Below, piece after piece: positions 1 to 64,000 of a stretch of DNA of 64,000 nt. This DNA comes from Cyanosarcina radialis HA8281-LM2. Lineage in GTDB: Bacteria; Cyanobacteriota; Cyanobacteriia; Cyanobacteriales; CCAP-1448. Each line of letters starts with the position of its first letter. The first letter of the stretch is position 1. The notes beneath the pieces are model-generated. The model did no database searches. It saw nothing but the letters and a program-made list of their open reading frames with translations, and was not told where the DNA came from. The stretch is taken from positions 1 to 64,000 of the forward strand of contig JAHHHA010000020.1 of the NCBI GenBank assembly GCA_019359615.1, given 5' to 3'. The position numbers were made by a program, and so were the translations under genes.

Positions 1-103
1 CACGCAGAAGATTCTTGATTTTATTGACTACTTCAACCGCACTTTGGCTAAACCTTTTGTCTGGAAATTTCAGGGGTTTCCCGAACCCGCTTAAGCTGGT
101 CAC

Positions 104-604
104 TTATTTTCGCCACGCTGCACTAGCGCGTTCGGATGCACTCTGTGCCGACAAACCAATCAGTTGCAGCAAACTTAAGCCCAGCGATAAGTCAGTTGCT
201 CGATCGAGTTCGTCGAGGTAAATGCGATGAAATTGAGGGCTAGAGGCAAATACTCGATATTGGTGCGGTAATCCAGGATCGAGGCTGCGCTTGGTAAAAA
301 TTAAAACCGCTTGCCAATCGTTGACTGGTTGGTAGTCATGTAAATACAGGAATATTTGACCGAACAAGCTGGAATAGAGGACGTTTTTGGTGTCTCGATA
401 TCCTTGGACTTCGACAAAGACAATGGGTAGATCTGTGGCATAAAGAGGCGGAACTAAAATGCCATCGATCCGAAAGCTGGTTTGCTTGATTTCTTGAGAA
501 GCAAAACTGTAGGTAACGTTTCTGGCAGACGGTTGGCCGATTAGCTCGAAGACTAAGCTGGGATCGGTTTGAAAGATTTCGTAAAATAGACTGTCGGTTT
601 GCAC
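104..604 (-). CDS. DUF2887 family protein (C-terminus probably frameshifted)
   Basis: The protein is 166 residues from a GTG start (MQTDSLFYEIFQ). The opening, the FELIGQP and QTSFRIDG segments and the PIVFVEVQ segment match the DUF2887 family, which is related to PD-(D/E)XK-type Rpn nucleases/putative transposases. These are common in cyanobacteria and usually clearly longer. The frame stops at ASAAWRK. Inserting one base in the A-run just before the stop gives a continuation KISDQLKRVRE, as expected for the family, which then stops again; the first frame is open beyond that to the window edge. The C-terminal part therefore looks decayed or mis-sequenced. The function of intact members is poorly defined; a nuclease role is inferred from fold only. 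Confidence 0.7.
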   Translation of the reverse strand: MQTDSLFYEIFQTDPSLVFELIGQPSARNVTYSFASQEIKQTSFRIDGILVPPLYATDLPIVFVEVQGYRDTKNVLYSSLFGQIFLYLHDYQPVNDWQAVLIFTKRSLDPGLPHQYRVFASSPQFHRIYLDELDRATDLSLGLSLLQLIGLSAQSASERASAAWRK

Positions 605-633
605 GGGCGATCGCTTGCAGGATTAGATATCGG

Positions 634-1209
634 TTAACCAGGATTATCGATCTTCTTCCTACCTAATATATAGGGCATTAATCTAGCAATATTTCTGGCA
701 TCATCAATCCCGCGATGATGAGTGCCTATTAGCTTGATGTCAGCTAATTTTAGAGCTTCTGCCATCCCATATCTTTTTTTCAGCGATTGATTAGCTGTAA
801 ATAGTTTCTTCAGGTTAATATGCTCGCTACCTATGGGATAAGGTATCCTGTGGAATTGACTATCTTGCTCGAACTGTTTGCGATCGTAATCGCCCCAAGA
901 GCCAAAAACAAAGTTATCGTATTGATATAACCAAGCTTTAAACTGAGCGATCGCCTGTTGGTAGTTGGGGGCATTATCGACTAGATCTTGAGTAATCGAA
1001 GTCAGCTGCTGGCAAAATTCAGTGAGAACGGGGTGACGCACGGGTTTGATAAAAGTCTGAAATTCACTAATTGTGGTTAAATGTTCGGCTTTTAACATCA
1101 CCGCTCCAATTTCGATAATTTCCATCTGCGTAGTTGGAATTGTTTGGCGATCGCAGCAAGTAGCTTCTAAATCTAAAACTAGGAAGCGATCGTATTTTTC
1201 TAGATCCAT
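634..1209 (-). CDS. DEDDh 3'-5' exonuclease (KapD/ERI-1-like)
   Basis: This 191-residue protein carries the exonuclease (RNase T/DnaQ-like) fold. Motif I is DLEAT near residue 13 (the acidic pair D and E), motif II is around GDYDRKQF, and motif III is HHRGIDDARN with the His and Asp near residues 163-168. The single-domain size and the layout resemble KapD and the ERI-1 family rather than a DNA polymerase epsilon subunit. The expected activity is metal-dependent 3'-5' trimming of RNA or DNA; the substrate is unknown. The start ATG opens MDLEKYDRFLVLDLEAT, right against the catalytic strand as in relatives. It stands alone, transcribed away from gnd. Confidence 0.8.
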   Translation of the reverse strand: MDLEKYDRFLVLDLEATCCDRQTIPTTQMEIIEIGAVMLKAEHLTTISEFQTFIKPVRHPVLTEFCQQLTSITQDLVDNAPNYQQAIAQFKAWLYQYDNFVFGSWGDYDRKQFEQDSQFHRIPYPIGSEHINLKKLFTANQSLKKRYGMAEALKLADIKLIGTHHRGIDDARNIARLMPYILGRKKIDNPG

Positions 1210-1305
1210 TAGTTAATTAATCACCAGCAGTAAGGGTAAACTGTTGCTATTTTAATTATAGAAAATACCAACGTAACATCGTACTAAAAATCAGTTTTCA
1301 TCATT

Positions 1306-1344
1306 TTGACTTTTGACTTTCTTAAGATCTTCTTCCGATACAAT
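1306..1344 (+). promoter_or_regulatory. possible gnd promoter
   Basis: Two overlapping TTGACT boxes (from 1306 and 1313) precede a TACAAT box at 1339-1344. Spacing from the nearer TTGACT is about 20 bases, longer than ideal, so this is weak. It supports starting gnd at 1415 rather than at the upstream in-frame TTG at 1313, which overlaps these boxes. Confidence 0.3.
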
Positions 1345-1414
1345 CTTAGGGGATCGGGCTACCCTGGATGAAATAGCGATGTTTCCGCAACTTGCAGAGT
1401 TAGCAAAGAAGCTT

Positions 1415-2854
1415 ATGACACAGCAGTTTGGTGTAATTGGATTAGCCGTCATGGGGGAAAACCTGGCGCTAAATGTGGCAGATAAAGGTTTTTCCGTCGC
1501 TGTCTATAACCGCACTAAGGAAAAAACCGATACCTTCATGGCGACTAAGGCACAAGGCAAGAACATCATAGCCACCTATACCCTGAAGGATTTTGTCGCT
1601 TCCTTGGAACCCCCGCGCAAAATTCTCTTAATGGTGCAAGCAGGCGCACCAGTAGATAAGGTAATTGCCGATCTCAAACCCCTATTAGCTAAAGATGACA
1701 TCATCATCGATGGCGGTAACTCCTTGTATGAAGATACCGAACGCCGCACTAGCGATTTAGAAAACACCGGATTGACTTATATCGGTATGGGTGTCAGCGG
1801 TGGTGAAGAAGGAGCGCGTTACGGCCCTAGCTTAATGCCCGGTGGTACGGAAGCAGCTTATAAATATTTAGAGCCAATTTTGAGAAAAATTGCGGCGCAA
1901 GTAGACGCTGAACCCGATCCCAATAAAAAACCTTGCGTCACCTACATCGGCCCTGGCGGTGCGGGGCATTACGTCAAGATGGTACACAACGGCATCGAGT
2001 ACGGCGATATGCAGCTAATCGCTGAAGCATACGACCTGCTGAAGAATACTCTAGGACTAGACCACAAACAACTCCATGAAGTCTTTGCCGAGTGGAATAC
2101 TACAGACGAACTTAATTCGTTTTTGATCGAGATTACAGCCGATATTTTCACCCAAATCGATCCTGAAACGCAGAAACCTTTGGTTGACTTAATCCTCGAT
2201 GCCGCAGGGCAAAAAGGCACGGGACGCTGGACGGTGCAAAGTGCTTTAGAATTAGGCGTTTCCATCCCCACGATGATCGCCGCCGTCAATTCTCGCATCA
2301 TCTCTTCCTACAAAGACGAACGGGTAAAAGCATCTGAGATTCTCACCGGCCCGTCTGGCAGGTACGAGGGCGATACCAAAACTTTCATCAACCAAATTCG
2401 CGATGCCCTTTACTGCTCGAAAATCTGCTCTTACGCTCAAGGCATGGCATTATTAAATACGGCTTCGCAGACGTATAAATATAACCTAGATTTGAGCGCA
2501 ATTTCTCGAATTTGGAGAGGGGGCTGCATTATTCGGGCGGGATTCTTAAACAAGATCGCCAACGCTTTCAACGACAGTCCGAAGTTACCTAATTTGCTGC
2601 TAGCGCCTGAATTCAAGCAAACAATTTTAGATCGGCAAGATGCTTGGCGCGAAGTAATTGCCGTCTCGGCCAAATTGGGAGTGCCAGTGCCAGCATTTAG
2701 TGCCTCTCTAGATTACTTTGATAGCTACAGGCAAGCCCGCTTACCCCAAAACCTCACTCAAGCCCAGCGGGATTATTTTGGCGCTCATACCTACGAACGC
2801 ACCGATAAACCCAGAGGCGAGTTTTTCCATACCGAATGGACTGCCAGCCAGTAA
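1415..2854 (+). CDS. gnd: 6-phosphogluconate dehydrogenase, decarboxylating
   Basis: The product oxidises and decarboxylates 6-phosphogluconate to ribulose 5-phosphate with NADP, in the oxidative pentose phosphate pathway, which supplies NADPH in the dark in cyanobacteria. The N-terminal Rossmann motif is GVIGLAVMGENLALN. The substrate-binding loop is GVSGGEEGARYGPSLMPGG, followed by the KMVHNGIEYGDMQLIAEAYD helix and the C-terminal FHTEW motif. From the ATG at 1415 (MTQQFGVIG) the protein is 479 residues, normal for the family. The frame is open back to a TTG at 1313, but those 34 residues are not expected. A G-rich hairpin follows the stop. Confidence 0.96.
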   Translation: MTQQFGVIGLAVMGENLALNVADKGFSVAVYNRTKEKTDTFMATKAQGKNIIATYTLKDFVASLEPPRKILLMVQAGAPVDKVIADLKPLLAKDDIIIDGGNSLYEDTERRTSDLENTGLTYIGMGVSGGEEGARYGPSLMPGGTEAAYKYLEPILRKIAAQVDAEPDPNKKPCVTYIGPGGAGHYVKMVHNGIEYGDMQLIAEAYDLLKNTLGLDHKQLHEVFAEWNTTDELNSFLIEITADIFTQIDPETQKPLVDLILDAAGQKGTGRWTVQSALELGVSIPTMIAAVNSRIISSYKDERVKASEILTGPSGRYEGDTKTFINQIRDALYCSKICSYAQGMALLNTASQTYKYNLDLSAISRIWRGGCIIRAGFLNKIANAFNDSPKLPNLLLAPEFKQTILDRQDAWREVIAVSAKLGVPVPAFSASLDYFDSYRQARLPQNLTQAQRDYFGAHTYERTDKPRGEFFHTEWTASQ

Positions 2855-2881
2855 GCTGCGATCGCTTAGAAAGAAGGGGAA

Positions 2882-2907
2882 AGGGGAAAGGCTTTTACCT
2901 TTCCCCT
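2882..2907 (+). terminator. hairpin after gnd
   Basis: AGGGGAAAGG and CCTTTCCCCT form a 10-bp stem with a 6-base loop, 27 bases after the gnd stop. The following run is only CTCTTT, so termination is plausible but the T-tract is poor. Confidence 0.45.
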
Positions 2908-3017
2908 CTTTGCCACCCCTTCTCGATCGCCTGCCGTTCTGGAGATGCAATATCCTGACAAGAGCAAGCGTGGTAAAATTCCCTCGTCTGCACCCGCAAA
3001 TCCATCACTTCTTTATC

Positions 3018-3602
3018 GTGTTTGCTCCCCACGAAATTCTCTGGGCTATTATCGGTTTACTGTTGACCATCGGCGGCAACCTACTGGAAGCTGCGATTAC
3101 TAATTTCCCTTGGAATTGGAGTCAGGAAGGGGTTCAAACTCATTCACTAGGCGTTACCTATCAAATCGGTGCCGTCCTCCTCGTCGGCTGTTTGGGGGGC
3201 AAAAATGCTGGGGTACTTGCTCAAATTGCCTATTTGGCTGTCGGTTTGATTTGGTTCCCCGTTTTTCATCAAGGAGGAGGTCTGGGCTATCTCAGGCAAC
3301 CTACATTTGGCTACTTACTGGGTTTTATTCCTGGTGCTTGGCTCTGCGGATATCTGGCCTTTAAGCGATCGCCTCAACTGGAAAACCTAGCTGTTAGCTG
3401 TCTTTGTGGGTTGTTGGTCATCCATGGCATGGGTTTGACGTATCTAGTTCTCTCTCAATGGTTTAACTGGATAAGCCCAGCAACTCTATCTCTCTGGCAA
3501 GCTGTCAAAACCTACTCCTTCGACCCACTGCCAGCGCATCTGGTGATAGCTTGTGCCGTCAGCGCGATCGCCTTTACCCTGCGAAAACTGATGTTTTATT
3601 GA
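3018..3602 (+). CDS. bioY: biotin transporter BioY
   Basis: This is the S-component (substrate-binding membrane subunit) of an ECF-type or stand-alone biotin uptake system. The GTG start at 3018 gives VFAPHEILWAIIG and 194 residues with about six hydrophobic segments. The conserved blocks are YQIGAVLLVGCLGGKNAG, HQGGGLGYLRQPTFGYLLGF and the GAWLCGYLAF stretch. The frame is open back to 2718 inside gnd and across the hairpin, but that stretch has no family resemblance and is rich in repeats. A second GTG at 2970 is a possible alternative. It sits 50 bases before lspA, an arrangement common in cyanobacteria, so the two may be cotranscribed. Confidence 0.88.
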   Translation: MFAPHEILWAIIGLLLTIGGNLLEAAITNFPWNWSQEGVQTHSLGVTYQIGAVLLVGCLGGKNAGVLAQIAYLAVGLIWFPVFHQGGGLGYLRQPTFGYLLGFIPGAWLCGYLAFKRSPQLENLAVSCLCGLLVIHGMGLTYLVLSQWFNWISPATLSLWQAVKTYSFDPLPAHLVIACAVSAIAFTLRKLMFY

Positions 3603-3610
3603 TTTACGAT

Positions 3611-3639
3611 GTAGAGACGTAGCACTGCTACGTCTCTAC
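3611..3639. repeat. palindromic repeat, GTAGAGACG family
   Basis: Two 14-base arms, GTAGAGACGTAGCA and its exact complement, flank a single central base. It fills the bioY-lspA gap. The same palindrome recurs near 10638, 24313, 29008 and, in variant form, 36722, 48663 and 58847. Confidence 0.9.
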
Positions 3640-3652
3640 GTTCAGGATTTAG

Positions 3653-4147
3653 ATGAATTTGAGAAATCGTTTCTTTTGGTTGGTGGCGATCGCCAGTTTA
3701 ATGTTAGACAGGTTAACTAAAGCCTGGGTAGTGCAAACTCTGCCCTTTTGTGAGAATTTGCGAGTCTGTAAAACTTGGTCTTTATGGCCTGGAGTTTTCG
3801 ACCTCACCTACGTCAGAAACCCAGGTGCCGCTTGGAGTATCTGTAGCGAAAGCCCCTGTCGAGAATTGTTGCCTTGGCTATCTATAGGAGTCAGCCTGTT
3901 CTTGATCGGCCTGGCCGTTTTCAATCCTCAATTTAAGAAGTTAGAGCAAATCGGCTTTGGCTTCTTATTGGGTGGCGCTTTGGGTAATGGGATCGATCGC
4001 ATCACAGATGGCAGCGTAATTGACTTTCTCTATTTCCGGTTGATTAATTTTCCCGTATTTAATTGGGCAGACGTATCAGTGAACCTGGGAATCATCTGCT
4101 TGCTGATTGCTTTCTGGAAACAATCACCACGAAAAGAAGAAGTTTAG
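3653..4147 (+). CDS. lspA: lipoprotein signal peptidase (signal peptidase II)
   Basis: This inner-membrane aspartyl protease removes signal peptides from prolipoproteins. It is 164 residues long with four predicted membrane helices. The signature blocks are YVRNPGAAWS, GGALGNGIDRITDGSVIDF with the first catalytic Asp, and FNWADVSVNLG with the second catalytic Asp. The start ATG follows the 29-base palindrome by 13 bases with no clear Shine-Dalgarno. It lies directly downstream of bioY on the same strand. Confidence 0.95.
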   Translation: MNLRNRFFWLVAIASLMLDRLTKAWVVQTLPFCENLRVCKTWSLWPGVFDLTYVRNPGAAWSICSESPCRELLPWLSIGVSLFLIGLAVFNPQFKKLEQIGFGFLLGGALGNGIDRITDGSVIDFLYFRLINFPVFNWADVSVNLGIICLLIAFWKQSPRKEEV

Positions 4148-4157
4148 GAGTGTAGGA

Positions 4158-4213
4158 GTCAGAAGTCAGAAGTCAGAAGTCAGAAGTCAGAAGTCAGAAG
4201 TCAGAAGTCAGAA
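4158..4213 (+). repeat. heptamer tandem repeat (STRR), unit GTCAGAA
   Basis: Eight contiguous copies of the heptamer GTCAGAA follow the lspA stop, then a C-rich tract of CCCCATCT-like units to about 4310. Short tandemly repeated heptamers are a known feature of cyanobacterial intergenic DNA. Confidence 0.9.
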
Positions 4214-4306
4214 GTTCAGCAGTTCAGAATTATTTACTGTCTCTCCTGTGCCCCCCATCCCCCCATCTCCCCATCCCCCCATCTCCCCATCTCCCCCTCT
4301 TCCCCA

Positions 4307-4681
4307 TCACCCTTGACGGCGACCGAGTTCGTAAATCCCACAAGACATACAAGCCAGCAATCCGATACTAATCGACCAACTGCGCCCTAAACTTAGATCG
4401 ACACCCCAGTTGCAGAGGCTACCGACGAGCAAAAAAGGCACAATGCTGAAAAGAGAGGCAAAAAAAGCATTTTGCGATTCTCTCCCCTTTCGAGTTTTTT
4501 CAAACTCGGTTTGTGAAGTATAAAGCGATCGCTCGGCAAAATTAAACCAGCGGGTGAGTTTATCGGTTATCCAGTCGGTCAAGCCAGAGCAGCCTAAGTA
4601 AAAAGCCAAAGACCACAAAGCTGCCCCAGCGATCGCGGTTGGATCTAAATGTAATTCAAATGGCAGAATCTCTGTTAACAT
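4307..4681 (-). CDS. small membrane protein of unknown function
   Basis: This 124-residue protein has a hydrophobic N-terminal helix (AIAGAALWSLAFYLG), a charged middle (FEKTRKGRESQNAF) and two further hydrophobic segments (LFSIVPFLLVGSL and SISIGLLACMSCG). I recognise no named family. Composition and codon use fit the neighbours and the frame is clean, so it is probably a real cyanobacterial integral membrane protein. Its C-terminus reaches the C-rich tract that follows lspA, and it converges on lspA. Confidence 0.6.
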   Translation of the reverse strand: MLTEILPFELHLDPTAIAGAALWSLAFYLGCSGLTDWITDKLTRWFNFAERSLYTSQTEFEKTRKGRESQNAFFASLFSIVPFLLVGSLCNWGVDLSLGRSWSISIGLLACMSCGIYELGRRQG

Positions 4682-4822
4682 CGGTTAGCTCTTAGGAGTT
4701 GATAGGAAAATATTACTACTAACTCTTTAAATCGTGACATCCTCCCGACGCTTTGAAGACTACCCGAACTTGCTTGACCTCAAACCCTTCTGCGAATTGC
4801 GAACTGTCAATTGTGAATTGGT

Positions 4823-5962
4823 ATGATGCCCTTGAAACACGCTTTGGTACACGAGTGGTTTACCCCTAAAGCTACTGGCGGTTCCGAACTGGTGGTTCGA
4901 GAAATCTTACGGCAGATCGATGCCGATGTTTATGCCCTAATTGATTTTGAATCCACCAACCCAGATAGCTATCTCTACGGGCGATCGATCGGCACCACCT
5001 TTTTGCAGCATTTCCCCTTCGCTCGCAACGGGGTGCAGAAATACCTGCCACTATTACCTCTGGCGATCGAACAGTTAGATCTAAGAGCTTACGATGTCAT
5101 CCTCTCATCTTCTCATGCTGTCGCTAAGGGAGTGCTTACCAGTCCAGGGCAACTACACGTCTGCTACTGTCATACTCCCATGCGTTACGCTTGGGATCTG
5201 ACTTTTGATTATCTCGATCGCTCTCCTCTGGGTGCTGGACTTCCTGGTTTCTTAACTCGCTCCTTGCTCCACGGCTTGCGTCAGTGGGATGTAATTTCTG
5301 CCAATCGGGTTGACTACTTTATCGCCAACTCCAGACATACCGCGCGTCGGATCTGGCGTTGCTATCGGCGCACCGCAGAAGTAATTTATCCTCCCGTCAA
5401 CATCGAACGATTTCAGTTTCAAGCAAAAAAACAAGATTTTTATCTCACCGTTTCCCGCCTGGTTAGTTACAAGCAAGTAAGTTTAATCGTCCGGGCTTTC
5501 AACCAGTTAGGTTTACCCTTGATAGTCATCGGCACCGGACCGGAGTTAAAATCGCTCCGCCAACTGGCAAAACCGCACGTCCGCATCTTAGGCGAACAAC
5601 CCAATAACGTCGTCGAAGAATATATGTCTCAGGCTAAAGCCTTCGTTTACGGGGCTTGCGAAGACTTTGGCATCGCCATGGTAGAAGCCCAAGCAGCCGG
5701 AACTCCAGTAATTGCCTATGGTGCTGGTGGGGCAAGAGAAATCGTTCTCGATCTCCAGCAATACCCTGAAACGGGCACGGGCTTATTGTTTCCAGCCCAA
5801 ACTGAAGCTGCTTTAATCGCGGCGATCGAAAAGTTTGAAGCCTTACGATCGACGTTTGACCCCGATCGTGCCAGATTGCAGGCAGAAAATTTTTCTACCG
5901 GAATTTTTCAAAAGCGTTATCTGGCCTTCCTCGGACGCTGTTATCTGGAGTTTTTTGGTTAA
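4823..5962 (+). CDS. glycosyltransferase family 4 (WbaZ/mannosyltransferase-like)
   Basis: This 379-residue GT-B enzyme transfers a sugar from a nucleotide donor in polysaccharide assembly on the cytosolic face. The N-terminal acceptor half opens HALVHEWFTPKATGGSE and contains the CYCHTPMRYAWDLTFDYL block typical of the WbaZ-like mannosyl/rhamnosyl group. The C-terminal donor half has the EX7E-type motif in EDFGIAMVEAQAAGTPVIAYG. Tandem ATG codons start the gene, with a GAATTG-type repeat before them and no Shine-Dalgarno. It heads a plus-strand exopolysaccharide block with a priming transferase and the two GDP-fucose enzymes, which makes GDP-mannose or GDP-fucose a plausible donor (inference). 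Confidence 0.88.
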   Translation: MMPLKHALVHEWFTPKATGGSELVVREILRQIDADVYALIDFESTNPDSYLYGRSIGTTFLQHFPFARNGVQKYLPLLPLAIEQLDLRAYDVILSSSHAVAKGVLTSPGQLHVCYCHTPMRYAWDLTFDYLDRSPLGAGLPGFLTRSLLHGLRQWDVISANRVDYFIANSRHTARRIWRCYRRTAEVIYPPVNIERFQFQAKKQDFYLTVSRLVSYKQVSLIVRAFNQLGLPLIVIGTGPELKSLRQLAKPHVRILGEQPNNVVEEYMSQAKAFVYGACEDFGIAMVEAQAAGTPVIAYGAGGAREIVLDLQQYPETGTGLLFPAQTEAALIAAIEKFEALRSTFDPDRARLQAENFSTGIFQKRYLAFLGRCYLEFFG

Positions 5963-6054
5963 ATTTACCTCTAACACTTGACACTTAACGCTCTATGCGG
6001 AATCATCAGGCTTTATGATTGGGAGTGTGTGGTGTGTGAATTGTAAGGAGTAAA

Positions 6055-6786
6055 ATGACTGCCCAAAGTCAACTTTTCCGTGGCAAAATGTTGCGGTGGT
6101 TCCTCAAACGAACCTTGCAAGCGATCGCGTCTATCAGTTGCCAGCTAGGTCTTTCCGTTCGCCGCCTAGACCGCAACTTTACCAAACGGCTGTTTGATGT
6201 GGCGTTTTCCTTAGCGATCCTAATTTTCCTGGCACCGATTTACCTGGTACTGGCGCTGCTGATTGCCATTAGTTCTCCCGGGCCGATCTTCTATATTCAG
6301 GAGCGCGTGGGGAAAAATTTTCAGCGTTTTGGCTGTATCAAATTTCGCACTATGGTGGATAATGCCGATGAAGTGTTGTTAGATATGATGTCAAAATCAC
6401 CAGCAATGCGTCAGGAATTTGAGGATAATTTTAAACTAAAAAACGATCCGAGAATTACGGCGATCGGCAAGTTTTTGCGCCTGACTAGCTTAGACGAATT
6501 TCCGCAATTTTTGAACGTGTTGAAAGGAGATATGAGCGTCGTCGGTCCTCGCCCTTTAGTGCCAGAAGAGTTATATAAGTATGGCGATCGCATCGAAACA
6601 GTTCTGACGATTAAGCCTGGAATTACTGGACTATGGCAGGTTTCCGGACGTAACGATATTCCCTATCATCGCCGCATTCAAATCGACGTTCGTTACGTCC
6701 GCCACCATAATTTTTGGTTAGATTTGTGGGTGGTCATCAAAACTATAGGAGTAGTTGTTTTTCCGAGAAACAACGGTGCTTATTAA
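6055..6786 (+). CDS. polyprenyl-phosphate sugar-1-phosphate transferase (priming)
   Basis: This 243-residue WcaJ/ExoY/RfbP-type enzyme moves a sugar-1-phosphate onto undecaprenyl phosphate to start a repeat unit. One membrane segment lies at about residues 45-75. The cytosolic catalytic domain has KFRTMVDNAD, LRLTSLDEFPQFLNVLKGDM, SVVGPRPLVPEE and KPGITGLWQVSGRN. The long N-terminal multi-helix part of full WcaJ is absent, so it belongs to the short form. AAGGAG sits just before the ATG. The neighbouring glycosyltransferase and GDP-sugar enzymes place it in exopolysaccharide or O-antigen synthesis. Confidence 0.92.
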   Translation: MTAQSQLFRGKMLRWFLKRTLQAIASISCQLGLSVRRLDRNFTKRLFDVAFSLAILIFLAPIYLVLALLIAISSPGPIFYIQERVGKNFQRFGCIKFRTMVDNADEVLLDMMSKSPAMRQEFEDNFKLKNDPRITAIGKFLRLTSLDEFPQFLNVLKGDMSVVGPRPLVPEELYKYGDRIETVLTIKPGITGLWQVSGRNDIPYHRRIQIDVRYVRHHNFWLDLWVVIKTIGVVVFPRNNGAY

Positions 6787-6880
6787 TCTAAGAAGGACGA
6801 ACGATAAATAATTCCACATTCGGGACTCGTCCCTTGATGGATGTGGTAAATTCGTAATTCATAATTTATAATTCACGAGC

Positions 6881-7960
6881 ATGACGCAACGCAAGCGGGC
6901 GCTAATTACTGGGATTACTGGTCAAGATGGCTCTTACTTGAGCGAGTTTTTACTGGAACAAGGCTATGAAGTTCACGGCATCATTCGTCGGACTTCGACG
7001 TTTAATACCGATCGAATCGATCATATCTACGTCGATCCTCACAATCCAGAAGCCAGGTTATTCCTCCACTATGGAGACTTAACTGAAGGAGTAACTCTGC
7101 GGCGGATTTTAGAAGAAGTTCAACCAGTAGAAATTTACAATTTGGGCGCTCAATCCCACGTGCGGGTGAGTTTTGACTCGCCAGAATATACGGTCGATAC
7201 CGTAGGCATGGGAACGTTGCGATTGCTAGAAGCCATTCGAGACTATCAGGGTAGAACGGGAATCGAGGTGCGCTTCTACCAAGCGGGTTCTTCAGAAATG
7301 TTCGGTAAAGTCCAAGAAATTCCGCAGCAAGAAACCACGCCCTTTTATCCCCGCAGTCCTTATGCTTGCGCTAAAGTTTTTTCACACTGGCAAACGGTCA
7401 ATTATCGAGAGTCTTACGGGCTATTTGCCTGCAACGGCATCCTGTTCAACCACGAATCGCCTCGTCGCGGCGAGACGTTTGTTACCCGTAAAATTACTAG
7501 AGCGATCGCTCGAATTGTTGCCCAGCAGCAAGAAAAACTATATCTCGGCAATATCGATGCTAAACGAGATTGGGGTTACGCTAAAGACTACGTGCGAGCC
7601 ATGTGGCTGATGTTGCAGCAAAAAACACCAGATGATTACGTCATCGCCACGGGTGAAACTCATTCGGTGCGAGAGTTTCTAGAACTATCGTTTGGTTATG
7701 TCAATCTCGATTGGCAAGCATATGTAGAATTTGACGATCGCTACCTCAGACCAGCAGAGGTCGATTTACTAATTGGTAATCCTGCTAAAGCCAAGCAACA
7801 GCTAGGTTGGCAACCTTCAGTGACTTTTGCCGAATTAGTGGCTTTGATGGTAGAAGCAGACTTGCAAGCCTTGGGAGTAGCTGCTGCTAATGGTGCGGGC
7901 GGTAAATCATCTGCCGATCTAGCTACGATTCGCCAGCGGTTGAGTACGATTCACGAGTAA
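6881..7960 (+). CDS. gmd: GDP-mannose 4,6-dehydratase
   Basis: It converts GDP-D-mannose to GDP-4-dehydro-6-deoxy-D-mannose, the first step to GDP-L-fucose. The 359-residue short-chain dehydrogenase fold shows the NAD(P)-binding motif [20 protein letters not shown], the HYGDLTEG strand, the catalytic Tyr-Lys pair in [10 protein letters not shown], and the GETHSVREF and DWGYAKDYV blocks. The C-terminal tail ([19 protein letters not shown]) is a little longer than in E. coli Gmd. The gene for the next enzyme in the pathway follows 90 bases downstream. Confidence 0.96.
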
Positions 7961-8050
7961 GTCCAGCAGTTTGCAACCGAAAAAATTCTGCGCTTTCGGA
8001 GCTACTAGATTTATCTGTGTGGTTTTCCTAATTCATCATTCATAATTCAG

Positions 8051-8992
8051 ATGACTTCTATAGATTTAAGCGATCGACGAATTTTAGTCACGGGTGGAGC
8101 GGGTTTTTTAGGACGACAGGTAATCAGTCAATTGCAATTGGCGGGTGCCGATGCCGAAAAAATTACCACTGTGCGATCGCAGCAGTTCGATTTGCGGGTA
8201 ATGGAGAATTGCCAGCAAGTAGTTCGCGATTGCGATATTGTCATTCACCTCGCGGCCCACGTCGGGGGGATTGGCTTGAATCAAGCTAAGCCAGCGGAGT
8301 TATTTTACGACAACCTGATGATGGGAGCACAACTGATTCACGCCGCCCATGAAGCGGGGGTGCAAAAATTTGTCTGCGTCGGGACAATTTGTGCTTATCC
8401 CAAATTCACCCCCGTACCGTTTCGAGAAGAAGATTTATGGAACGGCTATCCCGAAGAAACTAATGCTCCTTACGGGGTGGCGAAGAAAGCCTTACTCGTC
8501 CAACTGCAATCTTATCGCCAGCAGTATAGTTTCAACGGCATTTACTTGCTACCAGTAAATTTATACGGACCTGAAGATAATTTCAACCCTCAAAGTTCTC
8601 ATGTGATTCCAGCTTTAATTCGCAAGGTGTATGAGGCCCAAATGCGAGGAGAAAAGCAAATTCCCGTCTGGGGAGATGGTTCCCCTACGCGCGAGTTTCT
8701 GTATTCAACGGATGCGGCTTTAGGAATTGTGATGGCCACTCAATCCTACAACGAGTCGGAAGCAGTCAATTTGGGCACGGGTTATGAAATTTCGATTAAA
8801 GATCTGGTGGAGTTAATTTGCGAGTTAATGGATTATCGAGGCGAAATTATTTGGGAAACCGACAAGCCTAACGGCCAACCCCGTAGGTGTTTGGATACCC
8901 AAAAAGCGCTCGATAAATTTGGATTTAAAGCACAAGTAGGGTTCAAAGAAGGTCTAAAAAATACCATTGAATGGTATCGGCAACACGCTTAG
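8051..8992 (+). CDS. fcl: GDP-L-fucose synthase
   Basis: This 313-residue enzyme epimerises and reduces the Gmd product to GDP-L-fucose using NADPH. The motifs are [10 protein letters not shown] (cofactor), [12 protein letters not shown], the [20 protein letters not shown] block, YGVAKKALL (Tyr-Lys pair) and [16 protein letters not shown]. It is the natural partner of gmd just upstream. A run of AATTCAT-type units precedes the ATG in place of a ribosome-binding site. GTCAAAA heptamers follow the stop (about 8995-9023). Confidence 0.95.
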
Positions 8993-9041
8993 TCAAGTCA
9001 AAAGTTAAAAGTCAAAAGTCAAAACTAATAACTCTTGACCG

Positions 9042-9707
9042 ATGAACGACGAACCATCAACCAATAAAGCCCAATTGCGACAGCAGTTATTGAAAGAACG
9101 GCGATCGCTACCAGTAGAAACCTGGAGAGAAAAAAGCGGTCGTCTCTGTTTTCATTTACAATCTTCCGATCTGTTTGTTGAAGCCAAAACTGTTTTAGCT
9201 TATTTTAGTTTTCGCCAAGAACCAGATCTAAGTCTTTTAATTTTGCCCTCACCCCGCCTGCGGCTCCCCCCTCCAGTCTCCCCTCTCCTTGCAGGAGAGG
9301 GGTTGGGGGTGAGGTCGAGAGGGGTTGGGGATGACGGCAAACGCTGGGGATTTCCTCGTTGTGTAGGTGAGGCTTTGAGTTGGCATCTTTGGCGATCGGG
9401 AGAACCTCTACAAAAAGGGGCTTATGGAATTTCCGAACCCGATCCAAATGCTGCAATTATCGAGCCAGATGAAGTCGATTTGATTCTGGTTCCAGCAGTC
9501 GCTTGCGATGTTAGAGGATATCGATTGGGCTATGGCGGCGGTTATTACGATCGCTTGTTGAGTTTGCCGATTTGGTCGTCCAAAATAGCGATCGGAATCG
9601 TATTTGAATTTGCTTATTTGCCCCAGTTGCCGATCGATAATTGGGATCGATCGCTTCAAGGTGTTTGTACCGAAATGGGTTTAAAAATGGTAGGGTCGAA
9701 CTCCTAA
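9042..9707 (+). CDS. 5-formyltetrahydrofolate cyclo-ligase with in-frame repeat insertion
   Basis: The enzyme converts 5-formyl-THF to 5,10-methenyl-THF with ATP (the YgfA/MTHFS family). The N-terminus shows AQLRQQLLKERRSLP, the middle KRWGFPRCVGEALSWHLW, and the C-terminus the diagnostic GYRLGYGGGYYDRLL. The 221-residue product is about 30 longer than usual. The excess, between residues about 69 and 100, is Pro/Gly/Arg-rich and encoded by a palindromic repeat (9246-9314) that also occurs between genes at 24 and 61.7 kb. Because 69 bases were added, the frame survives. Whether the enzyme remains active is unknown; all recognisable family motifs remain on both sides. Confidence 0.88.
   Translation: MNDEPSTNKAQLRQQLLKERRSLPVETWREKSGRLCFHLQSSDLFVEAKTVLAYFSFRQEPDLSLLILPSPRLRLPPPVSPLLAGEGLGVRSRGVGDDGKRWGFPRCVGEALSWHLWRSGEPLQKGAYGISEPDPNAAIIEPDEVDLILVPAVACDVRGYRLGYGGGYYDRLLSLPIWSSKIAIGIVFEFAYLPQLPIDNWDRSLQGVCTEMGLKMVGSNS
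9246..9314. repeat. palindromic element inside the 5-FCL gene
   Basis: The arms CCCTCACCCC and GGGTGAGG, with inner CCCCTCTCCT and AGGAGAGGGG, form a long hairpin of 69 bases, exactly 23 codons. The GAGAGGGGTTGGGG part is then partly repeated to about 9335. The outer sequence matches the intergenic elements at 24248-24396 and 61713-61834. Confidence 0.88.
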
Positions 9708-9823
9708 ATTCGGCCGAGCGGTGCGGGAGCTTGAGAAGATCGAGGATGAGTCTAGGCAACATCAAGTGATGGGCTGGGCTAAAATTTGAAACAGCAGCGA
9801 TCGGACAAATTATCAGGAAAGCA

Positions 9824-10240
9824 ATGGCTAGAGATCGATTTCACGCCGTTGTTAAAACAGCTTTAATCAAAGATGGATGGAAGGTTACTCACGATCCATT
9901 GCAGATTAAGGTAGGTGGAGTGGATATGGAGATCGATCTGGGAGCAGAGCGGTTATTGGCAGCAGAGCGAGGTGATGAAAAAATTGCGGTCGAGGTTAAG
10001 AGTTTTTTAGTAGGGGTTTCCGCAATTTCAGAGTTTCATACGGCGTTGGGGCAGTTTATCAATTATCGAGCAGCATTGCGACGGGAAGACCCAGACCGCA
10101 TTCTGTATTTGGCAGTGCCAGATCTGACCTATAACAGTTTCTTTCAGCTTGATTTTCCGGCATCAATGCTGCAAGAGAATGCCGTCAAGCTGGCTGTTTA
10201 CGATATTGAGTTGGAGGAAATTGTTTTATGGATACCTTAA
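9824..10240 (+). CDS. xisH: XisH family protein
   Basis: The 138-residue product matches the fdxN-element excision controlling factor XisH: MARDRFHAVVKTALIKDGW, then IDLGAERLLAAERG, the acid-containing KIAVEVKSFL, and the C-terminal VYDIELEEIVLWIP. The GAE and EVK elements fit a PD-(D/E)XK nuclease-like fold (family knowledge). In Anabaena XisH and XisI are needed with the XisF recombinase for excision of a nif element. No recombinase or nif gene is in this window. The stop overlaps the start of xisI by 13 bases, so the two are translated together. Confidence 0.93.
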   Translation: MARDRFHAVVKTALIKDGWKVTHDPLQIKVGGVDMEIDLGAERLLAAERGDEKIAVEVKSFLVGVSAISEFHTALGQFINYRAALRREDPDRILYLAVPDLTYNSFFQLDFPASMLQENAVKLAVYDIELEEIVLWIP

Positions 10241-10575
10241 TGGATCGGTCGATACGCCATCAGGAAGTGGTTCAGCAGTTGCTACTAAAGTATGCTGAGA
10301 GTAAGCCTGCTTATGGTGAGATTGAGGTAGAAACGATTTTTGATACGCAGCGGCATCATTATCAGATCGTTCATTTGGGCTGGCATCATAAACGTTGGGT
10401 ACATCATTGTGTGATGCACTTGGATATTCGCGATCGCAAGATTTGGATTTTCCAGAATTCGACGGAACATGATATTGCAGCGGATTTAGTGGAGATGGGT
10501 GTGCCAAAGCAAGATATTGTCCTGGGATTTCAGCCGCCGTTTGCGCGAGAACTGAGTGGTTATGCTGTGGGATAA
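10228..10575 (+). CDS. xisI: XisI family protein
   Basis: This 115-residue XisI protein shows the typical order: a helical N-terminus (VVQQLLLKYAESKPA), FDTQRHHYQIVHLGWHHKRWVH in the middle, IRDRKIWIFQNSTE, and the closing GVPKQDIVLGFQPPF. It overlaps the end of xisH by 13 bases. The pair occurs widely and often in several copies in cyanobacteria that lack an fdxN element, so a role beyond excision, such as a toxin-antitoxin-like or defence function, has been thought possible; that is inference. A palindrome of the GTAGAGACG family follows the stop. Confidence 0.93.
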   Translation: MDTLMDRSIRHQEVVQQLLLKYAESKPAYGEIEVETIFDTQRHHYQIVHLGWHHKRWVHHCVMHLDIRDRKIWIFQNSTEHDIAADLVEMGVPKQDIVLGFQPPFARELSGYAVG

Positions 10576-10637
10576 GCGATCGCTAATCCTGTGACAACTC
10601 ACGGGCAATTTGACGCTGAAAATTCCTAAAAAAGAAA

Positions 10638-10661
10638 AGAGACGTAGTACGCTACGTCTCT
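10638..10661. repeat. palindromic repeat, GTAGAGACG family
   Basis: AGAGACGTAG and CTACGTCTCT flank a 4-base centre, in the gap between the convergent xisI and NRPS-like genes. It may act as a bidirectional stop hairpin, but there is no long T-tract. Confidence 0.85.
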
Positions 10662-10679
10662 ACAATTGAACGGATGACC

Positions 10680-13600
10680 TTAGTGCAGGGTAAGCGGAAC
10701 TAGAACTGGTTCGCTAGCTGCATCAGATGTAGTTAACTGTGCTGGAGCAGGTAGAAACCCGTGATGTATGAAGTAAGAGAAGTAGGTATTGAGCAATTGG
10801 AAATTGACTGAAGGGCAGACGATCGCACTGCCTGCAAGTCCGTCGAGAGTGTTTTGGCAGCTAAACGCCTGCGACGCTAGGGCGGATGTCTCTAGATAGG
10901 TCTTTCGATCGGTAGATGTTTGGTTAGCAAACAAAGACACTAGGGAACTCAAAGCATTTTCTAAAGAAATATTTGCCAGCTTGGCTTGCCATCGATCGTT
11001 TGCGATCGTCTCGACGGGATAGCCCAGATCGTTGATATAGCTGACAAGCTCCCTCATGGGCAGCAATTGAGGATTGAGGATGTGAAAGACTTTCCCCACA
11101 GATGCTTGTTGCTGCGATAAATGGACGATCGCGCGGCTGGCATAATCTACTGGAGTCAGGTTTAAGGTCATATCCAGATCTGGGGCGCTGCCCAGTTGGA
11201 TGAAGCCTTTGAGCATTCTGGCGATCAAATCGGTGGTTTGAGAAACCCCGGTTTGGCTGTGACCGACGATCGTACCTAGCCTGTAGATGCAGATCGGCAA
11301 ACCGCGTTCTCGGGCCGTCATGACTAACTTTTCAGCCACCCACTTACTTTGAGCGTAGCCATCAGAAAGACCCTCACCAGAAGCGAGATCGTCTGACTCT
11401 AAAATCTCCTGCATCTCAGCATAAGCAGGCGATTGGAATACATCCAAGGTCGAGATGAAATGTACGGGTTTGATTTTTGTTTGACTGGCTAATCGCAATA
11501 CTTCTTGCGTGCCCAAAACGTTAGCGGCGCGGAGGGCAGCGTAGGGATAGATTAAATTTACAAATGCCCCATTGTGATAGATAACATCGATTTTTTTGGC
11601 TAGATCGCTAAACTGTCGATCGCTCAGTCCTAATTTAGGTTGGGCTAAATCTCCAATAACTGGAATAATCCGAGAGTTGAACTGAGGTTTCCAAACTTGA
11701 TAGCGTTCTAAATTTTGGCGAATTTTTTGCTTGCCGACCTCAGCATTGGCAGCCCGAACCAAACAATAGATAGTGGTTTCGGGATGTTGTTGCAGCAGTT
11801 CGTGCAGTAAGAAAGCACCGATGAAACCAGTAGCCCCAGTTAAAAATACTTGCTGAAGTTCGCTCGCGGGTTTTTGGGCAGCAGGTTCGGGATAAATCGC
11901 AGGATCGAGAACCAGATCGGCTTCTAAATCGGGAACCTCAACGCTACTGGCAACACCAGAATTAGCACTCTCGATCGCTTTAGCCAGACCTGCTACGGTC
12001 GGATCGGCAAACAATTCGAGCAAAGATAGCTCGACACCAAAAGTCGATCGCAACTGGTAAAGCAAGCGAGCGGCCAGTAAAGAATGTCCTCCCAAATTAA
12101 AGAAGTTGTCGTCTCTTCCGACTAGCTCGATCCCTAAAATCTCCGACCAAATTTCAGCCAGTTGTTTTTCTGTTGAAGTCCGAGGGGCAACAAACACTTC
12201 GCTCTCCACTCGTTCTTGGTTTGGTGCTGGGAGCGCTCGGCGATCGATTTTGCCGTTGGGTGTCAGCGGCAAAGAGTCCATGACTACAAAAGCAGCAGGA
12301 ACCATGTAATCGGGCAGTTTCTCTTTCAGAAAGTCGCGTACTTGCGATTTTATTTGCTGCTCCGAGGCTGCCTGCGACTTGGGAACCACATAGGCAACTA
12401 AACGGGGGTCGTCGAGGGCATCTTCTCTAGCCACTACTACCCCCTCTCTGACAGCGGGGTGTTTGCTGAGGGCAGCTTCGATGTCTCCTAGCTCGATCCG
12501 GTAGCCGCGAATCTTGACTTGATGGTCGATCCGCCCGATAAACTCGATATTGCCATCTGGCAAGTAGCGAGCCAAGTCCCCGGTTCTGTAAAGCCTAGCT
12601 CCGGGTCGATCGCTAAATGGATCGGGAATAAATTTTTGTGCGGTCAGTTCGGGTCGATTGAGGTAGCCTCTGGCGATGCCGTCGCCACCGATCAGCAACT
12701 CTCCTGCCGTCCCGATGGGCACGGGTCTGAGCGGGTCAGACTGACGGCGGAGCATGGGATCTACTAAATAAACTTCGGTATTGTCGATCGCACGACCGAT
12801 AGGAATTTTGCCATTGCTCTCTTCGACTCGGTAAACAGCCGACCAGACGGTGGTTTCCGTCGGACCGTACATATTCCAAACCGAGCCGACCAATTCTACC
12901 AGTCGATCTGCCAAGGCTGGAGTTAAAGCTTCGCCACCGCAGAGAATTTTTAGCTGCTTGTTACCCTGCCACCCCGCTGCCAACAGCAGTCGCCAAGTAG
13001 CCGGAGTTGCTTGCATCACTGTAGCGCCAGAGCTTGCTAGTAACTCGCTCAACCGGGCTGCATCAGAAGCCACTTCGCGCTTGACTAAGACGACGCAAGC
13101 GCCCGCAACTAGCGGCAAATACAGTTCCAGTCCGGCAATATCGAATGAGATCGTAGTCACTGCCAGGAGAACATCTTCTCCCGTTAGTCCTGGCTCTTTC
13201 TTCATGGAGTTGATGAAGTTGACTAGAGAGTAATGGAGAATTTGCACTCCCTTGGGTTTTCCTGTAGAGCCTGAAGTGTAAAGGATGTAGGCCAAGTTTT
13301 CGGGAGTTACTTCGGTTTTGGGGTTTTCCTCGCTGCCCTTAGCAATTAATTCCTCGTCAGCGTCCAGGCAAACTACTCGCGCTTGATGTTCGGGCAAAGT
13401 CGAGAGCAGACTTTGTTGGGTCAAGATTACTGGCATTTGCGAATCTTCGACCATAAATGCCAAGCGATCTTGGGGAAAGGCTGGGTCTAATGGTACGTAA
13501 GCTCCACCCGCTTTGAGAATGCCTAAAAGTCCTATAACTAGATGAAGCGATCGCTCTAGGCAAATTCCGACTACAACTTCAGGGCCGACATTTAAAGCCT

Positions 13601-13868
13601 GCAAGTAATGAGCTAATCGATTGGCTCGACGGTTCAGTTCCGAGTAAGTAAGCTGTCGGTTGTCAAAAACGACTGCCACTCGATCGGGTGTTAGTTCTAC
13701 CTGGGACTCAAACCACTGATGTATGCACTGACTTCTGGGATAATCTGCTGCCGTTTGATTCCACTGGTTAAGCAACTTTTGCGCTTCTCCTACAGTTAAA
13801 AGCGACATATCTAAAGCATTTGGCACTATATCGTTAGCAAGACCATCCATTATAAATTCTCCGTTCAT
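10680..13868 (-). CDS. NRPS-like protein: adenylation, carrier and thioester reductase domains
   Basis: This 1062-residue single module has no condensation domain. The adenylation domain (about 45-560) shows YTSGSTGKPKG near 195, NMYGPTETT, GRIDHQVKIRGYRIELGD and PLTPNGKIDRRALP with the catalytic Lys. The carrier motif is NLGGHSLLAARLL, with the phosphopantetheine Ser at 596. The reductase (about 665-1050) has VFLTGATGFIGAFLL and the Tyr-Lys pair in YAQSKWVAEKL. It should activate an acid, load it on the carrier and release it reduced as an aldehyde or alcohol. By hand alignment to PheA the pocket code reads D-I-L-Q-L-G-M-V-W-K, very close to glycine codes (inference). A permease of ethanolamine type lies upstream on the same strand. 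Confidence 0.9.
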   Translation of the reverse strand: MNGEFIMDGLANDIVPNALDMSLLTVGEAQKLLNQWNQTAADYPRSQCIHQWFESQVELTPDRVAVVFDNRQLTYSELNRRANRLAHYLQALNVGPEVVVGICLERSLHLVIGLLGILKAGGAYVPLDPAFPQDRLAFMVEDSQMPVILTQQSLLSTLPEHQARVVCLDADEELIAKGSEENPKTEVTPENLAYILYTSGSTGKPKGVQILHYSLVNFINSMKKEPGLTGEDVLLAVTTISFDIAGLELYLPLVAGACVVLVKREVASDAARLSELLASSGATVMQATPATWRLLLAAGWQGNKQLKILCGGEALTPALADRLVELVGSVWNMYGPTETTVWSAVYRVEESNGKIPIGRAIDNTEVYLVDPMLRRQSDPLRPVPIGTAGELLIGGDGIARGYLNRPELTAQKFIPDPFSDRPGARLYRTGDLARYLPDGNIEFIGRIDHQVKIRGYRIELGDIEAALSKHPAVREGVVVAREDALDDPRLVAYVVPKSQAASEQQIKSQVRDFLKEKLPDYMVPAAFVVMDSLPLTPNGKIDRRALPAPNQERVESEVFVAPRTSTEKQLAEIWSEILGIELVGRDDNFFNLGGHSLLAARLLYQLRSTFGVELSLLELFADPTVAGLAKAIESANSGVASSVEVPDLEADLVLDPAIYPEPAAQKPASELQQVFLTGATGFIGAFLLHELLQQHPETTIYCLVRAANAEVGKQKIRQNLERYQVWKPQFNSRIIPVIGDLAQPKLGLSDRQFSDLAKKIDVIYHNGAFVNLIYPYAALRAANVLGTQEVLRLASQTKIKPVHFISTLDVFQSPAYAEMQEILESDDLASGEGLSDGYAQSKWVAEKLVMTARERGLPICIYRLGTIVGHSQTGVSQTTDLIARMLKGFIQLGSAPDLDMTLNLTPVDYASRAIVHLSQQQASVGKVFHILNPQLLPMRELVSYINDLGYPVETIANDRWQAKLANISLENALSSLVSLFANQTSTDRKTYLETSALASQAFSCQNTLDGLAGSAIVCPSVNFQLLNTYFSYFIHHGFLPAPAQLTTSDAASEPVLVPLTLH

Positions 13869-14481
13869 TTTATCGATCGATATTCAATAGCACTTTTACC
13901 GAGACAAGAAGATTTAGCACCAGCGCCGCATAGCGTTGGTCGAACAGGTTATTACCTAGTTTTTTAATAATCAGCTTGAATGCAATAGGGTCCGACTTAG
14001 GAAAGAGAGTTCTTTCGCCAGATACCTATTACTCGTAAGCTCGATCGTTTAGACTCTAAAACATAACCTAAGATATTAGCTATCTATGCGCCCTCAGTAT
14101 AAATAAGCAACTTTCGATCGAGTTCTTTTTAAGATGTAAGTAAGTCAACTGAATTAAACGTGAAATAGTCTTATCAGCCGTCTCAGCAAGAATAAATCCT
14201 CTTTTATTAATCTAGCAAGAAAAATATAGATAGTCCGAATAAATAGTCTCGATCGAGTCGAGAAATAGAACATAATTTTAGCCCGCCAATTATGGAAGTC
14301 AAAAAATAATTAGGTAATTTCTGGTGGAATATCCATCTTGCCTGTTTCATTCTCACCAGACGGCGGGCAGGATGCCCGCTATAGAATTACCAGATTTAAT
14401 TCTTCACCTCCACCATCGGCGGGTCGGGGATATCACCGAATATGAACTGGCATTTAGGCTGAGGTCGATCGAAACAGAAGC
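13869..14481. other. 613-base intergenic region
   Basis: This AT-rich gap lies between the permease stop and the NRPS-like start, both on the minus strand. No coding stretch is convincing. A GCGGGC/GCCCGC hairpin with a 5-base loop lies at about 14362-14378 and could end permease transcripts, though no T-tract follows it on the minus strand. The promoter of the NRPS-like gene is presumably in the right half, but no clear boxes were identified. Confidence 0.5.
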
Positions 14482-15924
14482 TTAAGCTTGCCGTTTCATT
14501 AGCAATGCAGCCCTTTCTTCGGGTGCCTGGGCCACGAGTCGATTGCGGCCGAACGCGAAGAAATAAATAATTGCCACCACTGTAAAGCCCAAGACTCCCC
14601 AAGCACCTGGCTGGTAAGCAGGCACAGACAAACAAGCAACCAGTGAAAAAATTGCTAGGGCCAAACCAACAGCAGCCCCTGGAATTCCTAGAGAGCTTAC
14701 ATAAGGTCTTGATAGGTTGGGATAGCTCGTCTTGAGCTTGATGTAACTTGCTAGGACGAGAATGTAGATGATCAATGCCCCAAAAACCGCCATATTCAAC
14801 ATTACATCTTTGACTGGCCCCCCCAAGCGATCGAGAGTAATCGCACAGACCAACCCGATTATCGTACCCAGAGCTAACGACCTATAAGGCGTATGATTTT
14901 GGCTCGTGACAGAGAGCCAGCGGGGTAAGTATCCCGCACGAGAAAGGGCAAAGAATGTCCGTCCGTAAGCGTAGATCGTAAAATGGAAACTAGCCAACAA
15001 GCCGCAAGACATCAAAATCGCGATGGCAAACGTCGTCGCAGGACCTTCAGAAAAATAGGCTTTCAATCCATCTCCTAAAGGGGCACCAGATGCACCTATC
15101 GCTACAGCACCACCACCGACCCCAGAATTAATTACTAGGGTAAAGATTGAAAGTCCGATCAAAGTGAACATCGCTGCAATCAGCGCTTTGGGCATATCGC
15201 GAGGCACGTCGCGGCTTTCCTCGGCTGCCAATGGCAACTGCTCGATCGCTAAGTAGAACCAAATAGCATAGGGAATGGCGGCAAAAATGCCCTGCCAGCC
15301 TTTAGGCAACCAGGTTTGCGATTGTCCTGGATCGGCGGGCACGTTGAAAAGTAGTTCGGTTTTAAACACCCCTAGAGCCAGCATACTCACGTAAAACACG
15401 AGCAAAATCGCGATCGCTGCCAAGGTGATATAAAAACCGATGTTGAAAGTCTGTTCTGTACTCCAGATATTAATCGCCGTAAAAATACCGTACACCACCA
15501 CCCAAACCACGTAGATCGGTACGCCAGGAATCAACGGCTGAAGGTAGCTGGTGACAGCAATCACGGCTACGACTGGAGCCAGGACGTTTTCCACGATCAT
15601 GGCGACACCGCAGATAAAGCCCCAAAACGGACCGAAGGCACTGCGAGCGAAGGAATAAAGTCCTCCTGCTTGAGGTAGCATGGTTGACATTTCCGCCAAA
15701 CTGTAGGTCAGACAGATATACATGATGGCGACTAAAAAGGTAGCGATCGCTAGCCCCCAGAATCCACCTGCTGTCAAACCAGCATTCCACCCGGTAAAAT
15801 CGCCTGAGATGACGATGCCAACTCCTAAACTCCACAACAGCCAAAAGCCAGCACGGCCCCTTAATTGCCGCTGTCTGAGATATCCTTCGTTGACATTTTC
15901 GTAGTTAGCAGGACCAGTAGACAT
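14482..15924 (-). CDS. APC-family permease, ethanolamine permease type
   Basis: The 480-residue membrane protein has about 12 hydrophobic segments. The opening LLWSLGVGIVISGDFTGWN, the LTYSLAEMSTMLPQAGGLYSF stretch and LPLAAEESRDVPRDMPKA are typical of the amino acid-polyamine-organocation superfamily, closest in pattern to the ethanolamine permease group. It is likely a proton-coupled importer of ethanolamine or a small amine/amino acid. No eutBC genes are in view. It stands upstream of, and on the same strand as, the A-T-R protein, which may act on a related small molecule (inference). Confidence 0.8.
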   Translation of the reverse strand: MSTGPANYENVNEGYLRQRQLRGRAGFWLLWSLGVGIVISGDFTGWNAGLTAGGFWGLAIATFLVAIMYICLTYSLAEMSTMLPQAGGLYSFARSAFGPFWGFICGVAMIVENVLAPVVAVIAVTSYLQPLIPGVPIYVVWVVVYGIFTAINIWSTEQTFNIGFYITLAAIAILLVFYVSMLALGVFKTELLFNVPADPGQSQTWLPKGWQGIFAAIPYAIWFYLAIEQLPLAAEESRDVPRDMPKALIAAMFTLIGLSIFTLVINSGVGGGAVAIGASGAPLGDGLKAYFSEGPATTFAIAILMSCGLLASFHFTIYAYGRTFFALSRAGYLPRWLSVTSQNHTPYRSLALGTIIGLVCAITLDRLGGPVKDVMLNMAVFGALIIYILVLASYIKLKTSYPNLSRPYVSSLGIPGAAVGLALAIFSLVACLSVPAYQPGAWGVLGFTVVAIIYFFAFGRNRLVAQAPEERAALLMKRQA

Positions 15925-16023
15925 TTGTTTGCTTATACCTCGTCTGCTCTAATGCAGAAATATATATCATCTTCGTCTGTAAAAGACAATTAACCTCAGA
16001 TCGCAGGAGATTTTTAGCCCCAG

Positions 16024-16905
16024 ATGGACGCAAAATCAGGCTCGTATAAAGAGCGAAACAGAAAATTCAATTGGCAGCAAGCTAAAGTGCTAGTTACGTA
16101 TGTATTATTGGGCGCGATCGCGCTCGTCATGCTATTTCCCTTGGTGTGGCTATTTAGCACTGCTATTAAGTCTCCTGGAGAAAACGTTTTTCAGTTTCCA
16201 CCACAACTTTTGCCCGCCAAACCAACCTGGGAAAATTTTGTCACTATTTGGCAAGACGATAACCAGGCTTTTAGTCGGTACTTGCTTAACAGCATCCTAG
16301 TAGCAGCGCTGACAGTAGGTTTAAATTTATTATTTTGTTCCCTTGCAGCTTATCCCTTAGCAAGACTCAACTTTAAAGGTAGAGAAGCGATTTTTGCCCT
16401 CATTGTCTCCACGATCGTCATTCCCTTTCAAATCGTGATGATTCCTTTATATATTTTGACCGTGCAAATGGGCTTAAGAAACACTTATTTAGGGTTGATT
16501 TTGCCAGCGATCGCTTCAGCATTTGGCATCTTTTTACTGCGACAAGCTTTTCAAGGAGTTCCTAAAGAATTAGAAGAAGCGGCCCGGATGGATGGGTGTT
16601 CGGAATTAGGTTTGTGGTGGCACGTCATGTTACCTGCTACTCGTCCGGCTTTGGTAACGCTAGCAATTTTCGTATTTATCGGTTCTTGGAACGATTTACT
16701 TTGGCCGTTAATCGTGTTAGATCCGGGTTCGCCTTATGAAACTCTGCCATTTGCGATCGTCAGGCTCACTGACGGTCCGTATGCGGGAATTTGGCGCTTA
16801 ATTGCCGCTAGTTCTATTATGTCTATCGCCCCAGTTTTATTGGCTTTTTTGTTGGTGCAGCGTTATATCGTGCCTACAGATACTGGCAGTGGAGTCAAGG
16901 GGTAG
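16024..16905 (+). CDS. carbohydrate ABC transporter permease, MalG type
   Basis: This 293-residue inner-membrane subunit has six predicted helices. Its cytosolic EAA loop reads EEAARMDGCSELGLWWHVMLP, the ATPase docking motif of the MalG family. The N-terminal helix (ALVMLFPLVWLFSTAIKSP) and the PTWENFVTIW segment are also typical. Its usual partners, a MalF-like permease, a binding protein and an ATPase, are not next to it, so it must work with subunits encoded elsewhere. The gene diverges from the APC permease (99-base gap) and converges on the porin gene. Confidence 0.9.
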   Translation: MDAKSGSYKERNRKFNWQQAKVLVTYVLLGAIALVMLFPLVWLFSTAIKSPGENVFQFPPQLLPAKPTWENFVTIWQDDNQAFSRYLLNSILVAALTVGLNLLFCSLAAYPLARLNFKGREAIFALIVSTIVIPFQIVMIPLYILTVQMGLRNTYLGLILPAIASAFGIFLLRQAFQGVPKELEEAARMDGCSELGLWWHVMLPATRPALVTLAIFVFIGSWNDLLWPLIVLDPGSPYETLPFAIVRLTDGPYAGIWRLIAASSIMSIAPVLLAFLLVQRYIVPTDTGSGVKG

Positions 16906-16934
16906 CAGTAGGAGTCAAGCATTGATGAAATTAG

Positions 16935-18491
16935 CTAAAAGGTAAAAGCCGTGCGGATAGTACCGACAAAAATAGTGTCGTTATTGCGGTTATGCTCTGG
17001 ATTAGTAATTAGAAATATGCCAGGAGTAATCGCTACATTCCCATTGATTTGCCAGCGATAGAAAGCTTCTAGATGTAGAGAAGTATCTCGATCTTCAAAG
17101 TCTTTGCCAAAATTGTTATTGATGACTTTAGGCGGTTGACCGAAGATTAAACCGAAGAAATTATCTCGATCGTCCCCGTCTTCAAGCACTAAAAAAGCCG
17201 ACCAAGTGAAAATATTTGCCTGGGGACGATCGCCTAAATCTCGTGCTGTTGCTTGCAAATAACCGACTCGTCCGCCGAGGTGAAACTCAGGCGTGAGGGA
17301 AACAGTTACTTCTGCCCCATAGCCTGTAGCCGCGATCGCCTCTGAAGTATTATCAAAGGGATTATTACTTAATTGGCTGCCAGTTCCGGTACTAAAACTG
17401 TTGTGAGAGTTAGTGTAGGTCAGGCTCAATTTTAGTGCCTCGAAGGGAGTAACGGTAATTTGTGCGATCGCAGCGTTAGGACTGGAGAAAAGCCCTTGTT
17501 CGGGATCGTTAGGATGATTGGCAGCGTACCCTACTGAGAGATTCACCGCATCGCTGAAATTGTGCGATATCCCGATTCCGGCTCCCGATCCTTGTCGCCG
17601 AATCGGATTTTCTCTGCCAAACGTGGAAATAGAGCCATCGTCGCTACCACTCAACCAAGGGCTGACGGTAGGGACGTAATCGCCTAAACCCCCACCTTCA
17701 GCAGTAATAGTGACTGTAGTTCGATCGCTCAAGGGAAATTGATATGCCAATTCATCGAGTACCAATTGCCCTCCATCATCGCCGTCAAATCCTAAATTAG
17801 CCATCTGAGTGCCAGTCAGTTCTTCTAGTTCTGGAATTTGAGTCGATTCCAGGCTGATTTCTAACCGATCTTTGCCTGTAAAACTGGCTTCTAAAGTCAA
17901 AGTAGCGCCACTACCCAAAAGCACGGTTTCCTCGATCGATTCCCCGCTGCCGTCAGCCTTTCTCCCGCCAACTGTCAGGATGGGGGCAAAAATTACTTCT
18001 CCTTCCAATTCGACCTGCGGTGAGAATTGTTGGCTCTCTAAATTACCGACTCTGGTTTCTAATTGCTCTATCTGTCTCGATAAGGCGCTCAATTCTGGGG
18101 CAAAGTCCGATCGCAATCGTTGAATTGTCACTGAGGTATTCTCATCTATAGCCGCACCCGACCGTTCTAGTTGCTGCCAACAAGCATGAAGCACCGCTGC
18201 AAATTCGTAACGAGTCAGCGTTCGATCGAGCCGATCGCGGCGACAGTTATATTGCTCTACTAACGAGTTTAAGGCTGTAAATGCCCGATCGTCGGGGCTT
18301 ACCTCTGATAGTTCCGCCACCGAGGGAATTTGAGACATCAAGCCGTTTTCGCTGACTTTTTGGTCAGAAGAGGCGATCGCGCGAACGGGATCGATCGACC
18401 AGAAAAAAACAATAAAAATAATTGTTTTAGGTATTTTCAGGCTAAAAATAGTTTTTACTCTTAAATATTGGCTTTCTCCCTGTTTTTGCAT
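16935..18491 (-). CDS. SLH-domain outer-membrane porin (OprB/iron uptake porin family)
   Basis: This 518-residue protein follows the order of cyanobacterial Som-type porins. It has a signal-like hydrophobic segment (TIIFIVFFWSIDPVRAIA), then an S-layer homology domain with DDRAFTALNSLVEQYNC and TRYEFAAVLHACWQQLE, a short coiled coil (LSRQIEQLETRVGNLES), and a beta-barrel of alternating strands ending in aromatic IRTAFTF. The SLH domain is known to tether such porins to peptidoglycan-linked polymer; the barrel passes small solutes or ions. The hydrophobic run lies about 20 residues in, so the true start may be slightly downstream of the ATG used here. Confidence 0.9.
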   Translation of the reverse strand: MQKQGESQYLRVKTIFSLKIPKTIIFIVFFWSIDPVRAIASSDQKVSENGLMSQIPSVAELSEVSPDDRAFTALNSLVEQYNCRRDRLDRTLTRYEFAAVLHACWQQLERSGAAIDENTSVTIQRLRSDFAPELSALSRQIEQLETRVGNLESQQFSPQVELEGEVIFAPILTVGGRKADGSGESIEETVLLGSGATLTLEASFTGKDRLEISLESTQIPELEELTGTQMANLGFDGDDGGQLVLDELAYQFPLSDRTTVTITAEGGGLGDYVPTVSPWLSGSDDGSISTFGRENPIRRQGSGAGIGISHNFSDAVNLSVGYAANHPNDPEQGLFSSPNAAIAQITVTPFEALKLSLTYTNSHNSFSTGTGSQLSNNPFDNTSEAIAATGYGAEVTVSLTPEFHLGGRVGYLQATARDLGDRPQANIFTWSAFLVLEDGDDRDNFFGLIFGQPPKVINNNFGKDFEDRDTSLHLEAFYRWQINGNVAITPGIFLITNPEHNRNNDTIFVGTIRTAFTF

Positions 18492-18505
18492 TGGTTATCT
18501 CTGGC

Positions 18506-19513
18506 TCAGTTCAAACGCCGTTCGCACAGTTCTAGTATGGCTTCAACGAAGGGACGGCGATCGCCGATTTGGGTGCTGATGTAAATGTGTCTGGCCAGGG
18601 TCAGGGTAGCGTAAGCTGCTATGGCTGCGCCCATACCCGCAGGATGAAATTGCCTGAATTTTTCTGCCATGGCTGCTTCTCGATCGGCTAAAGCATAAGG
18701 ATCGCCCAAAACTCGAAGACTATACTCGGTGATATGGGCGATGAAATTGCCGAGATCGAGGGCGGGATGGCCGAGGCAATACAGATCCAAGTCGATGAGG
18801 TAAAGCCGATCGCCATCGATAATAACTTGATCGGCATAAAAATCTCTGTGGATGCCGCAGGGCGGGAATTCTGAAGTTTCGGCACCGAGGCGATCGCATC
18901 GGTCTAAAATTACTTCTAGGCGCTTTTCCCATGCCGGATATGCTTGAGATACTTTGAGCAAGCGATCGCGTAAAATTTCTAATTCGTCAGCCATAGTATG
19001 GTGACGGTGGGGAGAAATCCCCGCTTGATGTAATTTATGGGCGGCTGCCGCAATTTTCTGGGCGATAGCAACTCCATCTCTGCCAGGGAGTAGATCGGTA
19101 GCGACGGTTCCTGGAACTTTTTGCTGCAACCACATTTGCCATTGGGGAATCGTACCTAGCGGTGCGGGAACGGAGATCCCATCGGCACTATCTTCGGCAA
19201 ATCCTGCTTGCCACAGCGATCTCTGGAGTTCGTAGCTGTGGCGATCGAGTCCTTTGGCTCTAGCTTTGCCAATTACGGTCAGGGATTGAGACGAATCGGG
19301 AGTTGCCACTTTTAGTTCGTAGGCAATGGCGCAGCGCCGTCCGGGTTTGTGGCGAATCACTCGAATGCCCTCAAGTTCGATGGGAGCGAAGCGATCGCCC
19401 AAAGCTGCTGTCAGGCACTTTTGCACTCGCACGGGATCGATCGCCTCTGCCAGAAAAGGCATTTTGGGATCGGCGGTAGCGTTGAACGGATCGCTCAGTT
19501 GAGGGATTAACAT
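18506..19513 (-). CDS. aminoglycoside phosphotransferase (APH)-fold protein
   Basis: This 335-residue protein has a kinase-like fold. The catalytic loop CGIHRDFYADQVIIDGDRLY carries the HxD motif. The metal-binding LIDLDLYCLGHPALDLGNFIAH follows about 20 residues later, in the usual APH order. The substrate is unknown; family members phosphorylate antibiotics, sugars, choline or other small hydroxyl compounds. It lies downstream, on the same strand, of the three-glycosyltransferase and ABC exporter cluster, separated by a repeat-filled gap of about 390 bases. Phosphorylation of a sugar or glycoconjugate intermediate is therefore a reasonable guess (inference). Confidence 0.8.
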   Translation of the reverse strand: MLIPQLSDPFNATADPKMPFLAEAIDPVRVQKCLTAALGDRFAPIELEGIRVIRHKPGRRCAIAYELKVATPDSSQSLTVIGKARAKGLDRHSYELQRSLWQAGFAEDSADGISVPAPLGTIPQWQMWLQQKVPGTVATDLLPGRDGVAIAQKIAAAAHKLHQAGISPHRHHTMADELEILRDRLLKVSQAYPAWEKRLEVILDRCDRLGAETSEFPPCGIHRDFYADQVIIDGDRLYLIDLDLYCLGHPALDLGNFIAHITEYSLRVLGDPYALADREAAMAEKFRQFHPAGMGAAIAAYATLTLARHIYISTQIGDRRPFVEAILELCERRLN

Positions 19514-19726
19514 ACAGCAGGTAGGCTTGCATTAATGATAAAGTTCAAGTCTGGGCATGGGGCATAGGGCATAGCTATATATCATTTATTCTGCTTAGGT
19601 ACTTAGCAATCCTAAATGAGTTGTAATATTTCCGGCTCCCCTCTCCAGTAAACAGAAAATTCCATTGCCCTCTCCTCGCAGGCTGCTGTGTATACATAAG
19701 TTTTCGGTTTGAAGATTGGCCTTGTC

Positions 19727-19852
19727 GATCCCCCTAAATCCCCCTTAAAAAGCGGATGCAAGTCGCGTCGAGGTTCCCTCGCCAAGCAGCTTGCACCAAG
19801 CAGGGGGACTTTGAGTTCTTTTCCCCCTTTTTAAGGGGGGCTAGGGGGGATC
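19727..19852. repeat. GATCCCCCTAAATC palindromic element with a second hairpin nested in it
   Basis: The outer arms begin GATCCCCCTAAATCCCCC and end GGGGGGCTAGGGGGGATC. Between AAAAAG and GGGGGACTT lies an extra ~50-base segment (about 19753-19802) that is itself a hairpin, with TGCAAG/CTTGCA and CGAGG/CCTCG arms. The 19514-19907 gap otherwise holds no gene. It ends in a CCGGATTTGATT sequence like the ends of the 24-kb and 61.7-kb elements. Confidence 0.85.
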
Positions 19853-19907
19853 GGCGAGGGTTTAAGAACCGGATTTGATTTCAAAAATATAGAGATTTGA
19901 CACCGCT

Positions 19908-21719
19908 TTAACTGTTGGCAACTGCTGACTGCATTTGATACAAGGCTGCATAACGGCCGTTGCGACTCATCAATTCGGCGTGACTCCCTCGTTCTTCAAT
20001 CTGTCCGCCTTCGATATAGACGATCGCATCGCTGCGGGCCGCGAGATGGAGATCGTGAGTAACTACAAAAGTGGTGCGCCCTCGCGCCAGTCTTTGCAGG
20101 GCTTCAATGACAATCTGTTCGTTTTTTTTATCTAAACCCGTGGTAGGTTCGTCGAGAATCAGAATCGGCGTTCGACGGACAGCAGCACGAGCGATCGCAA
20201 TTCTTTGTCGCTGTCCCCCCGAAAGGGTAGCACCGCGCTCTCCGACTACCGTATCGTAGCCTTGGGGGAGTGCTTCGATAAACTCGCGAGCGTTGGCAAG
20301 TTCGGCCGCAGCAACGATTTCGGCTGCGGTAATATCGGCGACTCCGTAAGCAATATTTTCGCGAATGGTTGCGGCAAATAACAGACTCTCTTGCAAAACG
20401 ACGCTGATTTGCGATCGCAGAGAATCTAAGGTGTATTCTCTAATATCCCGGCCGTCGATTTTAACGGCCCCAGCAATCGGGTCGTAAAGCCGGAGAATCA
20501 AGCTGACTAAAGTAGATTTCCCGCCGCCAGAAGTGCCGACAATGGCGACTTGTTGCCCCGGTTGTACTTTTAGGTCGATCTTTTCTAACAGCACTCGCTC
20601 CGGCTCGTAACCGAAACTGACGCGATCGAATTCTACCCGGCCGCGAAAGGGAGGAGCCGCGATCGCTCCAGGTAAATCTCGCACGTCGGGAATTTCTTCT
20701 AGTACGTCCAAAATCCTCTCTCCCGAAGCCGCAGCTTTGGCTAATCTGCCCGTATATTTGGCGAAATTTTGCACGGGTTTAAAAGCATTCTTGAGGTAAG
20801 TAAGAAATACCAGCACGTCTCCAGGGGTTAAAGCATCTCGCAATACCAGCCACGAGCCATACCACAGCACTACAGCGGTGCCAATGGCAATGACTACATC
20901 CACGGTGCGCTCTAAGTTAGAAGCTAGTTGTTGGGTGTGGACGCTTTCTTTGAGACTGCGCTGATTTTGGGTAGCAAAGATTCGAGCAAAGGCTTCTTGC
21001 AGCGACAGGGCTTTGACCAGTTTGATAGCAGCAATAGACTCGGCAGCAGTAGCCGCCACCGCCCCCTCTTGCTGCCGTTGTTTGACAGATGATTCCCGAA
21101 TGCGATCGCTCAAACGACTTGCGACTAACCCAAACCAAGGCAGCATCAGTAAGGAAAGCAAAGTCAGATCCCGATCCATCCAGAACATTACCGCCAACAT
21201 TCCCAATAAAGTCAAGATGCTGACTAATAAAGGTAAAGCGGCTGTCAGTAAGATTTCTTGCAGCCTGCTGGCATCGCTGCTAACTCTGACGATCAGATCT
21301 CCGCTTCTAGCTCGATGGTGATAAGCCAGGGACAACTGCTGGAGATGGCGATACAACCGTTCTCGCACTTCCCCAATGACTCTACTCCCCACTAAAGCCA
21401 GCCAAACTGTATTCCAGTAAGCCGCCACCGCCCGCAAAACCGGAATCGCGATCGCTGCCAGGATAGAGCAGGCCAGCAGCCAAATCGGTTCTAAGGTGCC
21501 AACCCAGGGCAACGCTGGGGGTGTTCGATCGCGAATTAGAACGTAGTCAAACACGAACTTGAGCGGCCAAGGTTCGAGAACCCGCAGCCCGACATCCACA
21601 ACTAAAGCGATTCCGCTTAAGAACAATAATTTCTGCTGTTTCCGAATGTAGGGAGAAAAGTAGCTCAAGATTTTCCAAATTCCGGGAACAGATTTTTGCA
21701 GAGATGGGCTCGATGTCAT
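19908..21719 (-). CDS. ABC exporter, fused permease and ATPase
   Basis: This 603-residue half-transporter has a six-helix ABC membrane domain (about 25-320) and a nucleotide-binding domain with GTSGGGKST (Walker A), TLSGGQRQRIAIARA (signature), ILILDEPT (Walker B) and the H-loop in VVTHDLH. The MsbA/lipid-exporter type is likely; it should act as a dimer in the inner membrane. The start at 21719 overlaps the stop of the upstream glycosyltransferase in an ATGA junction, which indicates translational coupling. The frame is open upstream, but only as a shadow of that gene. Export of a glycolipid or glycan made by the three upstream transferases is inferred. Confidence 0.93.
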   Translation of the reverse strand: MTSSPSLQKSVPGIWKILSYFSPYIRKQQKLLFLSGIALVVDVGLRVLEPWPLKFVFDYVLIRDRTPPALPWVGTLEPIWLLACSILAAIAIPVLRAVAAYWNTVWLALVGSRVIGEVRERLYRHLQQLSLAYHHRARSGDLIVRVSSDASRLQEILLTAALPLLVSILTLLGMLAVMFWMDRDLTLLSLLMLPWFGLVASRLSDRIRESSVKQRQQEGAVAATAAESIAAIKLVKALSLQEAFARIFATQNQRSLKESVHTQQLASNLERTVDVVIAIGTAVVLWYGSWLVLRDALTPGDVLVFLTYLKNAFKPVQNFAKYTGRLAKAAASGERILDVLEEIPDVRDLPGAIAAPPFRGRVEFDRVSFGYEPERVLLEKIDLKVQPGQQVAIVGTSGGGKSTLVSLILRLYDPIAGAVKIDGRDIREYTLDSLRSQISVVLQESLLFAATIRENIAYGVADITAAEIVAAAELANAREFIEALPQGYDTVVGERGATLSGGQRQRIAIARAAVRRTPILILDEPTTGLDKKNEQIVIEALQRLARGRTTFVVTHDLHLAARSDAIVYIEGGQIEERGSHAELMSRNGRYAALYQMQSAVANS

Positions 21720-22888
21720 CGACAACCTCCGACCAGTCGAGTTCGATCTGCCAGGGTCAAGATCTGTTCGGCGATCGCGTCCCAAGTATGATGTTCTAAG
21801 ACGGTATCGCGAGCCGCATTGCCCATCTGCTGGCGTAGTGCTGGCGATCGCCACAGTTCCTCTAAAGCCTCTGCGAGCGCCGCTGCATCCCCAGGAGGAC
21901 ATAGCCTGCCATTGACCCCATCGGTAATTAACTCGGTTAGCTGTCCGATTCGACTGGTAACTACAGGCAATCCGGCTGCCATGTATTCGTAGACTTTGAG
22001 AGGCGAGAAATAAAAGTCAGGGCGATCTTCATAGGGAGCCACAGCCACGCTCATCGCCGCCAGCAATTCAGGAATTAGAGCGGGGTTAACAGCACCAGTA
22101 AAACGAACGGCAGAGCGTAAATTTCGTGCGGATAAATCCGCTGCCATGTTTTCTCGTTCCGGGCCATCTCCCACAATTAAAAGTCGGGCTGAGGGAACTT
22201 TTTGATGCAGGCGGGCAAAGGCATCGGTCAAACTCGACAATCCATGCCAGGGCTTCAAGCTGCCGACAAAGCCGACGACAAAAGTTTCGGCAGGGATGAC
22301 AAAGGAGGGCATCAAAGGGAGGGCAAAGCGATCGCGATTGACTCCATTAGGAATTACTCGAACTTTGGCCCCACTAACGTATTTAGTTAAATAATTTTTG
22401 ATGGGTGTAGAAACGGCAACAATCTGACTGGCAGCATTAAAGACGCGCTGGGCAACTTTTTCGGCAGCATCGCGATCGACTAAACCCCGATGCTGTAGCT
22501 GTTCTTCGATTAAAGGAGCATTAACTTCTAAAATGCCTGGAATTCCTCGTTCCCTGGCGTATTCCATGCCGCTATAACTCCACAGGGAATAGCGTTCGTA
22601 GATGAAGTCAAAATTACCTGCTAGTTCCAGTTCTAACTGTAAATCTGGGTTAACCGCGAGGGCGATTCGTTCGCGAAGCGGTCTTTCTACTTGAGGAATC
22701 GGGGGCAAGCGATAAACCGGAATCTTGGCTAAGTCGAGCGGCGGCTCATCTCCCAAGCGAGTGGCAAAGAGAGTTACCTGATGCCCTAATTTTTGGAGCG
22801 ATCGCAAAATTTCTTGGACGTGGATCGAGCATCCTTTTTGACCGAAGACGGGAATGCCAGGATCGGCACAAATATAGGCAATCTTCAT
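21716..22888 (-). CDS. glycosyltransferase family 4
   Basis: The 390-residue GT-B protein opens MKIAYICADPGIPVFGQKGCSIHVQEIL, with the glycine-rich acceptor loop. The donor half carries FVVGFVGSLKPWHG, LLIVGDGPERE and the acidic motif region SPLKVYEYMAAGLPVVTS. It transfers a sugar from an unidentified nucleotide donor. It starts 3 bases after the stop of the upstream transferase and its TGA overlaps the ATG of the ABC exporter, so the three form one operon. Confidence 0.9.
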   Translation of the reverse strand: MKIAYICADPGIPVFGQKGCSIHVQEILRSLQKLGHQVTLFATRLGDEPPLDLAKIPVYRLPPIPQVERPLRERIALAVNPDLQLELELAGNFDFIYERYSLWSYSGMEYARERGIPGILEVNAPLIEEQLQHRGLVDRDAAEKVAQRVFNAASQIVAVSTPIKNYLTKYVSGAKVRVIPNGVNRDRFALPLMPSFVIPAETFVVGFVGSLKPWHGLSSLTDAFARLHQKVPSARLLIVGDGPERENMAADLSARNLRSAVRFTGAVNPALIPELLAAMSVAVAPYEDRPDFYFSPLKVYEYMAAGLPVVTSRIGQLTELITDGVNGRLCPPGDAAALAEALEELWRSPALRQQMGNAARDTVLEHHTWDAIAEQILTLADRTRLVGGCR

Positions 22889-22891
22889 AAA

Positions 22892-24175
22892 TTACACCTC
22901 CTGAAGAACTCGTGGCGCTGTGTTGGTCGCTTGTGCTTGAAATAGCGATCGCAATGCCGCCGTATTCTCGTGAATGTCGAACGCCTCCTCGATCGTTTGT
23001 CTTGCCCGTCGTGCCAATTTTTCTCGCTGGCTAACGTTATCTAAAAGTCGTTTGAGCGCCGTAGCTAAAGCTTCGACATCGCGTTGAGGTACTAGCAAAC
23101 CAGTTTCCCGGTGACGGACGATTTCGGGAATTCCGGTGACATCAGTAGCGACGCAAGGAGTTCCCAACGCCATCGCCTCTAATAGTACCGTTGGCAAACC
23201 GTCTCGATTGCCGTCTGCACCAATGACATAAGGAGCCACAAACGCTGCTGCTTGCTGGAGGCGATCGAAGACTTCATTTTGCGGGCGAGGACCGAGGATT
23301 TCGACTACCGAACCTAAATTTAACTGTTGAATCTGTTGCTGCAACTCAGTTTGCAGAGAACCCGTGCCGATAATTTGACAGCGAAATTCGCTACCCCAAT
23401 CCCTGAGTTGGGCGCAAGCTTCAACTAAGACTGATATCCCTTTTTTCTCGATGAGGCGACCGACAAACAGGATTAATGGTAATGGGGGTCGGTGTAAGGG
23501 CGATCGATAATTTAACCGGGATAAATCTAAGCCGTTATAAATGCGCTGCACTCGGTTAGCAGCACTACCGTAATTGGCTTGGAGATATTTCAGGTTGTAA
23601 TCGCTGACGGTAACTGTGGCGGCAGCATCGCTGAGTTTGCGAGTCATATCCTCTCGATCGACACTTTCGTGAAAGATATCTTTAGCATGGGCCGTGAAGG
23701 TATAAGGAATGCCCGTAAAATGAGCCGCCAAACGAGCCACGCTGGTAGCTACCGTACCAAAATGAGCGTGCAGGTGAGTAATGTTGGTTAATTTCACTTC
23801 CCGCGCCAACCAAACTGCCTGATAAACGGTACTAGCTCTTTCTCCCTGGGCTATGCTTAACTTCGACCAAAAATCGGGAATGACTTGACTGGCTGCTTGC
23901 AACTCCGCCCAAAAATAGCTAGCTGCTGTCGGTGCCAAACTGTTGAGGAACTCGCTCGTGCGTCCTTGTACTGGCTTGCGGATGTAACGAACTGGAGCGC
24001 GGACTTGAGAAATAATGTTTTGAAAATGGGTATCTTCTGGAGGACGCAGGGCAAAAATTTCAATCTTTAGTCCTGCTGCTTCGTGAGCTAAGATTTCGTT
24101 GACAATGAACGTTTCCGAATAACGGGGATAGCGTTTGAGAACGTAGCCAACGCGCGGCGATGGGGAAAGTAACAT
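22892..24175 (-). CDS. glycosyltransferase family 4 (WcaL/colanic-acid type)
   Basis: This 427-residue GT-B protein opens RVGYVLKRYPRYSETFIVNEI, the N-terminus typical of WcaL/AmsK-like transferases. It includes LHAHFGTVATSVARLAA and YTFTAHAKDIF, then the donor-half ILFVGRLIEKKG and DGLPTVLLEAMALGTPCVATDV motifs. A sugar is added to a lipid-linked or protein-linked acceptor; the identity is unknown. The next gene follows after 3 bases. The space upstream of its start holds a palindromic element with a second palindrome nested inside. Confidence 0.91.
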   Translation of the reverse strand: MLLSPSPRVGYVLKRYPRYSETFIVNEILAHEAAGLKIEIFALRPPEDTHFQNIISQVRAPVRYIRKPVQGRTSEFLNSLAPTAASYFWAELQAASQVIPDFWSKLSIAQGERASTVYQAVWLAREVKLTNITHLHAHFGTVATSVARLAAHFTGIPYTFTAHAKDIFHESVDREDMTRKLSDAAATVTVSDYNLKYLQANYGSAANRVQRIYNGLDLSRLNYRSPLHRPPLPLILFVGRLIEKKGISVLVEACAQLRDWGSEFRCQIIGTGSLQTELQQQIQQLNLGSVVEILGPRPQNEVFDRLQQAAAFVAPYVIGADGNRDGLPTVLLEAMALGTPCVATDVTGIPEIVRHRETGLLVPQRDVEALATALKRLLDNVSQREKLARRARQTIEEAFDIHENTAALRSLFQAQATNTAPRVLQEV

Positions 24176-24247
24176 TTTCTGAAATTAAGTAGATGAACGC
24201 TCAAAAGCTGGTTGAAAGGAGCTTGAAATCCCTTGTTTTCGCTTACT

Positions 24248-24396
24248 GATATCAAACCGCTTAGCAACAGTGGGTTGGCCCTCACCCCGCCTCCGGCACC
24301 CCTCTCCCATGCAGAGACGTAGCATGCTACGTCTCTACACAATAGGGGTTGGGGGTGAGGGCTGGATTCATGTTTTTAATAACCGGATTTAGTATG
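24248..24396. repeat. MITE-like palindromic element with a nested GTAGAGACG palindrome
   Basis: The ends GATATCAAACCGC and CCGGATTTAGTATGA are imperfect inverted repeats. Inside are CCCTCACCCCG and GGGGTTGGGGGTGAGGG arms. In place of the short loop seen in the related element at 61713 there are 36 bases holding the perfect 24-base palindrome 24313-24336 (AGAGACGTAGCA and its complement). The right end overlaps the 3' end of the neighbouring glycosyltransferase gene. Confidence 0.88.
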
Positions 24397-25731
24397 AAAT
24401 CGGGGGGCAACATTTACCGCTAAAAATTGCGGAATGCGAGTCAAACCGTTGAGATCGAGGCGATCGCGGCTGGCTGGCGGTTTATCCGGTTGTCTCAACC
24501 ACTCATTCAAAGTCTCGACGCTCAATCGATCGGGATGTAACACATCGAGCAATCCCATGGCTTGCAACCGTTCGGCCCGCACCAGTTGTTCTTGGCGAGG
24601 TTTGATGCGCGGGACGATTACAGCTTGTTTTTGGAACGAGAGGATTTCGCAAGTGGTATTGTATCCCCCCATAGCAATTACCCGATCTGCCCGTTCTATC
24701 AGCAGCGTTGGTTCGGGAAAATATTCGAGCAAAGACAAGTCGGAACGCTCGTCTGCCTGCTGTTGTAAGCGTTGGCGAACTTGTTGGGGCATAAAAGGGC
24801 CGGTGAGCAGAATGCCATGAGTATCGGCTGGGAATTCGGTTCGAGCGAAAACTTCTGCTAGTTCTGCTCCATCTTGGCCGCCACCGACAGCACAGAGAAT
24901 TAAACGCGCTGACGATGGTAGATTCAGGCTGTCGATCGCTCGTTTGCTGGCTTCATCGACAAACTTCAAACACTCTGTTCGATCCAAATAACCCAGGTAA
25001 TGCAGCTTGGCATTTGTCTCTGGGGCAAAGTCATACTCTTGGCTCAAGTCATAGGCGCTGCGATCGCCGTACACCCAAACAGCATCGTAATATTCTCGGA
25101 TAACTCGATCGTTATGGTGATGCTGCCAATCGCGCCGGACGGCACTAGGTTCGTCTAAAACATCCCGCAAGCCTAAAATACAGTAGGTTTGCTGGCGATC
25201 GCGCAAGTATTCTAAGGTGGCATCGAGTTCCCCCATTGCTCCTCGCGCTACATTATCGACAATCAAGACATCGGGACCAAAAGTTGCAAGAGTAGTCTGA
25301 ATCACTTGCGATCGCAAATTAATAATTTCTGCTAGCGAAATATCCAACCGCCGCGATTTATACTCCCCATCGCTATTTTTGTAGAGGGCTGGTAGGGTCA
25401 AACTATCTACCCCAGGAGACATAGAAAGATCGTTGGCTTCTGACATCCCGCTAATCATCAGAATGTCGGCATCTAAAGCTGAAGCCCCCAAAGCTTGGGC
25501 GATCGACAAATTGCGACGTTTATGCCCCAATCCCATCGTGTCGTGGGAATAAAGAGCAATTCTCAGCTTACGATTAGGATTGGTTGCTGGTTGGAATTGA
25601 TACGATCGAGATGGTAATTGCTCTTGTCCGAACCGAGTCGATTGCCCTAACGATCTAGCTATGCGATCGCTGGGATGCGTCGAACGCATTTTCTCCCTTT
25701 GATGCCTTAATCGAGGTGATAGCTTGTTCAT
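24376..25731 (-). CDS. GT28/MurG-like glycosyltransferase
   Basis: This 451-residue protein starts at the ATG with AGAGGTCTTT before it (MNKLSPRLRHQREKM); a GTG seven codons upstream is the alternative. The N-terminal half has IALYSHDTMGLGHKRRNLSIAQAL and DADILMISG, and the C-terminal half RADRVIAMGGYNTTCEILS and VPRIKPRQEQ, the donor-binding pattern of the GT28 C-terminal (MurG-like) family. Its last six residues and its stop come from the end of the palindromic element 24248-24396, so the original C-terminus was probably replaced. It heads the run of minus-strand sugar genes. Confidence 0.85.
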   Translation of the reverse strand: MNKLSPRLRHQREKMRSTHPSDRIARSLGQSTRFGQEQLPSRSYQFQPATNPNRKLRIALYSHDTMGLGHKRRNLSIAQALGASALDADILMISGMSEANDLSMSPGVDSLTLPALYKNSDGEYKSRRLDISLAEIINLRSQVIQTTLATFGPDVLIVDNVARGAMGELDATLEYLRDRQQTYCILGLRDVLDEPSAVRRDWQHHHNDRVIREYYDAVWVYGDRSAYDLSQEYDFAPETNAKLHYLGYLDRTECLKFVDEASKRAIDSLNLPSSARLILCAVGGGQDGAELAEVFARTEFPADTHGILLTGPFMPQQVRQRLQQQADERSDLSLLEYFPEPTLLIERADRVIAMGGYNTTCEILSFQKQAVIVPRIKPRQEQLVRAERLQAMGLLDVLHPDRLSVETLNEWLRQPDKPPASRDRLDLNGLTRIPQFLAVNVAPRFHTKSGY

Positions 25732-25871
25732 AAAGACCTCTATGAATACCACTGATGTCGAGAATGGTTTAGTGCAGCGATGATGCTAGATTCAGCGACA
25801 TCACCTGCGATCGCTCTTAACCAAGTTATGTTTTGGTTAAATCCAGCTTAAAAATTTGGCATAAAACAAAC

Positions 25872-25898
25872 ATGAAAGTTCTATGAGAAAACTTTCAT
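25872..25898. promoter_or_regulatory. inverted repeat, possible operator
   Basis: ATGAAAGTT and AACTTTCAT are perfect 9-base arms around a 9-base spacer, about 140 bases upstream of the GT28-like gene start. No T-tract follows. The 25732-26075 gap has no other feature except the glyA terminator. Confidence 0.4.
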
Positions 25899-25948
25899 CT
25901 ACATCGATCGATGTTTAACTGGATTTGGGATCGGTAATAGTAATCGAG

Positions 25949-25980
25949 CAAAAAAAAGTGCCGGAACCTCCGTCCAGCAC
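25949..25980 (-). terminator. rho-independent terminator of glyA
   Basis: Read on the minus strand, GTGCTGG pairs with CCGGCAC (one G-T pair) around a 9-base loop and is followed by eight T residues. It lies about 95 bases past the glyA stop. Confidence 0.75.
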
Positions 25981-26075
25981 CGACCATTCGACTGTATATG
26001 CCCTGTCTTTTAGATCCTCATAGATCGCATTCTTTCAAATTAGTTTCATCGCTATTTCACCTGAGATCGATAGCG

Positions 26076-27359
26076 TTAAGCCATCGCTGGTACGGGTACG
26101 GTCAGGTGAGGGTAGAGCGGGAAGCGATCGCACAAATCAGCCACCCGTTGGCGACAATTTTGAGCGATACCTTCATCGTTAGGATTCAACAAGCGATCGG
26201 CAATTAAATCGCCAATTTGGGCAAATTCTGCTGCTCCCAGCCCCCGCGTCGTCATGGCTGGCGAACCCAATCGCAGCCCGCTGGTGACAAACGGCGACTC
26301 TGGATCGAAGGGAACGGTATTTTTATTGGCTGTTATATCCACTTCACCCAGCAGTCGATCTGCTTCCTTGCCCTTCATACCGATCGATCGCAGATCTACC
26401 AGCATTACGTGGTTGTCAGTCCCTCCAGAAACAATATTTAAACCGCGCTTTTGCAGTTGACTTGCTAAAGCTTGGGCATTGGCAATTACTTGCCCGGAAT
26501 AAGCTTTAAATGCTGGCGTTAGGGCTTCTCCAAAGGCCACGGCTTTCGCTGCGATGACGTGTTCTAAAGGCCCGCCTTGAGTACCAGGAAAAACCGCTTT
26601 ATCTAGCTTCTTGCCCAGTTCTACATCGTTGGTGAGAATCAAACCGCTTCTCGGCCCCCGCAGGGTTTTGTGCGTGGTCGTCGTTACTACGTGGCAGTAT
26701 GGCATCGGGCTGGGATGGTGTCCGGTAGCCACCAACCCGGCGATGTGGGCGATATCAGCCATTAAGTAAGCCCCGACTTCATCGGCAATACTTCTAAACT
26801 TGGCAAAATCGATAATCCGAGGATAAGCCGAATAGCCGCAAATAATCAGCTTCGGTTGATATTTTTTTGCCAGTTCCCGCACTTCGTCGTAATCTAGTTG
26901 CTCGGTTTCTTTGCTCACCCCGTAGTGACAAGCCTTAAACCACTTCCCGGAAACGTTTACTGGAGAACCGTGGGTGAGGTGGCCGCCGTGAGACAAATCC
27001 ATCCCCATAAACGTGTCGCCTGGTTCCAATAGCGCCAGGAAAGCCGCGAAATTTGCTTGGGCCCCAGAATGAGGTTGAACGTTAGCATGAGCCGCACCAA
27101 ATAGCTGCTTGGCTCGATCGATCGCCAGTTGCTCGATTTTATCGATAATCTCGCAGCCACCGTAATAGCGTTTGCCAGGAAGACCTTCAGCATACTTGTT
27201 AGTCAGTACCGAACCTTGGGCAGCTAGCACCGCCGCCGAAACAAAGTTTTCGCTAGCAATCAGTTCTAAGCCATCCCGTTGGCGTTGCAGTTCCAATCCG
27301 ATTAACTCAGCCACCGTCGGATCGTCGATCGCCAAAAAATCTAAGTTAGTTTGTGCCAC
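26076..27359 (-). CDS. glyA: serine hydroxymethyltransferase
   Basis: This PLP enzyme interconverts serine and glycine with tetrahydrofolate, feeding one-carbon metabolism and photorespiratory glycine handling. The 427-residue length is normal. Recognisable blocks are [52 protein letters not shown] and the PLP-lysine motif [13 protein letters not shown], with the Lys following TTTH. The C-terminus [11 protein letters not shown] is typical for cyanobacteria. It is a single gene with its own terminator. Confidence 0.97.
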
Positions 27360-27495
27360 TGTATGTTTACCTCTAGTAATTTATTTGGCTGCTGATGGGA
27401 ATAATTAAGCTGTGTACCAATTGTAACTACTTGCTCAAAAACCTAGCGTACAATAAATTTAGAGGTTATTGGGCTAGCAAGAAAAGGGGTTCTCT

Positions 27496-27693
27496 ATGCT
27501 GGTCATTCTCACGGACGAACACGTAATTTCTCCAGAGCAAGTCTGTCAAAGCTGCCTGCTCGCCGATCGCAGCGGTCAACCACGCTGGCGACAAGGGCAA
27601 CTCTGCTGCGGCCATGCGATCGCCAAGACCGATCGAGATCTGCCCGATCGGTACGAATGTCAAATGGGCTTCCAACTTGTTAATGTTAATTAA
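27496..27693 (+). CDS. small Cys-rich conserved protein
   Basis: The 65-residue protein starts at ATG (MLVILTDEHVISPEQVCQSC). It has a CxxC pair in VCQSC and a later CCGH plus YECQMGF, suggesting a metal or Fe-S/Zn knuckle, and it resembles small cyanobacterial proteins I recall as conserved but unnamed. It diverges from glyA. An opposite-strand reading frame of similar length covers the same bases; this strand is chosen for its Cys pattern and start. Confidence 0.6.
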   Translation: MLVILTDEHVISPEQVCQSCLLADRSGQPRWRQGQLCCGHAIAKTDRDLPDRYECQMGFQLVNVN

Positions 27694-27775
27694 GCACGGC
27701 AAGAATTATGAATGATGAAAAATCTTCGTTCAGCATTCCCCGTTGACATCAATAATCGGGCAGGAGAATTAGCTC

Positions 27776-28336
27776 ATGATCTGGCGCGGCGCGGCCACCA
27801 CTCAAGATCGGATTTTTGCGGCTTTAACCTATCTCATACCCATTCTAGAAATTTTACCATTTGGGTTCTTTCTGTTTTTGCTGCTTCCTCCTCTAGGGAT
27901 ATTATTTACTCCCATATTTTGGCTAGCAAGGATCTACTACTTTCCGATCGGACAGTGGGCATTGATTCCGATGGTGGTATTTTTTGCTTTGTATTTAGGG
28001 GTAATAAATAACCACAAACTGAGGTATTTTTTGCGCCTCCATGCCATGCAAGCATTACTGCTAGCAGTTTTCGGATGGTTATTAAACGCATTTATCAGGC
28101 TCATAGGTTTGTCGAGCGCCCTCGTTCCCAATTTTTTTAGCAATCAAACTGGAATCGGTGCAGTCCTCTTAGACGTTTGGGGTAAGGGATTTTTAACTTT
28201 AGGAGTAGGAATTATTTTCAGCCTGATATTTATCGCGATCGCTGGAGCTTCAATTTATGCGATCGTCCTGTCTTTGCAAGGCAAACAAGCAGAAGTACCG
28301 CTGATCTCTGAAGCAGCTAAGGCTCAAGTGCATTAA
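27776..28336 (+). CDS. Tic20-family membrane protein (first copy)
   Basis: The 186-residue protein has four hydrophobic segments. The opening RGAATTQDRIFAALTYLIPILE, the motif RYFLRLHAMQALLLAV and the ending IYAIVLSLQGKQAEVPLISEAAKAQV are those of the cyanobacterial Tic20-like family, related to the chloroplast inner-envelope translocon subunit. The role in cyanobacteria is not settled. AGGAG lies 9 bases before the ATG. A second copy follows at 28526. Confidence 0.85.
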   Translation: MIWRGAATTQDRIFAALTYLIPILEILPFGFFLFLLLPPLGILFTPIFWLARIYYFPIGQWALIPMVVFFALYLGVINNHKLRYFLRLHAMQALLLAVFGWLLNAFIRLIGLSSALVPNFFSNQTGIGAVLLDVWGKGFLTLGVGIIFSLIFIAIAGASIYAIVLSLQGKQAEVPLISEAAKAQVH

Positions 28337-28374
28337 TTAGAAGTTCAGGAGTTCAGGAGTTCAAAAATTTAGAG

Positions 28375-28402
28375 GTAGGGGCGCAATGCTTTGCGCCCCT
28401 AC
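28375..28402. repeat. palindromic repeat, GTAGGGGCGCAA family
   Basis: GTAGGGGCGCAA and its complement form a 12-bp stem with a 4-base loop. It sits between the two Tic20-like genes, next to GTTCAGGA heptamers (28341-28362). A second copy is at 39533. Confidence 0.88.
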
Positions 28403-28525
28403 AAGGGTTAGAAGTCAGGAGTTTAGAATTGAATATTTTCTTCTTGCCCTAGCGTCTCTCCTTTTCCTCTCCTCTTCTCCCTTACAATATAAGAATTAGC
28501 AAATCGTTCATTTGAGAGAAAAATT

Positions 28526-29005
28526 ATGACTTGGAACGGTTCGACCACTCCAACTAAAGAAAGAATTTTGGCATCTCTTCCTTATATTTTTCCGTTAGTT
28601 GTAGCTTTCCCTTTTGGTATAGGTTTGATTAAACTGCTGCCATTTTTAGCATTTATTTATTTACCTCTACAACCATTTTTACAAATTTACTATGGCGTTC
28701 CTCTCGCAGGATTAGCAGTCTTCTTCGTATTGCTTTTTGCTGTAGTCAGAAATCAAAACATCAGTAACTTCATTCGATTTAATACCATGCAAGCGATTCT
28801 GATCGATATCGCTTTGGTGTTGTGCAATATGGTGTATTCAGTTTTTGTCCCGGCCTTAGGTAGCCATCTGATTGCCGAAACTACCGCCAATCTAATTTTT
28901 ATTGCCACTTTAGCAGCTTGTATCTATTCAGTCGTCCAGTGTTGGCGGGGACAATACGCCGAAATTCCTGGGATTTCTGAAGCAGTTGAAGCTCAAATCC
29001 GCTAA
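28526..29005 (+). CDS. Tic20-family membrane protein (second copy)
   Basis: This 159-residue paralogue of the preceding gene shares the order of motifs: TTPTKERILASLPYIFPLV near the start, NFIRFNTMQAILIDIAL in the middle, and CWRGQYAEIPGISEAVEAQI at the end. Sequence identity looks low outside these, so the duplication is old. Four membrane segments are predicted. The stop is 2 bases before a GTAGAGACG-family palindrome. Confidence 0.85.
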   Translation: MTWNGSTTPTKERILASLPYIFPLVVAFPFGIGLIKLLPFLAFIYLPLQPFLQIYYGVPLAGLAVFFVLLFAVVRNQNISNFIRFNTMQAILIDIALVLCNMVYSVFVPALGSHLIAETTANLIFIATLAACIYSVVQCWRGQYAEIPGISEAVEAQIR

Positions 29006-29007
29006 CA

Positions 29008-29032
29008 AGAGACGTAGCACTGCTACGTCTCT
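29008..29032. repeat. palindromic repeat, GTAGAGACG family
   Basis: AGAGACGTAGCA and its exact complement flank one central base. It lies between the convergent Tic20-like and FAH genes and supplies part of the FAH stop codon (TAG). Confidence 0.9.
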
Positions 29033-29819
29033 ACATTTGGGTCGATCGACGAGCAATGACAGTATTTTCTAACTGACCGATGCCTTCGATTTCTACCCGG
29101 ATGCTATCCCCAATTTGCATCGGTCCTACCCCCTCTGGCGTGCCCGTCAAAACTACATCTCCCGGTAGCAGGGTCATGACGTGGGAAATATAAGAAACTA
29201 AAAACTCAGGGGAAAATACCATACGATCGATTTGAGTCGATTGCACTGGGTTAGGGGCATCGTTTAAAAACGTCTGCAATGTCGCTCCTGGATTCAATTC
29301 TCTGACGATCCACGGGCCGAGGGGGCAAAAAGAGTCAAATCCCTTAGCGCGAGTCCATTGCCCGTCTAGCTGCTGCAAATCTCGTGCGGTGACATCATTG
29401 GCGATCGTATAACCCCAGATTTTACTTATAGCCTCTTTGGGAGAAACATCAACACAGCGATCGCCCAAAATCAAAGCTAGTTCGCCCTCATAGTCAACTC
29501 GCTGCGATTGCGGAGGATAAAGAATGTCTGTATGCGCAGCACTGACTGAGGTGGGAGGCTTGAGAAACAGTAGTGGCTCTTTGGGCACTGCCCCTCCCAT
29601 CTCCGCCGCGTGAGCGGGGTAATTTTTGCCCACCGCGACGATTTTAGAAGGAGCGCAAGGGGCTAGCAGTTGATAACCATCTGAGGATAACAGAGTATCT
29701 GTAGGCTGTCCTTGCAACCAAGGGGGAGCATCTAGGACTTGGACGCTGCGGTTGAGTTGCAATAAACCGTAGTAAATCTGTCCAGTAGGAATTTTAACTC
29801 GAACGTAACGCTGCGCCAT
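29031..29819 (-). CDS. fumarylacetoacetate hydrolase (FAH) family protein
   Basis: The 262-residue protein starts at MAQRYVRVKIPTG, 23 codons inside a longer open frame. The FAH fold is shown by KIVAVGKNYPAHAAEMGG, the metal-binding DYEGELALILG (acidic residues), ANDVTARDLQ, KGFDSFCPLGPW and VVLTGTPEGVGP. Members act on 2-oxo-4-ene acids (hydrolysis, isomerisation) or decarboxylate oxaloacetate; the substrate here is not fixed. The last residues RRSTQM and the TAG run into a palindromic repeat, so the extreme C-terminus may have been altered. It diverges from rpsF. Confidence 0.88.
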   Translation of the reverse strand: MAQRYVRVKIPTGQIYYGLLQLNRSVQVLDAPPWLQGQPTDTLLSSDGYQLLAPCAPSKIVAVGKNYPAHAAEMGGAVPKEPLLFLKPPTSVSAAHTDILYPPQSQRVDYEGELALILGDRCVDVSPKEAISKIWGYTIANDVTARDLQQLDGQWTRAKGFDSFCPLGPWIVRELNPGATLQTFLNDAPNPVQSTQIDRMVFSPEFLVSYISHVMTLLPGDVVLTGTPEGVGPMQIGDSIRVEIEGIGQLENTVIARRSTQM

Positions 29820-29990
29820 AGATGAATGGGGGTCGTGGGTCGTGCGTGGCGTGAAGCTTCCAAAAAAAGATCGCTCGACACATTGCACCTGGTTAATAGT
29901 AAAACTGGTAAGATTGTAATTCCTTGCTTATTCAGTTGTTATCCGTACAACCTCGGAATAAGCCATATAGTCCATAAGGAAATAAATTGC

Positions 29991-30314
29991 ATGAAAGATA
30001 TCGTTCACGAAACCATGTACATCCTGCGCTCCGATCTAGCAGAAGAGCAGGTAGACCAGGCGATCGCCAAATATAAAAATCTGCTCCAAGATGCCGGAGC
30101 CAAGGAAATCGAGATCCAACATCGGGGCAAGCGCCGCTTGGCATATGAAATCAAACGCCAGCGGGAGGGAGTTTACGTCCAAATGAACTACAGAGCCAAT
30201 GGTCCAGAAATCGCCATCCTAGAGCGGGCCATGCGCCTGAGCGAGGAAGTCATTCGCTACCTCACCATCAAGCAGGAAATACCCAAAGTGCCAGCCAAGG
30301 CGGCTGAAGCCTAG
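29991..30314 (+). CDS. rpsF: 30S ribosomal protein S6
   Basis: This 107-residue small-subunit protein binds S18 and 16S rRNA. The start at 29991 ([20 protein letters not shown]) has AAGGA upstream; the frame is open further back without family similarity. The core [24 protein letters not shown] and the helix [17 protein letters not shown] are diagnostic. It is not linked to rpsR or ssb, as is usual in cyanobacteria. Confidence 0.95.
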
Positions 30315-30359
30315 AGGAGAGAGGGAGATGGGGAGATGGGGAGAGAGGGAGAAAGATTG

Positions 30360-30545
30360 ATGCGTAAGTACATCATTTTTCGGTCCGAAAAACGCGAACC
30401 AGGTTGGAAAGAACGGAAACTGCAACACACGCAGGGACTAACCAGAATCTTGGCCGAACATTTCGATTCTTCCGATCGACCCGTTCCCGAACCGGGATAT
30501 CGACCAACCGAGTTTATTCGAGTTGATGCCCTGCACGATCGCTAA
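30360..30545 (+). CDS. small hypothetical protein
   Basis: This 61-residue frame (MRKYIIFRSEKREPGWKERK) starts after a GA-rich repeat containing GAGGGAGA, which could serve for ribosome binding, 45 bases past rpsF. It is charged, with no membrane segment and no recognised domain. The clean start and its position suggest it may be cotranscribed with rpsF. Confidence 0.4.
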   Translation: MRKYIIFRSEKREPGWKERKLQHTQGLTRILAEHFDSSDRPVPEPGYRPTEFIRVDALHDR

Positions 30546-30597
30546 TTTGTTCTAATATTTCAATAGCTTGACCGCGTTTAATACCTTTGATTTTCAT
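30514..30597 (-). pseudogene. short remnant of an AbrB-like antitoxin gene
   Basis: A 27-codon frame reads MKIKGIKRGQAIEILEQIS before running out. The first 18 residues look like the N-terminus of small cyanobacterial AbrB/MazE-like antitoxin proteins. The rest is missing, and it overlaps the end of the small gene on the other strand. Confidence 0.25.
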
Positions 30598-30681
30598 TTG
30601 ATGTGTACTCTTTTTTAAATCGCCGATCGAATTAACACTTTTGCTTAAAATTGAAGCTCGTTCCTTATACTAAACCCTAAT

Positions 30682-31950
30682 TTAACTGCACGTGGCAGTA
30701 AGAATAGTAACTGGATTGAGCGGGGCAAAACGAGTTAGCTGTCCGACGGGAACCGATCGAGATAGTTGTACTTGCAATAATCGATAATCCCAATGGTGCG
30801 ATCGCTCTTTATCTGTTTGACGCATCCAATCTACGGCCAGATTGAGGTGTTCGACGGTAGCCAAAGCCATAACCAGAATTCCGTTTGGCAGTAAATGACG
30901 ATCGCACTCATCTAAAATCTGACTCAAGTTACCGCCGCTACCGCCGATAAAAATGCGATCGGGATTGGGAAGTCGATCTAAAGATTGTGGTGCTTTGCCA
31001 TGAATCGAGACGACGTTTTTGACTTGAAAACGCCGACAATTTTGTGCGATTAAAGCTGTCCCGGCTGACGTTTGCTCGATCGCATATACCGAAGATGTCG
31101 GACATAACCTAGCAATCTCGATCGCTACCGAACCAGTACCAGCGCCAATATCCCAAACAGTTTGTTTCGGTTGCAATGCCAGTTCGCTTAAAATTAGGGT
31201 TCGCACCTCGCGCTTGGTGAATAAGCTGGGGCGATCGCTAAAACTCAAGAAAGTTCGATCGGGTAAACCCAATAACGGCAAGTTATTTAGATCTAAAGGT
31301 CGATCTCCAGTTTCAGTTTGTCGCAGCAAAACTACTACATTCAACGGGGCAAAAGTTTCCCGTTCTACTGCTGCTACGGGTAAAGACTGAACTTTTTCGT
31401 TTCTCCCGCCCAAATTTTCGCAAATCCAAAACTGATATTGGTGGGGTAAATCTAGGGCAAGTAAGAGACGAGCGATCGCATTAGGAGTGTTAGTTTCATC
31501 CGTGAGGACGGCAATTTTCTCGCTTCCTTGTTGTAGCGCCTGGGTTAACTCTTCTAAAGAACGTCCGTGGGCGCTAATAATTCGAGCATCTTGCCAAGGA
31601 ACTTTAATCTGACCGAAAGCCAATTGAATCGAACTGACGTGAGGGTGAAACGTCAGTTGTTCGGGAGGAAGTTCGGCTAGTAACAACCGCCCCAAGCCAA
31701 AAAACAACGGATCGCCAGTGACTAAAACTACTATGGTTTCAGTAGCATTAGTTTCCAGGCGGCGGCGAATTTCGCCAATTACTTCAGTAAAATCTCCCAA
31801 TACCAAGCGTTGGGCTGGATGTTTGGGGAAATAGCTGAGGTGGCGATCGCTTCCTATTAGCAGCGTGGCTCGATCGACGATCTGGCTTACTGGGTAAGGG
31901 ATTCCAGCCGCTCCATCCAAGCCAATTCCCACAATATGAACTGGTGTCAC
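30682..31950 (-). CDS. cobL: precorrin-6Y C5,15-methyltransferase (decarboxylating)
   Basis: This fused CbiE-CbiT enzyme of cobalamin synthesis methylates C5 and C15 and removes the acetate on ring C. The N-terminal CbiE half (about 1-200) has VHIVGIGLDGAAGIPYP and VLVTGDPLFFGLGRLL. The C-terminal CbiT half (about 230-420) carries KREVRTLILSELAL and the SAM loop VWDIGAGTGSVAIEIARL, followed by PDRIFIGGSGGNLSQIL. At 422 residues it is full length. No cobalamin riboswitch is visible in the short gap upstream. Confidence 0.94.
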   Translation of the reverse strand: MTPVHIVGIGLDGAAGIPYPVSQIVDRATLLIGSDRHLSYFPKHPAQRLVLGDFTEVIGEIRRRLETNATETIVVLVTGDPLFFGLGRLLLAELPPEQLTFHPHVSSIQLAFGQIKVPWQDARIISAHGRSLEELTQALQQGSEKIAVLTDETNTPNAIARLLLALDLPHQYQFWICENLGGRNEKVQSLPVAAVERETFAPLNVVVLLRQTETGDRPLDLNNLPLLGLPDRTFLSFSDRPSLFTKREVRTLILSELALQPKQTVWDIGAGTGSVAIEIARLCPTSSVYAIEQTSAGTALIAQNCRRFQVKNVVSIHGKAPQSLDRLPNPDRIFIGGSGGNLSQILDECDRHLLPNGILVMALATVEHLNLAVDWMRQTDKERSHHWDYRLLQVQLSRSVPVGQLTRFAPLNPVTILTATCS

Positions 31951-31968
31951 TTTGAACCTAATTTAGTA

Positions 31969-32556
31969 TTAAGCATCTGTTTTTGCTCGTAGGTATTCCA
32001 AGACAGCTTCTGTTCCTTGCTCGTAGGCAGCAGCAAGACCGGGATTGAGAGGGTTGTTGGAGATCTCGATCTCTTGCAACTTGGTGAGGAAACCGAGCGC
32101 TGCTGGAATGTGTGTAAGTTTGTTTTTTGAAAACATAATTCGTTGCAATTGAGTCAGATTAGTAATTGCTGCCGGAATGTCTGTCAGTTCGTTGTGAGAG
32201 AGGCTAAGGCATTTCAACTGAGTGAGGTGAAAGATCGCCTCCGGTAATGCTGTCAGTCGGTTACAGGAAAGGAAAAGTCGTTGTAACTGAGTGAGATTAG
32301 CGATCGCTTTTGGTAGTGCTGTCAGTTGATTGTTGGAAAGGTAAAGCCCTTGTAGCTGAGTGAGATTAGCGATCGCTTTTGGTAGTGCTATCAGTTGATT
32401 GTCAGAGAGGATAAGCACTTCCAACTGAGCAAGGTTAACGATCGCCTCTGGAACCTCAGTAAGTGCCATTCCTCCAAGATTCAGTTCCTTTGCTCCCTTA
32501 CGGCGTGCTTCTTCAATACGCTCTTCTGCCTGCCGATACGCCTCATCCCGTGCCAT
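31969..32556 (-). CDS. leucine-rich-repeat protein (Roco N-terminus-like)
   Basis: The 195-residue protein starts at MARDEAYRQAEERIEEARR, with AAGGA upstream. It then carries about five leucine-rich repeats of about 23 residues with the pattern LTQLQxLxLSxNxLTxLPxAI. The ending NPLNPGLAAAYEQGTEAVLEYLRAK is the linker that in cyanobacterial Roco proteins leads into the GTP-binding Roc domain. Here it stops at AKTDA, with no Roc-COR part, 18 bases before cobL. It is either a truncated Roco gene or a stand-alone LRR protein. Such proteins mediate protein binding; the partner is unknown. Confidence 0.82.
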   Translation of the reverse strand: MARDEAYRQAEERIEEARRKGAKELNLGGMALTEVPEAIVNLAQLEVLILSDNQLIALPKAIANLTQLQGLYLSNNQLTALPKAIANLTQLQRLFLSCNRLTALPEAIFHLTQLKCLSLSHNELTDIPAAITNLTQLQRIMFSKNKLTHIPAALGFLTKLQEIEISNNPLNPGLAAAYEQGTEAVLEYLRAKTDA

Positions 32557-32717
32557 TGTCAATTCCTTTTTTCTCTGGCTCAATCTCTTTATCAACTTAG
32601 TTATAACTCGAACAGAAAGCTTGCACCCGCCCAGAAGTTAAGTTCTCGACTAATAGCTAAAGTCCACTGATGGAAGATCTAACTGTTGGATGCGAGCCAT
32701 TTTGACCTCTCCCCAAA

Positions 32718-32740
32718 CCCCTCTCCTTTCAGGAGAGGGG
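32718..32740. repeat. inverted repeat CCCCTCTCCT
   Basis: CCCCTCTCCT and AGGAGAGGGG flank a TTC loop. These arms match the inner arms of the element in the 5-FCL gene. The 32557-32869 stretch otherwise holds no gene. Confidence 0.8.
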
Positions 32741-32820
32741 CTTTTCCCTTCTTACCTCTCCCTAGCTCTATACTACAAGTGGAACAAAAAGAAAGTTTTT
32801 CGGATAAGGAGGGTCTTTCC

Positions 32821-32843
32821 CCCCTTCCCTTGCAGGGAAGGGG
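32821..32843. repeat. inverted repeat CCCCTTCCCT
   Basis: CCCCTTCCCT and AGGGAAGGGG flank a TGC loop and are followed by GGCTAGGGGG, a tail also found in the 19.7-kb element. Confidence 0.8.
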
Positions 32844-32869
32844 GCTAGGGGGTTAGGTCTGCCTTCTGG

Positions 32870-32990
32870 TTATGCGATCCCTTGAGGCAACTCTCCAGAT
32901 CCCTCAAATTTCGATCCACTCTCGATCGGCAGTTTCACGGTGAAACAACTACCCGCAGCTAATTGGCTGGTAACAGCGAAAGAGATCTTG
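32870..32990 (-). pseudogene. C-terminal remnant of a sensor histidine kinase
   Basis: Directly after the Uma2 stop, the minus strand encodes about 40 residues that include AAGSCFTVKLPIESG, the closing G-x-x-F-x-x-x-LP segment of a histidine-kinase ATPase domain, and then a stop at 32870. The rest of the kinase is absent: Uma2 lies where it would be. It is a relic. Confidence 0.55.
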
Positions 32991-33518
32991 TTAAAAGGAA
33001 AGTTTTTGAAACAAATTAGCTACTGGAAACGTAAAACCCGGTATAACGTTTTCGCCGTCAAGAGTATCGGCGGCTTTGAGGAGGCGATCGGGTTCTTGAG
33101 ACGATTTATATACCAACACGTATTGCTCGTTAGGATGAACCACCCACACCAAACGGGCATCATTTTCAAAATATTCCACCAGTTTATTGTGGATCTCCTC
33201 GATCGTATTGTTCGGCGAGAGAACTTCAATTGCTAAGTCAGGCGCACCCTCTAAAAAGCCATCAGGTAATTCTTCTAATCCTTGCAAGCGTTCTTTAGCC
33301 ACAAAAGAAACATCGGGCGATCGCTTATTACCATTTTTCATCGCAAAAGCAGTGCTAGAGTTCATTACTGCTCCCATGCGCTGAGAAAATACAAAGTTAA
33401 AAATAACGGCACTCAAGATCGCATTAATATATCCATATTTTGCTCCTAAATTCCCCCGATCGACTATTTCTCCATTCACTAATTCATAACGATGACTATC
33501 GCGATCGAGCGCCATCAA
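32991..33518 (-). CDS. Uma2 family (DUF820) putative endonuclease
   Basis: The protein is 175 residues. It shows HRYELVNGEIVDRG, KRSPDVSFVAKERL, APDLAIEVLSPNN and YVLVYKSSQEP, the PD-(D/E)XK-like core of the abundant cyanobacterial Uma2 family. Biological role is unproven. The start is a TTG/ATG pair at 33513-33518. The in-frame stretch further upstream (33519-33611) encodes KKVWTDAELMALD, which fits the family N-terminus, yet it has no start codon before an in-frame stop. The true 5' end has probably been lost. It is followed directly by a histidine-kinase remnant. Confidence 0.8.
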   Translation of the reverse strand: MMALDRDSHRYELVNGEIVDRGNLGAKYGYINAILSAVIFNFVFSQRMGAVMNSSTAFAMKNGNKRSPDVSFVAKERLQGLEELPDGFLEGAPDLAIEVLSPNNTIEEIHNKLVEYFENDARLVWVVHPNEQYVLVYKSSQEPDRLLKAADTLDGENVIPGFTFPVANLFQKLSF

Positions 33519-33981
33519 CTCTGCATCCGTCCAGACTTTTTTGTCCGATATTTGCTCTAATCGATCTGCGGTTGGATGTTGAGTTAAAGCAGACCTGATT
33601 TGCTCCCAAAGTTATCGTATATAGCAATTCTGAATCGATCGCAGGACATTCTTGTAAAGTAGGCATCCTGCCTGCCCGCGAGGACAGCCGATCGCTCTCC
33701 ATATCTTCCATATCTATATATAATAGCGATCGCTCTGTCTCCAAACCCCGAATCCCTGCACTGTTGGATTTTCGACAAAGAATCGTCAAATTTTCTAATA
33801 TCAAATCCGGACTTATAAAACCGTTTATTCTTGAGTTCGCGCGGGCAGACTTCGTTTGTATAGACGCGAATTCATTTGCCCGGTCGATCGAGTCGTCAAA
33901 AACCGTTTAGTGATGATATACTACATCATCAATCCAAAAACTGGATAAAAAACCAATCCTCTCAAGTCAGGCTTGCCTTGC
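33519..33981. other. gene-poor region before minC
   Basis: The first 93 bases extend the Uma2 frame without a start. A GGCATCCTGCCTGCCCGCG hairpin-like stretch is at about 33662. The remainder has only short frames without family resemblance. A promoter for minCDE is expected near 33900, but none is clear. Confidence 0.4.
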
Positions 33982-34794
33982 ATGACTTCCGATTCAGTCC
34001 TGCCGAACGTCGTACCAACCCCAACCGTTTCCCCAAGTCTGCGGGAAGAAAATATTAAGTTCCAAGTGCGCTTGAAAACCGAAGATGGGGGGCTACAGTT
34101 AATCTTGCCCGCCGAAGCTGAATCCTCGATCGACCATACCTGGACTGAATTGTGGGAACAGTTAAAGCACCGCCTCAACGGTGGCGATCGCTTTTGGCAA
34201 CCCCAAACTAAAGTGCGGCTGATGGCTCAAGATCGGCTGTTAGACGGCAGACAACTCAAAGCGATCGCTGACGCACTCAAAGAAGCCGAACTCCAAATCG
34301 AACGAATTTATACCACTCGGCGACAAACGGCCGTAGCTGCTGCCACCGCTGGTTACTCCGTCGAACAACAACTACGATTTTCGTCGGTTGTATCGGGCAA
34401 ACCTTCCCAACTCAAAGAGCCTGTAGCCGAACCTCTCTATTTAGAATTAACGGTGCGTTCTGGCGTAGAAATTCGCCATCCTGGTACAGTGGCGATCGTC
34501 GGAGATGTCAATCCAGGTGGTAGCATCATCGCTGTAGGAGATATCTTAGTATGGGGACGCTTGCGCGGTATCGCCCATGCTGGCTGCCAAGGCAATTCTC
34601 AATGTCGCATCATGGCGTTGCAGATGGAACCGACCCAACTGCGAATAGCCTCTAGCGTAGCTAGAGCGCCAGATAAGCCCCCAAAACAGTTTTACCCAGA
34701 AGTGGCTTATATCAGCCCAGAAGGAATTCTGCGGATTGCCAGAGCCGCCGATTTTGTTAGAACCCCCATCGAAACCATGGAGGACAAAAGATGA
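33982..34794 (+). CDS. minC: septum site-determining protein MinC
   Basis: It inhibits FtsZ ring formation away from midcell and is recruited to the membrane by MinD. The 270-residue protein has an N-terminal half (about 20-110) and the right-handed beta-helix C-terminal domain (about 150-250): LTVRSGVEIRHPGTVAIVGD, VNPGGSIIAVGDILVWGRL and RGIAHAGCQGN. The ATG at 33982 is preferred to a TTG three codons upstream. It is the first gene of minCDE. Confidence 0.94.
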   Translation: MTSDSVLPNVVPTPTVSPSLREENIKFQVRLKTEDGGLQLILPAEAESSIDHTWTELWEQLKHRLNGGDRFWQPQTKVRLMAQDRLLDGRQLKAIADALKEAELQIERIYTTRRQTAVAAATAGYSVEQQLRFSSVVSGKPSQLKEPVAEPLYLELTVRSGVEIRHPGTVAIVGDVNPGGSIIAVGDILVWGRLRGIAHAGCQGNSQCRIMALQMEPTQLRIASSVARAPDKPPKQFYPEVAYISPEGILRIARAADFVRTPIETMEDKR

Positions 34795-34875
34795 ACTTAA
34801 AGACGCGCCAGCGGCCGCCCGCTTTTCTCAGACAAACAGCCCAAACGATAGTGTAAGTTTTCCCACGCATATAAT

Positions 34876-35682
34876 ATGAGTCGCATAATTGTCGTCACCT
34901 CCGGTAAGGGGGGAGTAGGCAAAACCACAGTTACAGCCAATTTGGGCATGACCATAGCGCGGTTAGGTCATCAAGTTGCCCTGGTCGATGCCGATTTCGG
35001 TTTGAGAAATTTAGACCTGCTGCTGGGCTTAGAAAACCGGGTCGTCTACACCGCCGCTGAAGTCATCATTGGCGAATGCCGATTAGAACAAGCTTTAGTC
35101 AAAGATAAACGGCAACCAGGTTTAATGTTGCTCCCAGCCACTCAAAACCGCCGAGCCGAAGCAATCAATCCCCAGCAGATGAAACAACTAATCGGCGAGC
35201 TATCGAAAATGTGTGACTACGTTTTAATCGATAGCCCCGCTGGCATTGAAATGGGATTCAAAAATGCGATCGCCGGAGCCACCGAAGCTCTTATCGTCAC
35301 CACCCCCGAAATCGCTGCCGTCCGGGATGCCGATCGAGTAGTCGGCCTGTTAGAAGCTCAAAGCGTCAAACGCATTCACTTAATCGTCAACCGTCTCCGA
35401 CCCAAAATGGTCAGAGAGAACGATATGATGTCGGTCGAAGACGTGCAAGAAATTCTCGCCGTCCCCTTAATTGGGGTCATCCCCGAAGACGAGAACGTCA
35501 TCGTTTCCACCAACCGAGGCGAACCCCTAGCTTTAGCAGATAACCTCTCTTTAGCAGGAGTGGCATTTCAAAATGTCGGTCGCCGCTTGCAAGGCGAGTC
35601 GGTCGAGTTTCTCGACCTAGATAACAACAATGAAAATTTCTTTTCCCGCATCGGCAAGGTGCTGCGAACTAAGATTTTTTAA
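34876..35682 (+). CDS. minD: septum site-determining protein MinD
   Basis: This 268-residue membrane-associated ATPase positions MinC and is released by MinE. It has the deviant Walker A GKGGVGKTTVTANLG with the signature Lys, DADFGLRNLDLLLG, DYVLIDSPAGIE, and the C-terminal amphipathic helix FFSRIGKVLRTKIF that docks on membranes. It lies 81 bases after minC and 24 before minE. Confidence 0.97.
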   Translation: MSRIIVVTSGKGGVGKTTVTANLGMTIARLGHQVALVDADFGLRNLDLLLGLENRVVYTAAEVIIGECRLEQALVKDKRQPGLMLLPATQNRRAEAINPQQMKQLIGELSKMCDYVLIDSPAGIEMGFKNAIAGATEALIVTTPEIAAVRDADRVVGLLEAQSVKRIHLIVNRLRPKMVRENDMMSVEDVQEILAVPLIGVIPEDENVIVSTNRGEPLALADNLSLAGVAFQNVGRRLQGESVEFLDLDNNNENFFSRIGKVLRTKIF

Positions 35683-35706
35683 GCTCAAGCAGGGAAAACC
35701 TGAGAC

Positions 35707-36018
35707 ATGATCGGCGAACTGATAGAACAACTTTTTTCCCGCACTGGTAACGAAAGTAGTCGCCAGCAAGTCAAGCGTCGCCTGCAACTGGTGATCGCTC
35801 ACGATCGCGCTGAACTCACTCCTCAGATGATGGAAGCCATGCGCCTAGAAATCTTAGAGGTGGTTTCTCGCTACGTGGAAATTGACACCGACGCTTTGCA
35901 GTTTTCCGTCGAAAGCAGCCAGAGAACGACCGCGCTGATTGCCAACCTCCCGATCCGACGCGTCAAAGAAATGGATATCGATTATGAAGAATTGGAAGGA
36001 GGAACTGGCGAGTGGTAA
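35707..36018 (+). CDS. minE: cell division topological specificity factor MinE
   Basis: The 103-residue MinD activator drives Min oscillation. The N-terminal MinD-binding part is followed by [27 protein letters not shown], the conserved anti-MinCD helix and dimer region. The opening [19 protein letters not shown] is typical of cyanobacteria. It is the last gene of the operon. Confidence 0.95.
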
Positions 36019-36039
36019 TTGACAACCAGCCTCTAAATC

Positions 36040-36128
36040 TAGGGTGCGTATAGCCTGCGGCATGGCTACGCTAAAGCGAAGCGTTACGCACTGCTATCTA
36101 GGGATTTGCGGCCTAAGTCCCGATCGAT
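36040..36128. repeat. GGTGCGT/TAAGTCC intergenic repeat
   Basis: CTAGGGTGCGTA, ATGGCTACGCTAAAGCGAAGC and CGCACTGCTATCTAGGGAT followed by CCTAAGTCCCGATCG fill the minE-recF gap. Related pieces are at 38285-38352 and 39790-39833. Confidence 0.65.
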
Positions 36129-36202
36129 AGCTGTTTAGATTCTGCCCGCAGGTTAATGTCGATCGTTCGTTATCGATCGCCATGAGCTAGGAATGGGAAA
36201 CT

Positions 36203-37345
36203 ATGTACCTTAAAGCTATCCACCTGCGACAGTTTCGTAACTACCGAGAGCAGCAGATAGATTTCTCGGCTCCTAAAACGATTTTGGTGGGGAATAACGC
36301 TCAAGGCAAATCTAACCTGTTAGAAGCAGTAGAGTTGCTGGCCACCCTCAAAAGCCATCGAGCGACGCGCGATCGAGATCTGGTTTTAGCTGGAGAATCG
36401 GCCGGACAGATCGCCGCGACTCTAGAGCGAGCTTACGGTACTACAGATTTAACTTTAACCCTTCGTTCCCAAGGTCGGCGCACCGTCGCTCTCAATGGCG
36501 AAACCTTGAGGCGGCAAATCGACTTTCTCGGAGTTCTCAATGCCGTAGAGTTTTCTAGTTTGGATTTAGAACTGGTTAGGGGTGCGCCAGAACGCCGCCG
36601 AGCTTGGTTAGATTCTCTATTAATTCAAGTCGAACCGATCTACGCTCATATCTTGCAGCAATACAACCAAGTATTGCGCCAACGCAATGCCCTGTTAAAA
36701 GCAGCCAAAAATCAAAATGTAGAGACGTACCATGGTACGTCTCCAGAAGAATCGCAATTAGCCTTATGGGATGCCCAATTAGCTACTACTGGTACGCGAG
36801 TAACGCGCCGTCGGGCTAGAATTTTGCAGCGGTTAGCCCCCCTCGCCCAAGCTTGGCACGCCAGCATCAGCGGTCAAACCGAGGCTTTAGAAGTGAAATA
36901 CGCTCCCAACGTCAGCTTAGATCGAGACGACACCGAAAAAGTCCAACAGGCATTTTTAGAGAAAATTCAGCAACGCCGCGTACCCGAACAGCACCACGGT
37001 ACGACCTTAGTGGGACCTCATCGCGATGAAGTAGAATTGACGATCGATCGCACCCCGGCCAAAGCTTATGGCTCTCAAGGACAGCAGCGGACTTTAGTTT
37101 TAGCCCTCAAATTAGCCGAACTCAAACTGATCGAAGAAGTAGTTGGCGAACCACCATTATTACTGTTAGATGACGTGTTAGCCGAACTCGATCCCTGGCG
37201 GCAAAATCAGCTATTAGATGCCATTCAAGATCGCTTTCAAACTTTAATTACTACCACTCATTTAGGAGCTTTCGAGCCAGAGTGGTTGAAATCATCTCAA
37301 ATTCTTGCAGTTAAAGCAGGACAAATCGACTTTACAGAATTTTGA
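36203..37345 (+). CDS. recF: DNA replication and repair protein RecF, with in-frame palindrome
   Basis: This 380-residue SMC-like ATPase loads RecA at gaps together with RecO and RecR. The Walker A is GNNAQGKSNLLEAVELL, the signature region AYGSQGQQRTLVLALKLAEL, and the Walker B LLLLDDVLAELD. Between the two coiled-coil halves (about residues 173-181) the residues VETYHGTSP are encoded by a palindrome of the GTAGAGACG family (36719-36744) without loss of frame. The essential motifs are intact, so it is probably functional. Confidence 0.95.
   Translation: MYLKAIHLRQFRNYREQQIDFSAPKTILVGNNAQGKSNLLEAVELLATLKSHRATRDRDLVLAGESAGQIAATLERAYGTTDLTLTLRSQGRRTVALNGETLRRQIDFLGVLNAVEFSSLDLELVRGAPERRRAWLDSLLIQVEPIYAHILQQYNQVLRQRNALLKAAKNQNVETYHGTSPEESQLALWDAQLATTGTRVTRRRARILQRLAPLAQAWHASISGQTEALEVKYAPNVSLDRDDTEKVQQAFLEKIQQRRVPEQHHGTTLVGPHRDEVELTIDRTPAKAYGSQGQQRTLVLALKLAELKLIEEVVGEPPLLLLDDVLAELDPWRQNQLLDAIQDRFQTLITTTHLGAFEPEWLKSSQILAVKAGQIDFTEF
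36722..36743. repeat. palindromic repeat inside recF
   Basis: GAGACGTACC-AT-GGTACGTCTC is a perfect 22-base palindrome, preceded by GTA as in the intergenic copies of this family. It lies in a linker of the protein. Confidence 0.9.
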
Positions 37346-37513
37346 TAAGCATTCTCACACCTCAGAATTCGCAATTAAAAAGTGCAATAACTGTAGGTTG
37401 GGTTGACGGCAGGAAACCCAACGAACCTAACCATAATCCCTCATTAGAAACAGGGAAAAATGTTACCAATGCCCTATGTCCGCTCGGCTGAGCCTGCCGA
37501 AGCCCATGCCCCA

Positions 37514-38155
37514 TTAAGAAACTTCTGCCATCTCGATCGTCCGTCCTTCCAAGTCTTTCACCAAAAAATTCAAAGGCTTTTCCCGGCGAATTTTGTGTTT
37601 GATTCCTCGCAACTGCACCCGCATTAGTACCTGTTCCAAACAATCTTTATCGAAGCAAACATGACGCTGGCGATTGTTAGTCCCTGAATTGGCTCCAGAA
37701 ATAACGTGTAGTTGGGCATTCTTCTTGAGTTGATACCACAAACCTTGGTTCGGGCTTAACCCTTTAGCCGTAGAAGCTCCCATCGTCGCTGGCACGTACA
37801 ACGGGTCGAGGCTAGCAGTTCCCAAGCTTTGCTCGTAGTTGTAGTAGTAGTGCAAGGGGACTTCCGCCACTGGCAAATTTAGCAAACCTTCATAAAATTG
37901 CCTGGCCATCTCCAGATCCGACACCATAATCGTGTGGACTTTAGGGGCGCTTTTGAGAAACATCCACATCGCCACAGCATAGGCTGCCAACAGCATCACC
38001 ATGATGCCTTGAGTCGAAAAGAGGCTATCTAGCGGCAGAGACACCAAAAAAGCACTGTCGATCGAAGATGGAAGTAAGTCAGAAATTGGATTAACTGCTA
38101 TAGAACCGAACATAAGGAGCGTCAAGGAATAAATCAAAGGAGATCGCCATCCCAC
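37514..38155 (-). CDS. membrane-anchored glyoxalase/VOC-like protein
   Basis: The 213-residue protein has two N-terminal hydrophobic segments (SPLIYSLTLLMFGSIAV and GIMVMLLAAYAVAMWMFL). A soluble domain follows in which KVHTIMVSDLEMARQFYEGLLNLPVAEVP is a glyoxalase/VOC beta-alpha-beta start and HVCFDKDCLEQVLMRVQLRGI with FLVKDLEGRTIEMAEV is the second half. Metal ligands are not obvious, so catalytic activity is uncertain. Its start lies upstream of the sigma-like gene, on the opposite strand. Confidence 0.7.
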   Translation of the reverse strand: MGWRSPLIYSLTLLMFGSIAVNPISDLLPSSIDSAFLVSLPLDSLFSTQGIMVMLLAAYAVAMWMFLKSAPKVHTIMVSDLEMARQFYEGLLNLPVAEVPLHYYYNYEQSLGTASLDPLYVPATMGASTAKGLSPNQGLWYQLKKNAQLHVISGANSGTNNRQRHVCFDKDCLEQVLMRVQLRGIKHKIRREKPLNFLVKDLEGRTIEMAEVS

Positions 38156-38406
38156 CCATCAATTTTTTTGACTTCTGGGTAGCGGTAATAATACTACTTA
38201 TTTTATCAATTTGAAACTTAGTGTACGATCTGTCCTATCATATATTGTTTGCCAACTAAGTCAGAACTCAGTCCAACTCCCTAAATGTAGGGTGTGTTAG
38301 CACAGCGTAACGCACATCCATACATAGATTAGCCGCGTAAGTCCCCCCGATCTATCCAGGGATCGATCGCACCAATTGCCCCATCGAGCGCCAGCGAGGA
38401 AAAATC

Positions 38407-39066
38407 GTGCAAATCCCTCATTTTCCTGAAAGCCATCATCCCATCGTCAAATCGTTGTTTCACTACAGCGATCGCGAATTGCTGACGTTGTTTCAGCACT
38501 ATCCAGAGCAAGGAAAATACTTTGTCGCTATTTTCTGTCGCTATAGCGCGATCGTCTACACTCTAATGTGGTATGGATTGCGATCGCCCGTGCAGGCAGA
38601 TTACCTATTTGCTCTCACCTGGCGGCACATCTACTACGAAATGGGTGGATTAGATCCTCGCAAGTTTAGCACCAATAACAACTATTCGTTTCAAAGCTGG
38701 TTAGTCGAAATGGCGGCTATTTGCGTCAACCAAGTAGAAATGCCCCCAGCAGAATTAATTCATTACTCCCTTTCAACTGCTTCGCCGCCGCTGTGGTGCT
38801 ACTTAGAACAATCTTTAGTGGAACTACCAGATCGTCAGAGACTGATGGTATTGCTAGCGCAAACGTTTCACTGGAGCGAAGCCCAAATTGCCGCTTATCT
38901 TCAGACTGAGGGAGAAGAAATTGCTCTACCTGAAGTCAGCAAAGAACTACAGCAAGGATATCAGCGACTAGAAGCGGCTTTACCAGATGACGTTCGCCAA
39001 ATTTATCTTTCAGAAAACCCCAAACTTTCGATCGCAGAACCCAAAGTTAATGCTGTGGTTAGCTAG
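38407..39066 (+). CDS. sigma-70-like (ECF-type) protein, divergent
   Basis: This 219-residue soluble protein starts from GTG. The opening QIPHFPESHHPIVKSLFHYSDRELLTLFQ and CRYSAIVYTLMW look like a divergent sigma region 2. LVELPDRQRLMVLLAQTFHWSEAQIAAYL resembles region 4 (proteins that read LP.xxR.vl.L....ws..EIA..L). Whether it binds RNA polymerase is inferred from this only. Very similar proteins are widespread in cyanobacteria as I recall. Confidence 0.6.
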   Translation: MQIPHFPESHHPIVKSLFHYSDRELLTLFQHYPEQGKYFVAIFCRYSAIVYTLMWYGLRSPVQADYLFALTWRHIYYEMGGLDPRKFSTNNNYSFQSWLVEMAAICVNQVEMPPAELIHYSLSTASPPLWCYLEQSLVELPDRQRLMVLLAQTFHWSEAQIAAYLQTEGEEIALPEVSKELQQGYQRLEAALPDDVRQIYLSENPKLSIAEPKVNAVVS

Positions 39067-39183
39067 AAAATAAGAGTTCGGAATTCGGAATTCGGAATTC
39101 GGAATTAATAAATTCTCCCCTCACCCCTCCCCGTGTCTCCCCTCTCCGCGTCCCCTCTTCGCTCTCCCCTTTTCATCAGATCT

Positions 39184-39510
39184 ATGCCCAAAACATATAC
39201 CGTTGAAATTCAACATCAAGGCAGCACTTACACCATTGATGCTCCAGAAGATTTAACCGTTCTTCGCGCTGCTGCTGAAGCTGGAATAGATTTACCTAAC
39301 TCTTGTAACGCGGGCGTGTGTACGACTTGCGCCGCTAAGATCCTCCAAGGAAACGTAGATCAAAGCGATGGGATGGGTGTCAGTCGAGAACTGCAGGCCC
39401 AAGGTTATGCCTTATTGTGCGTTGCTTATCCTCGATCGAATCTCAAAATTGAGAGCGGCAAAGAAGACGAAGTGTACGAGTTACAATTCGGTCAGTTTCA
39501 AAAGCATTAG
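39184..39510 (+). CDS. plant-type 2Fe-2S ferredoxin
   Basis: The 108-residue electron carrier starts at MPKTYTVEIQHQGSTY. The cluster ligands lie in PNSCNAGVCTTCAAKI (C-x4-C-x2-C) and ALLCVAYP. The C-terminal extension (EDEVYELQFGQFQ) is longer than in the main photosynthetic PetF, so it is probably a minor ferredoxin. The frame is open upstream in a C-rich tract, but the ATG at 39184 is preferred. GGAATTC tandem units (39077-39105) precede it. Confidence 0.9.
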   Translation: MPKTYTVEIQHQGSTYTIDAPEDLTVLRAAAEAGIDLPNSCNAGVCTTCAAKILQGNVDQSDGMGVSRELQAQGYALLCVAYPRSNLKIESGKEDEVYELQFGQFQKH

Positions 39511-39532
39511 CGATCGACGAAGAATACCACCT

Positions 39533-39560
39533 GTAGGGGCGCAATGCATTGCGCCCCTAC
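39533..39560. repeat. palindromic repeat, GTAGGGGCGCAATG
   Basis: A perfect 28-base palindrome lies 22 bases after the ferredoxin stop. It is nearly the same as 28375-28402. Confidence 0.9.
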
Positions 39561-40059
39561 CATATGTGATGGTGGTGGGATTAATCTCCCAGCGATCTTC
39601 ATTGTTGCTGGCGATCGCCAACAAGTTTACAAACCTAGACAATTGCTCGATAATAGTTTATATTGATCGATCGTGGTCAAAATTCCTAGCAACCTCGATT
39701 GTTTCGAGTGGTTAGAGTCTTGCCTGTTTAGGTAACACTCGCTCTGCTGAGAATATACATATAAGCGTACTTTCAGCAAACCTTCGCACTGCTATCTCGT
39801 TAGGATACTGAGCGGTCAATCCCTTAAGTCCGAGCGGAACTTTGCCAAGCTATTAGCTAGTGCCTCAGATTGTTAGCAAAGACCTAAAATTTAATAATTG
39901 TCACGTAACCTGGCAAAACTACTACTTGCTGTTCGTCAAATAGAAGCAGCAAGTCGATTTCCGTCGCCAAGCGATCGGGCGATCGACCAAGTAGGAAAAC
40001 GCGAGTTACTCGAACAAATATTATCCGTCTCGATCTTTACTCGAAATGGGAGATTTTCG
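39561..40059. other. leader region before rplC
   Basis: About 500 bases carry no supported gene; a frame beginning at 39898 merely extends rplC upstream. A repeat piece (CGCACTGCTATCT ... TTAAGTCC) lies at 39790-39833. The long leader probably holds the ribosomal operon promoter, but I could not identify boxes with confidence. Confidence 0.4.
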
Positions 40060-40695
40060 ATGTCTGTCGGTATTCTCGGCACCAAACTTGGCATGACCCA
40101 GGTATTTGACGAAGCAGGTAAAGCAATTCCTGTGACCGTAATTCAAGCGGGCCCTTGCACGGTAACGCAAATCAAAACCAAGCAGACGGACGGATATACA
40201 TCCATCCAGCTTGGCTATCAACAAGTGAAAGAAAAGGCCCTAAACAAGCCAGAACTAGGACACTTGAAAAAGTCTGAAGCCTCACCCTTGCGACACCTGC
40301 AAGAATATCGGCTCGACGATCCTAGCGGCTTTGAGCTAGGTCAGGAAATCAAAGCCGATATATTCAGCGCTGGTCAAATGGTCGATGTTTGCGGTACTAG
40401 CATCGGTCGAGGCTTTGCTGGCTATCAAAAGCGACTCAACTTCAAACGCGGGCCGATGTCTCACGGTTCCAAAAACCATCGGTTGCCCGGTTCCATCGGC
40501 CCTGGAACTACCCCCGGACGGGTCTATCCTGGAAAGCGGATGGCCGGACAATTGGGTAACAAGCGCGTCACCATTCGCAAGTTAGCTGTAGTGCGGGTAG
40601 ATGGCGATCGCAATTTATTGTTGGTCAAAGGAGCAGTACCCGGCAAACCAGGGGCGCTGTTGAGAATCGTGCCTGCTAAAAAAGTAGGTCGATAG
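40060..40695 (+). CDS. rplC: 50S ribosomal protein L3
   Basis: The 211-residue L3 starts at ATG with GGGAG upstream ([20 protein letters not shown]). It ends in [22 protein letters not shown] and has the [21 protein letters not shown] loop that reaches the peptidyl transferase centre. It is the first gene of the super-operon, as in other cyanobacteria where rpsJ is elsewhere. GTCAAAA heptamers and GACAACT units fill the gap to rplD. Confidence 0.97.
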
Positions 40696-40696
40696 G

Positions 40697-40813
40697 CAAG
40701 TCAAAAGTCAAAAGTCAAAAGTCAAAAATAATACCTGCTCATCGATCGCTAACAACTAACGGTTAATGACAACTGACAACTGACAACTGACAACTGACAA
40801 CTGACAACTGACA
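40697..40813 (+). repeat. two tandem repeat arrays between rplC and rplD
   Basis: Four units of AGTCAAA(A) are at 40698-40727, followed by seven units of the heptamer GACAACT at about 40768-40813. Both are heptamer STRRs. Confidence 0.9.
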
Positions 40814-40830
40814 AAGGACTAAAAATTATT

Positions 40831-41463
40831 ATGGTTAGCTGTACGGTCAAAAATTGGCAAGGCGAAGAAGTAGGAGAAGCCGCTTTAGATTTCAAAGTAG
40901 CTAAACCCGAAAATGCCTCTCACATCGTCCATCGAGCGTTAGTGCGCCAAATGGAAAACGCTCGTCAAGGTACGGTCAGTACCAAGACCAGAGCCGAAGT
41001 CAGAGGGGGAGGTCGAAAACCCTGGCGGCAAAAAGGTACGGGTCGCGCTCGTGCTGGTTCGATCCGTTCTCCGCTATGGCGCGGTGGCGGTGTCATCTTC
41101 GGACCGAAGCCGAGAGACTTTGAAGTCAAGATGAACCGGAAGGAAAGGCGCTTGGCCTTAAGAACTGCCTTCCAAAGCCGGACTGATGACTTGGTGGTAG
41201 TCGAAGAATTTGCCGACCAATTGCCCCGGCCGAAAACCAAAGAATTAGTAGGAGCGATCGCCCGTTGGGGAATCGAGCCAGAAAGAAAAATCTTGTTGAT
41301 CGTCTCTGAAAAAGAGGAAAACGTTTATCTATCAGCCCGCAACTTGCCTAGACTCAAACTCATTTTAGCGACTAACCTCAACGTTTACGACGTGCTTTGG
41401 GCTGACAAAATCGTCACCACAGCCCAAGCTCTTGCCAAAATCCAGGAGGTTTACAGTGACTAA
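40831..41463 (+). CDS. rplD: 50S ribosomal protein L4
   Basis: The 210-residue protein has the [25 protein letters not shown] opening and the basic loop [21 protein letters not shown] that enters the exit tunnel. Its last codons overlap the GTG start of rplW by 8 bases. In many bacteria L4 also regulates its operon; nothing here shows that. Confidence 0.97.
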
Positions 41464-41758
41464 GGTTAACCCCCGCGACTTGCCCGATTTGATCCATCGC
41501 CCCCTGGTGACAGAGAAAGCCACCATCTTGCTCGAAAAAAACAAATACGTGTTTGAAGTCGTTCCCAAAGCTACCAAACCAGATATCAAAGCAGCAATTG
41601 AAAGTTTATTTGACGTGAAGGTAGTAAGCGTCAATACGATGCGTCTACCCAGAAAGAAGAAGCGGGTTGGCAGGTTTGTAGGATACAAACCCCAATACAA
41701 AAAAGCGATCGTCACCCTGCAACCGGGCGATAAGATCGCTCTCTTCCCCGACGTATAA
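41456..41758 (+). CDS. rplW: 50S ribosomal protein L23
   Basis: The 100-residue protein starts at GTG ([22 protein letters not shown]) with CAGGAGGT upstream, inside the end of rplD. It shows [32 protein letters not shown] and the L23 ending [13 protein letters not shown]23 sits at the exit tunnel rim, docking SRP and trigger factor. A tandem array of CACACTTAACACTC units follows. Confidence 0.96.
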
Positions 41759-41839
41759 GAGGCGTAGCAGCAGAGAAGGAGACTCAGAAAACTCTGAACT
41801 CCACACTCCACACTTAACACTCCACACTTAACACTTCTT

Positions 41840-42703
41840 ATGGGCACTCGTTCTTATCGACCATATACCCCTAGCACTCGCCAACTAACAATTTCAGATT
41901 TCGCTGAAATTACTAAAAGCGAGCCAGAAAAATCTCTTACCAAATTCAAGCACCGCTCTAAAGGGCGCAACAACCGAGGCGTAATCACTAGCCGCCGTCG
42001 GGGTGGAGGCCACAAGCGCCTCTACCGCCAGATCGACTTTAAGCGCGACAAACACAACATTCCAGCTAAAGTAGCTGCGATCGAATACGATCCCAATCGC
42101 AACGCTAGACTCGCCCTGCTTTATTACCAAGATGGAGAAAAACGCTATATCCTCCATCCTGCGGGGTTAGAAGTTGGCACTACCATCTTTTCCGGTCCGG
42201 ATTCTCCCCTGGAAATCGGTAACGCTCTGCCTCTAGCTAATATCCCTTTAGGTAGCAGCGTCCATAACGTCGAAATGACTGCGGGCAAAGGCGGACAAAT
42301 AGTTCGATCGGCTGGTGCTACCGCCCAAGTAGTAGCGAAAGAAGGAAACTACGTCACCTTAAAATTGCCTTCAGGAGAAATTCGGATGGTGCGCCGCGAG
42401 TGCTATGCCACCCTCGGTCAAGTAGGTAACGTCGAGGCCAGAAACTTAAGCGCTGGTAAAGCTGGGAGAAATCGCTGGAAGGGTCGCCGTCCTAAGGTCA
42501 GAGGTAGCGTCATGAATCCTGTCGATCATCCCCATGGTGGCGGTGAAGGCCGGGCCCCTATCGGCAGAAGCGGGCCGGTTACTCCTTGGGGCAAACCGAC
42601 TCTGGGATACAAAACTCGCAAGCCGAAGAAAGCTAGCAGTAAATTAATCGTTCGTCGTCGGCGCAAATCTTCCAAACGCGGTCGCGGCGGTCGTCAGTCC
42701 TAA
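41840..42703 (+). CDS. rplB: 50S ribosomal protein L2
   Basis: The 287-residue protein needed for peptidyl transfer and subunit joining. Motifs: [35 protein letters not shown], the [21 protein letters not shown] block and the conserved [17 protein letters not shown] with its functional His. The gap before the ATG is a tandem repeat, with no Shine-Dalgarno. Confidence 0.98.
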
Positions 42704-42803
42704 AGAATGATGAATGCTGAATTATGAATTATGAAGGAAAGCGGTTATTTCATAACTCATAATTCTTTAATCGATCGCTCAGTACACTCTACGCTCTAAA
42801 AAT

Positions 42804-43082
42804 ATGGGTCGTTCTCTCAAAAAAGGGCCGTTCGTGGCCGATAGCTTGTTGAAAAAAATTGAAGCCCTAAACGTTAAAGGCGAAAAACAGGTAATCAAAA
42901 CCTGGTCGAGAGCCTCAACGATTTTGCCGCAGATGGTAGGTCATACGATCGCCATTCATAACGGTCGCCAACACGTACCGATTTACATCAGCGATCAGAT
43001 GGTAGGACACAAGTTAGGCGAATTTGCCCCCACGCGTACCTTTAGAGGACACGCTAAGGGAGATAAGAAAGCAGGTCGATAG
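42804..43082 (+). CDS. rpsS: 30S ribosomal protein S19
   Basis: The 92-residue protein in the small-subunit head, next to S13. It reads [56 protein letters not shown] repeat-rich 100-base gap separates it from rplB. Confidence 0.97.
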
Positions 43083-43150
43083 ACAAGTCAAAAGTCAAAA
43101 GTCAAAAATAACTTACTGTTGACAATTGACGACTGACTAGGAGATAAATT

Positions 43151-43507
43151 ATGGCATTAGATACTACTCAAGAAACTAAAGCGATCGCTCGCTTCGTGCG
43201 GATGTCGCCCTATAAGGTGCGACGGGTGTTAGATCAAATTCGGGGGCGTTCTTACCGCGAAGCCCTAATCGTGCTGGAATTTATGCCTTATCGGGCTTGC
43301 GAACCCGTATTGAAAGTCTTGCGTTCCGCAGTGGCTAACGCCGAGCATAATTCCGGTCTGGACCCGACTAAGTTGGTAGTTTCCCAAGCTTATGCCGATG
43401 GCGGCCCGGCTTTGAAACGCTTCCGGCCTCGCGCTCAAGGTCGGGCATATAAAATTCGCAAGCCGACTTGCCACATTACCGTAGCGGTAGCAGAAGCGGC
43501 AGATTGA
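43151..43507 (+). CDS. rplV: 50S ribosomal protein L22
   Basis: The 118-residue protein with a hairpin that lines the exit tunnel. [25 protein letters not shown] and the [20 protein letters not shown] hairpin are diagnostic. AGGAGAT is just before the ATG. GTCAAAA heptamers (43084-43107) precede. Confidence 0.97.
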
Positions 43508-43560
43508 GCAGCAAAATTTGTTGAAACCAAGAAATCCATTTTTTCTTTTTGGGGGCATTC

Positions 43561-44292
43561 GTGGGACAAAAAATTCATCCAATTGGGTTTCGACTTGGGA
43601 TTACGCAAGAACACAGATCGCGATGGTTTGCCGATCCCAAACGTTACCCAGAACTATTACAAGAAGATTTCAAAATCAGACAGCATATTGCTAAAGATGA
43701 CACCTTGGGCAAAGCTGGAATTTCTCAAGTGCGGATCGAACGCAAAGCCGACCAAATCGATTTAGAAATCCACACCGCTAGACCGGGGGTAGTAGTCGGT
43801 CGCAGCGGCAGCGGCATTGAAAAATTGCGTACCGATTTGCAAGCGGCCCTTGGCAGCAATCGCCAAATTCGGGTCAATGTCATCGAAGTTACCCAACCAG
43901 ATGCTAATGCCGAATTGATTGCTGAGTATATCGCCCAGCAGCTAGAACGCCGGGTTTCTTTTCGCCGCGTCGTGCGTCAAGCCATCCAGCGGGCCCAAAA
44001 GGCCGAAGTACAAGGAATTAAAATCCAAGTCAGCGGGCGCTTGAACGGGGCTGAAATCGCTCGCACCGAATGGACTCGCGAAGGCAGAGTGCCGCTCCAT
44101 ACCCTCAGAGCCAACATCGACTACTCTTACCGTACAGCTAAAACCATCTACGGCATTTTGGGAGTCAAAGTTTGGATTTTTAAAGGCGAAGTCATTCCCG
44201 GTCAGGAAGAACAGCCAGCCACCACTCAACCGCAGCCCAAGCGCCGCCAACAGCGTCGCCGCCAGCAATTTGAAGATCGATCGAATGAGTAG
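43561..44292 (+). CDS. rpsC: 30S ribosomal protein S3
   Basis: The 243-residue protein starts at GTG ([18 protein letters not shown]). The KH domain carries [16 protein letters not shown] and the C-terminal half [13 protein letters not shown]. The tail ([14 protein letters not shown]) is lysine/arginine/glutamine-rich, as in cyanobacteria. Three codons upstream an ATA-like in-frame extension is not needed. Confidence 0.97.
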
Positions 44293-44342
44293 AAAGAGGG
44301 CGGAGAGAGCGGAGAGAGCAAAGAGGGCGGAGATAAAGGGAA

Positions 44343-44433
44343 CTTTTAACTCCTGAACTCCTAAACTCCTAAACTCCTGAACTCCTGAACTTCTGAACTC
44401 CTGAACTTCTGAACTCCTGAACTCCTGAATTTA
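44343..44433 (+). repeat. CTCCTGAA tandem repeat between rpsC and rplP
   Basis: About eleven units of the heptamer family ACTCCTGA / ACTTCTGA run up to 2-3 bases before the ATG of rplP, leaving no room for a ribosome-binding site. Confidence 0.9.
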
Positions 44434-44435
44434 TC

Positions 44436-44855
44436 ATGCTCAGTCCTAGAAGAACAAAATTTCGGAAACAGCAGCGCGGGCGGATGACCGGGCTAGCACT
44501 GCGGGGCAGCGACATCAACTTTGGTGACTTCGCGCTCCAGGCTACCGAGCCAGCTTGGATTACCTCGCGGCAAATCGAAGCCAGCCGTCGAGCCATGACT
44601 AGATACATTCGTCGGGGTGGCAAAATTTGGATTCGAGTTTTCCCCGACAAACCCGTAACTATGCGTCCGGCGGAAACCCGTATGGGTTCCGGTAAAGGTT
44701 CGCCTGAGTTTTGGGTAGCAGTAGTCAAGCCAGGGCGGATTCTGTTCGAGATTGCTGGCGTACCGGAAGAAACTGCTCGCGAAGCCATGCGCTTAGCTTC
44801 TCACAAGCTGCCGATTAAAACTAAATTCATCACTCGCGAACAAGAGACGGTTTAG
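44436..44855 (+). CDS. rplP: 50S ribosomal protein L16
   Basis: The 139-residue tRNA-contacting large-subunit protein. It reads [40 protein letters not shown] and [20 protein letters not shown]. Translation starts right against a tandem-repeat tract. Confidence 0.97.
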
Positions 44856-44858
44856 ATT

Positions 44859-45110
44859 ATGCCTCTGCCCAAGATAGAAGATGCTAGAAAATTAAGCGAT
44901 CGCGAATTGAATGACGAGATTCTAGCAGCCAAAAAAGAACTGTTCGATCTGCGATTGCAACAGGCTACCCGCCGCTTAGAAAAACCGCATCAGTTCAAAC
45001 ACCTGCGGCATAAAATCGCCCAATTAATGACGGTGGAAGGCGAGCGCAAGCGGGAAGCCGCCAAAGACTCTAGCCCCGCCGCCACTACCCCAGAAGCAGA
45101 AGAGGAATAG
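44859..45110 (+). CDS. rpmC: 50S ribosomal protein L29
   Basis: The 83-residue protein starts 3 bases after rplP. LSDRELNDEILAAKKELFDLRLQQAT and HLRHKIAQLMTVEGERKRE are the L29 helices. The acidic Ala-rich tail (SSPAATTPEAEEE) is longer than in E. coli. Confidence 0.96.
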   Translation: MPLPKIEDARKLSDRELNDEILAAKKELFDLRLQQATRRLEKPHQFKHLRHKIAQLMTVEGERKREAAKDSSPAATTPEAEEE

Positions 45111-45116
45111 GTGAAG

Positions 45117-45356
45117 ATGGCTGTTAAAGAACAAGTCGGTTTGGTTGTTAGCAATAAAATGCAAAAAACTGTAGTCGTGGCAGTAGAAAACCGCGTTTCC
45201 CACCAAAAATACGGCAAGATCGTCGTCAAAACTAAGAAATATAAAGTTCATGACGAAGAAGAAAAGTGTCAAGAAGGCGATCGCGTTCGCATCCAAGAAA
45301 CTCGCCCTTTGAGTCGCACTAAACGCTGGACAGTGATAGAAGTTCTCAATAGCTAA
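45117..45356 (+). CDS. rpsQ: 30S ribosomal protein S17
   Basis: The 79-residue primary 16S-binding protein has an OB fold: [58 protein letters not shown]. The ATG at 45117 is taken rather than the GTG two codons earlier. It follows rpmC after 6 bases. Confidence 0.96.
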
Positions 45357-45371
45357 TTAAACTGACGAATT

Positions 45372-45737
45372 ATGATTCAACAAGAGTCTTATCTAAATGT
45401 TGCTGATAATAGCGGTGCGAGAAAACTGATGTGCATCCGCGTTTTAGGTTCTAACCGCCGCTATGCCGGAATTGGCGATGTGATTATTGCCGTAGTTAAA
45501 GATGCTATTCCTAACATGGCAGTGAAGCGATCGGATGTAGTTAGAGCCGTGGTGGTTCGCACCAAAAAAGGACTGCGCCGCGACAGCGGCATGAGCATTC
45601 GGTTTGACGATAATGCAGCGGTAATCATCAATGCCGATGGCAACCCCAGAGGAACGCGGGTGTTCGGCCCGGTGGCGCGGGAATTGCGGGACAAAAACTT
45701 TACGAAAATTCTTTCTCTCGCACCAGAGGTACTCTAA
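45372..45737 (+). CDS. rplN: 50S ribosomal protein L14
   Basis: The 121-residue protein at the subunit interface: [62 protein letters not shown]. Its TAA overlaps the ATG of rplX. Confidence 0.98.
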
Positions 45738-46090
45738 TGAAAGAGAAGCAAGAGCGATTTAAAATGCACGTCCGCAAAGGCGATACGGTTCAAGTAATCG
45801 CTGGTAGAGATAAGGGCAAAGTGGGCGAAATTTTGCAAACTTTCCCCAAGACCAGCAAAGTAATCGTCAAAGGGGTAAACGTTAAAACCAAACACGTCAA
45901 ACCCCAACAAGAAGGAGAATCGGGGAGGATCGTCAACTTTGAAGGTCCGATTCACAGTTCCAACGTGATGCTCTATTCGACCAAACAAAAAGTTGCCAGC
46001 CGCATCTGTTACACCTTTACCGAAGACGGTCGTAAGGTGCGAATGCTGAAAAAAACAGGCGAAATTCTTGACAGCAACCCTAGCAAATAA
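45737..46090 (+). CDS. rplX: 50S ribosomal protein L24
   Basis: The 117-residue assembly-initiating protein with a KOW motif: [44 protein letters not shown]. It starts in a TAATG overlap with rplN. Confidence 0.97.
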
Positions 46091-46136
46091 CTCTAATTTC
46101 CTGACCAAGCCCAGGAAAACTAAGGAGACAATCATC

Positions 46137-46679
46137 GTGACCAGACTTAAAACACTCTACCAAGAAACAATTGTTCCGAAGCTGATGAAACAGTTTGGAT
46201 ATACCAACGTTCATCAGGTTCCAAAAGTGATAAAAATCACCGTCAATCGCGGTTTGGGAGAAGCTTCTCAAAATGCTAAGGCCCTGGAATCTTCAGTCAG
46301 CGAAATCGCCCAAATCACCGGACAAAAACCTGTAGTCACGCGAGCCAAAAAAGCGATCGCGGGCTTCAAAATCCGCGAAGGAATGCCCGTGGGGGTGATG
46401 GTGACATTGCGATCGGAAAAAATGTACGCCTTTCTCGATCGATTGATCAGCCTATCGCTGCCTAGAATTAGAGATTTTCGGGGTATTAGTCCCAAAAGCT
46501 TTGACGGACGAGGCAACTACAGCTTAGGGGTCAGAGAACAACTGATATTTCCTGAAATTGAATACGACAAAATCGATAAAATTCGCGGGATGGACATCTC
46601 CATCATCACCACCGCCAATACAGACGAAGAAGGTCGCGCCTTACTAAAAGAAATGGGAATGCCATTTCGCGATAGTTGA
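46137..46679 (+). CDS. rplE: 50S ribosomal protein L5
   Basis: The 180-residue 5S rRNA-binding protein starts at GTG ([20 protein letters not shown]) with AAGGAG upstream. [40 protein letters not shown] and [20 protein letters not shown] are conserved. The frame extends 23 codons upstream over the end of rplX without family similarity. Confidence 0.97.
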
Positions 46680-46705
46680 GAAAATCATCAAGTAAAGAGG
46701 GATAA

Positions 46706-47107
46706 ATGGCGGCAAACGACACAATAGCAGATATGCTGACTCGGATTCGCAATGCTAACATGGCACGTCATCAACAGACTAAAATACCATCGACGAGAAT
46801 GACTCGCAGCATTGCTCAAGTGCTGAAAGCAGAAGGATTCGTCAACGATTTTGAAGAAGTTGGCGAAGGGATCGAGCGAAATTTAGTAGTTTCCTTAAAA
46901 TACAAAGGAAAAACTCGTCAACCGCTGATCAATAACTTAAAGCGAATTAGCAAACCTGGTTTAAGAGTATATTCCGGTCGCAAAGATCTACCCAGAGTTT
47001 TAGGTGGAATTGGCATTGCCATCATCTCTACTTCTCACGGCATCATGACCGATCGAGAAGCTCGCCGTCAAGGTTTAGGTGGTGAAGTGCTTTGCTATGT
47101 ATGGTAG
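46706..47107 (+). CDS. rpsH: 30S ribosomal protein S8
   Basis: The 133-residue central-domain protein: [20 protein letters not shown], and the ending [21 protein letters not shown] with [10 protein letters not shown]. In cyanobacteria rpsN, which lies between rplE and rpsH in E. coli, is absent here, and the gap is only 26 bases. Confidence 0.97.
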
Positions 47108-47152
47108 TTCGTAAACCGAGGGAACAGGGAATAGGATAAGGGCAGGAGAATT

Positions 47153-47692
47153 ATGTCTCGGATCGGCAAACGTCCAATAGAAATTCCTAGTAAAGTCGCA
47201 GTGACCATTAACGGCCAAAATGTTGCCGTTAAAGGTCCTAAAGGCGAACTTTCTAGATCCTTACCAGCAGAAGTCCTGGTAGAACAAGAAGGCGAAAAAA
47301 TCGTCGTCACCCGCCGCAACGAATCTCGTCCGGCTCGCCAGCGCCACGGACTGTCTCGCACTCTAGTTGCCAACATGGTAGAAGGAGTTTCTCAAGGGTT
47401 CCAGCGGCGTTTGGAAATTATCGGCGTTGGTTATCGCGCTCAGGTGCAGGGACGCAATCTAGTTTTGACCGTGGGTTACAGCCATCCGGTACAAATCGAA
47501 CCTCCAGACGGGGTTCAATTTGCCGTGGAAACTAATACTAACGTCATCGTCAGTGGCATCGATAAAGAGTTGGTCGGCAACACCGCTGCCCGCATTCGGG
47601 CCGTTCGTCCGCCAGAACCATATAAGGGTAAAGGCATTCGCTACGCTGGAGAAGTCGTCAGACGTAAAGCTGGAAAGGCAGGTAAGAAATAA
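47153..47692 (+). CDS. rplF: 50S ribosomal protein L6
   Basis: The 179-residue protein near the factor-binding site: [34 protein letters not shown] and the C-terminal [28 protein letters not shown] precedes the ATG. Confidence 0.97.
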
Positions 47693-47695
47693 GCT

Positions 47696-48058
47696 ATGAA
47701 ACTTACGCGAGTAGAATCAGTCAAGCGCCGCCATCGGCGAGTTCGCAAAAAAGTGAGCGGGACCGCAGAACGCCCTCGGTTAGCCGTGTTTCGCTCTCAC
47801 CAGCACATTTACGCTCAGGTGATCGACGATACCAAACAACATACCTTAGCGGCCGCTTCCACCTTAGATCCCAACTTAAAATCGCAATTAAAATCGGGGG
47901 CGACTTCTGAAGCTGCGATCGAAGTCGGTAAATTAGTCGCCCAAAGAGCGATCGAACAAGGAATCGGTAAAGTAGTATTCGATCGCGGCGGCAATCTCTA
48001 CCACGGTCGGATTAAAGCTTTGGCAGATGCAGCTAGAGAAGCAGGATTAGATTTTTAG
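47696..48058 (+). CDS. rplR: 50S ribosomal protein L18
   Basis: The 120-residue 5S rRNA-binding protein: [33 protein letters not shown] and [24 protein letters not shown]. It starts 3 bases after rplF. Confidence 0.97.
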
Positions 48059-48098
48059 AAAGGGTTCGTTCCACGAACTATAAACCCAGGAAAAAATT

Positions 48099-48623
48099 AT
48101 GGCAAAAGAGCGTCGTAAAAGTAACCGAACTAAAGAAAAAGAAGTCAACTTTCAAGAGCGAGTAATCCAAATTCGCCGGGTGAGTAAAGTAGTCAAAGGC
48201 GGGAAAAAACTCAGCTTCAGAGCGATCGTAGTCGTCGGTAACGAAAAGGGTCAAGTCGGAGTCGGAGTGGGCAAAGCCAGCGACGTGATCGGCGCAGTCC
48301 GCAAAGGCGTGGCTGACGGCAAAAAGCATCTCATCGAAATTCCGATCACCAAATCTAACTCGATTTCCCATCCCATCAACGGCGAAGGTGGTGGAGCTAA
48401 AGTCATGATGCGTCCAGCCGCCCCCGGAACTGGGGTAATTGCTGGCGGTGCGGTGAGAACGGTACTAGAGCTAGCAGGCGTGCGGAATATTTTAGCCAAA
48501 CAACTCGGTTCTAATAACCCCTTGAACAATGCTAGAGCCGCTATTAATGCCCTATCTAGCTTGCGGACATTTGCTGAAGTAGCAGAAGAAAGGGGTATCC
48601 CGATCGAAAACCTTTATGCCTAA
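48099..48623 (+). CDS. rpsE: 30S ribosomal protein S5
   Basis: The 174-residue protein of the mRNA entry region: [40 protein letters not shown] and [20 protein letters not shown]. rpmD (L30), which follows in E. coli, is absent, as is normal for cyanobacteria; a repeat tract lies there instead. Confidence 0.97.
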
Positions 48624-48662
48624 ATTAAAGAACCAAAATTCAGAAGGTAATTGACTACTGCA

Positions 48663-48719
48663 AGAGACGTTGCCTGAACGTCTCTACATTCTGAACTCCT
48701 GAACTCCTGAACTCCTGAA
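48663..48719. repeat. palindrome plus tandem repeat before rplO
   Basis: AGAGACGTT/AACGTCTCT (48663-48685) is followed by three to four ACTCCTGA heptamers up to 48719, two bases before the rplO ATG. Confidence 0.88.
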
Positions 48720-48721
48720 TT

Positions 48722-49165
48722 ATGAGATTAAACGACGCAGTACCCAAGAAAGGCTCAAAAAAACGTCCCCGCCGCCTGGGCCGAGGAATTTCTGCCGGGC
48801 AAGGCGCTAGCGGCGGTAAAGGGATGCGAGGCCAAAAAGCCAGATCTGGAGGCAGCACCCGGCCTGGATTTGAAGGCGGACAAATGCCTCTCTATCGCCG
48901 CCTGCCGAAGCTCAAGCATTTTCCCATCATCAATCGCAAAGAATACACTACGATTAATGTAGGTAAACTGGCATCTCTGGCAGCTAACACAGAAGTAACT
49001 TTAGAGTCTTTGTTAGCAGCAGGAATTGCCACTACCAACGACGGCCCCTTAAAGATGCTTGGTGACGGGGAAATTACTGTACCTCTGATCGTAAAAGCAT
49101 CTGCATTTACCGCTGGTGCCCGCCAAAAAATTGAAGCAGCAGGTGGTAGCTGCGAAGTAATATGA
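48722..49165 (+). CDS. rplO: 50S ribosomal protein L15
   Basis: The 147-residue protein: [40 protein letters not shown] and [19 protein letters not shown]. Its ATG abuts the tandem-repeat tract, and no Shine-Dalgarno is possible. Confidence 0.97.
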
Positions 49166-49192
49166 ATTTCCCCAAAGGGCAGGTAGCCATTC

Positions 49193-50578
49193 ATGGACAT
49201 TAGTAGAGACAAAGCCCCAACCGCTCAAGAAACGTTTATGCAGATGGCGCAAGCTGCTGGCTTAAGAGGTCGGCTGCTCGTGACCCTCGGTTTGTTGATT
49301 TTAGTTCTCTTGGGTTCTTTCATTCCTTTACCCAATATCGAGATTGCAGGAGAGGCGTTAAATCAACTCAAAGGCAACCAATTAGTTCAATTAGCCAGCT
49401 TGTTTACCAGAAGCGTGGTCTTTATTAGCGGTATTGACGCTGAGGGAAAGCTAAAAGAGGAAGCGATTATCGGCGTTTTTGCCTTGGGGATTTTGCCCTA
49501 CATTAATGCCTCGATTATGGTGCAGATTCTCACCACCGCAATTCCTTCTTTAGAAAAATTGCAAAAGGATGAGGGCGAAGCTGGACGGCGAAAAATTTCG
49601 CAAATTACTCGCTATTTGACTTTAGGCTTAGCACTCCTGCAAAGCGTGGGGATTAGCTCTGGATTGCTCCGAGGTTTTGCTACTGGTCCGAATGGAGGAG
49701 ATTGGCTGTTCGTGCTGCAAACCTCCCTCGCTCTTACTGCTGGTTCGATGCTGGTCATGTGGATCTCGGAAGTGATTACCGAGCGCGGAGTGGGAAATGG
49801 AGCTTCCTTATTGATTTTCTTGAGTATTGTTTCTACTTTACCCTCCTCTTTAGGAAAAGCCTTGGCTCAGGCGAGTGGCGGCGACCAAGATGTAGTCTGG
49901 CGCGTGATTCTGCTGCTGCTAGTCTTTTTGGTCATGATTGTTGGCATTGTCTTCGTCCAAGAAGGAACGCGAAGAATTCCAATTATTTCAGCCCGCCGTC
50001 AAGTCGGCCGCCGTCTTTATCGCGAGCGAACGAATTTCCTGCCTTTACGACTGAACCAGGGAGGTGTAATGCCTCTAATCTTTGCCTCTGCGGTTTTGTT
50101 TTTGCCAGCAACGCTGATCAATTTTGTTCCCCAAAATTGGACTCAAGTGAGAAGCGTTTTGGGGCAGATTGGCGATTATCTCAATCCCCAAGGTAGTGCT
50201 CCTTGGATATACGTGATAGTTTTTGTCCTTTTGATCGTGTTCTTTAGCTATTTCTACGCCTCTTTGATCGTCAATCCCGTAGATTTAGCCCAAAATCTCA
50301 AGAAAATGGGGGCTAGCATTCCCGGAATTCGCCCCGGTCGATCTACTAGCGAATATGTCGAGCGCGTGTTGAATCGACTGACATTTTTAGGAGCAATTTT
50401 TCTAGGGGTGGTGGCCTTAGTGCCTCTAGCGGTTGAAAGCACAGTAGATAAAAGTCGAATCTTTCAAGGATTTGGCTCTACTTCCCTGCTAATTTTGGTA
50501 GGGGTGGCGATCGACACAGCCAAACAAATTCAAACCTACGTCATCTCTCAAAGATATGAAGGGATGGTGAAACAGTAA
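49193..50578 (+). CDS. secY: preprotein translocase subunit SecY
   Basis: The 461-residue channel of the Sec translocon has ten membrane segments. Motifs: GLRGRLLVTLGLLIL, FALGILPYINASIMVQILT, ITERGVGNGASLLIFLSIV, the cytosolic loop QVGRRLYRERTNFLPLRLNQ and GVMPLIFASAVLF, PGIRPGRSTSEYV. It serves both plasma and thylakoid membranes. It lies 27 bases after rplO. Confidence 0.97.
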   Translation: MDISRDKAPTAQETFMQMAQAAGLRGRLLVTLGLLILVLLGSFIPLPNIEIAGEALNQLKGNQLVQLASLFTRSVVFISGIDAEGKLKEEAIIGVFALGILPYINASIMVQILTTAIPSLEKLQKDEGEAGRRKISQITRYLTLGLALLQSVGISSGLLRGFATGPNGGDWLFVLQTSLALTAGSMLVMWISEVITERGVGNGASLLIFLSIVSTLPSSLGKALAQASGGDQDVVWRVILLLLVFLVMIVGIVFVQEGTRRIPIISARRQVGRRLYRERTNFLPLRLNQGGVMPLIFASAVLFLPATLINFVPQNWTQVRSVLGQIGDYLNPQGSAPWIYVIVFVLLIVFFSYFYASLIVNPVDLAQNLKKMGASIPGIRPGRSTSEYVERVLNRLTFLGAIFLGVVALVPLAVESTVDKSRIFQGFGSTSLLILVGVAIDTAKQIQTYVISQRYEGMVKQ

Positions 50579-50580
50579 TC

Positions 50581-50672
50581 GAGGAGTTCAGGAGTTCAGG
50601 AGTTCAGAAGTTCAGAATGTAGAGACGCGCCAATAGCGCTATCGCGCATGGCTTCGCTAAGGCACGTCTTTG
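50581..50672. repeat. tandem repeat and degenerate palindrome after secY
   Basis: GAGTTCAG heptamers (50582-50617) lead into GTAGAGACGCGCC and a CGCATGGCTTCGCTAAGGC segment that ends in CACGTCTTTGC, a degenerate form of the palindromic family. The gap is 184 bases. Confidence 0.75.
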
Positions 50673-50762
50673 CAGAAGTGTGAAATGTAGAATTTTCCAC
50701 GTCTTTGTCTACCCATGTCTCCCCCTGTTTCCTGTGTCTCCTCTTTATGAGGATTCAAACAA

Positions 50763-51320
50763 GTGACCAGATTGCTATTCTTAGGGCCTCCAGGGGCAGG
50801 CAAAGGAACTCAAGCTAAAGTTTTAGCCGATCGATGCGAAATTCCCCATATTTCAACGGGAGATATTTTAAGGGAAGCTAAGGCTAAAGGAACGCCACTA
50901 GGTCAAGAAGCCCAAGGTTATATGGAACGAGGCGAGTTGGTTCCCGATCGCCTCATCCTCGATCTGATCCGCGATCGCCTCCAGCAAGTAGATGCCCAAA
51001 AGGGTTGGATTTTAGACGGTTTTCCCCGCAATCCTTCTCAAGCCTCTTTCTTAGACCAACTATTGCAGGAAATCGGTCAGCGCTACGATGGCGTAGTTAA
51101 CTTGGAAGTCCCTGATGAGGTGGTCGTGAGCAGGATGTTAGCGCGGGGGCGATCGGACGATAATGAAGAAACTATTCGCCACCGCTTAGAAGTCTATCGC
51201 CAACAAACCGCACCTTTAATCGATTTCTATAGCGATCGCAACTCTCTAATTGGCATTGACGGCGATCGGCCAGTTGAAGAAATTACCGAATCGCTCCAAC
51301 AGTTAATCCAACCTAGCTAA
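50763..51320 (+). CDS. adk: adenylate kinase
   Basis: The 185-residue short form lacks the Zn-lid insertion. It interconverts AMP+ATP and 2 ADP. Motifs: [55 protein letters not shown] and [19 protein letters not shown]. The GTG start has GAGG upstream. Cyanobacteria conserve secY-adk. Confidence 0.97.
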
Positions 51321-51690
51321 AGGAGTTCAGGAGTTCGGGAGTTCGAGAGTTCAGAATGTAGAGACTAGAGATTCCGCGTTTCTACAGAAGTGAGAAGGTT
51401 GTCAAGAGTGAAGAGTGTTGAGTTAAGAAATTCTTCCTGTCTCCCCTCTCCCCTCCCCGCGTCCCCCCTCTTCTTCTACCCCCAACAGATGGTAAATTTT
51501 TGATAAAATATGTAAATATAACTTCCTGATGTGGTACTCTCCATGAGCTTGCCATATAGCTCGACATCTTCTAGAAGCTAGATCGTAATTCTAGAAAGAG
51601 ATTGAGGGCGGTTATGAGTTTCTACGTCCCGATCTTGAAGTGGATCGAGCGATCGTGGAAGTAAACTGGCGAATTTGAGGTCAAAATAAA
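51321..51690. other. 370-base intergenic region between adk and infA
   Basis: GAGTTCAGGA heptamers (51322-51353), a poor GTAGAGACT/TTTCTAC palindrome (51358-51384) and a C-rich CCCCTCTCC tract (51440-51470). The rest, which probably contains the infA promoter, has no clear boxes. Confidence 0.5.
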
Positions 51691-51918
51691 TTGTCTAAAC
51701 AAGATCTAATTGAAATGGAAGGTACGGTAACGGAATCGTTGCCGAATGCGATGTTTAGGGTCAATCTAGAAAATGGGTTTAACGTGCTAGCCCATATATC
51801 TGGCAAAATCCGACGCAACTACATCAAAATTCTCCCTGGCGATCGCGTCAAAGTCGAACTGACTCCTTACGATTTGACCAAAGGTAGGATTACATATCGG
51901 CTGCGGAATAAAAAATAG
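51691..51918 (+). CDS. infA: translation initiation factor IF-1
   Basis: The 75-residue OB-fold protein that binds the A site of the 30S subunit. It starts at [42 protein letters not shown] and [20 protein letters not shown]. No ATG or GTG can be used without losing the first conserved residues, and TTG-started infA is recalled from other cyanobacteria. Confidence 0.95.
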
Positions 51919-51969
51919 TAGCACGGGCGATCGGAATTTAGTTGACAAATTCCTGTTATGATCGTTTTT

Positions 51970-51999
51970 TTGACATTAAAAACTCCAAAATGATATAAT
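51970..51999 (+). promoter_or_regulatory. consensus sigma-70 promoter for rpmJ-rpsM-rpsK-rpoA
   Basis: TTGACA (51970-51975) and TATAAT (51994-51999) are both perfect, with 18 bases between. The start would fall around 52006, about 23 bases before rpmJ. Confidence 0.75.
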
Positions 52000-52028
52000 A
52001 TAAAACTTGCAGTGTTGCCCAAATAGGC

Positions 52029-52142
52029 ATGAAAGTTCGAGCATCCGTCCGAAAAATTTGTGAAAAGTGCCGCGTCATTCGTCGTCGCGGCAGAGTCATG
52101 GTCATTTGTTCCAATCCAAAACACAAACAGCGTCAGGGTTAA
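52029..52142 (+). CDS. rpmJ: 50S ribosomal protein L36
   Basis: The 37-residue protein: [20 protein letters not shown] then [17 protein letters not shown]. The Zn ligands are Cys11, Cys14, Cys27 and His32. Short but unmistakable, between infA and rpsM as in other cyanobacteria. Confidence 0.97.
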
Positions 52143-52207
52143 ATTAACTTCACCCCCTGACGCTCAAGCATTTTAGATATTTCCACATAACTAGGGAGAC
52201 AAAAAGC

Positions 52208-52591
52208 GTGGCACGGATCGCTGGGGTAGACCTTCCTCGCGACAAGCGCGTCGAGATCGGTCTGACATACATTTATGGAATTGGGCTATCTCGGTCGCAG
52301 AACATTCTGACATCTACAGGAGTTAATCCTGACAAGCGAGTCAGAGATCTGACTGATGCCGAGGTAGCGGCCTTGAGAGAGGCAGTCGAAAGCGACTATC
52401 AAGTTGAAGGGGATTTAAGGCGCTGGGAGGGAATGAACGTCAAGCGCCTGATCGATATTGGGACGTATCGCGGTCGTCGGCATCGTCTGGGATTGCCAGT
52501 GAGAGGACAACGAACTCGAACCAATGCCAGAACCCGTCGCGGTCGTCGTGCGACTGTGGCAGGGAAGAAAAAACCCGCAGCTAAGAAGTAA
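52208..52591 (+). CDS. rpsM: 30S ribosomal protein S13
   Basis: The 127-residue head protein from GTG with GGGAG upstream: [40 protein letters not shown] and RKGRRATV-like [13 protein letters not shown] tail. Confidence 0.97.
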
Positions 52592-52773
52592 TCTCTCCCG
52601 CTGGGAACCTAAATTCGATAGGAATTCCCAGCATATTCTTTTGCCCGCTCTTCTTTGGAGGGTGCAAAGGCAAAGCGGTTCGGCAGAACCAAGCCAAAAG
52701 ATCGCAGCGCTCGATTGTGCCTGACTGAGAGATCGCTTTGGCAAGATATCTACACATTTGCAAATAGACCGAA

Positions 52774-53169
52774 ATGGCTCGACAACCTACTAAAAAAACT
52801 GGCCCCAAAAAACAAAAGCGGAACGTACCTAACGGCGTAGCCTACATCCAGTCCACCTTCAATAACACGATCGTGACCATTACTGATGCTAAAGGAGAAG
52901 CAATTTCCTGGGCATCAAGCGGTTCGAGTGGCTTTAAAGGGGCGAAAAAAGGAACTCCATTTGCGGCTCAAACTGCTGCTGAAAGTGCAGCGCGGCGAGC
53001 GACCGAGCAGGGAATGCGTCAAATTGAAGTCATGGTGAGCGGTCCGGGTGCAGGGCGAGAAACTGCAATCAGGGCCCTTCAAGGTGCGGGACTGGAAATC
53101 ACCCTGATTCGCGACGTTACTCCAATACCACATAATGGTTGCCGACCTCCCAAACGGCGTAGAGTCTAA
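52774..53169 (+). CDS. rpsK: 30S ribosomal protein S11
   Basis: The 131-residue platform protein: [39 protein letters not shown] and [18 protein letters not shown]. The gap before it (182 bases) holds no gene. Confidence 0.97.
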
Positions 53170-53335
53170 TATCGCTACGCTCCAAGTCAAAAGCTTGCAG
53201 TGAGCAAAGCGAATGTGTCAAAAGTCAAAAGTCAAAAAGTCGGTCATTAGCCATCTACATGGATAGCGACAGGCGACGAAAGACAAAAGACAAAGAAGAA
53301 ATGGCTATTGTGTACGAACAAGGGAGGTCACTTGA

Positions 53336-54295
53336 GTGGCACAGTTTCAGATTGAGTGTGTAGAGTCAAAAACGGAGAAAACCCAGAGTCAATATAGCAA
53401 ATTTGTTCTAGAGCCTTTAGAACGCGGTCAAGGAACGACTGTTGGTAACGCCTTACGGAGAGTGCTGCTGTCAAATTTGGAAGGAACAGCAGTAACGGCC
53501 GTAAGGATTGCTGGTGTCAACCACGAATTTGCCACTATTCCTGGGGTGCGGGAAGACGTGCTAGAAATTATCCTCAACATGAAGGAAATCGTTCTCAAAA
53601 GCCATACTTCTCAACCCCAACTCGGCAGGCTAGCGGTTCAAGGTTCCCCCCAAGGAGCCATAACTGTAACGGCGAGTAATTTCACTCTGCCCTCGGAAGT
53701 GGAGATGGTGAATCCCCATCAATACGTGGCGACTATAGCACCAGGAGCCACTTTAGAGATGGAGTTTCGCATCGAAAAAGGTAAAGGGTATCGGGCCGTA
53801 GAGCGAGCCAGGGAAGAATCTACAGCTTTAGACTTTCTCCAAATAGATGCGGTGTTCATGCCCGTCCAAAAGGTGAACTATACCGTGGAAGATACCCACG
53901 TCGATGGAGCCTTAGAAAGAGATCGATTGCTGTTAGAAATTTGGACTAATGGCAGCTTGAGTCCTCAAGAAGCTTTGGGAGAAGCATCTAGAATTCTGGT
54001 AGAGTTGTTCAGCCCGCTGAAGGAAGTTAGCTGGGAGCCGAGGCAAGACGAGCGGCCGGATGACGGCAACACGATGAATCAAATCCCGATCGAAGAATTG
54101 CAGTTGTCAGTGAGAGCTTATAACTGTCTGAAACGGGCGCAGATTAATTCAGTGGCAGATTTGCTCGATTACACTCAAGAAGATCTTTTAGAGATCAAAA
54201 ACTTCGGTCAAAAATCGGCAGAAGAGGTAATTGAAGCTTTGCAGCAACACTTGGGCATCACTCTGCCCCACGAAAAACCAGGAAAATCGGGGTAA
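53336..54295 (+). CDS. rpoA: DNA-directed RNA polymerase subunit alpha
   Basis: The 319-residue assembly platform of RNA polymerase from a GTG with GGGAGGT upstream. The N-terminal domain has LEPLERGQGTTVGNALRRVLL and VLEIILNMKEI. A short linker (RQDERPDDGNTMNQ) leads to the C-terminal DNA- and regulator-binding domain with LELSVR-like LQLSVRAYNCLKRAQINSV and NFGQKSAEEVIEAL. Confidence 0.98.
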   Translation: MAQFQIECVESKTEKTQSQYSKFVLEPLERGQGTTVGNALRRVLLSNLEGTAVTAVRIAGVNHEFATIPGVREDVLEIILNMKEIVLKSHTSQPQLGRLAVQGSPQGAITVTASNFTLPSEVEMVNPHQYVATIAPGATLEMEFRIEKGKGYRAVERAREESTALDFLQIDAVFMPVQKVNYTVEDTHVDGALERDRLLLEIWTNGSLSPQEALGEASRILVELFSPLKEVSWEPRQDERPDDGNTMNQIPIEELQLSVRAYNCLKRAQINSVADLLDYTQEDLLEIKNFGQKSAEEVIEALQQHLGITLPHEKPGKSG

Positions 54296-54430
54296 AATAA
54301 TTCGTGGTTCGTGGTTCATAGTTCATCGTTCATAAGTTAATGGCGAATTGCTAACGCAACGCTGCGCGAACGACAACGAACAATCGACAGCGAACGATCG
54401 ATAACTAACTAATCAATGAATGAATGAATT

Positions 54431-54781
54431 ATGCGTCACAGGTGTCGGGTTCCCCAATTAGGCAAGCCAGCCGATCAGCGTAAAGCCTTGCTGCGATCGC
54501 TGGCTACCGAACTGATTCGCCACGGTCGAATCACTACTACTAAGGTTAGAGCTAAAGCCGTGCAGTCAGAAGTAGAAAAGATGATTACTCTGGCTAAAGA
54601 CGGTTCTTTGTCGTCTCGGCGGCAGGCGCTCGGCTATATCTACGATAAAAACTTGGTACATTCCCTATTTGAGAATGCTGGTAGTCGTTATAGCGATCGC
54701 CAAGGAGGATACACCAGAATTGCCAGAACCATCAAGCGGCGCGGAGATAATGCCGAAATGGCAATTATCGAATTGGTCTAA
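54431..54781 (+). CDS. rplQ: 50S ribosomal protein L17
   Basis: The 116-residue protein: [38 protein letters not shown] and [20 protein letters not shown]. Before the ATG are GTTCGTGG/TTCATAG and ATGAATGA repeats, and after the stop GTCAAAA heptamers (54786-54812). Confidence 0.97.
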
Positions 54782-54833
54782 ACAAGGCAAAAGTCAAAAG
54801 TCAAAAGTCAAAAAAGGCTTTTGGTAGTTACCT

Positions 54834-55661
54834 ATGGCTGACCAACCCAAGAACGAGAACAAACAACGAGTTGCCCTGGTAATCCAATACCTGGGCACTC
54901 ATTTTCATGGTTGGCAGCGGCAACCCAACGGTCGCACCGTCCAAGCAGAAATCGAACGAGTGCTTTCAGAAGTGTTAGAAAGTCCAGTCACTATACACGG
55001 TGCTGGCAGAACCGATACAGGCGTTCATGCTGCCGCCCAAATCGCTCATTTCGACCACAGCAGTCGCATTCCCGCTCACCGCTGGAGTGCGATTCTGAAC
55101 TCTAGATTGCCTGAAGATATATTAATTCGGGCCTCGGCACCAGTTTCCCCCACCTGGCACGCCCGATTCTCGGCTAGTTGGCGGCGCTATCGCTATACGA
55201 TCTATACTGATTCTCGACCTAACTTGTTTGTGCGCCCCTTTAGTTGGCATTATTATAATGTCCCCCTAAATGAATTCCTCATTCAAAAAGCTTTAAATCC
55301 ACTCCTGGGCTATCACCACCTAGCAGCTTTTCGTCGGGCTAATTCAGCGCGGAAGCATTCGTGGGTAGACGTGCAAGCGGTTGAGTGCCAGCGGCAAGGA
55401 CCGTTAATTCAGATCGAGATTCAAGCTAACGGATTTCTTTACGGGATGGTGCGGCTGTTGGTGGGATTGCTCGTCCAAGTGGGCACCAAAGAGCGATCGC
55501 CTGAAAGCTTCACGCAATTGTGGATCGACCAACAGCGAGATCGAGTCAAATATGCCGCACCCGCTCAAGGGCTGTGTCTGTTGCGGGTTGGCTACCCAGA
55601 ATCGCCATTTCCCAAAGAAGCTTGGTTCGATACCCAACCTCAGTTTTTGCTGAATTACTAG
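54834..55661 (+). CDS. truA: tRNA pseudouridine(38-40) synthase
   Basis: The 275-residue enzyme makes pseudouridine at positions 38-40 of the tRNA anticodon stem. The catalytic Asp lies in GAGRTDTGVHAAAQIAHFD. FHGWQRQPNGRTVQAEIE opens the domain and NGFLYGMVRLLVGLLVQVG is the second half. It lies between rplQ and rplM, as in other cyanobacteria. Confidence 0.96.
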   Translation: MADQPKNENKQRVALVIQYLGTHFHGWQRQPNGRTVQAEIERVLSEVLESPVTIHGAGRTDTGVHAAAQIAHFDHSSRIPAHRWSAILNSRLPEDILIRASAPVSPTWHARFSASWRRYRYTIYTDSRPNLFVRPFSWHYYNVPLNEFLIQKALNPLLGYHHLAAFRRANSARKHSWVDVQAVECQRQGPLIQIEIQANGFLYGMVRLLVGLLVQVGTKERSPESFTQLWIDQQRDRVKYAAPAQGLCLLRVGYPESPFPKEAWFDTQPQFLLNY

Positions 55662-55713
55662 TTCTTAGGTAAAGAGCTAACAACCTATGCCCCATGCCCA
55701 ATAACCAATAACT

Positions 55714-56169
55714 ATGAACAAAACCTTTCTCCCCTCTGACAAAACTCTAGAACACAACTGGTATTTAGTTGATGCCGCCGACCAGCGTTTGGGGCGTTTA
55801 GCCAGCCAAGTGGCCAGCATCATTAGAGGTAAAAACAAACCTACCTTTACCCCTCATATGGATACTGGCGACTTCGTGATCGTCATCAATGCCGAAAAAG
55901 TTGCTGTAACTGGTAAAAAACGCAGCCAGAAAGTATACAGACGGCACTCTGGAAGACCGGGGGGTATGAAAACCGAAACTTTCGCCAAGTTACAAGCCCG
56001 CTTGCCGGAACGGATTATCGAACACGCCGTTAAGGGTATGCTGCCAAAAAACTCTTTGGGAAAACGTCTGTTTACCAAATTGAAAGTCTATGCGGGCCCC
56101 GAACATCCCCATGCTGCCCAACAGCCCCAAGAACTCAAAATTAATACTATTCCAGGAGGAGAAGACTAA
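55714..56169 (+). CDS. rplM: 50S ribosomal protein L13
   Basis: The 151-residue early-assembly protein: [39 protein letters not shown] and [16 protein letters not shown]. Its TAA overlaps the ATG of rpsI. Confidence 0.97.
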
Positions 56170-56582
56170 TGCAAGCAACCGAGCAAAGCGGCCGCGCTAT
56201 GTACTGGGGAACTGGTCGGCGCAAATCGGCAGTAGCCAGAGTCAGATTAGTACCGGGTAGCGGTCAAATCACTGTGAACAAGCGCCCTGGAGATCTATAT
56301 TTTCAGTTCAACGCTGCCTATCTGTCGCTAGTTAAAGCACCTTTAGAAACTCTAGGGTTAGAAAACGATTACGACGTTTTGGTTAATGCTCATGGCGGCG
56401 GATTGACCGGACAATCTGATGCGGTTCGTTTGGGAGTAGCTAGGGCGCTTTGTCAGTTAGATCCTGAGAACCGCAAGCTGCTGAAGGTGGAAGGATACCT
56501 CACCCGCGATCCTAGAGCTAAAGAGCGCAAAAAATATGGCTTGCATAAAGCGCGGAAAGCACCTCAATACTCGAAACGTTAA
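56169..56582 (+). CDS. rpsI: 30S ribosomal protein S9
   Basis: The 137-residue protein: [40 protein letters not shown] and the C-terminal [10 protein letters not shown], whose last Arg contacts P-site tRNA. It starts in a TAATG overlap with rplM. An ATG 11 codons later is the alternative. Confidence 0.97.
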
Positions 56583-56684
56583 TTGCTACACCAAATTAGC
56601 TTTGACTTCTTTAGATCTCCTGACTGCAAGTTGGGAGATTTATTAGATCTAGAGGAGATCGAGGCGCTCCTTGGGAAAAGTAAG

Positions 56685-56902
56685 TTACAGTTCTTCCCAT
56701 TTTTCTTTACTAACCCTAGCTTGACGCAAGATTTCTCCCAATAAATTCTTACCAATATCGCCTTTATGTGGATTAGGGATGATTAACTTTAAATTTCCTT
56801 AAGCATAAACTGGTGCTTTTTGCCAGAATAGGGACCCTCAAAATCAAGTTTTCTCAAGTATCGAATCAGTTCCCGTCGCTTAATCGGCTCGAAAGGAGGC
56901 AC
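56685..56902 (-). pseudogene. hicA: HicA-like toxin gene, frameshifted
   Basis: Read from a GTG overlapping the hicB stop by one base, the frame gives PFEPIKRRELIRYLRKL, FEGPYSGKKHQFMLK and then a stop. One base added near 56798 restores NLKLIIPNPHKGDIGKNLLG and a final 72-residue HicA with the expected length. The double-stranded-RNA-binding-like fold and the catalytic His (in KKHQFM) are present. The single-base loss makes this probably inactive. It could also be a sequencing error. Confidence 0.75.
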
Positions 56903-57150
56903 TAAGCCACCTCCACTTTAGTAAAGTCCAGGGTAACGCCTTCTATCTCTGGTAAAGAATGACCTAACTTCAACCCTAAAATAATCCACTCTTCTAAGGC
57001 TTCCTCTAGTTCGGCTTGGCAAGCCTCTAAGGTGGGTGCGATCGCCCACAAGCCCTGAAATCCTATGATTTCACCAAAAACACCCTCGCGATCGTCCAGT
57101 AGTTTGTAGCTAGCGCGTTGCATAGCAGATTTGATATATTCAGCCAGCAT
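56902..57150 (-). CDS. hicB: HicB-like antitoxin
   Basis: The 82-residue protein has the HicB fold: KLLDDREGVFGEIIGFQGLW, then PTLEACQAELEEALEEWIILGL. It would bind and neutralise HicA and probably repress its own promoter. No C-terminal ribbon-helix-helix is visible in this short form. hicA follows, overlapping by 1 base. It sits in the middle of the ribosomal super-operon, on the opposite strand, between rpsI and rpmE. Confidence 0.85.
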   Translation of the reverse strand: MLAEYIKSAMQRASYKLLDDREGVFGEIIGFQGLWAIAPTLEACQAELEEALEEWIILGLKLGHSLPEIEGVTLDFTKVEVA

Positions 57151-57221
57151 AAATCGCTCCTTTTATCGTTGCATTAGCGATACTTAAAATCTATCCTGCT
57201 GTAAGAAATCCAGCAATTAAC

Positions 57222-57251
57222 TTGACATATATTCTTTTTTATGAATATAAC
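57222..57251 (+). promoter_or_regulatory. promoter of rpmE
   Basis: TTGACA (57222-57227) and TATAAC (57246-57251) are 18 bases apart, about 90 bases before rpmE and after the hicBA insertion, so the distal genes have their own start. Confidence 0.65.
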
Positions 57252-57341
57252 CGAAAATATATTATTCAATAACGCGATGCTATAGATTGAAGCACATCTA
57301 TCGAGCTAAAATTGAAATAGTAGCGATCGCAAGGATTAAGT

Positions 57342-57596
57342 ATGTCTAAAGCTAATATTCACCCGAAGTGGTATCCAGAAGCTAAAGTTTACTGTAATGG
57401 CGAAGTGGTCATGACAGTGGGTTCTACCCAACCAGAAATCCACGTCGATGTGTGGTCTGGCAATCATCCCTTCTATACAGGAACGCAGAAAATTATCGAT
57501 ACCGAAGGTCGGGTCGAGCGGTTCTTGCGGAAATACGGGATGTTGGAAGGGGAACAACCTGCCGAGCAACCTTCTGGAGCGAAGAAGAAAAAGTAG
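57342..57596 (+). CDS. rpmE: 50S ribosomal protein L31
   Basis: The 84-residue protein: MSKANIHPKWYPEAKVYCNG, EIHVDVWSGNHPFYTGTQK and a basic tail. The Zn-binding Cys motif is incomplete (a single Cys), as in the Cys-minus type. Confidence 0.96.
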   Translation: MSKANIHPKWYPEAKVYCNGEVVMTVGSTQPEIHVDVWSGNHPFYTGTQKIIDTEGRVERFLRKYGMLEGEQPAEQPSGAKKKK

Positions 57597-57692
57597 CGCT
57601 GCCTAAATTCAGCTTGAAAGATTCGCGGTCGATCGATCTGGCATCGGCCCCCGACAAATAAACGAACAAAGCTGTTTTTAGGAGCAAATATC

Positions 57693-58802
57693 GTGGCGGA
57701 AGTATACCTGCTAGAAAAATTAAAATCAGTCGAACAAACCTTCAACGAATTAACTCGTCGTCTGGCCGATCCAGATATTGCCACCGATCCGCAAGAGATT
57801 CAACGGGTAGCAAAGGCGCGTTCTTCTCTGGAAGAAGTGGTTGATACCTATGACACCTGGAAGGCAACGGGGGATGAGTTGGTAGGCGCGAGGCAGGTAT
57901 TAAAAGAAGCTGCTAGCGACCCCCAAATGCAAGAAATGGCCGCCTTAGAGGTGGAAGAACTAGAGGCCAAACTCCAAAGCCTGGAAACTCGGCTGAAGAT
58001 CTTGCTCTTGCCCCGCGATCCTAACGATGACAAAAATATCATGTTAGAAATTCGCGCTGGTACTGGTGGAGATGAAGCCAGTATTTGGGCGGGCGATTTG
58101 GTGCGAATGTACTCGCGCTATGCCGAAAGTCAACACTGGAAAGTCAAGCTGGTAAGCGAATCTCTCGCCGAGATGGGCGGCTTTAAAGAAGCTGTTCTGG
58201 AAATTCAAGGCGAGCGGGTTTACAGCCAACTGAAGTTTGAAGCTGGCGTACATCGGGTGCAGCGGGTTCCCGTTACCGAGGCTGGGGGCAGAGTTCATAC
58301 CTCAACGGCTACGGTAGCCATCATGCCAGAGGTGGATGAGGTAGAAGTCCAAATCGATCCCAAGGATATCGAGATGAGTACGGCTCGTTCCGGCGGTGCT
58401 GGCGGGCAAAACGTCAACAAGGTGGAAACTGCTGCTGACTTATTTCACAAACCGACGGGCATTCGGATTTTCTGTACGGAAGAGCGCAGTCAGCTACAAA
58501 ACAAAGAGCGGGCGATGCAAATTTTGCGAGCCAAGTTGTACGAGATGAAGTTGAGGGAGCAGCAAGAAGCAGTGACTTCGATGAGGCGCTCTCAGGTAGG
58601 TACGGGATCGCGATCGGAAAAAATTCGGACTTACAATTACAAAGACAATCGGGCTACCGATCACCGTCTGGGTCAAAATTATTCCCTGAACTCGATCTTA
58701 GAAGGCGATTTGGAAGATGTGATTCAGGCTTGTATTTCCCAAGATCAGCAAGAGCGTTTAGCGGAATTAGCAGCTTCGACTTCGGCAGCAACTTCAGTGT
58801 AA
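57693..58802 (+). CDS. prfA: peptide chain release factor 1
   Basis: The 369-residue protein ends translation at UAA and UAG. The peptidyl-tRNA hydrolysis motif is in [17 protein letters not shown] (GGQ). [42 protein letters not shown] and [18 protein letters not shown] are conserved. GTG start with AGGAG upstream. Confidence 0.97.
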
Positions 58803-58846
58803 GACCGATGTTTTTAGAGGTAATAGGGAGAATTTTTCGCCAATAG

Positions 58847-58874
58847 TAGAGACTCGCGAGATCGCGTCTCTACT
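58847..58874. repeat. palindromic repeat after prfA
   Basis: GTAGAGACTCGCGA and TCGCGTCTCTAC form a near-perfect hairpin of the GTAGAGACG family. Confidence 0.85.
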
Positions 58875-58929
58875 TAAATCTAGGTCGGCCAAGCTAGAAT
58901 AAAACTAATAAAAAGGAAACAGTAAGTCA

Positions 58930-59118
58930 TTGCCTACTGAAAAGCAAAAAGATACTACGCTCTTTGTGTGTCAACTGCTTTCTAATCTTTTGCAACCCAT
59001 CTGGCTATTCAGATACGATTCTCTGAACCAATACATCTTTTTAATTGCTGGCAGAGAGGAAAGCTTAGAAATCACTATTTATGAAAACGGCAACTGGGAG
59101 TTCAATCGAGATGAATAA
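58930..59118 (+). CDS. small protein, DUF6888-like
   Basis: This 62-residue protein starts at TTG (PTEKQKDTTLFVCQLLSNLL). QPIWLFRYDSLNQYIFLIAGREESLEITIYENGNWEF resembles the cyanobacterial DUF6888 family. It overlaps the next gene by 8 bases. Function unknown; paired small overlapping genes often are antitoxin/toxin-like (inference). Confidence 0.65.
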   Translation: MPTEKQKDTTLFVCQLLSNLLQPIWLFRYDSLNQYIFLIAGREESLEITIYENGNWEFNRDE

Positions 59119-59314
59119 ACCCGATCTTAAACAAATGAACCGACAGGAATTGAAAAAATATATTCTCGCTCATCCAACTGATGATGAAGCCATTAGAGAA
59201 CTATTCATCAACCGCCGTAACCCCAATGCTAAGGTTTATCCGTCTCCCTATGAAATGTCTTATGAGGAAGTCGAAGCCATTTTTAAATCTAAGCTAGATC
59301 GAAGTGAGCCATGA
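59111..59314 (+). CDS. small protein, DUF6887-like
   Basis: The 67-residue protein (MNKPDLKQMNRQELKKYIL) has HPTDDEAIRELFINRRNPNAK, typical of cyanobacterial DUF6887. It starts inside the previous gene (overlap 8 bases), so they are coupled. It is highly charged and without a membrane segment. Confidence 0.7.
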   Translation: MNKPDLKQMNRQELKKYILAHPTDDEAIRELFINRRNPNAKVYPSPYEMSYEEVEAIFKSKLDRSEP

Positions 59315-59335
59315 AACTACAAAGTTACTATTTAA

Positions 59336-59989
59336 CTAAAATACCGATCGTTCAGTCGGAAACCGAGATGTCGAAATTTCTCTGACAAGATCGACTCTTA
59401 TAATTTTCGATCGCTCTTCTCCTGTAGCAATTACAGTCCGACTGCTGCTAAGCGAAAGTTTGACTGTCTGAATTCCCAGAGAAAAAAACAAATTTTCATA
59501 ACTTTCTACAATCGTACTCTCAGGAAATGGTGAAGTTTCGATATCCAATTCTAATTCTTTGATATGTTCTGACATTTCTTCATATATTTCTTCCTGATAT
59601 TCAGAATCATCTACTGTTAGAAAGTGCGTTACCTCTCCACCTGGAGCAAAAAGTTCGCAACTAACCACACCGGAAGTATCCTCTGCTGAAAACTCAAGAA
59701 CCTTAGCTTGAAGATTTTTCGATAGATTCTCGGTGTCAAACATACTCCATGAACCGACTAAGTGGAAAATAATAGTCCAATCGCTATCGGCAACTCGAAC
59801 AACTACTCCAGTGGGCGACCATTGTTCCGATAATTTTGTTGGTGTAGAGTCAACAGGAACATTACGCTCGATTTCACTACCCAACATAGTAGAGTAAACA
59901 TCTGAAACCAGATCGATCGAGGCTCGAGCAAAAAGTACAACCCACGAACAGTCGCCAAAATCTTCGACAAATTGTTGAAACGTTTCCAT
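59336..59989 (-). CDS. protein of unknown function
   Basis: The 217-residue soluble, acidic protein opens FQQFVEDFGDCSWVVLFARASID. No family is recognised. It contains VVVRVADSDWTIIFHLVGSW and an acidic middle (DDSEYQEEIYEEMSEHIKELELDIE). It lies 36 bases after the ABC1 kinase gene on the same strand and may be cotranscribed. A defence-system immunity or accessory role is possible but unsupported. Confidence 0.55.
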   Translation of the reverse strand: METFQQFVEDFGDCSWVVLFARASIDLVSDVYSTMLGSEIERNVPVDSTPTKLSEQWSPTGVVVRVADSDWTIIFHLVGSWSMFDTENLSKNLQAKVLEFSAEDTSGVVSCELFAPGGEVTHFLTVDDSEYQEEIYEEMSEHIKELELDIETSPFPESTIVESYENLFFSLGIQTVKLSLSSSRTVIATGEERSKIIRVDLVREISTSRFPTERSVF

Positions 59990-60025
59990 AAACTGGCTTC
60001 TATAATTTTCAAAATATCCTCTTCT

Positions 60026-61678
60026 CTAGCCGCGCAAACGTCCCGATCGCAAAATACTAATTACTAACCATAACCCTAGAAAGCTAGCAACTCCAAACAG
60101 GATGTTGCTCAAAAGAGATAGCTGAGCGGTTTGAGGATTAGAAGAAATAATCGCGGCTCCGACAATTAGAGCGCCAACTACAATGCTAAATGAAAGACGG
60201 TTGGCTGAATCGTCTAAACTCCGTCGCATTAGATGCAACTCTGGTATAGTTATATTTAATTTTAAATTCTCGGAACTCAAACGTTCTAGTAAAAACTGAA
60301 TGTAGCGAGGAGATTGTAAAGTTAAGCTTTTTAGATCGAGCGCGGTTCTGAGAGCTAATTCTAGAGGTTTGTCGCCTAACAATTGACGACGAAATAGATC
60401 GCCAATTAGTGGTTGTACTTCTTGAAAGAGATTTACATCTGGATTAAATGTTCGTCCTACTCCCTCCAAATTAGCTATAGCTTTGGCATACAAACCTAAA
60501 TTGCTAGGAACGCGAATTTTATTATTTCTAGCAGTTTGTAATACCTCATATAATACCTCGCTAAAGTTGATTTGCGATAAGCTGACGTTAAAATACTTGC
60601 GCAACATTCGAGAGTAGTCGTTCTCTAATTGTGATAAATTTACTGCTTGAAATGAATCGGATAGCTGCAAAGTTAGTTGAGTGCATCTTTGAGCGTCTAG
60701 ATCGACAATAGCTAATAACATCTCTGTCAAAATTTGCTGCGATTTTGGATCTAAACGACCCATCATGCCGCAATCGATTAAAGCCATGCGACCATCTGCT
60801 AAATAAAACAAATTGCCGGGATGCGGATCGGCATGAAAGAAGCCATCTATATACAGTTGTTGAAAAAAAGCTCGAAATAGTAAGGTAGTGATTTCTTGCC
60901 TTTTAACGCTAGGATCTTTCCCATTGTCTGGAGTGGAAAAATCTGCTGATAGCAGCGGTACGCCATTTAACCATTCCATTACTAATAGTTTTTCTGTAGT
61001 CAGCGGCCAATGAATTTCAGGAACTACCAATTGCTGCGGATCGAACCACTTACTTTTAGATAAATTCTGGCGCAGTTGGTCGGTATAATTAGCTTCGATC
61101 GTAAAGTCTAATTCGGCTTTTAAGGCATTAATAAATTCTTCGGCTAAAGAGATGACATCGTAAGTTTCTCCAAAGTCGGTTCTGGCTACCAACTCGGCCA
61201 AAGTTTTAATCAAGATAATATCTTGAGCGATAATGGCATCAATTCCAGGACGTTGAACTTTGAGAGCCACTTCTCGACCATCGACTAAGATTGCTTTATG
61301 AGTTTGAGCGATCGATCCTGCGGCTACGGGTTTGGCATTAATGCTGCTAAAAGTTTCTTCAAGGGGTTGTTTTAGTTGTTGGCGGATAACTGGTTCTATA
61401 TGTTCCCAAGGTACCGCTGGTACTTCTGCTTGCAAGGTAGATAGGGCATTAATGTAAGCAGGTGGTAGTAAATCTGGGCGCGTACTCAAAAGCTGACCGA
61501 GTTTGATATAGACGGGGCCTAAATCTACCAGAATATTGCGCAATACGGCTGGCGTTGGTAGCTTGGGTTCGTCGGCTTTGCCGCCTGTCAGCAGCACTCG
61601 CATATAGTCCCAGCCGTTGCGGAAGACTACCTCAACAATTTCTCGCTGCCGAGAAGTAATTTTTCTAAGAGAAAACAT
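60026..61678 (-). CDS. ABC1/UbiB/AarF family atypical kinase
   Basis: This 550-residue protein starts at ATG 61678 (MFSLRKITSRQREIVEVVF). The family motifs are IKLGQLLSTRPDLLP (KxGQ), AAGSIAQTHKA (Ala-rich loop), VALKVQRPG, GFFHADPHPGNLF and ALIDCGMMGRL. Two C-terminal membrane segments (FSIVVGALIVGAAII, LLSNILFGVASFLGLWLV) anchor it. Family members support prenyl-quinone synthesis or stability. A TTG 14 codons further upstream lies in a repeat element and is not used here. Confidence 0.93.
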   Translation of the reverse strand: MFSLRKITSRQREIVEVVFRNGWDYMRVLLTGGKADEPKLPTPAVLRNILVDLGPVYIKLGQLLSTRPDLLPPAYINALSTLQAEVPAVPWEHIEPVIRQQLKQPLEETFSSINAKPVAAGSIAQTHKAILVDGREVALKVQRPGIDAIIAQDIILIKTLAELVARTDFGETYDVISLAEEFINALKAELDFTIEANYTDQLRQNLSKSKWFDPQQLVVPEIHWPLTTEKLLVMEWLNGVPLLSADFSTPDNGKDPSVKRQEITTLLFRAFFQQLYIDGFFHADPHPGNLFYLADGRMALIDCGMMGRLDPKSQQILTEMLLAIVDLDAQRCTQLTLQLSDSFQAVNLSQLENDYSRMLRKYFNVSLSQINFSEVLYEVLQTARNNKIRVPSNLGLYAKAIANLEGVGRTFNPDVNLFQEVQPLIGDLFRRQLLGDKPLELALRTALDLKSLTLQSPRYIQFLLERLSSENLKLNITIPELHLMRRSLDDSANRLSFSIVVGALIVGAAIISSNPQTAQLSLLSNILFGVASFLGLWLVISILRSGRLRG

Positions 61679-61712
61679 ATAGGAGACGGGAAAGTTTACC
61701 AAAATAGCCGAT

Positions 61713-61834
61713 GATATCAAATCCGCTTAGGAAAAGTTGGTTTCCCTCACCCCGACTCCGGCACCCCTCTCCCGCGGGAGAGGGGTTGGGGGTGAGGGCT
61801 AGATTTATGCTTTTAACAACCGGATTTAGTATGA
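61713..61834. repeat. MITE-like palindromic element
   Basis: GATATCAAATCCGC and CCGGATTTAGTATGA ends with CCCTCACCCCG and GGTTGGGGGTGAGGG arms and the loop CTCCCGCGGGAG. This is the uninterrupted form of the 24248-24396 element. It lies between the kinase start and the next gene. The 61835-62042 stretch holds no gene. Confidence 0.88.
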
Positions 61835-62042
61835 ATTAGCGGTAAGAGCTAAATCTTAGCAAATCAAATGGCGACGAACCTCTATCGAGAGTCGTTTCAA
61901 CTCGCCGTACTAATTCAAAAATGGCGATAGCGGCCCGATCGTTACCCAGTATGCAGCAACTTGAGACTAGACAATGACAATAGTTGCGGCAGTCGAGATG
62001 TCGAGCGAATTTCTGGCTGGCAATTCCCCGATGATGTGAGAC

Positions 62043-62384
62043 TTACAGTTCGATGGTAGCGATTTTCTTCTTACTGCTTTTGCTGCGAAGCACGACAGTA
62101 TTATAAGGAATTGTATCGGTACCTTCGGGCAAGGGTAAGCGGAAGCTGCCGCTTTTTTCTTTAAGTTCGCCTAATTCAATGCTTTTATTTAAATTTCCAT
62201 CTTCTGCTAAATAAGCAACGGTGTCTTTAGGCGAGCCTTCGATGGAAAAATCTTCAAAGAAAACCACTTTACCCCCCTCCGGATCGATACCGAGGATTAC
62301 CGTCCCTTGTACCTTGCCGCTTTCCTCTTCGTCTACCGTACCCATTTTAATTTCATCTGGATCTTGACCGCCCGTATTGCTCAT
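62043..62384 (-). CDS. DM13-domain-like protein
   Basis: The 113-residue protein lacks a signal peptide. VQGTVILGIDPEGGKVVFFEDFSIEGSPKDTVAYLAEDGN and SIELGELKEKSGSFRLPLPEG, PYNTVVLRSKS match the DM13 (electron-transfer-linked) fold, with a FEDF motif and a beta layout. A redox role is inferred from domain name only. Confidence 0.65.
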   Translation of the reverse strand: MSNTGGQDPDEIKMGTVDEEESGKVQGTVILGIDPEGGKVVFFEDFSIEGSPKDTVAYLAEDGNLNKSIELGELKEKSGSFRLPLPEGTDTIPYNTVVLRSKSSKKKIATIEL

Positions 62385-62554
62385 GATGCAACCTCTTCAC
62401 GTTTACTTGCATCCAGAATCGTCGCTTAAAAAAATCACTAATGCAAAACCCCTAAGATAGAAATTAACAGGCGATGTTACCCCATCTTAGGTTGTGAATC
62501 TTAGCGATCGCTCTTATGCTAAGCCTTCAAATGTAGTGGCCTGTTTCACCTCAA

Positions 62555-62628
62555 GCGGTGCGTTACGACGGATTGCTGAACTTAACTTATAGCAAGGGTT
62601 ATTGCCGTCTAACGCACCCTACAATTCG
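62555..62628. repeat. GGTGCGTTA inverted repeat
   Basis: GGTGCGTTACGACGG and CCGTCTAACGCACCC are inverted copies about 40 bases apart. The 62385-62640 gap otherwise holds no gene. Confidence 0.7.
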
Positions 62629-62640
62629 CTTCGATCGAAA

Positions 62641-64000
62641 TTACAAACCCAAAAATTGCCGCGCTTCAGCTAATACCTGGGTTAAAGCTCCAGACTCAAA
62701 AGGTGAAGTCAAACGAGCGGATCGCACCAGTTCTTGAAAGGGCGCTTCGCCACCCCGCTGGCAGAGAGCGACATAATCTTTTAAGGTCGTGCCGTAGTCG
62801 GTTTTCGCTTTTACCCAAAACTGCAAAGCACAACACAGCGCTAGGGTGTAGTCGATGTAGTAAAAGGGATAGCAATAAATGTGGAGCTTTTCTTGCCACA
62901 GACCGCCCTCGGCCGGATGGGTGAGATCGCCATACTCCCTCCAGGGAAGATAGATCGATTCGACTTCTTGCCACATTTGATGGCGTTCTTGGGGAGTGGC
63001 AGCGGGATTGGCATAAACCAAATGTTGAAAGCGATCGACTGCTACCCCATAAGGCAAAAACAACAGCGATTCGGTTAAGTGCTGGAGGCAATAGCGTCGA
63101 GCATCTTCACCAAAAAACTTCTCCATTTGGGGAAAAGTGAGATACTCCAAACTCATAGAATGGATTTCGGCAGATTCCGAGGTCGCCCACACGTAGTCGG
63201 AGACTGAAGTGTCGCGGCTTTGCCACATTTGGAAAGCATGACCCATCTCGTGAGTGAACACATCAACATCGCCTTTGGTTCCGTTGAAATTGGCAAAGAT
63301 AAAAGGCAATCCGTAGGTGAGAAAGGCCGTACAAAATCCCCCTCCAGCCTTGCCAGAGCGACTGTCGAGGTCGAGAAGATGAGATTTGACCATCATCCCA
63401 AAGAAATCGCTTAATTCTGGGTTCATCGCCCCGAACATTTCTTGGGCGCGTTCTAGCATCCAGTCGCGATCGCCCAAGGGGGTAGGGTTTCCTTGCAGGT
63501 CGAACAGCGATTCATCCCAGTAAAACAACTTGTCGAGGTTGAGTTTCTCTCTCTGTCTTTCTAAGATTTGACGCGCCAACGGTACTACTTCTTCAGCCAC
63601 TTGCTGGCAATAGCGTTCGACTTCCGGCTGGCCGTAGTCCACCCGTTGCATTTTTTTGTAGCCCAGCCCGATGTAGTTGTCGTAGCCTAGTTTTGTAGCC
63701 ATTTGGTGTCGCAGTTGCACCAGGTCGTCAAAGATTCGATCGAGCCGATCGCGATTTTCTGAGAAAAAGCCCCAGCGAACTCTCTGGGCATGATGGCGGC
63801 GATCGCGGTTGGGATCTTGGGTGTATTTGCCAATTTGAGATAAATTGAGGCGATCGCCTGCAAATTCGAGGTCAGCACTGGCGATTAACTCGGTATATTC
63901 AGCTACCAGCTTGGCTTCTCGTACCAAATCGTCCTCAATTACCGGATCGAAAGTGGTAATATCTGCTTCCCAAAGCAGAAAAGCTTGTTTGCCTAATACT
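62641..64000 (-). CDS. M3 family oligoendopeptidase (N-terminus off window)
   Basis: The frame runs to the window end without a break, so the 5' part is missing. The catalytic HExxH motif is in DVFTHEMGHAFQMWQ; the third ligand region is SAEIHSMSLEYL. The N-terminal visible part (TTFDPVIEDDLVREAKLVAEY) and GYKKMQRVDYG are typical of M3 oligoendopeptidase F-like metallopeptidases. It degrades peptides in the cytosol. About 450 of roughly 570 residues are visible. Confidence 0.93.
   Translation of the reverse strand, partial: VLGKQAFLLWEADITTFDPVIEDDLVREAKLVAEYTELIASADLEFAGDRLNLSQIGKYTQDPNRDRRHHAQRVRWGFFSENRDRLDRIFDDLVQLRHQMATKLGYDNYIGLGYKKMQRVDYGQPEVERYCQQVAEEVVPLARQILERQREKLNLDKLFYWDESLFDLQGNPTPLGDRDWMLERAQEMFGAMNPELSDFFGMMVKSHLLDLDSRSGKAGGGFCTAFLTYGLPFIFANFNGTKGDVDVFTHEMGHAFQMWQSRDTSVSDYVWATSESAEIHSMSLEYLTFPQMEKFFGEDARRYCLQHLTESLLFLPYGVAVDRFQHLVYANPAATPQERHQMWQEVESIYLPWREYGDLTHPAEGGLWQEKLHIYCYPFYYIDYTLALCCALQFWVKAKTDYGTTLKDYVALCQRGGEAPFQELVRSARLTSPFESGALTQVLAEARQFLGL

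Follow-up and report, generated by a model that had tools for sequence, protein, structure and literature searches.

The window analysed here, the whole stretch of 64,000 nucleotides of Cyanosarcina radialis DNA, contains an open reading frame (ORF) whose match to the 5-formyltetrahydrofolate (5-formyl-THF) cyclo-ligase family is split by a hairpin-forming segment that lies in frame and contains no stop codon. Where does this segment come from, and what has its arrival meant for the enzyme? PF01812 was the sole Pfam family matched by the ORF, in two stretches of which the best covered 99–211, and membership of the 5-formyl-THF cyclo-ligases was indicated by both the Pfam domain and the fold. 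No second gene of this kind was found in the genome; the other six own-genome matches of the cyclo-ligase query were repeat copies, all of which overlap the insert. Short AAAAGTC/AAAAGTT repeats occur at 8994–9030, just upstream of the cyclo-ligase start. The features of the locus are as follows.

9042–9707, + strand: 5-formyltetrahydrofolate cyclo-ligase ORF, 221 amino acids; Pfam PF01812, E = 4.5e-36; PDB relatives 1sou, 2jcb and human MTHFS
9242–9341, + strand: whole nested palindrome (TTTGCC...GGCAAA), ORF codons ∼67–100; ends placed by comparison with other copies, C35:20070 and C2:96287 among them
9245–9274, + strand: outer palindrome, left half, GCCCTCACCCCGCCTGCGGCTCCCCCCTCC; matched at 24278–24307 (90%) and 61744–61772 (86%)
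9277–9316, + strand: inner palindrome, TCTCCCCTCTCCTTGCAGGAGAGGGGTTGGGGGTGAGGTC, inserted within the outer loop; found elsewhere without the outer left half (C16:13159, C39:80203 and C12:32032)
9317–9338, + strand: outer palindrome, right half, GAGAGGGGTTGGGGATGACGGC (GAGAGGGGTTGGGGGTGAGGGC in other copies), from comparison of copies
9273–9326, + strand: low-confidence, presumably disordered stretch, residues 78–95 of the predicted cyclo-ligase; pLDDT <50

The insertion point follows the EPDLSLL segment. The distance from EPDL to WGF is 38 residues in this cyclo-ligase, against 8–13 residues (usually 9–10) in 42 of the 44 orthologues measured, a set that lacks L031, which the motif search missed, and holds no loop length for L035; some of the named L loci may belong to the same genomes as the G handles. 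The net gain is therefore ∼28–29 codons. The preliminary description had given an insert of 23 codons, which is too low, and ∼30 Pro/Gly/Arg-rich residues gained. Its coordinates of 9246–9335 (90 nt) are a better fit to 28–29 codons, but the palindrome is nested and reaches ∼9242–9341. In the remaining two orthologues, the EPDL–WGF loop has 19 (L194) and 25 residues (L127), with sequences unrelated to the repeat. Since the number of bases gained divides by three and the reading frame is free of stops, we propose that the palindrome is translated in the cyclo-ligase; a candidate tryptic peptide from the insert is LPPPVSPLLAGEGLGVR.

The palindrome at 9242–9341 is composite, a second palindrome occupying the loop of an outer one. 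Comparison of the copies separates two modules, the outer GCCCTCACCCCGCCTSCGGCTCCCCTCTCC...GAGAGGGGTTGGGGGTGAGGGC and the inner TCTCCCCTCTCCTTGCAGGAGAGGGGCTGGGGGTGAGGTC, the latter also occurring without the outer left half. The copy in galactokinase (GalK) carries a different inner palindrome inside the outer module, and the copy at 24.3 kb carries yet another. Read by eye, a typical copy starts with CCCTCACC or CTCCCC and ends with GGTGAGGKC; the cyclo-ligase copy has one GACG where other copies show GAGG. Folded as RNA, 9242–9341 gave −56.9 kcal/mol (z = −3.04), a value equalled by 2 of 200 shuffled sequences, and Rfam gave no match within 8950–9800. The idea that the repeat was selected to have frames free of stops was considered and rejected: three of its six frames are open, while 2000 mononucleotide shuffles left 2.8 open on average (P = 0.60), and thus there is no sign of such adaptation.

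A search of the genome, a draft of 6.5 Mb in 65 contigs, with a query of 141 bases gave at least 43 matches (40 of 331 candidates scored), and at many unrelated places parts of the insert were matched by DNA at up to 98%. The exact core hairpin, CCCCTCTCCN{1,14}GGAGAGGGG, occurs at 228 places, whereas the backwards-read control pattern occurs at none. Seven contigs examined from end to end (779 kb) contained 58 hairpins whose left arm is made of pyrimidines (at least nine bases) and one of the opposite polarity. The claim that a dispersed palindromic repeat lies in frame in the cyclo-ligase is thus upheld by the open frame, the hairpin and these counts. Within the window, sequence related to the palindrome was found at 24278–24360 and 61744–61797, in keeping with the report of the same repeat at 24 and 61.7 kb; both places lie in MITE-like units. 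An inner hairpin core lies at a third site.

24249–24395, + strand: MITE-like unit of ∼147 bp whose outer palindrome is interrupted by another palindrome (AGAGACGTAGCATGCTACGTCTCT); imperfect ATACCAAATCCG-type ends, read by eye
32718–32740, + strand: further inner hairpin core, located between ORFs, from window match and core pattern
61714–61832, + strand: 119-bp MITE-like unit, ATATCAAATCCG...CGGATTTAGTAT, with an outer palindrome, between ORFs; ATACCAAATCCG-type inverted ends

Elsewhere in the window, a CCCCATC-type tandem run at 4250–4307 is capable of forming a G-quadruplex on the minus strand. Of 119 further genomes from the order, 58 contained the core hairpin at least once, the next highest count being 105; the reversed control pattern matched once in each of two of these 58. 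The compound translated peptide was found in its own genome only among 120 at E = 0.01, and in none of the 119 others.

If the segment is an insertion, relatives should show the site empty, and the preliminary description had proposed an alignment of homologues on these grounds. The cyclo-ligase query was matched in 59 of 60 genomes, its own included. All 58 relatives aligned as two pieces, one ending at or before residue 72 and the other starting at or after residue 97; none therefore has the cyclo-ligase segment, residues 73–96 being without counterpart. These empty sites are at the level of other genera, the nearest relative compared belonging to another genus. Distant cyanobacterial homologues carrying the segment as native sequence were looked for among the 58 relatives and 17 named orthologues, and none was seen. 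Two of the 17 (L127 and L194) have unrelated longer loops at the same place, which identifies the site as a tolerant loop.

AlphaFold2, run with 29 aligned sequences, gave a mean pLDDT of 85 for the cyclo-ligase, with 134 of 221 residues at 90 or above and residues 78–95 below 50. The predicted core is thus kept and the insert is modelled at low confidence, between a short helix (64–66) and a strand (101–108), where we would expect it to be remote from the active site. Foldseek returned 12 matches at E up to 0.001, all of them cyclo-ligase family chains, with 2jcb at 1.1e-15 and human MTHFS also among them. Every one of the 30 columns without variation across 28 relatives is retained in the protein, which is ninth of 29 in mean identity, and the gene therefore shows no decay.

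The palindrome also interrupts other genes. ORFs of at least 150 amino acids, with at least 20 residues on each side of the insert, hold 16 of the 43 copies listed, eight in each orientation; judged by peptide type against the consensus frames, four frames are used (6, 2, 3 and 5 ORFs), and because the ORFs were chosen as open, the in-frame survival of the inserts is ascertained rather than measured. In the 779 kb, 17 of the 58 hairpins fall in ORFs of at least 90 amino acids and 41 outside ORFs. With 84% of this sequence coding according to a crude ORF caller, genes are therefore depleted of hairpins, though far from free of them. One of the 17 is in a 97-residue ORF, two are near an ORF start and two are at a contig end, which leaves 12 in nine ORFs, eight with known domains; the ninth (C2:19165) gave no domain match in the first 278 residues searched.

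In PyrD, the insert occupies residues 148–178 (31 residues) and falls between residues 127 and 128 of 4xq6, which are contiguous. Among 28 relatives at the PyrD site, 24 gave a split match that omits the insert, and the other four have a loop of intermediate length. In zeta-carotene desaturase (ZDS), the insert was located against a template or profile, and relatives were ∼15 residues shorter in the rows worked out; this net gain and the intermediate PyrD loops indicate that some inserts replaced native loop sequence. A ChlH/CobN-type chelatase has 46 residues where 4zhj has 12, and an S9 peptidase has 41 where 3azo has three. Against template or profile, inserts of ∼13 residues in SufD and ∼19 residues in an oxidosqualene-cyclase-like protein were measured and the GalK insert was located; in HypF, the YrdC domain was matched in two stretches. 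Further copies are in ORFs for an FAD-dependent oxidoreductase, a metallophosphoesterase and NRPS/PKS-type proteins. PyrD, ZDS and the cyclo-ligase were each found as a single full-length copy in the genome, besides a 35% ZDS paralogue. We also considered whether copies between ORFs mark broken genes and rejected this: for 5 of the 41 such copies, no flank pair shared a Pfam family. When 15 copies were sampled from three other genomes rich in the repeat, only one was in a long ORF, which speaks against the generality of decorated ORFs; 7 of the 15 were within 100 bases of a locus end, making this a poor sample.

Some of these genes drew attention for other features. An 827-residue ORF (G000:C8:18502–20985, − strand, L050) joins an epimerase/3-beta-HSD-like domain to a P450, with two palindromes at residues ∼339–377, and is possibly a gene fusion with a repeat-made linker. 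The oxidosqualene-cyclase-like gene (G000:C8:9626–11674, − strand, L118) is closer to human lanosterol synthase (E = 1.7e-135) than to squalene-hopene cyclase (E = 1.3e-44); among 39 relatives, there were only four distant matches (27–29%) at E up to 1e-30. Judged from its sequence, this cyclase together with the nearby P450 suggests a sterol pathway; homologues are known in a few cyanobacteria, according to the accessible part of PMC4919349. At L041:3046–3147 (G000:C56), a long ORF contains purine-rich GREGEGETGRGETRGGGRG and HTPHSTLHT, another repeat type that seems to be translated, and a similar run, HSTLNTPH, follows the palindrome in PyrD.

Several other explanations of the cyclo-ligase segment have to be weighed. 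It could be native to the enzyme of this lineage and resemble the repeat by chance or through low complexity, as the 19- and 25-residue loops at the same place in two named orthologues might suggest; however, those loops are unrelated in sequence, parts of the insert have close DNA matches at many unrelated genome places and no relative searched has the segment, so that this very improbable reading is largely refuted. We give least credence of all to an assembly artefact. The genome is a draft and repeats can collapse, which could have misplaced a repeat inside the gene, but the gene is 9 kb from the start of its 116-kb contig, the frame is kept on both sides of the insert and other genes are interrupted in the same way. 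If instead the insertion spoiled the enzyme, the ORF would be a pseudogene at an early stage, still open only by chance. The cyclo-ligase gene is dispensable in some bacteria under some conditions, and activity is here a prediction from the sequence. Against this stand the intact frame, the 30 conserved columns and a normal mean identity, as well as the open-frame repeats in PyrD and ZDS, enzymes expected to be needed and present in single full-length copies apart from the ZDS paralogue; decay is thus an unlikely explanation.

The remaining two alternatives turn on the hairpin. The palindrome might be kept for a nucleic-acid role, an mRNA hairpin or G-quadruplex affecting translation, with the peptide as a by-product. 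Its strong predicted fold and four G-tracts of 4–5 at 9299–9330 are what such a role would call for, but copies occur in unrelated genes and in both orientations, and therefore offer no common mRNA signal, and the majority of the hairpins counted in the 779 kb are outside ORFs; we regard this role as improbable. Translational bypassing, in which the ribosome skips the hairpin and makes a protein without the segment, has a precedent in the bypassed GC-rich palindromes of some yeast mitochondria, and the hairpin here is likewise strong and GC-rich. Bypassing needs no open frame, yet the inserts are open (in ORFs chosen for openness), and all five tested inter-ORF copies (of 41) are flanked by different Pfam families and not by gene halves. 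We consider bypassing very unlikely.

We therefore prefer, with a probability of about 0.82 for the explanation as a whole, insertion of a REP-like palindrome into a cyclo-ligase loop, where it is tolerated as a translated disordered segment, with the same recurring elsewhere. A dispersed, GC-rich palindrome with a second one nested in its loop would have entered the loop after EPDLSLL; its ∼28–29 Pro/Gly/Arg/Leu-rich residues would be translated as a disordered loop, leaving the enzyme fold and the conserved residues in place. Insertion into other conserved genes would have been recurrent, and copies that break genes would presumably be lost by selection, so that those in tolerant loops and open frames remain. 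A bolder extension is doubtful: that the nested palindrome family is a general source of new protein segments, adding to ∼60–70 proteins in several frames and both orientations, sometimes forming the joint of a fused two-domain protein, with some segments functional. The figure of 60–70 is extrapolated to the 6.5-Mb genome from 0.78 Mb, in which eight decorated ORFs had known domains.

On the preferred insertion reading, palindromic repeats decorate proteins of a cyanobacterium at high density, and do so in enzymes that are easily assayed; it is therefore testable whether the inserts are merely tolerated or are useful protein parts. It also carries a caution, that odd P/G/R-rich loops of cyanobacterial proteins can be repeat insertions and not adaptations.

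How the repeat may have moved was approached through its ends and through candidate mobilisers. Some copies sit in 118–169-bp units with ATACCAAATCCG-type inverted ends; when end pairs were sought in the 779 kb, 8 of the 58 hairpins proved to be in units no longer than 400 bp with ends of this type, and the search brought up no autonomous element for these MITE-like units. Around the cyclo-ligase copy, at 9200–9360, no ATACCAAATCCG-type terminal inverted repeat of a MITE was seen by eye. The repeat shares with RAYT-associated REPs the trait of being a high-copy short palindrome (228 cores; 58 versus 1 in 779 kb), and no GTAG or CGTC tag was seen by eye beside the stem in the copies inspected. 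Y1_Tnp was found at five places in the genome, the fifth at a contig start; the four scanned belong to the IS200 family, and a RAYT as mobiliser was rejected for them, REP_Tyr_transpos scoring at most 22.7 bits against a cut-off of 80. No Y1_Tnp locus has the repeat adjoining the gene, the nearby traces being a single CCCTCTCCC in L040 and, in L041, short arm motifs flanking the gene at distances of 0.6 kb and 1.2 kb. The palindrome is thus neither a tagged RAYT-REP nor, at the cyclo-ligase site, a MITE with terminal inverted repeats. That it moved by way of the MITE-like units, with the ends lost later, or through an IS200/IS605 enzyme acting in trans, are guesses.

Small dispersed repeats of cyanobacteria were reportedly described by Elhai in 2008, and Nezha is said to be a cyanobacterial MITE, small and non-autonomous. 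Our repeat resembles such MITEs in being small and non-autonomous and in the minority of hairpins within ATACCAAATCCG-ended units; the cyclo-ligase copy differs from them in being without these ends.

The preliminary description had likened the insert to Rickettsia palindromic elements (RPEs). According to the accessible text of PMC10969869, a 2024 review, RPEs are palindromic repeats of ∼150 bp that each code for a conserved peptide and lie in frame within genes of unrelated function, where they appear to be tolerated; the review considers it conceivable that proteins of other prokaryotes have evolved in a similar way. The likeness holds for the way the two work, namely in-frame insertion into unrelated conserved genes. 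By description, the basis of this comparison, our repeat differs in being ∼60–100 bp, nested and used in four frames and both orientations. As the 16 ORFs use four frames and not a single conserved peptide frame, membership of the RPE family is unsupported.

A further parallel may be drawn with intragenic REPs. In the accessible text of PMC3733652 (2013), ORFs of several bacteria are reported to contain GTAG/CGTC REPs; over half of these inserts are dimers or groups, coding for 20–30 residues, and REP families are listed for Anabaena, Nostoc and Cyanothece. Our repeat is like these in being a high-copy short palindrome, often grouped, that codes for segments inside ORFs. It is unlike the GTAG REPs in having no GTAG tag at the copy ends (by eye) and no RAYT above the cut-off; any identity with GTAG-12, -15 or -16 would be hypothetical. 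The suggestion that such an insert was not described for this gene stands to the extent that neither 'folate' nor 'formyl' occurs in the accessible main text of PMC3733652, its supplementary ORF list aside; the phenomenon itself is known for REPs. Our literature search, which covered few subscription journals, found no report of in-frame palindromes in cyanobacterial enzymes, that supplementary list apart. With REPs in ORFs (PMC3733652) and RPEs (PMC10969869) on record in the parts of these sources available to us, intragenic palindrome insertion is therefore of an already known kind, and what is new here is this cyanobacterial case, with its unusual density and nesting.
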